32,544 nucleotides of DNA from Puniceibacterium sp. (GTDB lineage: Bacteria > Pseudomonadota > Alphaproteobacteria > Rhodobacterales > Rhodobacteraceae): assembly GCA_024636635.1 (NCBI GenBank), contig JAGXGV010000140.1:1-32544 (forward strand), written 5' to 3'. Every line of letters begins with the position of its first letter. Within the stretch, counting starts at the first letter, position 1. The position numbers and the translations under genes are program-made. Positions 1 to 32,544 of the stretch are shown one piece after another. A model generated the notes under the pieces. That model did no database searches. It saw only the letters and a program-made list of their open reading frames with translations, and was not told where the DNA came from.

Positions 1-303
1 GCCAGCCGCTGGAAGGTGTTCCGCTTCATCGAGCTTCCCAAGATGATGGGCGTGCTGATGATCGCGGTCCTGCTGCGCTTCATGGACAGTTTCATGATCT
101 ATACCGAGCCTTTTGTCGTCACCGGCGGCGGCCCGGGCAACGCCACGACCTTTCTGTCCATCGACCTGGTCAAGATGGCGCTGGGACAGTTCGACCTTGG
201 CCCCGCCGCCGCCTTCAGCCTGATGTATTTCCTTGTGATCATGTTGATTTCATGGGTGTTCTACACGGTGATGGTCAACCTCGACAAACGGGACGGAGCG
301 TAA
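1..303 (+). CDS. glpP: Glycerol ABC transporter permease, C-terminal part (GlpP-like)
   Basis: Open reading frame entering from the left edge, with no start in the window; about 100 C-terminal residues remain. It begins just after the EAA loop of a binding-protein-dependent permease (SRWKVFRFIELPKM), the cytoplasmic loop that docks on the ATPase. Two hydrophobic segments follow, around MMGVLMIAVLLRF and AFSLMYFLVIMLISWVFY, and the GGGPGNAT motif between them is typical of MalF/UgpA-type sugar permeases. The gene ends two bases before the next permease. Assignment as the glycerol permease GlpP is inferred from the downstream order permease, DUF2160 protein, binding protein, glycerol kinase, which matches the GlpSTPQUV glycerol system described in Rhizobium leguminosarum. 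The ATPase genes and any glpD/glpR would lie left of the window. Confidence 0.85.
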   Translation, partial: ASRWKVFRFIELPKMMGVLMIAVLLRFMDSFMIYTEPFVVTGGGPGNATTFLSIDLVKMALGQFDLGPAAAFSLMYFLVIMLISWVFYTVMVNLDKRDGA

Positions 304-305
304 CC

Positions 306-1172
<867 letters not shown>

Positions 1173-1177
1173 AGATC

Positions 1178-1504
1178 ATGAAAGCCCAATTTTTGCGTCG
1201 AAGCATCGCCTGCATTGCGCTTGCCGTTCTGCCTACACTGATCACCGCCCAGGCTGCCGAACCGTGGGAAGCCGGGTGCATGATCCGCGGTCTTGACCCG
1301 AATGGCGACGGGTTCCTGTCGATCCGGCGCGGTCCGGGTACGCAGCATCCAGAAGTGGCCCGGGCCCGAAATGATGACGCGCTCTTTCTCGATATGCGCA
1401 AGTGCAGGGGAAAATGGTGTTTCGCCGAAGGCGGCGTGATCGGGAAGCGCCAGACCAACGTCACAGGCTGGTTTTACACCGCCTGGTGTGAATTTTATCC
1501 CTGA
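1178..1504 (+). CDS. Small exported SH3-like domain protein inside the glycerol operon
   Basis: 108-residue protein with a clear Sec signal peptide: KAQFLRRS, a hydrophobic core, then cleavage near AQAAEP around residue 26. The mature part is about 80 residues and looks like a bacterial SH3 (SH3_3) fold, with the stretch DPNGDGFLSIRRGPGT followed by short strands and a C-terminal GWFYTAWCEF. The DPNGDG segment also resembles a calcium-binding loop. Four cysteines in the mature part could form disulfides, which suits a periplasmic location. It starts six bases after glpQ and ends 15 bases before the DUF2160 gene, so it is almost certainly co-transcribed with the transporter. I do not know a gene at this position in the characterised Rhizobium glp operon, and no function is assigned; a role in envelope binding is only a guess. 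Confidence 0.75.
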   Translation: MKAQFLRRSIACIALAVLPTLITAQAAEPWEAGCMIRGLDPNGDGFLSIRRGPGTQHPEVARARNDDALFLDMRKCRGKWCFAEGGVIGKRQTNVTGWFYTAWCEFYP

Positions 1505-1518
1505 ACGGAGGACACGAC

Positions 1519-1791
1519 ATGGCATGGATGGCATGGACCTGGCCAACGGCGGCCTTTTTCGGAGTGATCGCGCTGCTGCTGGTCACCTTCACCATACTCG
1601 CCCTCAAATTCCCTGAAACGCCCCGCACGGGCATCCTCAGGATCGAAACGACAAGGGGCGACCGCCTCTTCATCACCCTTCTGGGCTCGGCCTTTATCAA
1701 TCTGGCCTGGCTCGGGATCGTCGGCGCGAACCAACCTTATGCGCTGATCGTCTGCCTGATCTATGCCGTCGCGGTCTTTCGCTTCGTATAG
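1519..1791 (+). CDS. glpU: DUF2160 small membrane protein (GlpU-like)
   Basis: 90-residue integral membrane protein with about three hydrophobic segments (AAFFGVIALLLVTFTILAL; FITLLGSAFINLAWLGIVG; YALIVCLIYAVAVFRF). The cytoplasmic-type stretch between the first two contains a conserved-looking GILRIETTRGDRLF. It matches the DUF2160 proteins found between permease and binding-protein genes of alphaproteobacterial glycerol ABC operons, called GlpU in R. leguminosarum, where its exact job is not established. A strong GGAGG lies eight bases before the ATG. A role as an accessory membrane subunit is inferred from its fixed position. Confidence 0.85.
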   Translation: MAWMAWTWPTAAFFGVIALLLVTFTILALKFPETPRTGILRIETTRGDRLFITLLGSAFINLAWLGIVGANQPYALIVCLIYAVAVFRFV

Positions 1792-1864
1792 AAAAAACGG
1801 CGCATCCGGGGCGCGAGGAGATCTCGGATACTAAAAAGAACGGTTCAATAACGGGAGGAACCAA

Positions 1865-3586
1865 ATGAACCTCAATCTCAGATCCACCACGGCGCTTGCC
1901 GCGGCGCTGGCGTGTTTCGCCAGTCCGTCCTTTGCCGACATGGAGGCCGCGCAGGCCTTTCTGGACGCCGAAATCGGCGATATGTCCACGCTGACCCGCG
2001 AAGAACAAGAAACGGAAATGCAGTGGTTCATCGACGCCGCCGAGCCCTTTGCCGGCATGGATATCCGCGTCGTGTCGGAAACCATCACCACACATGAATA
2101 CGAATCCCGCGTACTGGCTGCGGAATTCAGCAAGATCACCGGGATCAACCTGACCCACGATCTGATCGGCGAAGGCGATGTTGTCGAAAAGCTGCAAACG
2201 CAGATGCAGTCGGGCGAAAATATCTATGACGCCTATGTCAACGATTCCGACCTGATCGGCACCCACTGGCGCTATCAGCAGGCGCGCAGCCTGACCGACT
2301 GGATGGCAAACGATGGCGCGGACGTGACCTTGCCCACGCTCGACCTCGAGGATTTCATCGGGTTGCAATTCACGACGGCCCCCGATGGTGAACTCTATCA
2401 GCTGCCCGACCAGCAGTTCGCGAACCTGTACTGGTTCCGGTACGACTGGTTCAACGACGACAAGAACAAGGCCGATTTCCGCGAGGCCTATGGCTATGAC
2501 CTTGGCGTGCCGGTCAACTGGTCCGCTTACGAGGATATCGCCGAGTTCTTTACCGGACGCGATCTGTCGCACATGGACGTGTCCGGCGAAGTCTATGGCA
2601 ACATGGACTACGGCAAGAAGGATCCCAGCCTGGGCTGGCGGTACACCGATGCGTGGATGTCCATGGCCGGTATGGGCGACGTGGGTGAACCCAACGGCCT
2701 GCCGGTCGATGAATGGGGCATCCGGGTGAATGAAAACTCGCAGCCCGTCGGTGCCTGCATGGCGCGCGGTGGCGCCACAAACTCGCCCGCTGCCGTCTAC
2801 GCCGTGGACAAGGCGGTGAAGTGGCTGCAGGAATATTCGCCCCCCGCGGCAATGGGTATGACCTTTTCCGAGGCCGGTCCGGTCCCCGGGCAGGGCAATG
2901 TCGCGCAGCAGATGTTCCTTTACACCACGTTCGTCGCGTCACTGGTCGATCCCGGCCTGCCGGTGATGAACGAGGATGGAACGCCGAAATGGCGCCTCGC
3001 CCCCAGCCCGCACGGCGCCTATTGGGAAGAGGGCATGAAGGTCGGTTATCAGGACGTGGGATCCTGGACGATCCTGAAATCGACGCCCGACGAGCGCGCC
3101 AAGGCGGCCTGGCTCTACGCCCAGTTCGTCACCTCCAAGACGGTGGACGTGAAAAAGTCGCACGAGGGTCTGACCTTCATCCGCGAATCCAGCATCCAGC
3201 ACGAATCGTTCACCGAGCGGGCGCCCAAGCTGGGCGGTCTGGTGGAATTCTACCGCTCGCCGGCCCGTATCCAGTGGTCGCCGACCGGGACGAACGTGCC
3301 CGACTACCCCAAGTTGGCACAGCTGTGGTGGCAGAACATCGGTGATGCCATGTCTGGCGCCAAGACGTCGCAGGACGCTCTGGATAAACTCTGCGCCGAC
3401 ATGGAATCGGTGATGGAGCGGCTGGAGCGCGCGGGCATTCAGGGTGATATCGGCCCGATGCTGAACGACGAGGAAAGCGCCGAATACTGGCTGGAACAGC
3501 CCGGCGCGCCCAAGCCCAAGCTGGAAGAGGAACGCGAAGAACCCCAGACCGTCAGCTATGACGAACTGATCGCGTCCTGGAAGTAG
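1865..3586 (+). CDS. glpV: Glycerol ABC transporter periplasmic binding protein (GlpV-like)
   Basis: 573-residue extracellular solute-binding protein. The N-terminus has a signal peptide (MNLNLRSTTALAAALACFAS, cleavage near SFADME, residue 24-25). The length exceeds that of typical sugar-binding proteins (about 420) and fits the large GlpV type. Typical family stretches include EFSKITGINLTHDLIGEGD and the aromatic-rich YQLPDQQFANLYWFRYDWF near residues 175-200, a likely ligand region by analogy. The C-terminal tail is acidic (PKLEEEREEPQ). A GGGAGGAA ribosome site lies just upstream. The 73-base spacer before it has only weak short dyads and no clear promoter, so it is probably transcribed with the permeases. 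A strong terminator directly follows. Confidence 0.9.
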   Translation: MNLNLRSTTALAAALACFASPSFADMEAAQAFLDAEIGDMSTLTREEQETEMQWFIDAAEPFAGMDIRVVSETITTHEYESRVLAAEFSKITGINLTHDLIGEGDVVEKLQTQMQSGENIYDAYVNDSDLIGTHWRYQQARSLTDWMANDGADVTLPTLDLEDFIGLQFTTAPDGELYQLPDQQFANLYWFRYDWFNDDKNKADFREAYGYDLGVPVNWSAYEDIAEFFTGRDLSHMDVSGEVYGNMDYGKKDPSLGWRYTDAWMSMAGMGDVGEPNGLPVDEWGIRVNENSQPVGACMARGGATNSPAAVYAVDKAVKWLQEYSPPAAMGMTFSEAGPVPGQGNVAQQMFLYTTFVASLVDPGLPVMNEDGTPKWRLAPSPHGAYWEEGMKVGYQDVGSWTILKSTPDERAKAAWLYAQFVTSKTVDVKKSHEGLTFIRESSIQHESFTERAPKLGGLVEFYRSPARIQWSPTGTNVPDYPKLAQLWWQNIGDAMSGAKTSQDALDKLCADMESVMERLERAGIQGDIGPMLNDEESAEYWLEQPGAPKPKLEEEREEPQTVSYDELIASWK

Positions 3587-3595
3587 GACACCACG

Positions 3596-3628
3596 GCCGG
3601 GGCCCCAGCTTGGGGCCCCGGCTTTTTT
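3596..3628 (+). terminator. Strong intrinsic terminator after glpV
   Basis: Perfect 12-base-pair GC-rich stem (3596-3607 pairing with 3611-3622), a three-base loop, and a run of six T. It lies ten bases after the glpV stop and 94 bases before glpK. It should end most transcripts of the transporter operon, or set the ratio of transporter to kinase by partial read-through. Confidence 0.95.
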
Positions 3629-3721
3629 GTGTTTAGCTTCTGCCGGACGGCCCGCGTGTTGTGTCGAATGGCCCACAAGGGACTGTTCCGCACAGGACGC
3701 AGACAACGAAAGGACAAGGCC

Positions 3722-5209
3722 ATGCGCTATATCCTAGCCATAGACCAGGGAACCACCTCCAGCCGGGCGATCCTGTTCGACGAAGACATGAAGGTCGCCG
3801 CAAGCGCGCAGGAAGAATTTGAACAGCATTATCCCGCCTCGGGCTGGATCGAACACGAGGTGTCCGATCTGTGGTCCACGGTCGCGGGCACCTGTCGGCA
3901 AGTGATCGAACGGGCCAGCATCTCTGCAACTGACATTGCCGGGATCGGAATTACCAACCAGCGTGAAACCACCATCGTCTGGGACAAGGACACCGGGCAG
4001 GCGATCCACAAGGCGATCGTCTGGCAGGACCGCCGCACATCCGACATCTGCGCCGAACTGCGCGATGCGGGTCACGAGGCAATGTTCACCGACCGCACCG
4101 GCCTGCTGCTTGATCCGTATTTCTCGGGGACGAAACTCAAGTGGATTCTCGACCATGTGGATGGCGCCCGCGAAAAGGCCCGCGAGGGCAAGCTGCTGTT
4201 CGGCACGGTGGACAGCTATCTGATCTGGAAACTGACCGGCGGGGCCGAGCATGTCACCGATGCCACCAATGCCGCGCGCACGCTGCTCTATGACATCCGC
4301 AAGGGGCGCTGGTCACAGACGATCTGCGATCTGTTCGACATTCCGATCCAGATGCTGCCGCAGGTCAAGGATTGTGCCGCCGATTTCGGCATGACCCGGC
4401 CTGATCTGTTCGGGCGCGAGATCCCCATTCTTGGCGTCGCCGGCGATCAGCAGGCGGCCACGCTGGGGCAGGCCTGTTTCAAACCCGGCATGCTGAAATC
4501 GACCTATGGCACGGGCTGTTTTGCGCTGCTCAACACCGGCGACACGCCGGTCACGTCAAAGAACCGCCTGCTGACCACCATCGCCTACCAGCTGGACGGC
4601 AAGCCGACCTATGCGCTGGAAGGGTCAATCTTTGTTGCCGGGGCCGTGGTGCAATGGCTGCGCGACGGGCTGAAGATCATCCGCGATGCGAAGGAAACGC
4701 AACCCCTGGCCGAGGGCGCGGATGAAAAGCAGAATGTCGTTCTGGTTCCGGCATTCACTGGCCTGGGTGCCCCCTACTGGAACGCCGAATGTCGCGGCGC
4801 GATCTTCGGTCTCACCCGCAACTCTGGCCCGAACGAATTTGCCAAGGCGGCACTGGAATCGGTCGGTTACCAGACTCGCGATCTGCTCGAGGCGATGCAT
4901 GCCGACTGGACGCCTGCAGGCGGCGACCAGACCCTGCGCGTCGATGGCGGCATGTCTGCCAGCGATTATGCGATGCAGTTCCTGTCGGACATCATCGGGG
5001 CGCCTGTGGATCGACCACAGGTGCTGGAAACCACGGCAATGGGCGCGGCCTGGCTTGCCGGGCAACGCGCCGGCGTGTACCCGGACATGGACGGATTTGC
5101 GCAGATGTGGCGGCTTGACCGCAGCTTTGATCCTGCCATGTCCGACGACGACCGCGCCACGAAATACGATGCCTGGAAGCGTGCCGTTTCCGCCGCCATG
5201 ACATTTTGA
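3722..5209 (+). CDS. glpK: Glycerol kinase
   Basis: 495-residue FGGY-family kinase that converts glycerol and ATP to sn-glycerol 3-phosphate in the cytoplasm. The N-terminal ATP/phosphate motif [15 protein letters not shown] is at residues 6-20. [12 protein letters not shown] and WQDRRT, which line the sugar pocket, follow. The central signature [13 protein letters not shown] and the C-terminal [16 protein letters not shown] are present. Length is normal for GlpK (about 500). The ATG at 3722 was preferred to an upstream in-frame GTG at 3629: the protein then begins exactly where homologues do, and GAAAGGACAAGG gives a ribosome site. It sits behind a strong terminator with no obvious sigma70 promoter in 3629-3721. 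fbp follows after 23 bases, so the two are probably one transcript. Confidence 0.97.
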
Positions 5210-5232
5210 ATGCTTGATCCGAAAGGCCGACC

Positions 5233-6216
5233 ATGACCGCCATCACCCTGCGCCGCCATCTGACCGATGCCGGTCATGACTCCGATCTGATCTTCCTGCT
5301 TGAAGATATCGCCAGCGCCTGTCGCGCCACCGCTTACGAGGTGCGCAACGGGCCGCTCAAGGGCAACCTTGGCGTCGCAGGCAGCACCAATGTGCAGGGC
5401 GAGGATCAGAAGCCGCTGGATATCATCGCCAACGATATCTTCGTGTCCACCTGCGCAAACTCGCCGCGCCTTGCCGCGCTGGTGTCCGAAGAGATCGAAG
5501 AGGTCGTCTGGCTGAAAGAGCCGAAAAAAGGCGATTACATGCTGTTCTTCGATCCGCTCGACGGGTCGTCGAACCTTGACACGAACCTGTCGGTCGGCAC
5601 GATCTTTTCCATCATGCAGGTTGAAATCGATGGCGACAGGAACGTGCTGCGAAAGGGCGCCGATCAGCTTGTTGCCGGCTATGCGCTTTACGGCCCGGCC
5701 ACGATGATGGTGCTGGCCGCGGGCAAGGGCGTGCAGGGATTCACGCTGCATCAGGGCACCGGCATCTTCCGGCTGACCCATCCGCTGATGTCCGTGGCGG
5801 AAACGACAACCGAATTCGCAATCAATGCCGCGCGTCGCCGGTTCTGGGACCAGCCGGTGCGCGATTACGTCGACGATTGTCTTGCAGGCAAGGACGGACC
5901 GCGAGGCAAGGATTACAATATGCGCTGGGTGGCGTCGATGGTTGCCGAGGTGCATCGCCTTCTGATGCGCGGCGGCGTGTTTCTCTATCCGCTGGATGAC
6001 AAGAACCGTGCCGAAGGGGGCAGGTTGCGCCTGCTCTACGAGGTCGCGCCGATGGCCAAGATCATCGAGGCTGCCGGGGGGCTCGGCTCGACCGGAACCG
6101 AACGTATCCTGGATCTGATACCGACCGAGCCGCACCAGCGTACTGCGACAATCCTGGGGTCGCGCGAAGAGGTGGAATTGCTTGAACGGATGCACAATCA
6201 GCCCACCGCGGACTGA
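5233..6216 (+). CDS. fbp: Class I fructose-1,6-bisphosphatase
   Basis: 327-residue enzyme that hydrolyses fructose 1,6-bisphosphate to fructose 6-phosphate, the irreversible step of gluconeogenesis. The metal-binding class I motif FFDPLDGSSNLD lies at residues 105-116. The acidic EEIEEVVW precedes it, and GRLRLLYEVAPMAKIIEAAGG, the substrate-binding and catalytic part, lies near the C-terminus. These motifs separate it from the class II enzyme GlpX, which might have been expected next to glpK. Position 23 bases after glpK suggests co-expression, so that glycerol carbon can go upward to hexose phosphate. No Calvin-cycle genes are seen beside it. All key residues appear intact. Confidence 0.95.
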   Translation: MTAITLRRHLTDAGHDSDLIFLLEDIASACRATAYEVRNGPLKGNLGVAGSTNVQGEDQKPLDIIANDIFVSTCANSPRLAALVSEEIEEVVWLKEPKKGDYMLFFDPLDGSSNLDTNLSVGTIFSIMQVEIDGDRNVLRKGADQLVAGYALYGPATMMVLAAGKGVQGFTLHQGTGIFRLTHPLMSVAETTTEFAINAARRRFWDQPVRDYVDDCLAGKDGPRGKDYNMRWVASMVAEVHRLLMRGGVFLYPLDDKNRAEGGRLRLLYEVAPMAKIIEAAGGLGSTGTERILDLIPTEPHQRTATILGSREEVELLERMHNQPTAD

Positions 6217-6325
6217 CGCCGGATCATCGGAACTGTGACCTTGGCGGCCGTCGGTTTACGGGTTTTCCGGACCGGGCGTCTGGTGGTTTGTGCACCGGCT
6301 GGCCCCGTCGCCCTTTCGGCGGCGA

Positions 6326-6350
6326 CGGCCCCGCGCGGAACGCGGGGCCG
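6326..6350. terminator. GC-rich hairpin between convergent fbp and atf
   Basis: Perfect 10-base-pair stem (6326-6335 with 6341-6350) and a five-base loop, between two convergent genes. A second, overlapping hairpin (CCGTCGCC pairing with GGCGACGG) lies just before it. There is no long T run on either strand, only CTTTC on the plus side. It probably ends transcription in both directions, perhaps inefficiently. Confidence 0.5.
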
Positions 6351-6358
6351 CTTTCGGC

Positions 6359-7729
6359 TTACCCGAGGACGGTCTTCACGGCGATGGCGGTCTTGTCCGC
6401 TACCTCGTCCGCCTCTGCGTGGGTCAGGCAGAACGGCGGCGCAAAGCCCAGTATATCGCCCTGCGGCATGGCCCGCGCGATGACACCCTGATCCAGCAGC
6501 GCCGCCGCAAGCTGCGGACCGACCTTTTCAGACGCGTCAAAGAATGTCCGGCTGTCGCGGTCCTTGACGAATTCGACGGCACACAGCATGCCGGTCCCGC
6601 GCACTTCGCCGACATGGGCGTGCGCGCCGACAGCTTCGGCCATGATCTTGTTCAGGTATGTGCCCACCTCGCCGGCGTTCTGCACCAGGTTCAGCTCGTC
6701 GATAAGGCGCAGGTTGGCAACCCCGGCGGCGGCCCCGATGGGATGCGCCGAATAGGTCCAGCCATGGCCGATCGCGCCGTTCTCGTCCGTGCCCTGTTCG
6801 AGCACTTTCCACATCTTTTCGCTGACGATGGAGCCGGACAGCGGCGCATAGGCGCTGGTCAGGCCCTTGGCGATGGTGATGAGGTCGGGCTTCAACCCAT
6901 AATGGTCCGATCCGAACATGCTGCCCAGACGGCCAAAGCCGGTCACGACCTCGTCCGCGATCAGCAGGATGTCGTGCTTTTCCAGAACCTTCTGGATCGC
7001 TTCCCAATACCCTTCGGGTGGCGGCACGATGCCCCCGGTGCCCAGCACAGGTTCGCCGATGAAGGCCGCGATTGTATCCGCGCCCTCATCCTCGATCATC
7101 TGCTCAAGCTCGGACACGCAATGCGCGACAAAATCAGCTTCGGTCATGGCAAGGTCGGGACGGCGGAAGTAATACGGTGCCTCGGTATGGATCACCTGGC
7201 TCAGCGGCAGGTCGAACTTGTTGTGAAACAGATGCAGACCGGTCAGCGACCCGGTCATCAGTCCCGAACCGTGATAGCCGCGCCAGCGCGAAATGATCTT
7301 TTTCTTCTCGGGACGACCGAGGATGTTGTTATAGTACCAGACCAGCTTGATGTTGGTTTCGTTCGCGTCCGAGCCTGACATGCCGAAATAGACTTTGGAC
7401 ATGTGGGCGGGCGCGCGCTCCATGATCATCTTCGCCAGGGTGATCGACGCCTCGGTGCCATGTCCGGCATAGGAATGGTAATAGGCCAGTTCCTTGGCCT
7501 GCGCCGCAATAGCCTCGGCGATGTCCTGGCGGCCATAGCCGACGTTGACGCAGTAAAGCCCGGCAAAGGCGTCCAGCAGGCGGTTGCCGTCGCGATCCTC
7601 GATATGGCAATTGGTGCCACCGGTGATGATACGCTGCGCGACATTCCCGCGCGCGAATTCTGCAAGATGTGTCGAGGGGTGGAAAAAGCTTTCGCGGTCC
7701 CACTGTTCCAGCAAATCGTTCTTCAGCAT
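6359..7729 (-). CDS. atf: Class III aminotransferase, probable diaminobutyrate/omega-amino acid transaminase of ectoine catabolism (Atf)
   Basis: 456-residue PLP-dependent aminotransferase. Visible are YFGMSGSDANETNIKL (phosphate-cofactor loop, about 114-129), WRGYHGS (149-155), the cofactor aspartate in LLIADEVVTGFGR (Asp259), and the Schiff-base lysine in TIAKG (Lys288). It resembles the SpuC/GABA/taurine-pyruvate group, and substrate cannot be read from sequence. Behind eutB-eutC-asnC-ssd it matches atf of Ruegeria pomeroyi, proposed to convert 2,4-diaminobutyrate to aspartate semialdehyde, which Ssd then oxidises. Alternatives are GABA, putrescine or hypotaurine transaminase. The start has AAGGA seven bases upstream. 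It is the last gene of the minus-strand run. Confidence 0.85.
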   Translation of the reverse strand: MLKNDLLEQWDRESFFHPSTHLAEFARGNVAQRIITGGTNCHIEDRDGNRLLDAFAGLYCVNVGYGRQDIAEAIAAQAKELAYYHSYAGHGTEASITLAKMIMERAPAHMSKVYFGMSGSDANETNIKLVWYYNNILGRPEKKKIISRWRGYHGSGLMTGSLTGLHLFHNKFDLPLSQVIHTEAPYYFRRPDLAMTEADFVAHCVSELEQMIEDEGADTIAAFIGEPVLGTGGIVPPPEGYWEAIQKVLEKHDILLIADEVVTGFGRLGSMFGSDHYGLKPDLITIAKGLTSAYAPLSGSIVSEKMWKVLEQGTDENGAIGHGWTYSAHPIGAAAGVANLRLIDELNLVQNAGEVGTYLNKIMAEAVGAHAHVGEVRGTGMLCAVEFVKDRDSRTFFDASEKVGPQLAAALLDQGVIARAMPQGDILGFAPPFCLTHAEADEVADKTAIAVKTVLG

Positions 7730-7763
7730 CTCGTGTCCTTTTCTGAAAGTTCCGGGGGATGCA

Positions 7764-7797
7764 GCGCCAAGAATTTTCGTACGAAAATTCTTGGCGC
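7764..7797. repeat. Perfect 34-base palindrome between ssd and atf
   Basis: Bases 7764-7780 and 7781-7797 are exact reverse complements with no unpaired centre (CGTACG at the middle, GCGCCAAG at the outer ends). It lies in the 87-base gap between the ssd stop and the atf start. In RNA it would fold as a long stem and could terminate, attenuate or protect ends; in DNA it could be a dimeric-protein site. A mostly A/T inner arm capped by G/C outside is unlike a normal terminator, and no T run follows on the minus strand. Confidence 0.9.
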
Positions 7798-7816
7798 CCG
7801 CACCCTGCGTTTGTGG

Positions 7817-9301
7817 TCATGCCCAATCGCGGCAGACATATTTGATCTCGGTGAACGCCTCGAGCCCCTGACGCGCCCCTTCGCGCCCCAGCCCCGACTG
7901 CTTCATCCCGCCGAACGGGATCGGAGCACCGGTCACCTTGGTGCGGTTCACCGCCACCATGCCGAACTGAAGCGCCTTGGCCAGACGGTAGATGCGGCGC
8001 GGGTCCATCGTGTGGACATAGGCCACCAGCCCGTATTCGGTGTCATTGGCGCGGGTGATGACCTCGTCTTCGGTATCGAAGGGTACGATGGCGGCCACCG
8101 GGCCAAAGGTCTCCTCGTGCAGGATCAGCGCATCCGCAGGCACATCGGCCAGGACAGTCGGCTGATAGAACAGCGGACCAAGGTCGGACCTCTTGCCGCC
8201 GCAGACCAGGCGCGCGCCTTTCGCCAGAGCATCGGCCACGTGCTCTTCTTGCTTGGTGACGGCTTTTTCGTTCATCAGCGGGCCCATGTCCGGATCATCC
8301 ATGCCGATCCCGAGGGTCAACTTACCGGTCGCCGCAGTGAACTTTTCGACGAAAGCATCGTAGACCGGGCGTTCCACAAAGATCCGGTTGGCGCCAAGGC
8401 AGTCCTGTCCGGAGGTGGCGAACTTGGCCTTGATGGATTCCTCGACCGCTTGGTCGATGTCGGTGTCCGCGAACACCAGCACCGGTGCGTGACCGCCCAG
8501 TTCCATGATCAGCGTCTTGATCGTGCCGGCGCACTGGCGATAGAGCAGCCGCCCCACTTCGGTCGATCCTGTGAAGGACAGCACCCGCACGCGGGGATCC
8601 TGTGTCCAGGGCTCGACGATCACCGGCGCCTGGCCGGTCACGACGTTGAACACTCCGGCAGGGAAACCGGCGCGTTCGGCCAGTTCGGCCAGCGCCAGCG
8701 CGGAAAACGGAGTTTCTGCCGACGGATGCGAAACAACCGTGCAGCCGGCCGCCAGCGCGGCCGCCGCCTTGCGGGTCAGCATTGCGGCGGGAAAGTTCCA
8801 CGGCGTGATCAGTGCCGCGACACCCACCGGTTCGCGCCACAGCTCGACTTCGGCATCTGGTAGATGCGACGTCACGCCTTCGATGTTCGGGCGGCGGGTT
8901 TCCTCGGCATAAAATTCGACAAAGTCTGCGGCATAGCTGATTTCACCCAGCACCTCCGAGATGGGCTTGCCCTGTTCCAGCACCATGATCCGCGCAAGGT
9001 CGTCGCGGTGTTCGATCATCAGCTCGTACCAGCGGCGCAGCAGTCTGGCCCGGTCCTGGGGCAGCGTAGCCGACCAGGAGGCAAAGGCATCCTGCGCTGC
9101 ATCTACGGCCTGGCGGGATTCGGCTGCTGACAGGCTGGCCACCTCACCCAGCCACTGGCCATCCGCCGGGTTGGTCACGTCGAAGGCGGCGCCATCCTCG
9201 GCGCGGCACCATTTTCCGCCGATATAAGAGAAGCTGCGCACGAGCCGGGGGTCCGACACCTGGCTCAGGGGCGATTTCGGCAGTGTCTGATGGACGGTCA
9301 T
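7817..9301 (-). CDS. ssd: Succinate-/aspartate-semialdehyde dehydrogenase of ectoine cluster (Ssd)
   Basis: 494-residue aldehyde dehydrogenase. The glutamate general base is in MELGGHAPVLVF (Glu267) and the nucleophilic cysteine in SGQDCLGANRIFVE (Cys301). ITPWNFP (165-171) and the cofactor loop FTGSTEVG (243-250) are also present. In R. pomeroyi the neighbour of atf is thought to oxidise aspartate semialdehyde to aspartate; GabD-type succinate semialdehyde activity is the family alternative. The ATG at 9301 was chosen because AGAGGA lies nine bases before it; an ATG at 9310 would sit directly on that site. Odd point: where most aldehyde dehydrogenases have a cofactor-binding lysine in a KPxE stretch, this one reads SHPSAETP (191-198), with histidine instead. 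Confidence 0.9.
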   Translation of the reverse strand: MTVHQTLPKSPLSQVSDPRLVRSFSYIGGKWCRAEDGAAFDVTNPADGQWLGEVASLSAAESRQAVDAAQDAFASWSATLPQDRARLLRRWYELMIEHRDDLARIMVLEQGKPISEVLGEISYAADFVEFYAEETRRPNIEGVTSHLPDAEVELWREPVGVAALITPWNFPAAMLTRKAAAALAAGCTVVSHPSAETPFSALALAELAERAGFPAGVFNVVTGQAPVIVEPWTQDPRVRVLSFTGSTEVGRLLYRQCAGTIKTLIMELGGHAPVLVFADTDIDQAVEESIKAKFATSGQDCLGANRIFVERPVYDAFVEKFTAATGKLTLGIGMDDPDMGPLMNEKAVTKQEEHVADALAKGARLVCGGKRSDLGPLFYQPTVLADVPADALILHEETFGPVAAIVPFDTEDEVITRANDTEYGLVAYVHTMDPRRIYRLAKALQFGMVAVNRTKVTGAPIPFGGMKQSGLGREGARQGLEAFTEIKYVCRDWA

Positions 9302-9456
9302 GTTTCTCATTCCTCTGACTTGGATCAAGGACAGGGTAACGCTGCATTGCCAGAGAGAGAGACCATAGTCGCCGCCCCGGGCAGAGGATTCCACTGCTAT
9401 CCGGGGCAAGGGCAGAGCAGAACACCTGTCAGTCCGTCCCGACGGCGCCGGGGCAT

Positions 9457-9477
9457 ATTTTTTTCGCAGAAAAAAAT
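9457..9477. repeat. A/T-rich dyad in the asnC-ssd spacer
   Basis: Perfect 9-base-pair inverted repeat with a three-base loop (GCA), arms made of seven T and seven A. It lies in the 198-base gap between the asnC stop and the ssd start, and is flanked by GCGCCGGGGCAT on one side and CGCGCGCGGCG on the other. It may be an intergenic repeat or a weak terminator/attenuator. The rest of the spacer 9302-9499 holds nothing I recognise except the ssd ribosome site. Confidence 0.6.
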
Positions 9478-9499
9478 CGCGCGCGGCGTCCTGGCCAGG

Positions 9500-9979
9500 T
9501 CAATCGCCGAGCAGAAGTCCCAAGGGTAGGCCGACAGATGATTTTACCGGCTTTGTGACGATGTAGGTGTAATACCGGGCGAGGCCAACGCGGGCCTCGA
9601 GCAGGGAGTCGATCAGGCGCTGGTATGCGTCGATGTCGCGGGTCACCACCTGCAACAGGTAGTCGAATCCTCCGCCCAGCGCCCAGCACCACGTCACCTC
9701 GTCATGCAACTGCACCGCGCGTTCGAACGCCTGGAAATGCTCGGTCTTGTGGCCTTCGAGTTCGGCGGCGACGAAGACCACCACATGCGGTCCAAAGGCC
9801 CTGAGCGACAGGCGCGCCCCATAACCTTCGATGATTCCCGCCGTTTCGAGCTTATTCAGACGCTCCCAGCAGGGGGTCGGGGACAGGCCGACCTGTTCGG
9901 CCAATTCGGCTTTGGTGATTCGACCCCGGTGGCTCAGCACCCGCAGGATTTCCATGTCGCGAGCGTCCAGCCGCATCAT
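9500..9979 (-). CDS. asnC: Lrp/AsnC-family regulator of the ectoine cluster
   Basis: 159-residue transcription factor. The N-terminal winged helix-turn-helix reads RDMEILRVLSHRGRITKAELAEQVGLSPTPCWERL (split here: helix-turn-helix about residues 19-42). An AsnC ligand-binding domain follows, with the typical pattern FGPHVVVFVAAEL and ALGGGFDYLLQVVTRD. Such proteins bind amino-acid-like effectors as octamers. It starts at an ATGATG whose first codon overlaps the eutC stop (ATGA), so translation is likely coupled. In R. pomeroyi an asnC gene lies in the same place before ssd and atf, and is thought to work with EnuR in response to ectoine breakdown products. EnuR is not in this window, so this may be the main local regulator. 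Confidence 0.92.
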   Translation of the reverse strand: MMRLDARDMEILRVLSHRGRITKAELAEQVGLSPTPCWERLNKLETAGIIEGYGARLSLRAFGPHVVVFVAAELEGHKTEHFQAFERAVQLHDEVTWCWALGGGFDYLLQVVTRDIDAYQRLIDSLLEARVGLARYYTYIVTKPVKSSVGLPLGLLLGD

Positions 9980-10935
9980 GGCAGGCCCAGCACATGGGTC
10001 GCGATGGCCGTATCCTGCGCACCGGTGCCGGTCAGATCCGCGATGGTGATGTCGCCCTGCGACCGCCGCCCGGCCTGTGCGCCGGTGATCACATCGCCCA
10101 GTTCCGGCGGTGTGCCGCGCGTCCAGATCCCGGCGTCCAGCGCCGCGCGCAATTCGCCCAGGAGTTTGACTTGGGACACCCGGTCGGCCACATAAAGATC
10201 GGCCCGCATCAGCGCGGCGGGCGCAAGTTCGCATTTGCCCGGCGCGTCCGATCCCATTGCCGTGACATGCAGTTCGGGGTGCAGCCAGTCGGCCTGCAAC
10301 ACCGGCGTTCGCGCAGGCGTTGTCGTGACCACAAGCTGGGACCGCTTCACCAGAATGGCGGGGTCGCTTACCACCTCGGCTTCGATCCCCAGGGCCTCTG
10401 CCAGATCGGCGGCACACACAGTCGCCTTTTGCAGGTCGCGGCCCCAGACCAGCACACGCTGGAAGGGGCGCACCAGATGCGCCGCGCGGATCTGAAGCCG
10501 GGCCTGCAACCCGGTGCCGATCACACCTGCCGTTGTCACTTCGGCCGGGGCAAGATGGCGGGCCGCCACTGCGCCGGCCGCCGCCGTGCGCATGTCGGTA
10601 AGAAAGCCATTGTCCAGCAGGACGGCCTGCACCTGGCCGGTGGTGGCGGAAAACACCGTCATCAGCCCGCCAAGGCTGGGCAGGCCCCGCGCGGCATTGT
10701 CAAAGAATCCAGTGCTGACCTTCAGCGCGAAGCTGTCCAGCCCGGGGATATAGGCGGTCTTTACATCGACTTCGCCGTGAACCGCCGCAAGGTCCATCGA
10801 CAGGATCGGGGGCATGATCACCCCGCCCCCCGCCAGCGCGACAAAGGCCGCTTCGACCACGTCGATCAGTGCCAGATCCAGAGGTACCATGTCGCGCAGT
10901 TCGTTTTCGGTCAGGATGCGGATGTCATGCGCCAT
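9976..10935 (-). CDS. eutC: EutC, ornithine cyclodeaminase-like enzyme of hydroxyectoine use
   Basis: 319-residue member of the ornithine cyclodeaminase/mu-crystallin family. GEVDVKTAYIPGLDSFALKV (residues 55-74; substrate and dinucleotide contacts), LLDNGFLTDMRTAAAGAVAA, the Rossmann turn GVIGTGLQARLQ, and the C-terminal TIADLTGTGAQDTAIA match EutC rather than generic cyclodeaminases. In R. pomeroyi EutA, EutB and EutC are proposed to turn hydroxyectoine (or its opened form) into the ectoine route. The start overlaps eutB by 11 bases and has AAGGGG eight bases upstream; the stop overlaps the asnC start. The related iminosuccinate reductase BhcD of the beta-hydroxyaspartate cycle was considered, but no bhcA or bhcC is present. 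Confidence 0.9.
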   Translation of the reverse strand: MAHDIRILTENELRDMVPLDLALIDVVEAAFVALAGGGVIMPPILSMDLAAVHGEVDVKTAYIPGLDSFALKVSTGFFDNAARGLPSLGGLMTVFSATTGQVQAVLLDNGFLTDMRTAAAGAVAARHLAPAEVTTAGVIGTGLQARLQIRAAHLVRPFQRVLVWGRDLQKATVCAADLAEALGIEAEVVSDPAILVKRSQLVVTTTPARTPVLQADWLHPELHVTAMGSDAPGKCELAPAALMRADLYVADRVSQVKLLGELRAALDAGIWTRGTPPELGDVITGAQAGRRSQGDITIADLTGTGAQDTAIATHVLGLP

Positions 10936-11941
10936 AAGGCATCCCCTTGATGGTCGTGTCGCCCAGCACCACGTCCTGCCCGGTCACGATCCGCGTGAAC
11001 ACCGACATGTCGAGATTGCGTCCGGTGATGATGGTTGCGGTCGGGCCAGTCAATTCCAGTTTCCCGGCCTGAAGGGCTGCGATGCCGACGACGCAGCCGC
11101 CTTCGGCCACGATGCGGTCCTCATAATAGAGCGTCTGCATGGCGCGGTAGATCTGCTCTTCGGTGACCAGAACCACATCGTCGAGCAGGTCGCGGCACAT
11201 GGCATAGCTCAGCCGGTTGTCGATGCCGATGCCGCCGCCCAGCGAATCCGCGAGGCTGGCATATTCCTCGACCTCGACGGGGTGGCCCGCGCGCAGGGAC
11301 TCATACATCGCCGCTCCCCGGTCCATGCTGATCCCGATGACCCTGACCGAGGGTTTCAGTGCCTTCGCCGCCAGAGCGACCCCTGCCGCAAGCCCGCCGC
11401 CCGACAGGGGGACCAGCAGGGTTTCGATCTCGGCGCGGCTTTCGAGGATTTCGAGCCCGATCGTGCCCTGCCCTGCGATCACGAAAGGATCGTCGAAGGG
11501 CGAGATTTCGGCCAGCCCCTCCTGTTCCACCAGTCGGCGGCTTTCGGCAAAGGCGTCGTCCTGTGAACGTCCGACGATGCGCACCTCGGCACCAAGGGCG
11601 CGGATGCCGTCAACCTTTGCCTGCGGCACCAGTTCGGACATGCAGACCACGGCGCGGATACCCTTTTCGGCGGCGGCATAGGCCACGCCACGCCCGTGGT
11701 TGCCGGTGGAACAGCAAGTGACGCCCCGTGTGCCGACGGGCAGGTTGGCAACGGCGTTCAGCGCGCCTCGCAGCTTGAACGCGCCGATGGGCTGCATGTT
11801 CTCGAGCTTGAGCCAGAAGGGATGGCCGAACCGCGACCCAAGATAGGGGGACGGGACCAGCGGCGTGGCATCCGCAATGCCAAGGAGCGTTTCGGCGGCG
11901 GCCCGGATGTGATCCAGGGTCAGGGGGGATGTATCAGTCAT
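10925..11941 (-). CDS. eutB: EutB, threonine dehydratase-like enzyme of hydroxyectoine use
   Basis: 338-residue fold-type II PLP enzyme. The Schiff-base lysine is in IGAFKLRGALNAV (Lys56), with the substrate loop STGNHGRG (78-85) and the phosphate-binding SGGGLAAG near 180. CMSELVPQAKV, VRIVGRSQDDAF, FVIAGQGTIGLEI and LADSLGGGIGIDNR are characteristic of EutB rather than IlvA or BhcB. The reaction is predicted to be removal of a beta-hydroxyl group as water from a hydroxylated amino acid, here probably one derived from hydroxyectoine. It is the first gene of the eut run, 48 bases after galM on the same strand. No ribosome site is evident, but a TATAGT lies just upstream, so the transcript may be nearly leaderless. 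Confidence 0.92.
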   Translation of the reverse strand: MTDTSPLTLDHIRAAAETLLGIADATPLVPSPYLGSRFGHPFWLKLENMQPIGAFKLRGALNAVANLPVGTRGVTCCSTGNHGRGVAYAAAEKGIRAVVCMSELVPQAKVDGIRALGAEVRIVGRSQDDAFAESRRLVEQEGLAEISPFDDPFVIAGQGTIGLEILESRAEIETLLVPLSGGGLAAGVALAAKALKPSVRVIGISMDRGAAMYESLRAGHPVEVEEYASLADSLGGGIGIDNRLSYAMCRDLLDDVVLVTEEQIYRAMQTLYYEDRIVAEGGCVVGIAALQAGKLELTGPTATIITGRNLDMSVFTRIVTGQDVVLGDTTIKGMPYGA

Positions 11942-11947
11942 GCCGCA

Positions 11948-11976
11948 ACTATAGGGGCGCGGGCGCGTGCTTGGAA
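11948..11976 (-). promoter_or_regulatory. Possible promoter of eutB
   Basis: On the minus strand TATAGT (11953-11948) is a good -10 box, with TTCCAA (11976-11971) 17 bases further upstream as a poor -35 box. Transcription would start almost at the eutB ATG, agreeing with the lack of a ribosome site there. The -35 match is weak, so a regulator such as AsnC might be required; this is inference. Confidence 0.3.
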
Positions 11977-11989
11977 GATCCGGCGGGGT

Positions 11990-12946
11990 TCACGGCGCGA
12001 TCTCTATGCTCAGGCGCTGCCGGTACGGGTGATCCGGAGTGCAGAGGATCGAGCCAAAGTGCGGATGGCTGAGTGCGCCCGGCAGGTTCTGCGCCTCGAG
12101 GCAGAGGCCGGCAAAGGGCGCATGCGCGGCGCTGTCGTTGGGGTCGGCGTGTGGACCCAGGGTGTTGGAGGTGTAAAGCTGGAGGCCCCGCTGGTCGGTC
12201 CACATCCGCAGGCGCAGGCCGTTGGGGGCGGTCACCTCGGCCTGAGGGCCGTCAGTGCGGTCGAGCACCAGGTTGCCGTCCCAGCCGATGCGGTCGGGGT
12301 CAGCCCCGGCCAGCAGGTGGGGTGTGCGGAAATCGTGACGCGTGCCGGCCACGTCGGCGATTTCCCCGGTGGGCATGAGGTCGGGGCCGTTGGGGGTGTA
12401 CCGCGACGCGGCAAGTTGCAGACTGTGGTTCAGGATGTCGCCAGCCCCCATGAGGTTGAAATAGAGGTGTTGCGCCAGATTTATCGGCGTTGCCCGGTCG
12501 GTTCGGACGGTCATGTCATAGCTCAGGCGGTGGCCGTCCAGGGTCATGCGCACTTCGGCATCCACAGCGCCGGGATAGCCTTGGTCGAGATGCGGCGAAT
12601 GCAGGCGCAGCGTGACGGCGCGGTCCCCGATAGGGGTGAGGGACCAGTGCGACAGGCCGAAACCATTCGTGCCGCCATGGATGTGATGATTGTCCGCATT
12701 GGCATCCAGCAGCCAGTTCTGACCGTCCAACGTGAATTCGGCATTGCGGATGCGGTTGACGACGCGGCCGCAGAGCGCGCCCATGGCGACTGGATTGGTG
12801 CGGTAGGCATCCGGATCGGCATAGCCCAGCGTGACGGGAACACCCGCCACGTGCCAGTGCTGCACCACGCAACCGATGGACAGGACGGTGATGGCAACAT
12901 CGCCATCGCGCAACGTGTGGCTCTGGATCGGATCGGGGGGGATCAT
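11990..12946 (-). CDS. galM: Aldose 1-epimerase (galactose mutarotase)
   Basis: 318-residue mutarotase that interconverts alpha and beta anomers of glucose or galactose. Family residues are present: the NRIRNAEF region (64-71), the histidine of DNHHIHGG (about His90), the acid histidine in NLAQHLYFNL (His160), and the base glutamate in LCLEAQNLPGAL near residue 280. AGGAG lies seven bases before the ATG. It is followed by the eut genes at a 48-base distance with no terminator, so read-through into eutB is possible. A TTGACA (minus strand, 12998-12993) lies 47 bases upstream without a good -10 partner. It is divergent from an MFS transporter across 231 bases, a pairing that could mean sugar uptake, but the transporter substrate is unknown. 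Confidence 0.92.
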   Translation of the reverse strand: MIPPDPIQSHTLRDGDVAITVLSIGCVVQHWHVAGVPVTLGYADPDAYRTNPVAMGALCGRVVNRIRNAEFTLDGQNWLLDANADNHHIHGGTNGFGLSHWSLTPIGDRAVTLRLHSPHLDQGYPGAVDAEVRMTLDGHRLSYDMTVRTDRATPINLAQHLYFNLMGAGDILNHSLQLAASRYTPNGPDLMPTGEIADVAGTRHDFRTPHLLAGADPDRIGWDGNLVLDRTDGPQAEVTAPNGLRLRMWTDQRGLQLYTSNTLGPHADPNDSAAHAPFAGLCLEAQNLPGALSHPHFGSILCTPDHPYRQRLSIEIAP

Positions 12947-13177
12947 GGGATGCTCCTGCGGTTCGGCACCACTCTGACCGGTTAGGCGGTCGTGTCAAAT
13001 GTGGGCTGATCGGAGCGGGCCACCGAGGACGCTGTGGGGCGGCGGCGGCTGTATCACCCAGCGTGTGACGGAAATCCGGCGGGCAGCGGCGGCTTTCCAA
13101 AGCTGTGCGGAATCTGGCACTGTCAGTGGCGGTTTCTGGCTATACCGCTGCGCGCAAAGCGGCATAGGGTGCGGCGC

Positions 13178-14419
13178 ATGAGCCCTGCACATCCCCATCC
13201 CGACACATCGCCCTTTGACAGCCGCTATTCCTGGATGCGGCTGGGTATTACGCTGCTGATCGCCGTGATGGGCAATGTCGGCATGTGGGCGATCATCGTC
13301 ATCATGCCCGAGGTCGGGGCCGAATTCGGCGCCGGGCGGGCCGAGGCGTCGCTGCCCTATGCCACGACGATGATCGGTTTCGCGCTGGGTAACATGGTGA
13401 TTGGCCGCGCGGTCGACCGATGGGGCATGACCACGGCGCTGTCGGGCGCGGCGGTGCTGATCGCGATCGGCTACGCGCTGGCCGCGCTCAGCCCGACCAT
13501 CATGGTGCTGAGCCTCGTGCAGCTTGTCGTGGGGTTCGGCACGGCATCCTGTTTCGGGCCGCTGATCGCCGACATCTCGCAATGGTTCGACCGCAGGCGG
13601 GGCATTGCAGTGGCGGTCGCGGCGTCGGGGAACTATCTTTCGGGCGCCATCTGGCCGGTGCTGCTGGGCTGGCTGGCGGCAGATGCGGGATGGCGCTGGA
13701 TCTACATGGTGCTTGCGGTGCTGACCCTGGTGATTGTCCTGCCGCTGGCGCAGTTGCTGCGGCGTCGGCTGCCGGTCGAGGCCACCGCCCAGGCCGAGGC
13801 GAAATCGGCGTCGCGGGCGATGGCAACAGGGTTCACACCGCGCCAGTTGCAATGGATGCTGGGGCTGGCCGGGATTGGCTGCTGCGTCGCCATGTCGATG
13901 CCGCAGGTGCATATCGTGGCGCTGTGCGTCGACATGGGGTTCGGCCCGGCGGTTGGGGCCGAGATGCTGTCGCTGATGCTGCTGGGCGGAGTGGTGTCGC
14001 GCCTGCTGTCAGGTCTGCTGGCCGACCGGCTGGGGGGCGTGCGCACGTTGCTGATCGGCTCGGCCCTGCAATGCCTTGCGCTGTTCCTCTATTTGCCTGC
14101 GGGGGGGCTCGTGTCGCTGTACCTGGTCAGCCTGGTCTTTGGGCTGAGCCAGGGCGGAATCGTGCCGAGCTATGCCGTGATCGTGCGGGAATACCTGCCC
14201 GCGCGCGAAGCAGGCGCACGGGTCGGGTTCGTGCTGATGATGACGATCCTCGGCATGGCGCTGGGCGGCTGGATGTCGGGCTGGATCTATGATGTGACCG
14301 GCAGCTATCAGTGGGCCTTCCTGAACGGCATCATCTGGAACGGTCTGAACCTCGGGATCATGCTGATCATCCTGTTGCGCGGCCGTCGCGGACAGCGCAT
14401 GCAGGCCGTTCCCGTCTGA
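13178..14419 (+). CDS. Major facilitator superfamily transporter
   Basis: 413-residue inner-membrane transporter with about 12 hydrophobic segments in two halves, separated by a charged cytoplasmic loop near residues 195-225 (LRRRLPVEATAQAEAKSASR). The loop between helices 2 and 3 has the MFS A-motif-like GNMVIGRAVDRWGMTTAL, repeated in the second half as LLSGLLADRLGGVRTLL. The overall pattern resembles the MCT/oxalate-formate group of small-molecule carriers; substrate cannot be told. The ATG at 13178 was chosen over an upstream in-frame ATG at 13034 because it places a short polar N-terminus before helix 1, as in relatives; only a weak ribosome site is seen. It is convergent with trhO. Confidence 0.88.
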   Translation: MSPAHPHPDTSPFDSRYSWMRLGITLLIAVMGNVGMWAIIVIMPEVGAEFGAGRAEASLPYATTMIGFALGNMVIGRAVDRWGMTTALSGAAVLIAIGYALAALSPTIMVLSLVQLVVGFGTASCFGPLIADISQWFDRRRGIAVAVAASGNYLSGAIWPVLLGWLAADAGWRWIYMVLAVLTLVIVLPLAQLLRRRLPVEATAQAEAKSASRAMATGFTPRQLQWMLGLAGIGCCVAMSMPQVHIVALCVDMGFGPAVGAEMLSLMLLGGVVSRLLSGLLADRLGGVRTLLIGSALQCLALFLYLPAGGLVSLYLVSLVFGLSQGGIVPSYAVIVREYLPAREAGARVGFVLMMTILGMALGGWMSGWIYDVTGSYQWAFLNGIIWNGLNLGIMLIILLRGRRGQRMQAVPV

Positions 14420-14427
14420 GAACTTGC

Positions 14428-14485
14428 AGGGGGGCGCTGCCCCCGTCCTGCGGACTCCCCCGGGGTATTTGGAAAAAGAAGAAGC
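14428..14485. repeat. GC hairpin plus A-rich tail, terminator/intergenic repeat
   Basis: Between convergent MFS and trhO genes. GGGGGC (14430-14435) pairs with GCCCCC (14439-14444) around a three-base loop; CTCCCCCGGGGTATTTGG and an A-rich GAAAAAGAAGAAG follow. On the minus strand the A-rich tail becomes a T-rich stretch before the stem, so neither strand is a textbook terminator. From memory, GGGGTATTT followed by GAAAAAGAAGAAG is frequent between genes in Rhodobacteraceae; that needs a genome search. Confidence 0.55.
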
Positions 14486-14505
14486 GGGTCTGGCGGGATT
14501 GCGTT

Positions 14506-15426
14506 TCAGGGATCGCCGGGGATGTCCTGGTGCAGGTGGCGTTCGCCACGGGCCCGGGCGAGCGCGATCTGTTTCTGGCGTTCGCGGAACCGGGCCTTGT
14601 CGTTCGGGCTGGTTTGGCCGGAGCAGAGGTGGCAGGCAACGCCTTCCTCGTATTCGGGCCGCGCACGGTCGCCGGGCAGGATCGGGCGGCGGCAGGCATG
14701 GCAGAGATCGTGCGGACCTTCGGTCAGGCCGTGGCCGACCGAGACACGTCCGTCGAAGACGAAGCAGTCACCGTGCCATCTGCTTTGTGCCTCGGGAACC
14801 TCTTCGAGATACTTCAGGATGCCACCCTTGAGGTGGTAGACCTCTTCCACGCCCTGGCCCAGCAGGTAGTTGGTGGATTTTTCGCAGCGGATGCCGCCAG
14901 TGCAGAACATGGCGATCCGCTTGTTGTGAAAACGGTCCCTGTTGGCGTCCCACCAGGCAGGGAAGTCGCGAAAGCTGGCGGTCTGCGGGTCCACCGCGCC
15001 GTCAAAGCTGCCGATGGCGACCTCGTAATCGTTGCGGGTGTCGATGACCGCCACATCCGGGGCCGAGATCAGCGCGTTCCAGTCGGAGGGATCGACATAG
15101 TGGCCGGTGCGGGCGCGCGGATCGACGTCCGGCTGGCCCATGGTCACGATTTCCTTTTTCAGCCGTACTTTCATGCGGACAAAGGGACGCCGGGTGGCCG
15201 TAGAGCGTTTCCAGTCCAGTTCGGCGCAACCGGGCAGGGCGCGGATCATATCGAGGATGGTGGCGATCCCGGCGTCCGGTCCGGCGATGGTTCCGTTGAT
15301 GCCTTCGGGCGCGAGCAACAGCGTTCCGGTCACGCCGTTGCGCAGGCAGGCGTCGTGCAGCGCGACCCGGTAGGCATCGGGGTCGGGCAGGCGGGTGAAA
15401 TGGTAGAGCGCGGCAACGGTGAACAT
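14506..15426 (-). CDS. trhO: Rhodanese-type tRNA uridine 5-oxyacetic acid pathway hydroxylase TrhO
   Basis: 306-residue YceA/TrhO protein. TrhO hydroxylates uridine 34 of certain tRNAs using oxygen. An N-terminal acylphosphatase-like half (AALYHFTRLPD, LLLAPEGINGTIAG) precedes a rhodanese domain from about residue 120, with VIDTRNDYEVAIGSFDGA and the active loop MFCTGGIRCEKS (Cys175, conserved Cys181). The C-terminus has two CxxC pairs (CHAC and CHLC), a probable zinc ribbon. The ATG at 15426 gives the family N-terminus; the frame stays open far upstream, but that part overlaps pncA and does not resemble the family. Length is a little shorter than E. coli TrhO (350). It is divergent from pncA across 112 bases. 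Confidence 0.92.
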   Translation of the reverse strand: MFTVAALYHFTRLPDPDAYRVALHDACLRNGVTGTLLLAPEGINGTIAGPDAGIATILDMIRALPGCAELDWKRSTATRRPFVRMKVRLKKEIVTMGQPDVDPRARTGHYVDPSDWNALISAPDVAVIDTRNDYEVAIGSFDGAVDPQTASFRDFPAWWDANRDRFHNKRIAMFCTGGIRCEKSTNYLLGQGVEEVYHLKGGILKYLEEVPEAQSRWHGDCFVFDGRVSVGHGLTEGPHDLCHACRRPILPGDRARPEYEEGVACHLCSGQTSPNDKARFRERQKQIALARARGERHLHQDIPGDP

Positions 15427-15538
15427 GGCGGCGATGTACGCCCGACGCGCCAACAGATCAAGAGAGCCGGTTCCCGCGATCTTGAGGCTGCGACGCTGGC
15501 GTCCTAGTCTGCACGGGACATATACCGGGAGTTTTGCC

Positions 15539-16132
15539 ATGTCCGCCCTGATCGTGATCGATGTCCAGAACGATTTCTGCCCCGGCGGCGCCTTGGCCGT
15601 ACCCGAGGGAGACGCGGTCGTAGCGCCCATCAACGCCATGATGTCCGAGTTTGATTCGGTGATCCTGACACAGGACTGGCACCCGGCCGGGCATTCGTCC
15701 TTTGCCAGCGAGCATCCGGGCAAGGCGCAGATGGCGACGGTAGAGATGCGCTATGGGACGCAGGTGCTCTGGCCCGACCACTGCATCCAGGGCACCCATG
15801 GCGCCGCTTTTCACCCCGGCCTGAACCTCGATCCAGCCGATCTGATCCTGCGCAAGGGGTACAGGCGCAGCATCGACAGCTATTCCGCCTTTTTCGAGAA
15901 CGACCATGCGACGCCAACCGGGCTTGACGGTTATCTGCGCACGCGCGGGATCGGAACACTGACTCTCGTCGGGCTTGCGTACGATTTCTGCGTCTTCTAT
16001 TCGGCGCTGGACGCGGCACGGCTGGGTTATGCAGTCACGGTCGTTGGCGGCGCCACCCGGGGAATCGACCTTGACGGTTCGGTCGGTGCGGCGGGCAATG
16101 CCATGCAGGCGGCCGGTGTCATGCTGCGCTGA
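15539..16132 (+). CDS. pncA: Nicotinamidase
   Basis: 197-residue isochorismatase-fold amidohydrolase that converts nicotinamide to nicotinate and ammonia, the first step of the Preiss-Handler salvage route. The catalytic triad is visible: Asp8 (IDVQNDF), Lys106 (LRKGY) and Cys151 (YDFCV). Metal ligands are probably Asp46, His48 and His81 (DWHPAGH, PDHC), and the cis-peptide region VVGGATRGID is intact. The ATG at 15539 gives the family N-terminus and has GGGAG six bases upstream. A possible promoter is TTGAGG (15482-15487) with TAGTCT (15505-15510), 17 bases apart. pncB, the next enzyme, lies beyond one intervening histidine kinase gene. Confidence 0.95.
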   Translation: MSALIVIDVQNDFCPGGALAVPEGDAVVAPINAMMSEFDSVILTQDWHPAGHSSFASEHPGKAQMATVEMRYGTQVLWPDHCIQGTHGAAFHPGLNLDPADLILRKGYRRSIDSYSAFFENDHATPTGLDGYLRTRGIGTLTLVGLAYDFCVFYSALDAARLGYAVTVVGGATRGIDLDGSVGAAGNAMQAAGVMLR

Positions 16133-16212
16133 GCGGGGCGTTCGGGATACGATCCTTCTTGCCGCTTTGTTAACTGGACTGGCGCTACACCTGACGAAAC
16201 AGTTTGGTGGAC

Positions 16213-18570
16213 ATGCCTTTTATGGTGCAGACCCTTTCCAGTTCCGAGGCTCAGTTGGCTGCTTTCGAGCTGCGCCAGACTCCGGCAGGATTGCTTGCGC
16301 GCTATGCCCGCGGTCGCATCGGATATTTCTGGGCACGCCAGTCGCTGACGCTGATCGGGGCGCTGTCGCTGGCGCTGATGGAGACCGCCGTGGTGGGGTT
16401 GGTCGCGGCAGGGTTGGCCTTGCTGGGTGAAGGCGTCGATTGCGCGACGCTGAGAATGGTGCCCCGCTGGCAGCGGCAGGGGCACAGCCCTGGCCGCATC
16501 CGGGCGATCACCACCCTGTCCGCCGGTTTTCAGGCTCTGACCATCGCGGGCTGCATCTTTCTGACCCTTGGAAATGGGGTGGTGGGCGAAGCGGACTTCT
16601 TTGCCTTCGCCTTTCTGACCGGCGCCGCCATGAACGCGGGCGTTGTCCTGCCCTATCATCCGTCGGCGGCCAAAGCGCGGCTGGCGATCTACATGGCGAC
16701 GGGCACAGGGTATCTGGGGGCGGATGTGGCGCTGGCGGGTCGGCTTGAAACATGGCATGGCTACGAGATCATGGCCGTGCTGCTGGTGGCTTACAATGTG
16801 CGGATCTTCTTGCAGATGGTCGTCGGTTCCCAGCGCAACCATGTGCGGTCGCGCCGGGAACTGCTGCTTGGGGCGCGGGCGTTGGCGCAGAGCAATCAGG
16901 ACCTGCACGACACTCAGCGCGAGGCGCGACAGCTTGATCTTGTCGCGAGGCATGCCAACGACAGCGTGGTCATGACGGATAAAATTGGCCGCATCGTCTG
17001 GGTCAACGAGGCATTCGAGAAGCTGACAGGCAACAATCTTACAGAGGCTGAGGGACAGGAAATTGCGGCACTGTTGAACGGTCCCGAAACCAGTCGGAAT
17101 ACCGTTGACGCCATTGCTCGTGCCGTTCGCGAAGGGCATGCGCTCCGGTCGGAAATCCTGAACTATACCAAGGACGGACGGAGGATCTGGGTGGACACGA
17201 ACCTTGTTCCGATCTGTGACGATGAGGGACGCACGGAAATGGCCATCGCAATCGAGCGGGACATCACCTCTGCCCGGGCCCATGCCGAGGAACTGACACG
17301 GGCCACATTACGCGCCGAGGACGGCGCGCGGGCCAAGGCGGCGTTTCTGGTCACCATGAGTCATGAGATCCGCACGCCGATGAATGGCATTGTCGGCATG
17401 GCCGACCTTCTGTCGCAAACACCGCTTGGGCCGCAGCAGCGCGAATATGTCGGCGCGATCAACTCTTCGGGCGAGGCGCTGCTGAGGATCATCAACGACA
17501 TTCTGGACTATTCCAAGCTGGACGCGGGCAAGATGGCGACAGTGGAAGAACCGTTCAACCTTGGCCGTTGCATCCGGATGTCCGCGGATCTGCTGCGGGG
17601 AACCGCCCACGAAAAAGGTCTTTATCTTGATATCTGCCACGACGTCGCGATGCCCGAAACCGTGTTGGGTGACGAGGGTCGCGTGCGTCAGGTGCTGCTG
17701 AACCTTCTGGGCAATGCGATCAAGTTCACCGAAGTCGGCGGCGTGACCCTGCGCGTGTCAGTCGAGCGCAGGGGACAGGCGCATGCCGTCTGCATCCAGG
17801 TAAAAGACACGGGTATCGGTGTTACCGCAGCCCAGGAGGACCGTATCTTCGACCAGTTCGAACAGGCGGATGTTGCCACCACGCGAAAATTCGGCGGGAC
17901 GGGGCTGGGCCTGACCATATCGCGACAACTAGCCCGGCGCATGGGCGGCGATCTGGTGCTGGCCCCCCGGGAAGGGCCGGGTTCGGTCTTTGAGTTCACT
18001 TTTTGCGCGGGCGTCAAGCAGGACGCGCCGCAGACGCAGCCGACAGAGGGCGCGCCCGCCCTCATGCCGGATCTGACGGGTGCACGAATCCTTGTCGCCG
18101 AGGACAACCGCACCAACAGCCTGCTGATCGCCCGGTATCTGTCGGATCTGGATGTGACGCTTTGGTTTGCGGGCAATGGAAACGAGGCGCTGGACATGGT
18201 GCGTCAGCACGCGCCCGACATCGTGCTGATGGACGTGTCGATGCCGGAACTGGACGGCATTGCGGCGACGGTCCAGATCCGGAACCGCGACGGGCCGCAG
18301 CCGCATATCATTGCGCTGACTGCCAATGTCTTTGTCTCGGATCGGTCGGCCTGCCTGGCCGCCGGGATGAACGATTTCCTGTCGAAACCTATCGGCAAGG
18401 CCGATCTACTGGCGGCGCTCATGCGTGGCCGGGGCGCGCACAAATCGCTTGGAACGTCCCCGCCGCTTCGCGTATCACGAGAAGACAAAGCAAGTGAGGC
18501 ACCGAATTGGACATCGCAACCCGCGTCTGGAACCACAAGTGGAAGATCGACCCGATTGTCCGGTCGCTGA
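16213..18570 (+). CDS. Membrane-bound PAS hybrid sensor histidine kinase with receiver domain
   Basis: About 785 residues. The N-terminal part (about 40-205) has five hydrophobic segments without a large periplasmic domain. A linker and a PAS domain (about 237-355; NDSVVMTDKIGRIVWVNEAF) follow. HisKA has the H-box MSHEIRTPMNGIVGMADLL (His384). The ATPase domain shows NLLGNAIKFT (from 497), DTGIGV and GGTGLGLTISRQLA. The C-terminal receiver begins ILVAEDNRTN, with phospho-acceptor Asp674 in LMDVSMPELDG. No Hpt domain or response regulator is seen nearby, so the output is unknown. Starts at 16204 (TTG), 16207 (GTG) and 16222 (ATG) are also possible; no strong ribosome site. It lies between pncA and pncB and overlaps pncB by 64 bases. 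Confidence 0.93.
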   Translation: MPFMVQTLSSSEAQLAAFELRQTPAGLLARYARGRIGYFWARQSLTLIGALSLALMETAVVGLVAAGLALLGEGVDCATLRMVPRWQRQGHSPGRIRAITTLSAGFQALTIAGCIFLTLGNGVVGEADFFAFAFLTGAAMNAGVVLPYHPSAAKARLAIYMATGTGYLGADVALAGRLETWHGYEIMAVLLVAYNVRIFLQMVVGSQRNHVRSRRELLLGARALAQSNQDLHDTQREARQLDLVARHANDSVVMTDKIGRIVWVNEAFEKLTGNNLTEAEGQEIAALLNGPETSRNTVDAIARAVREGHALRSEILNYTKDGRRIWVDTNLVPICDDEGRTEMAIAIERDITSARAHAEELTRATLRAEDGARAKAAFLVTMSHEIRTPMNGIVGMADLLSQTPLGPQQREYVGAINSSGEALLRIINDILDYSKLDAGKMATVEEPFNLGRCIRMSADLLRGTAHEKGLYLDICHDVAMPETVLGDEGRVRQVLLNLLGNAIKFTEVGGVTLRVSVERRGQAHAVCIQVKDTGIGVTAAQEDRIFDQFEQADVATTRKFGGTGLGLTISRQLARRMGGDLVLAPREGPGSVFEFTFCAGVKQDAPQTQPTEGAPALMPDLTGARILVAEDNRTNSLLIARYLSDLDVTLWFAGNGNEALDMVRQHAPDIVLMDVSMPELDGIAATVQIRNRDGPQPHIIALTANVFVSDRSACLAAGMNDFLSKPIGKADLLAALMRGRGAHKSLGTSPPLRVSREDKASEAPNWTSQPASGTTSGRSTRLSGR
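18494..18499 (+). promoter_or_regulatory. Ribosome binding site deciding the TTG start of pncB
   Basis: GTGAGG lies seven bases before the TTG at 18507, inside the 3' end of the kinase gene. No in-frame ATG exists near this point, and the residues after TTG match the usual PncB N-terminus (DIATRVWNHKWKIDPIVRSL), so the TTG is the start. Confidence 0.7.
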
Positions 18571-19796
18571 TCGACAACGACTTTTACAAGCTTCTGATGT
18601 GTCAGTCGGTCTTTCGAAACAAGCGTGATACGCAGGTCCGTTTCAGCCTTATCAACCGGTCGACCCATATCCCGCTGGCGGATCTTATCGACGAAGGCGA
18701 ACTGCGCGAACAGCTTGACCACATCCGGTCGCTGTCCCTGCGGCGGGGGGAGTCGACATGGATGCGAGGCAATACATTCTATGGCAAGCGCCAGATGTTC
18801 CGCCCGGATTTCATGGACTGGTTCGAAAATCTGCGGCTGCCGCCCTATCACCTGGAACGTGTCGGTGATCAGTACGAACTGACGTTCGAGGGCAGTTGGC
18901 CCGAGGTGATGCTGTGGGAAATCCCGGCGCTTGCAGTGCTGATGGAATTGCGCGGACGGGCGGTGCTGAACACCATGGGCCGGTTCGAGCTTCAGGTGCT
19001 TTATGCCCGGGCCATGACGAAGCTTTGGGAAAAGGTCGAACACCTGCGCACGGTGCCCGATTTGCGGATCGCCGATTTTGGCACCCGGCGGCGGCATTCC
19101 TTTCTCTGGCAGGACTGGTGCGTGCAGGCGATGCAGGAGGGACTGGGAGAGAGCTTCACCGGGACATCGAATTGCCTTATCGCCAAGAACCGCGATCTTC
19201 AGGCGATCGGCACCAATGCCCACGAACTGCCCATGGTCTATGCCGCGCTTGCGCCCGATGACGCCGCGCTGGCCAGCGCGCCCTATGACGTGCTGGCCGA
19301 CTGGCACGAGGAACACGACGGCAACCTGCGGATCATCCTGCCCGACACCTACGGCACCAACGGGTTCCTGCGCAACGCGCCTGACTGGCTGGCCGGCTGG
19401 ACCGGCATCCGCATCGACAGCGGCGATCCCGCCACAGGTGCCGAAACCGCGATCCGCTGGTGGCAGGAGCGTGGCGAGGATCCGCGTACAAAGCTGGTGA
19501 TCTTTTCCGACGGGTTGGACGAAGCCAAGATTGTCGAACTGCACAAGCAGTTTCTGGGCCGGGTCCGGGTAAGCTTTGGCTGGGGCACGCTTCTGACCAA
19601 CGATTTCCGCGGCCTCACGGCGGATGACGGCCTTGCTCCGTTCAGCGTGGTGTGTAAGGCGGTGTCGGCCAACGGGCGGCCCACGGTCAAACTGTCGGAC
19701 AACCCGAACAAGGCGATGGGCCCCCAGGATCAGATCGACCGTTATAAGCGCGTGTTCGACGTGGGCGTGCAGAAACCGTTCGAAGTGGTGGTCTGA
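18507..19796 (+). CDS. pncB: Nicotinate phosphoribosyltransferase
   Basis: 429-residue enzyme that joins nicotinate and PRPP, with ATP hydrolysis, to nicotinate mononucleotide, the step after PncA. Diagnostic stretches are DNDFYKLLMCQSVF (23-36), ADFGTRRRHSF (189-199), GTSNCLIAK (219-227), the region of the phosphorylated histidine GTNAHELP (His239 by alignment from memory with Salmonella PncB), and IRIDSGDPATGAE with the phosphoribosyl-binding loop. It starts with TTG inside the kinase gene and is probably translated in coupling with it. Its stop is only three bases from that of the convergent lacI gene. Confidence 0.95.
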   Translation: MDIATRVWNHKWKIDPIVRSLIDNDFYKLLMCQSVFRNKRDTQVRFSLINRSTHIPLADLIDEGELREQLDHIRSLSLRRGESTWMRGNTFYGKRQMFRPDFMDWFENLRLPPYHLERVGDQYELTFEGSWPEVMLWEIPALAVLMELRGRAVLNTMGRFELQVLYARAMTKLWEKVEHLRTVPDLRIADFGTRRRHSFLWQDWCVQAMQEGLGESFTGTSNCLIAKNRDLQAIGTNAHELPMVYAALAPDDAALASAPYDVLADWHEEHDGNLRIILPDTYGTNGFLRNAPDWLAGWTGIRIDSGDPATGAETAIRWWQERGEDPRTKLVIFSDGLDEAKIVELHKQFLGRVRVSFGWGTLLTNDFRGLTADDGLAPFSVVCKAVSANGRPTVKLSDNPNKAMGPQDQIDRYKRVFDVGVQKPFEVVV

Positions 19797-19799
19797 CCC

Positions 19800-20843
19800 T
19801 CAGTCCCGCAGATGCGGTCCGTCCACTGGCCCGATGATCCGTTGCAGCGTTTCGGGTGGTTCGCCGTCAATGCGGCGCAGAAGCATCTCGCCCATCGCCT
19901 GGCCGGTCTTCTCCACATCCTCAAAGATCGACCGGAACTTGGGCCGCATCAGGTCGAACACCGGCGAGGCCTGCTTGATAAGCATGTCCACATGGTCACC
20001 CGCGACAAGGCCAACGTCGTCGATCGCGGCCAGCGCCGCGAGGGCCATGACCTCGCCGACGCAAACGATCCCATCAGGCGGCGCGTCCGAACGCAGGATG
20101 TCGGCCAGCTTTTGCGCAAGCTCGCCGGGGGGGGTGTCGATGGTCAGGTCCTCGGGGATGATATGTTCGATCCCGGCCTCGCGCACTTCGGACAAGAAGC
20201 CGAACCGCAGGTGCTGGGAAAAGGTGAACTGCGCCTGTGGCAGGACGATCATCAGCCGCTTGCGCCCGGCCTTGTGCAGCCAGCGGACCGCCTGGCGGGC
20301 AAAGGATTCGTTGTCGAAATCAACATAGGCGTGTGGGGTCGTGAATTCAGTGCGCCCGTGGCTGACAAAGGGGAAATCCTGTTCAAGCAACAGTCGCACG
20401 CGAAGGTCGAAACATTCGGTGCGCGACAGGATGATGCCGTCGGCAAGGTTGTTGCGCAGGATGTTCTGGATCACCGACACCCGGTCCGAATCGATGAAAT
20501 CCGGAGTGATCGTGACCGAATAGCCGGTGCCCCGCAGCGCCGCCGTTATCCCGTTCAGCAGAACATGGGTAAAACCGAGGTATTCGTGCCCGGGGTTGAT
20601 CAGAAGCGAGATCACCTTGGTGCGTCCGGTTCGCAGCCTCTGCGCCGCACGGTCCGGTACATATCCCAGCGATTTCGCGGCCCTGGACACCGTGTCCCGT
20701 GTCTTCTGTGCAATCTTGGGATCATTCGCCAGGGCGCGCGAGACCGTCGTGACTGCAAATCCCGTCGCCTGCGCGACGGTCTTCAGCGTCGGCTTGCCGG
20801 TCGATCCGTTCGAAGGCGGTTCGTTGTTCACGCTTGGGACCAT
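19800..20843 (-). CDS. LacI-family transcriptional regulator of the sugar ABC operon
   Basis: 347-residue repressor. The helix-turn-helix (TLKTVAQATGFAVTTVSRAL, about 19-38) and hinge region (RAAKSLGYVPDRAAQRLRTG) come first, then a periplasmic-binding-protein-like sensor domain from about residue 77 (VISLLINPGH) with typical ADGIILSRT and FDNESFARQAVRWL. A roughly 18-residue polar tail precedes the DNA-binding domain. The start at ATG 20843 is uncertain, since ACGGA abuts it; a GTG at 20831 is an alternative. It is divergent from gtsA across 210 bases carrying two operator-like sites, so it most likely represses the transporter and itself until a sugar is bound. The effector is inferred to be the transported sugar. 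Confidence 0.9.
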   Translation of the reverse strand: MVPSVNNEPPSNGSTGKPTLKTVAQATGFAVTTVSRALANDPKIAQKTRDTVSRAAKSLGYVPDRAAQRLRTGRTKVISLLINPGHEYLGFTHVLLNGITAALRGTGYSVTITPDFIDSDRVSVIQNILRNNLADGIILSRTECFDLRVRLLLEQDFPFVSHGRTEFTTPHAYVDFDNESFARQAVRWLHKAGRKRLMIVLPQAQFTFSQHLRFGFLSEVREAGIEHIIPEDLTIDTPPGELAQKLADILRSDAPPDGIVCVGEVMALAALAAIDDVGLVAGDHVDMLIKQASPVFDLMRPKFRSIFEDVEKTGQAMGEMLLRRIDGEPPETLQRIIGPVDGPHLRD

Positions 20844-20873
20844 TCCGTAGGGTCAGATCAAAGCCATCTGACG

Positions 20874-20908
20874 AATATATATCGTTACAAACCTGCATGG
20901 CCTGTCAA
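20874..20908 (-). promoter_or_regulatory. Possible lacI promoter
   Basis: On the minus strand a perfect TTGACA (20908-20903) is followed after 19 bases by GATATA (20883-20878), or slightly later by TATATA/TATATT within 20874-20881. Spacing is long in every case. The operator-like CGTTACAA at 20883-20890 falls within it, fitting autorepression. Confidence 0.4.
20883..20890 (+). promoter_or_regulatory. Operator-like site 1 for the LacI regulator
   Basis: CGTTACAA preceded by TATAT, an imperfect dyad of the form TNTAA-CG-TTACA typical of LacI-family sites with a central CG. The same octamer recurs at 21002. It lies inside the presumed lacI promoter. Confidence 0.45.
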
Positions 20909-20979
20909 TGACTTTTACTTGTGTCGCTATTTTCCCGATTTTTCTGCGTCTGCAAACAAAACAAGGATGCAAAAACCTG

Positions 20980-21010
20980 TTGACACACCCCGGATTTAAA
21001 ACGTTACAAT
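20980..21010 (+). promoter_or_regulatory. gtsA promoter
   Basis: Perfect -35 TTGACA at 20980-20985 and near-consensus -10 TACAAT at 21005-21010, 19 bases apart. The spacing is longer than ideal. The start site would fall near 21017, leaving a leader of roughly 35 bases before the gtsA ATG, with GGGAGG as ribosome site. The second CGTTACAA overlaps the -10 box, a classic position for repression. Confidence 0.6.
21002..21009 (+). promoter_or_regulatory. Operator-like site 2 for the LacI regulator
   Basis: CGTTACAA preceded by TAAAA, again with central CG, overlapping the -10 box of the gtsA promoter. The two copies lie 119 bases apart, a distance at which two bound dimers could form a loop. 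Confidence 0.5.
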
Positions 21011-21053
21011 ACGGCTGGACGAGAAACAGTCGTACCATTCTGGGAGGATAAAC

Positions 21054-22301
21054 ATGACACTCATCAAACAACTCAAGCTGTCTGCGGCCGTTCTGGCTCT
21101 GACCGCGACAACGGCCGCTGCGGCGGATGTCGAGGTTCTGCACTGGTGGACCTCGGGCGGCGAGGCGGCGGCGCTGAACGTGCTCAAGGGCGATCTGGAA
21201 TCGCAGAATATCGGCTGGATGGACATGCCGGTGGCTGGCGGCGGCGGCGAGGCGGCGATGACCGTCCTGCGCGCGCGCGTGACATCTGGCAATGCCCCGA
21301 CCGCGGTGCAGATGCTGGGATTCGACATTCAGGACTGGGCCAAGGAAGGCGCGCTTGCCAACCTCAACGACGTCGCCAGCGAAGGCGGTTGGGATGCGGT
21401 GGTGCCCGCTGCGCTTCAGCGCTTCTCGAAATACGAAGATCAGTGGGTCGCGGCCCCGGTCAACGTCCATTCGGTGAACTGGGTCTGGGCCAACAAGAAG
21501 CTGTTCGACGATAATAACATTTCGGTCCCCACCACCTGGGAAGAGTTCGAGGCCGCCATGCAGACCCTCCAGGATGCAGGCGTGACCCCGATCGCGCAGG
21601 GCGGTCAGCCCTGGCAGGAAGCGACGCTGTTTGATTCCGTCGTGATGGCGACAGGCGGCCCCGAGTTCTACCAGAAGGCGCTGATCGACCTTGATCCCGA
21701 GGCGCTGGGATCGGACACGATGAAGCAGGCTTTTGACCGTCTGGGTGTGATCCGTGAAAACGTGGATGACAACTTTTCGGGCCGCGACTGGAACCTTGCA
21801 ACGGCGATGGTCATCAACGGCGAGGCCGGGATGCAGATCATGGGCGACTGGGCCAAAGGCGAATTCGTTGCGGCCGGCCAGGTCCCGGACGAGGATTTCC
21901 TGTGCTTCCGCTTCCCCGGCACACAGGATCAGGTGATGTTCAACGCCGACCAGTTCGCCATGTTCGACCAGGGCGGCACCGTGTCCGAAGAACAGGCCGC
22001 GCTGGCGTCCGCGATCATGTCGCCGTCGTTCCAGGCTGCCTTCAACGTGGTCAAGGGCTCGGTTCCCGCCCGCACCGACGTGCCGGACACCGACTTTGAC
22101 GCCTGCGGCAAGAAGGGTATGGCCGATCTGGCGCAAGCTGCCGAAGCGGACATGCTGTTTGGTTCGCTTGCCCAGGGTCACGGCGCTCCGGCATCGATCA
22201 AGAACGCCTACTATGACGTGGTGACGGCCTTCTTCAACGGCTCCTTCGACAGTGAGACGGCAACCGAAGAACTGGTGACCGCCATCGAGATCGCGCAGTA
22301 A
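21054..22301 (+). CDS. gtsA: Glucose/sugar ABC transporter binding protein (GtsA-like)
   Basis: 415-residue periplasmic sugar-binding protein with a signal peptide ([20 protein letters not shown], cleavage near residue 23). [19 protein letters not shown] right after cleavage, [14 protein letters not shown]-like [47 protein letters not shown] and [15 protein letters not shown]-like [15 protein letters not shown] closely resemble, from memory, Pseudomonas GtsA and Thermus glucose/mannose-binding protein. Glucose is therefore the best guess; mannose, galactose or a glucoside remain possible. GGGAGG precedes the ATG. It is the first gene of gtsABC-ugpC, and a stem-loop after it probably raises its own expression over the permeases. 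Confidence 0.92.
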
Positions 22302-22311
22302 GCGTGATCCC

Positions 22312-22338
22312 GGGGTCCGGCGCAGATTGCCGGACCCC
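22312..22338 (+). other. Intercistronic mRNA stem-loop after gtsA
   Basis: Perfect 10-base-pair stem (22312-22321 with 22329-22338) and a seven-base loop, ten bases after the gtsA stop and 32 before gtsB. AAATCAC follows rather than a T run, so it is more likely an mRNA-stabilising hairpin than a terminator, as seen after other binding-protein genes such as malE. Confidence 0.7.
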
Positions 22339-22370
22339 AAATCACAGCCCCTGACAGACAGGACAGAGCC

Positions 22371-23267
22371 ATGGCATCTGCACCCGCGCAGGCGGACCTC
22401 AGGACCCGTTTGCAGAACTTCATCCCGAAACTGGTGCTCGCGCCCTCGGTGGCGGTGATCTTCCTGTTCGTTTACGGCTTCATCATCTTCACGCTGTACC
22501 TGTCCTTCACCGACAGCCGCATCCTGCCAAGTTACAACCTTGTCGGGTTCGAAAATTACTCGAAACTCTTCCGTCTGTCGCACTGGACCACTTCGATCAC
22601 CAATCTGGCGATCTTTGCCAGCCTCTATATCGGCATCTCGACCCTGATCGGTCTGGCACTGGCGACCTTCCTCGACCAGAAAATCCGCGGAGAGGGGCTT
22701 TTGCGCCCGATCTACCTTTATCCCATGGCGCTAAGCTTCATCGTGACGGGGACGGCGTGGAAATGGCTGCTGGACCCCGGTATCGGGCTGGAACACACCA
22801 TGCACCTTTGGGGGTGGGAATCATTCCAGTTCGGCTGGATCAAGAATTCCGATTACGCGATCTACACCGTGGTGCTGGCCGCCGTCTGGCAGTCGAGCGG
22901 GTTCGTGATGGCGATGTTCCTTGCCGGATTGCGCGGCATCGACAACGAAATCCTGAAGGCCGCGCAGATGGACGGGGCAAGCAATTTCCAGATGTACCGC
23001 CGAATCATCCTGCCACAGTTGCGCCCCGCATTCCTGTCGGCCTTTGTCATCCTGAGCCACCTTGCGGTCAAATCCTATGACCTGGTCATAGCGCTTACGG
23101 GCGGCGGGCCGGGGCGGGCGACCGAACTGCCCGCAACCTTCATGTATTCCTACACCTTCACGCGCAACCAGATGGGCATTGGTGCCTCGTCGGCGGTGAT
23201 CATGCTGATGACCATCGCGGCGATCATGGTGCCCTATCTTTATGCCGAATTGCGGGAGAAGAAATAA
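22371..23267 (+). CDS. gtsB: Sugar ABC transporter permease (GtsB-like)
   Basis: 298-residue MalF-type inner-membrane permease with about six membrane helices (first: LVLAPSVAVIFLFVYGFIIF, about 22-41). The EAA loop reads EILKAAQMDGASNFQMYRRI near residues 190-210, followed by the usual PQLRPAFLSAF and a TGGGPGRAT motif. It forms the channel with GtsC. An AGGACAGAG ribosome site precedes the ATG, and the stop overlaps the next start (TAATG). Its length is ordinary for the family. Confidence 0.92.
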   Translation: MASAPAQADLRTRLQNFIPKLVLAPSVAVIFLFVYGFIIFTLYLSFTDSRILPSYNLVGFENYSKLFRLSHWTTSITNLAIFASLYIGISTLIGLALATFLDQKIRGEGLLRPIYLYPMALSFIVTGTAWKWLLDPGIGLEHTMHLWGWESFQFGWIKNSDYAIYTVVLAAVWQSSGFVMAMFLAGLRGIDNEILKAAQMDGASNFQMYRRIILPQLRPAFLSAFVILSHLAVKSYDLVIALTGGGPGRATELPATFMYSYTFTRNQMGIGASSAVIMLMTIAAIMVPYLYAELREKK

Positions 23268-24148
23268 TGTCTGTCGCAACTCAGGACACCGCCTTGCGCA
23301 CAGGCCGGGTCAGCCGTGCCTTCATCTATCTGTTCCTGCTGCTGATGGCGCTGTTCTACCTGCTGCCATTCGGCATCATGGTCATCAACTCGCTCAAGCC
23401 GCTGTCCGAGATCACGGGCGGCAACATGATGTCCCTGCCACAGGTCTGGACGTTGGACGCCTGGCGGTCTACCTGGTCCACCGCGCAGATCGGCGTCGAA
23501 CCTACGGGCATGCGCCCCTATTTCTGGAATTCGATCAAGATGGTCGTGCCTGCGGTGGCAATTTCCACGGTGCTGGGGGCGCTGAACGGCTATGTGCTGA
23601 CAAAATGGCGGTTCAGGGGCGATACCATCCTCTTTGGCCTCATGTTGTTTTCCTGCTTCATCCCGTTTCAGATCGTGCTGATCCCGATGGCGCGCGTTCT
23701 GGGCCTGACCGGGCTGGCCGGATCCACCACCGGTTTGATTCTGGTCCACGTCGTCTACGGCATCGGGTTTTCGACGCTGTATTTCCGCAATTACTACGCC
23801 GTGTTCCCTACGGAACTGGTCAGGGCCGCGATGATGGACGGGGCGGGGTTCTTTCGCATCTTCTGGCGCATCCTCATGCCGTCGTCGGGGCCGATTACCG
23901 TGGTTTGCATCATCTGGCAGTTCACCAACATCTGGAACGACTTCCTGTTCGGTGCCAGTTTTGCGGATTTCGACAGCCAGCCGATCACCGTGGCGCTGAA
24001 CAACCTCGTGAACTCGTCCACGGGGGTCAAGGAATACAACGTCCATTTCGCCGGTGCGATCTACGCCGCTTTGCCCACACTGCTCGTCTATATCGTGGCG
24101 GGGCGGTATTTCGTGCGCGGGCTTATGTCCGGTTCGGTCAAGGGGTGA
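23267..24148 (+). CDS. gtsC: Sugar ABC transporter permease (GtsC-like)
   Basis: 293-residue MalG-type permease with about six helices (first: [20 protein letters not shown], about 17-36). The EAA loop is [20 protein letters not shown] around residues 185-204. The N-terminal periplasmic loop carries [11 protein letters not shown], typical of GtsC-like proteins. The ATG at 23267 overlaps the gtsB stop by one base, indicating translational coupling. It is followed by a 15-codon mini-ORF and then the ATPase gene. Confidence 0.92.
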
Positions 24149-24153
24149 GGAAC

Positions 24154-24201
24154 ATGGCCTGCACCCTGATTCACTTTCCAACCGAAGGGTTGCCCACATG
24201 A
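24154..24201 (+). CDS. Possible 15-residue mini-ORF before ugpC
   Basis: ATG to TGA, encoding [15 protein letters not shown]. An AGGGG lies eight bases before its ATG, and its stop overlaps the ATPase start (ATGA at 24198-24201). The peptide has no recognisable domain. It could be a coupling or leader cistron that brings ribosomes from gtsC to the ATPase gene. Because ugpC has its own GAAGGG eight bases before its ATG, the mini-ORF may also be chance. Confidence 0.3.
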
Positions 24202-25313
24202 GCTTTCTCAAGATCGACAACGTCACCAAACGCTATGGCGCCGTCGAGGTGCTGCACAGGGTCGACATCGACGTGCAGCAAGGCGAATTCCTGGTGCTTG
24301 TCGGGCCTTCGGGCTGTGGCAAGTCCACGCTGCTGAACATGATTGCGGGACTCGAGGAGATTTCGTCGGGCACCATCGCCATCAAGGACAAGCCGATGAA
24401 CGGTGTGCACCCGTCACAGCGCAACATCGCGATGGTGTTCCAGTCCTACGCGCTTTACCCCAACATGACCGTGGGCAAGAACATCACCTTTGGTCTGGAA
24501 ATGCATGGCGTTCCCAAGGCAGAACGTGACGCCAAACTGGGGAAAGTGGCCGACATGCTCCAGATCACGCCGCTGCTGGACCGCAAGCCCGGGCAACTTT
24601 CGGGGGGCCAGCGCCAGCGGGTCGCCATGGGTCGTGCGCTTGTCCGCGACCCCGATGTGTTCCTGTTCGACGAACCGTTGTCGAACCTTGACGCCAAGCT
24701 GCGCGTCGACATGCGCACCGAGATCAAGAAACTGCACCAGCGTCTTGGCACGACAATCGTCTACGTGACCCATGACCAGATCGAGGCGATGACCCTGTCC
24801 ACGCGCATTGCGGTGATGAACGGCGGCTATATCCAGCAGCTGGGCACGCCGCGGGAAATCTACGACACGCCGAACAATATCTTTGTCGCCGCCTTCATGG
24901 GCTCGCCCTCGATGAACCTGCTTGACGCGGTGATCCGCCTGGACGGTGACGATGCGGCGGTCGAGATTGCGGATGGCGACGGTGCGCCGGTCACCCTGCC
25001 GCTGCCGATCCCGGCGGCGCGTCTTCAGGGGCGTGATGGAACGAAGGTTGTCCTTGGCATCCGGCCCGAGGCGATCACTGATCCCGATGGTGCGGACAAA
25101 TCCGCCAATACGGTTGTCGCGCTGAAGAACGTAATCGACGTGACCGAGCCCGCGGGTTCCGACACCTTCGTAACGACGACGATGGCGGGCAAGGACGTGA
25201 TTGGCCGGATGCGCGCGGATGCCCATGTCCATGCCGGTGACAACGCCGATCTGGCCATCAACATGGACAAGGCGGTGATCTTTGACCCCAAGACCGAGGA
25301 CCGCATCGTCTGA
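24198..25313 (+). CDS. ugpC: Sugar ABC transporter ATP-binding protein (UgpC/MalK/GtsD type)
   Basis: 371-residue ATPase that powers GtsBC from the cytoplasmic face. Walker [10 protein letters not shown] (about 36-44), Q-loop [12 protein letters not shown], signature [15 protein letters not shown], Walker [15 protein letters not shown] and the switch histidine in [10 protein letters not shown] are intact. A C-terminal TOBE/MalK regulatory domain from about residue 240 includes [10 protein letters not shown] and a short ligand-like fold. ATPases of this subfamily can serve several sugar transporters. ATG 24198 was chosen over upstream in-frame starts because [14 protein letters not shown] is the usual N-terminus and GAAGGG precedes it. 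There is no obvious terminator in the 93-base gap before hss. Confidence 0.95.
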
Positions 25314-25406
25314 AGCAAAGAGGCGTTCATTATCCGGGTATTCGCCGTTTCCCTTCGTGGCTGTACGGGTTAGGTAGTCTTCCGAACACGCTCAGGAGGT
25401 ATCCGG

Positions 25407-26828
25407 ATGACGCAGGACTTTCCCGTTTACGGTCGCATCGACGGCCCTGTCGTGATGATCGGCTTCGGCTCGATCGGGAAAGGCACCTGGCCGCTGATCC
25501 AACGGCATTTCGACTTTGATGCCGACAAGCTGACAGTGATCGAACCGGACAAGGCGCAGGCCAATTTCCTCAAACAGCATGGCCTGAAACATATTCAGAC
25601 TGCCTTGACCCGGGACAATTACCGCGAGGTGCTGGGCGATCTGTTTGCAGAGGGCCGCGGGTTCTGCGTCAATCTGTCGGTCGACACCTCGTCGCTGGAC
25701 CTGATGAAATTCTGCCGCGAACTGGGCGTGCTTTATATCGACACGGTGGTCGAACCCTGGGCGGGGTTCTATTTCGACACGCAGAACAATGCCGAACGGA
25801 CCAACTATGCCCTGCGCCAGAAAGTGCGGGATGAGGCGGCCGCCAATCCCGGCGGGCCCACCGCGGTCAGCTGCTGCGGCGCCAACCCCGGCATGGTCAG
25901 CTGGTTCGTCAAGGAGGCGTTGCTGACCCTTGCCCGCGATACTGGCAAGGACGCTGCCGCGCCGACGGATCGCACGGGCTGGGCCAAGCTCATGCAGACG
26001 CTCGGGGTCAAGGGGGTTCACATCGCGGAACGTGATACGCAGGCGCGGCGCGTTCCGCGTCCGCGCGGCACCTTCGTCAACACATGGTCGGTCGAGGGCT
26101 TCATTTCCGAGGGATTTCAGCCCGCCGAATTGGGCTGGGGTACACACGAAACCTGGTTTCCCGACAACGGCCACAGCCACGACACCGGCTGTCAGGCCGG
26201 GATCTGGATTGAACGCCCCGGCGCGATCACCCGTGTCCATACCTGGTGCCCGACGCCGGGTCCGCAGTTCGGCTATCTTGTCACCCACAACGAGGCGATT
26301 TCGATCTCGGACTACTACACTGTCGGCGATGCGGCCCAGCCCGAGTATCGTCCGACCTGCCACTATGCCTACCATCCCTCTGACGACGCGGTGCTGTCCC
26401 TGCACGAGATGTTCGGGTCGGGACGGCAGCAGACCAAACACCACATCCTGACCGAGGACGAAATTGTCGAGGGCATCGACGAACTGGGTGTGCTGTTGTT
26501 CGGCCACGAAAGGAACGCGCTTTGGTACGGTTCGCGCCTGTCCACCGCGGAAACCCGTGACCTCGCACCCTATCAGAACGCCACCGGCCTTCAGGTCAGT
26601 TCCGCCGTGCTGGCCGGCATGGTCTGGGCGCTGGAAAACCCGCAGGCCGGAATCGTCGAAACGGACGAAATGGACCACGCCCGATGTCTTGAGGTGCAGC
26701 GCCCCTATCTTGGCCCGGTCGAGGCGCATTACACCGACTGGACGCCGCTTCAGGATCGGTGGGAACACTTCCCCGAGGATATCGATGATTCCGACCCCTG
26801 GCAGTTCCGCAACGTGCTGGCAAGCTGA
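25407..26828 (+). CDS. hss: Homospermidine synthase
   Basis: 473-residue saccharopine-dehydrogenase-like enzyme that makes sym-homospermidine from two putrescines (or putrescine and spermidine) with NAD used and regenerated. The Rossmann motif VVMIGFGSIGKGTWPLI is at residues 15-31. VEPWAGFYFD, CCGANPGMVSWFVKEAL (active-site region), DTGCQAGIWIERPGA and ALWYGSRL match bacterial homospermidine synthases such as that of Blastochloris viridis (about 477 residues). GGAGG lies nine bases before the ATG. The 93-base upstream gap has no clear promoter. No ornithine decarboxylase lies beside it, so putrescine must come from elsewhere. A 122-base gap separates it from hisC. Confidence 0.95.
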   Translation: MTQDFPVYGRIDGPVVMIGFGSIGKGTWPLIQRHFDFDADKLTVIEPDKAQANFLKQHGLKHIQTALTRDNYREVLGDLFAEGRGFCVNLSVDTSSLDLMKFCRELGVLYIDTVVEPWAGFYFDTQNNAERTNYALRQKVRDEAAANPGGPTAVSCCGANPGMVSWFVKEALLTLARDTGKDAAAPTDRTGWAKLMQTLGVKGVHIAERDTQARRVPRPRGTFVNTWSVEGFISEGFQPAELGWGTHETWFPDNGHSHDTGCQAGIWIERPGAITRVHTWCPTPGPQFGYLVTHNEAISISDYYTVGDAAQPEYRPTCHYAYHPSDDAVLSLHEMFGSGRQQTKHHILTEDEIVEGIDELGVLLFGHERNALWYGSRLSTAETRDLAPYQNATGLQVSSAVLAGMVWALENPQAGIVETDEMDHARCLEVQRPYLGPVEAHYTDWTPLQDRWEHFPEDIDDSDPWQFRNVLAS

Positions 26829-26950
26829 CCGTCAACCGGGACGGCCTGTGCCGTACGCCGGGGACCGGGCGGGTTGCAACATCCGCGTGAACTTGCCGCT
26901 TTTCTTGGGCAACCCTGCCCGCTAAAGACATCACGGCAAGGAGACCGCAG

Positions 26951-28036
26951 ATGACACAGATCACGCCCCAGCCCGGTATCATGGACATTGCCCTGTATCA
27001 GGGCGGGATCGCGCATGTGGACGGGGTGTCCAACGTCGTCAAGCTCAGCTCGAACGAGAATCCGTTTGGCCCCAGCCCCGCCGCGATGGAGGCCGTGCGC
27101 CGGTCTGCGCATGAACTGCACCGCTATCCTAGCACCGACCATGCCAGCCTGCGACAGGCGATTGCCGAGGTACACGGGCTGAACCCCGAACGCATGATCT
27201 GCGGCGTCGGAAGTGACGAGATCATCCATTTCCTGTGCCAGTGTTATGCCGGGCCGGGCGACGAGGTGGTTCATTCCGTCCACGGTTTCGGCATGTACCG
27301 GATCAGCGCGCTGGCGGCCGGTGCGACCCCGGTCGAAGTTCCCGAAAGCGAACGCGTGACCGATGTCGATGCCTTTCTTGCCGGCTGTTCGGACCGGACG
27401 AAACTGGTCTTTGTCGCCAACCCGAACAACCCTACCGGCACCATGATCGGCATGGCCGAGGTCGAGCGGCTGGCCGAAGGCATCCCGCCGCAGGCCATTC
27501 TGGTGCTCGACGGCGCCTATGCCGAATATGTCGAAGGCTACGATGGCGGCGCCAAGCTGACGCAGGCGCGTGACAATGTCGTCATGACGCGCACCTTTTC
27601 CAAACTCTACGGTCTTGGCGGGCTGCGCGTCGGCTGGGGCTATGGACCGCAAGCGATCATTGACGTGCTGAACCGCATCCGCGGTCCGTTCAACCTGTCC
27701 ACGACCGCACTGGTCGCGGCCGAGGCGGCGGTGCGCGACCGGGCCTATGCCGACAAGTGCCGGGCAGAAAACGCGCGGATGCGGTCCTGGCTGTCCGAGG
27801 CGCTGGCCGAACATGGCGTGGCATCCGACACCTCGACCGCGAATTTTGTGCTCGCCCGGTTCGGCAGCCAGGACGAGGCCGAGGCCTGTGATCTCTACCT
27901 GCAAAGCCAGGGCCTGATCGTGCGGCGCGTGGCGGGCTACAAGCTGCCCAACGCGCTGCGCATCACGGTGGGCGACGAATCCTCGTGCCGCCGGGTGGCC
28001 CATGCCGTCGGGCTGTTCAAGGCAGGCCAGAGATGA
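26951..28036 (+). CDS. hisC: Histidinol-phosphate/aromatic aminotransferase
   Basis: 361-residue fold-type I PLP enzyme of the HisC family, which transaminates imidazole-acetol phosphate in histidine synthesis and often also phenylpyruvate, hydroxyphenylpyruvate or prephenate. Visible are [13 protein letters not shown] (31-43), [22 protein letters not shown] (cofactor aspartate and tyrosine) and the Schiff-base lysine in [16 protein letters not shown] (Lys218). AAGGAGA precedes the ATG. The stop overlaps the tyrC start (ATGA). The direct pairing with tyrC suggests its main role here may be the transamination step to tyrosine and phenylalanine. Confidence 0.93.
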
Positions 28037-28965
28037 GCACCGGGAACAGTCCGCTTTACCCCCGCGTCGCCCTGATCGGGCTTGGCCTCATTGCGTCGTC
28101 GATGTTCTGGGCGATGAAGCGGCGCAATGTGGCGGGCCATGTCACCGGCTATGCCCGGTCCGGCGCGACCCGCGACACGGCGCGGCGTATCGGCCTGTGC
28201 GATACGGTCTGCGACAGCGCGGCCGACGCGGTAAAGGACGCCGATCTGGTCGTGCTTTGCGTCCCGGTGGGTGCGATGGGTGATGTGGCCCGCGAAATCG
28301 GCCCGCATCTAAAGCCCGGTTGCACGGTGACGGATGTGGGTTCAGTCAAGAAGACGGTGATCGAGGCGGTCGCGCCGCACCTGCCAGCGGGCGTGCATTT
28401 CGTGCCCGGGCACCCGCTGGCCGGCACGGAACACTCCGGCCCCGAATCCGGCTTTGCAAGCCTGTTCGACAACCGCTGGTGCCTGCTGGTCCCGGTCGAA
28501 GGAACCGATCCCGAGGCGGTCGGCACGCTCAGCCGCTATTGGCAGGCGCTGGGCGCGAATGTCGAAGTGATGGATGCCGACCATCACGACCTTGTCCTGG
28601 CCGTCACCAGCCACACGCCGCACCTGATCGCTTACACGATGGTCGGTGTGGCCGACGACCTGCGCCGCGTCACCGACAGCGAGGTGATCAAGTATTCCGC
28701 CGCCGGCTTCCGCGACTTTACCCGCATCGCGGCCTCTGATCCGACCATGTGGCGCGACGTGTTCCTGAACAACAAGGACGCCACGCTTGAGATCCTCGGG
28801 CGCTTTACCGAAGAGCTGTTTGCCTTGCAGCGGGCCATCCGCACCGGCGATGGCGACCACCTTCACGCCTATTTTACGCGCACGCGCGCCATCCGTCGTG
28901 GTATCATCGAAGCCGGACAGGACACGGACGCTCCGGATTTCGGGCGGGCCAAGACGGAGCGCTAA
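28033..28965 (+). CDS. tyrC: Prephenate/arogenate dehydrogenase (cyclohexadienyl dehydrogenase)
   Basis: 310-residue NAD(P)-dependent enzyme that oxidatively decarboxylates prephenate or arogenate in tyrosine synthesis. The N-terminal Rossmann turn is [20 protein letters not shown], with alanine where the third glycine is common. [26 protein letters not shown] and [16 protein letters not shown] (substrate site histidine) follow, and the helical C-terminal dimerisation domain includes [17 protein letters not shown] 28033 was chosen because it forms ATGA with the hisC stop and gives the family N-terminus; GGCCAGAG is a modest ribosome site. Its own stop shares a base with the next start (TAATG). 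Confidence 0.93.
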
Positions 28966-29879
28966 TGCGGTTTCTTATCAACAGCTTGCTGATCATCTCT
29001 CTTGCCTCACCTGTCGCCGCGCAGGCCCCTGCATCCTCTCTTCGGCCCGTGGCCCGGATGACATCCGGTGCCGAGCCGGTCACCCAGGCGCAAACCGACG
29101 CCACCCAGACCCGCCTGTCGGCAGAAAGCCGCCCAGCCGTCCGGCCCGAAATCTCTGAACCGGCGCTGGCGGACCGGCTGCTGACACGGATGCAGGGGTT
29201 GGAACCGGTAGAGCGCAGCGCACTGCTGCCCGAACTGGAACAGGTCCGCGCCTTTGCCGCGGCCTCGTCGCTTGCGATCCGCAAGGCGCTGCGCCCGACC
29301 TTGCGCCCCGGCGCGATCGTGCGGAAGGCTATGGCCCAGCGTCAGGACGAGGCGCGCGGCGCAATCTGCGGCGACCCCAGGCTTCAGGGCAAACGCATCG
29401 GTTTTGTGCCTGGACGGATCAGCGGCTGCGGCATCGACGATGCGGTCCGGTTGCGGTCGGTGAACGGCATCGCGCTGAGCCAGCAGGCGACGATCGACTG
29501 CGTGACCGCGAGGACGCTCAAACGCTGGGTGGACACGGCGCTTGCCCCTGCGGTCGGATCCCGTGGCGGTGGCGTCGCGCAGATCAATGTTGCGGCACAT
29601 TATGCCTGCCGGGGGCGCAACAACCAGCGCGGCGCGAAGATATCGGAACACGGCAAGGGCCGCGCCATCGACATATCGGGCATACGCCTGCGCGACGGGA
29701 CAGAGATCACCGTTCTGGACGGCTGGAACTCACGCAGGGACGGTCCCCTGCTCAAGAAACTACACCGCGCGGCCTGCGGTCCGTTCGGCACGGTGCTGGG
29801 CCCGGGATCCGACGGGTTCCACGAAGATCATTTCCATTTCGACACGGCCCGCCACCGCAACGGATCGTATTGCCGCTGA
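28965..29879 (+). CDS. Exported extensin-like protein with D-Ala-D-Ala-peptidase-type zinc motifs
   Basis: 304-residue protein with a signal peptide ([20 protein letters not shown], cleavage near residue 20), a low-complexity Thr/Ala/Arg-rich linker to about residue 125, then an extensin-like C-terminal domain (pfam06904 type). The domain has CGDPRLQGKRIG, GCGIDDAVRL and five conserved cysteines. SEHGKGRAIDISG (227-239) and HEDHFHFD (286-293) match the SxHxxGxAxD and HxDHxHxD zinc motifs of LAS-type (M15/VanY-like) peptidases. A periplasmic peptidoglycan or cell-wall peptidase role is inferred; the family is not well studied. It starts at TAATG, overlapping tyrC by one base. Confidence 0.85.
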   Translation: MRFLINSLLIISLASPVAAQAPASSLRPVARMTSGAEPVTQAQTDATQTRLSAESRPAVRPEISEPALADRLLTRMQGLEPVERSALLPELEQVRAFAAASSLAIRKALRPTLRPGAIVRKAMAQRQDEARGAICGDPRLQGKRIGFVPGRISGCGIDDAVRLRSVNGIALSQQATIDCVTARTLKRWVDTALAPAVGSRGGGVAQINVAAHYACRGRNNQRGAKISEHGKGRAIDISGIRLRDGTEITVLDGWNSRRDGPLLKKLHRAACGPFGTVLGPGSDGFHEDHFHFDTARHRNGSYCR

Positions 29880-29960
29880 CCGCGCCTTGACACTTGCCGC
29901 CTGCCGACCGAAGACGGTCAGCGGGCGTGCGCATACGCCATAACGAGAGAAGAGGTGAGC

Positions 29961-30008
29961 ATGGCCCGCTTGGCCCGGCACGGATCACCGGCTCTGCCCG
30001 CATGGTAG
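29961..30008 (+). CDS. Possible 15-residue mini-ORF overlapping the AbrB-family gene start
   Basis: ATG to TAG, encoding MARLARHGSPALPAW, with AGAGG five bases before the ATG. It ends seven bases into the next gene, in another frame. The following gene has no ribosome site of its own, so this mini-ORF may supply ribosomes by coupling. No domain is recognisable. Confidence 0.35.
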   Translation: MARLARHGSPALPAW

Positions 30009-31096
30009 TTGCCAGAAACAGGGACACCCAGCTTCGCACGCTGACGCGCCGCGCCCTTTGGGGCCATATCGCCACAGCATTGGCGCTGGGCCTGGCAGGG
30101 GGCCTGTTGTTCAACTGGCTGGGGGCGCCGCTGCCCTGGATGCTGGGGCCGATGATCCTGAACACCATCGCTGCGGTCCTGAACGCACCCATACGCCCGC
30201 CGATCCGGGTGCGCCCCTATGTGGTCGTCGTGATCGGCGTCATGCTGGGCGCGGGATTCAAACCCGAGGTGATATCGCAGGCAGGCGACTGGGTGTTGTC
30301 CTTTACCTTTCTGGGCCTCTATCTGGCGGTGTCCTGCGTGCTTGTGGTGCCGTTCTACCGCCGTTTCGGAGGTTTCGACACGGTCACCGCCTATTTCGCG
30401 GGTATGCCCGGTGGCCTGAATGAAATGATCCTGATCGGGCGCGATTTTGGCGGTGACGACGCAAGGATCGCTTTGGCCCATGCGGCGCGCATCGTGATTG
30501 TCGTCTCGCTGATCGCGGTCTGGTTCCGTCTGGTCGCAGGCTATGATCTGGGGGACCGGTCGCAGTTCGGAGTTGCCTTTTCGGACATTCCCGCGCTCGA
30601 TCTGGCCGTTCTGCTGGCTTGCGGGGTCGTCGGCTTTTACCTCGGACCGCTGTTGCGTCTGCCTGCGCCGACGCTGATCGGCCCGATGCTGGTCAGCGCC
30701 GTGGCGCATCTGGCGGGTCTGGCCAGCAATCCGCCGCCGTCGGAACTCGTGCTGGTGGCGCAGTTGATACTGGGCACGATCATCGGCTGCCGCTTTGTCG
30801 GTTCAAAGGCGCGTGACATCGGCCATGCGCTGCTGCTGAGCCTTGGGGCGACCCTGATCATGCTGACGGTCACCGTGGTCTTTGCCGTGCTGTTCCACGA
30901 GCTGTTCGGCCAGACTACCGAACAGGTGCTGCTGGCCTATTCCCCCGGCGGTCTGGCCGCGATGAGCCTTGTCGCGCTCGCCATGAATGCCGAGGTCGCC
31001 TATGTGGCCAGCCATCATGTGGTGCGCATCACGATGGTGATCCTGGTGGCGCCGCTGGTCTTTCGCTGGCTTCAGGCGCGGGCGGCGCGCAAGTAA
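30002..31096 (+). CDS. AbrB-family (pfam05145) integral membrane protein
   Basis: 364-residue membrane protein with about ten hydrophobic segments in two similar halves. Each half has a G/P-rich helix: APLPWMLGPMILNTIAAVL near residues 41-60 and LPAPTLIGPMLVSAVAHLAG near 220-239. AGMPGGLNEMILIGRDFGGD and its second-half counterpart YSPGGLAAMSLVALAMNAE are diagnostic for the family once annotated as ammonia monooxygenase, now regarded as a transporter of unknown substrate. This is not the AbrB DNA-binding protein. The frame is open upstream to 29894, but the family match begins soon after the ATG at 30002. No ribosome site precedes it; a mini-ORF overlaps. It may share a transcript with the extensin-like gene 122 bases upstream. 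Confidence 0.88.
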   Translation: MVVARNRDTQLRTLTRRALWGHIATALALGLAGGLLFNWLGAPLPWMLGPMILNTIAAVLNAPIRPPIRVRPYVVVVIGVMLGAGFKPEVISQAGDWVLSFTFLGLYLAVSCVLVVPFYRRFGGFDTVTAYFAGMPGGLNEMILIGRDFGGDDARIALAHAARIVIVVSLIAVWFRLVAGYDLGDRSQFGVAFSDIPALDLAVLLACGVVGFYLGPLLRLPAPTLIGPMLVSAVAHLAGLASNPPPSELVLVAQLILGTIIGCRFVGSKARDIGHALLLSLGATLIMLTVTVVFAVLFHELFGQTTEQVLLAYSPGGLAAMSLVALAMNAEVAYVASHHVVRITMVILVAPLVFRWLQARAARK

Positions 31097-31290
31097 TGCC
31101 CGCGTCGCGGGGCCTCTGGCGGCGGATTGCCCTGTGCCGATCAGGCCGCAGGCACTGGCATCCGGTGTCGGCGCAGACAGACGATCCGGTCAGCGGTTAT
31201 GCGTTCAGCGGGGACACGATCTTTGTGTTGCCACCACAAAGCACGCAAAATCCCGATATGGTGGTGAATGGCAGGATACTGACGGTCTGA
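31096..31290 (+). CDS. Doubtful small hypothetical protein
   Basis: 64-codon frame whose ATG overlaps the AbrB-family stop (TAATG), the same junction style as tyrC/extensin. The product is basic at the N-terminus (RGLWRRIALCRSGRRHWH) and then neutral, with DTIFVLPPQST near residue 40-51. I recognise no domain, signal peptide or membrane segment. Third-position G/C preference weakens toward the end. It may be real by virtue of coupling or simply an open frame in a GC-rich gap; without it, 31097-31350 would be non-coding. Confidence 0.35.
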   Translation: MPASRGLWRRIALCRSGRRHWHPVSAQTDDPVSGYAFSGDTIFVLPPQSTQNPDMVVNGRILTV

Positions 31291-31298
31291 TCCGTCAG
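31279..31298 (+). terminator. Short hairpin at the end of the plus-strand run
   Basis: CTGACGG pairs with CCGTCAG around a six-base loop that contains the stop codon of the small ORF. No T run follows. It lies between convergent units and may be a weak terminator. Confidence 0.3.
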
Positions 31299-31350
31299 CA
31301 CGGCGCGTGGGGGCACGCGGTCCGGAGGTGGGGCAGGGGGCTGTCCCGCC

Positions 31351-31908
31351 TCAGCTGTTGGGGATCAGCGCCCGCAGCATCGCCTTTGCGCTGTCGGAAT
31401 TCCACTCTGCATCGCCCTGAAGCCTGCCGACCTCCTGGCCTTCGGGGTCAAGGATCAGAGTGATGGGCAAGCCCAGCACCGACATCTCGCGCGCCAGCGC
31501 CGATTTTGGATCGCGGTGCAGCGGCAGGTTGGTGACGCCGATCTCTTCAAAGAACTTTTCCATGGCGGCGGGCGGGTTGCGCCCGGTGGCAATGGTCACG
31601 ACCTCGAACTCTTCACCGCCCAGTTCCGTCTGAAGTTCTGCCAGCATGGGCATTTCCTTGCGGCAGGGTGCGCACCATGTCGCCCAGAAATTCACCAGCA
31701 CCCATTTGCCCTGATAGTCCGCAAGCGTCAGAGGCTCACCCTCGAAAGTCGTGAACTCCGACGTTCCGGCCGCCTGCGGTTCGGCGTGGAAGTTCATCTT
31801 CTTCATGTCGCCTTCGCGCAGCGCGGCGGCGGCGTCCAGATCAGCAAGGGCCGGGTTTGCAAGAACCACAAGGCCGGTATAGACGAGCGCGTGAAGAAAC
31901 CGTTTCAT
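31351..31908 (-). CDS. tlpA: Periplasmic TlpA-like thiol:disulfide thioredoxin
   Basis: 185-residue exported thioredoxin-fold protein. The signal or anchor segment is [19 protein letters not shown] (residues 2-20, possible cleavage near ALAD). The redox motif WCAPC is in [17 protein letters not shown] (Cys79, Cys82), the cis-proline loop is [14 protein letters not shown], and the TlpA-type insert [15 protein letters not shown] is present. Relatives keep periplasmic cysteines reduced, for example in cytochrome c or cytochrome oxidase assembly; which client applies here is unknown. GGAGG lies five bases before the ATG. It is head to head with argH, 23 bases between the starts. Confidence 0.9.
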
Positions 31909-31931
31909 TTTGCCTCCGAAGGGCTTTGCTT

Positions 31932-32544
31932 ATGTCTGATACAACCTCGAACCAGATGTGGGGTGGCCGTTTCGCCGCGGGCCCGGACGCGATCATGGAG
32001 GCGATCAATGCCTCGATCGGATACGATCAGCGGATGGCGGCGCAGGATATTGCCGGGTCGAGAGCCCATGCCGCGATGCTGGCCGCGACCGGTATCCTGA
32101 GTGATAGCGATGCGGCGGCCATTCGGGAAGGCCTGCTCACGGTGTTGTCAGAGATTGAAACGGGGCAGTTCGCCTTTTCCACGGCGCTGGAAGACATCCA
32201 CATGAATGTCGAGGCGCGGCTGAAAGAGGTGATCGGCGCGCCTGCGGGGCGGTTGCACACAGCACGCTCGCGCAATGATCAGGTGGCAACGGATTTCCGG
32301 CTGTGGGTGCGCGATCAGATCGATGCGGCGATGGCGGGGATCACGGCGCTGCAGCGCGCCTTTCTGACGCAGGCCGAGGCGGGGGCGGATTGGGTGATGC
32401 CAGGGTTTACCCATCTGCAGACAGCACAGCCCGTGACATGGGGCCATCACATGATGGCCTATGTCGAGATGCTGGGCCGGGATGCGTCGCGTTTTGCCGA
32501 TGCGCGGGTGCGGATGAATGAATGCCCGCTGGGTGCCGCAGCAC
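31932..32544 (+). CDS. argH: Argininosuccinate lyase, N-terminal part
   Basis: Frame from ATG 31932 to the window edge, 204 complete codons of an expected roughly 465. The enzyme splits argininosuccinate to arginine and fumarate. The N-terminus [20 protein letters not shown], the substrate-binding [11 protein letters not shown] and [17 protein letters not shown], and the histidine-bearing [18 protein letters not shown] are diagnostic. GAAGGG lies nine bases before the ATG. No stop or frameshift is seen in the visible part. Its promoter must overlap the 5' end of tlpA because only 23 bases separate the start codons. Confidence 0.96.

Follow-up and report, generated by a model that had tools for sequence, protein, structure and literature searches.

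A hybrid sensor histidine kinase gene between pncA and pncB in Rhodobacterales

The three genes and the domains of the kinase

The DNA analysed here, referred to as the window, is a stretch of 32,544 nucleotides from Puniceibacterium sp. (contig JAGXGV010000140.1 of assembly GCA_024636635.1); the genome to which it belongs (G000) is a draft of 174 contigs and 79% complete. Three of its genes lie head to tail on the plus strand. The first, pncA (positions 15,539–16,132), encodes nicotinamidase: the product matches the Pfam family Isochorismatase (2e-26) and reaches 210 bits with NF008623, of which the cut-off is 174. The second (16,204–18,570) encodes an orphan sensor histidine kinase. The third, pncB (18,507–19,796), starts with TTG and encodes nicotinate phosphoribosyltransferase, with 486 bits for NF003704 (cut-off 379) and 289 bits for TIGR01514 (cut-off 270). 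PncA and PncB are thus both identified by scores above NCBIfam equivalog or subfamily cut-offs. The original prediction had placed a membrane-bound hybrid kinase between these two genes, all running in one direction, with the last two overlapping by 64 bases; the common direction and the overlap (18,507–18,570) were both found as described.

The open frame of the kinase begins with TTG at 16,204; ATG at 16,213 or 16,222 seems to be the more likely start. A TrhO gene flanks the three genes on the left in the divergent direction, and a LacI-type regulator gene on the right is convergent. The remaining genes of the window with a Pfam match belong chiefly to sugar and amino-acid metabolism and transport. 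No terminator-like site was found in 15,400–20,000, and no NAD or other riboswitch was matched by Rfam at E 0.5 within 14,500–20,800.

PAS, HisKA, HATPase_c and Response_reg all exceed their Pfam cut-offs in the kinase. The PAS domain (16,957–17,268; PAS_9, 7e-17) is followed by HisKA (17,335–17,529; 4e-21), the catalytic domain HATPase_c (17,668–18,003; 2e-25) and a receiver domain (18,088–18,420; 1e-25). The phospho-acceptor of HisKA is His384, counted from ATG 16,213 (codon 17,362–17,364), and that of the receiver is Asp674 (codon 18,232–18,234). Both residues are invariant in an alignment of 14 orthologues, and the His motif and the receiver Asp are retained in 40 of the 40 kinase loci described below. 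By these domains and residues, the protein is a hybrid sensor histidine kinase, of which the catalysis is predicted.

The membrane location is likewise a prediction. In an AlphaFold2 model of low confidence (pLDDT 62), the N-terminal domain (16,321–16,824) comprises six helices without a periplasmic domain, and only part of the predicted membrane segments exceeds the hydropathy threshold. The window member of this domain had no Pfam match at E 5, the best of 14 members being at E 0.013, and comparison with solved structures gave no relative (best E 0.44).

No Hpt domain was matched by Pfam in the kinase itself, and neither a receiver nor an Hpt domain was matched among the 37 other open reading frames of the window, some of which are spurious. 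A classical pair of the kinase with an adjacent response regulator was therefore rejected within the window, which bears out the earlier statement that no cognate regulator is nearby. Identity with a named hybrid kinase was rejected as well: the protein is below the cut-offs of the best 25 of the 154 NCBIfam families matched, TorS, BarA, ArcB and LuxQ among them.

Occurrence and descent of the kinase

The survey covered 292 genomes of the order, and pncB was matched in 289. The three genomes without a match (G008, G142 and G272, all of genus g9) do have nadA. The kinase gene is directly upstream of pncB in 39 of the 292 genomes, once in each, and these genomes represent 22 of 113 genera. In 36 of them pncA is just before the kinase; it was not found there in G216, G159 and G035. 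Donghicola mangrovi, which may also be among the 292 genomes, has the kinase between pncA and pncB too, giving 40 kinase loci, 37 with pncA upstream. In none of the 40 is the kinase reversed or split from pncB by another gene. The association is conserved beyond close relatives. Because the triple recurs in 22 genera, the restriction to very close relatives that had been named as speaking against the original prediction does not hold. No paper on the pncA-kinase-pncB triple was found in the literature.

These counts are based on profile A1, which was made from the membrane domain of 14 orthologues, 13 of them from the same 292 genomes, so that kinases with other membrane domains are missed. 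The profile gave 50 strong matches (E < 1e-25): 39 adjoin pncB, as seen on reading all 39 loci, and 11 are elsewhere, as eight extra copies in genus g2 and three in g9. Eight of these 11 loci were read and show no pncB; the other three and the only pncB match of the genome are on separate contigs. Full-length paralogues away from pncB (L131–L133, L135, L147–L149 and L154) number at most two extra copies per genome. A further 51 matches were weaker (E 4e-17 to 5e-4) and none was counted as the kinase; the five examined are short kinases. Class-wide, two strong matches were obtained among 289 genomes, both within the window's family (G000 and G001), and three weak ones outside it, one nearly full-length (E 7e-7) and two partial (2e-4 and 3e-4). 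A kinase search of genome contigs gave 19 loci, of which one, that of Donghicola, holds an orthologue at the pncAB locus; the other 18 match mainly via the PAS domain and have no PncA or PncB. Matches to the kinase core in L054 and L070 were discarded, being pncB DNA read in another frame.

The neighbourhood of pncB was compared in 80 loci from 61 of the 113 genera, selected among the matches listed, with lower-scoring kinase-less pncB loci left out. Twelve of them, from 11 genera, have the kinase immediately before pncB; any other cluster of upstream reading frames in the kinase-less loci reaches at most five loci and four genera. In the 68 kinase-less loci, pncA is less than 250 nt from pncB in 25, 0.57–4 kb off in 24 and not found upstream in 19, two of which are at a contig end. 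The slot occupied by the kinase holds assorted genes in kinase-less genomes, including those for a BCCT transporter, a GAF protein and an FMN reductase. A LacI match, as on the right side of the window, occurs within 1.2 kb after pncB in none of the 80 loci. The pncA-kinase-pncB order exceeds chance.

The kinase diverges faster than the enzymes. Across all loci read, with or without the kinase, identity to the window protein is 79–90% for PncB and 61–75% for PncA. For the kinase loci the corresponding values, from tblastn pieces, are 27–47% for the sensor part and 43–56% for the core; with one locus per genus, distances of the kinase core are about 4.5 times those of PncB (median). On a PncB tree of 108 loci, kinase presence requires 12 changes, as compared with 32.6 when labels are shuffled, and well-supported branches force at least four changes. 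The kinase and PncB trees have 15 of 37 splits in common (label-shuffled mean 0.3, maximum 3), and their distances are correlated (Mantel r 0.55, a value reached in 0 of 9999 permutations). When one locus per genus is taken (23 loci), r is 0.21, with 419 of 9999 permutations as high, and 2 of 20 splits are common, a number that shuffles exceed with up to 3. Descent of the kinase inside genera is clear; since the trees agree weakly at one locus per genus, both loss and transfer are possible between genera. On the kinase tree, the g2 copies that are not next to pncB are placed among the pncB-adjacent kinases. Genus g28 includes both states: G159 carries the kinase, G066 and G039 are without it, and the element before pncB (see below) is the same in all three. 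The kinase is dispensable, as it is present in only 39 of 292 genomes.

Two loci show unusual reading frames. In L118 (G256), an in-frame stop is located in the membrane domain, marking a decaying copy. In L121 (G035), where pncA was not found, the frame is open for about 500 codons further upstream, to a total of 1272 codons. A fusion protein was considered for G035 and rejected: judged by eye, the upstream part looks like a stop-free read-through, not a domain.

The junction before pncB

Only the window, G158 and G159, a group on the kinase tree with SH-aLRT 98, have the 64-nt overlap of the kinase tail with the start of pncB, making 3 of the 40 loci. Elsewhere a gap of 10–153 nt separates the kinase stop from pncB, measuring 60–75 nt in 22 of these 37 loci. 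A conserved coupling device is thus ruled out by its occurrence in three loci only. In our view the overlap is a derived state that arose when the kinase frame ran on through the spacer; the residues added to the kinase are encoded by pncB DNA read in another frame.

A promoter-like element, TTGGAA-N18-TATCAC, is located at 18,449–18,478 on the plus strand, within the 3' end of the kinase gene, and its TATCA is 34 nt before the pncB start. Alignment of the spacers gave the pattern TTG-N16..21-TATCA, in which TATCA is usually 33–37 nt before pncB and 41–44 nt in g2. It precedes pncB in 22 of 40 kinase loci and in 3 of 68 kinase-less ones, with a first-order resampled mean of 0.1 in each group; it should be mentioned that the pattern was picked after viewing the spacers and that the loci are related. 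TATCA is missing in 14 of the 40 kinase loci, Donghicola included. Before pncA, the same pattern was found in 0 of 37 kinase loci and 0 of 49 kinase-less ones. The stricter TTG-N19..21-TATCA occurs 37 times in 778,583 nt of loci, the window excluded; in 24 of these the TTG is in the 36-nt zone from −75 to −40 before pncB, and 21 of the 24 are in kinase loci. In the window, with both strands scanned, the stricter pattern has a single match, at 18,449. A promoter scan requiring 9 of 12 matches did not list the element, which has 8 of 12 by our own count.

The placement of the element is far from random, and its sequence resembles a promoter of the sigma-70 type. pncB therefore probably has its own promoter, so that the kinase would be coupled at most to pncA, and a single operon of all three genes seems doubtful. 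Three kinase-less loci (L053, L056 and L065), in which pncA ends 73–107 nt before pncB, keep the element, which therefore does not need the kinase.

Possible signal input, phosphorelay and role of the kinase

The original prediction had named redox among the possible signals, and a flavin in the PAS domain, as in MmoS, NifL or Aer, would be one basis for it. The closest relative of the PAS domain in the PDB is indeed MmoS (3ewk; E 5e-31 by profile, 9e-19 with the sequence alone). The tryptophan of helix F is described as the primary FAD determinant in FAD-PAS domains (PMC10468136), and a His and an Arg are named as FAD contacts for MmoS and Aer (PMC9668731). None of 38 orthologues keeps the pocket Arg or either Trp of MmoS in or after helix F, and none of 37 keeps the pocket His. 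Three of 38 retain the contact Thr; the contact Asn, retained in 30 of 38, is in favour of a flavin. The combination of a helix F Trp with His and/or Asn, by which an FAD redox PAS of the NifL/MmoS/Aer type was to be recognised, is thus absent, and this assignment was rejected. Furthermore, the PAS domain is missing in 2 of 40 loci, L034 (G158) and L123 (G228), where the membrane domain, kinase core and receiver are intact. As 38 of 38 orthologues are without the MmoS tryptophans and two more without the whole domain, redox sensing is not supported, and we consider flavin-based sensing very improbable. The Cys that binds flavin in LOV domains is reported to correspond to the position of the FAD His (PMC10468136). 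A LOV photoreceptor was also rejected: in 0 of 38 orthologues is a Cys found within two columns of that position, where an alignment gap makes the register approximate.

Since the PAS domain was lost in two orthologues and is without recognised FAD residues, we infer that the signal input is located in the membrane domain. Two polar residues of this domain, D62 and Q93 in the numbering of alignment A1, are nearly invariant.

An Hpt match was obtained in 39 of 39 kinase-bearing genomes, each having at least one in a short open frame of 108–161 codons; this count covers kinase-bearing genomes only and shows merely that a partner could exist. In the genome of the window, the sole Hpt gene detected (116 codons) adjoins a gene for a receiver-SpoIIE phosphatase on contig 117 (L158, 4816–6581). 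This pair is an obvious candidate for the relay. One ChpT was also found in this genome, and further Hpt genes may exist because about a fifth of it is missing. RbaY is a receiver-phosphatase, which the product of the receiver-SpoIIE gene of the window genome may resemble. A partner-switching system with RbaY has been predicted in Rhodobacter capsulatus (PMC3999984).

With regard to NAD synthesis, nadA was found in 86 of 292 genomes. It was not found in 206, including that of the window, so that salvage may be their source of NAD. A niacin requirement has been reported for Dinoroseobacter shibae, whose alga is assumed to supply the vitamin (PMC4069834). A tie between the kinase and loss of de novo synthesis was rejected because nadA is present in 12 of 39 kinase-bearing genomes and 74 of 253 others (Fisher p 0.85).

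Taken together, we tentatively regard the protein as an orphan phosphorelay kinase resident between pncA and pncB and plausibly tied to the supply of niacin or NAD, with a probability of roughly 0.4. The fixed place and orientation, the congruence of the trees, the His and Asp retained in 40 of 40 loci, the promoter-like element before pncB, the lack of a terminator-like site, the Hpt matches in 39 of 39 genomes and the 206 of 292 genomes in which nadA was not found were counted for it. Counted against it were the lack of correlation with nadA, the weak congruence at the genus level, the 11 of 50 strong matches away from pncB, the stop in G256, the two orthologues without PAS and the presence in only 39 of 292 genomes. 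In this mechanism, the kinase would be made from the pncA promoter, as the short gap between the two genes and the lack of a terminator-like site suggest, and its amount would track the expression of nicotinamidase. The cue, related to the supply of niacin or NAD, would be received by the membrane domain and not by the expendable PAS domain. After phosphorylation of His384, the phosphate would pass to Asp674, and a free Hpt protein with its gene in another part of the genome might then relay it to a distant response regulator. The target of the relay need not be pncA or pncB.

It is quite possible, in our estimation, that the kinase has no role in NAD salvage, has settled in a gene pair that is often conserved and is inherited along with it, responding to an unrelated cue. 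Its dispensability and fast divergence, the 12 changes on the PncB tree, the lack of correlation with nadA, the promoter-like element that pncB has for itself, the paralogues located elsewhere and the assorted genes taken up by the slot all fit such a passenger. It is less easily reconciled with the recurrence of the kinase in 12 loci and 11 genera among the 80, as compared with at most five loci and four genera for any other upstream frame, nor with an arrangement never reversed or interrupted in 40 loci. A dedicated pyridine sensor is improbable. In this case nicotinamide, nicotinate or a ligand derived from NAD would bind to the membrane domain or the PAS domain, with feedback on pncA and pncB through the relay. 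The fixed genomic context is in line with it, D62 and Q93 could form a site, and kinase loci have the element before pncB far more often than kinase-less ones; however, L053, L056 and L065 keep the element without a kinase, and no regulator was found nearby.

Returning to the orphan phosphorelay kinase tied to niacin or NAD supply, if this is true, the protein links a vitamin that many of these bacteria probably obtain externally to a phosphorelay. To our knowledge, no membrane kinase for NAD supply is known. A bolder form, which we hold to be rather unlikely, is a new family of membrane kinases for vitamin B3 and NAD supply, in which the membrane domain would read the pyridine or energy state that results from salvage and signal through free Hpt to a global regulator; most of the bacteria concerned are without nadA and may rely on niacin from outside. 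Genus g28 offers a natural experiment: L104 has the kinase, L053 and L056 do not, and all have the same pncB element, with pncA not found in the stretch of L104.

Among known systems, membrane hybrid kinases of the TorS, BarA and ArcB type likewise have HisKA, HATPase_c and receiver in one chain. TorS (352 bits) and BarA (343 bits) gave the best NCBIfam scores, but these are about half of the curated cut-offs (676 and 890) or less, and the window kinase is without an Hpt domain of its own. The FAD-PAS sensors MmoS, NifL and Aer include the closest solved PAS by sequence; they differ in the Trp, His and Arg positions, which are not kept here, and the PAS domain of the kinase is dispensable. The kinase-less pncA-pncB neighbourhood of Rhodobacterales has the identical gene order and, in the three loci named above, the promoter-like element too, whereas pncA is directly before pncB in 25 of 68 loci, separated in 24 and not found upstream in 19. 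Short histidine kinases of about 470–510 residues, encoded near an autoinducer synthase gene, were met among the 51 weaker A1 matches. In four of the five loci examined (L151, L152, L155 and L160), they lie within about 4 kb of a luxI-like autoinducer synthase gene and genes resembling response regulators; in L151 an Hpt gene is also near. PAS and receiver are absent in the two that were scanned, but the membrane domain resembles that of the kinase, matching profile A1 weakly (E 3e-15 to 4e-17 in the five).
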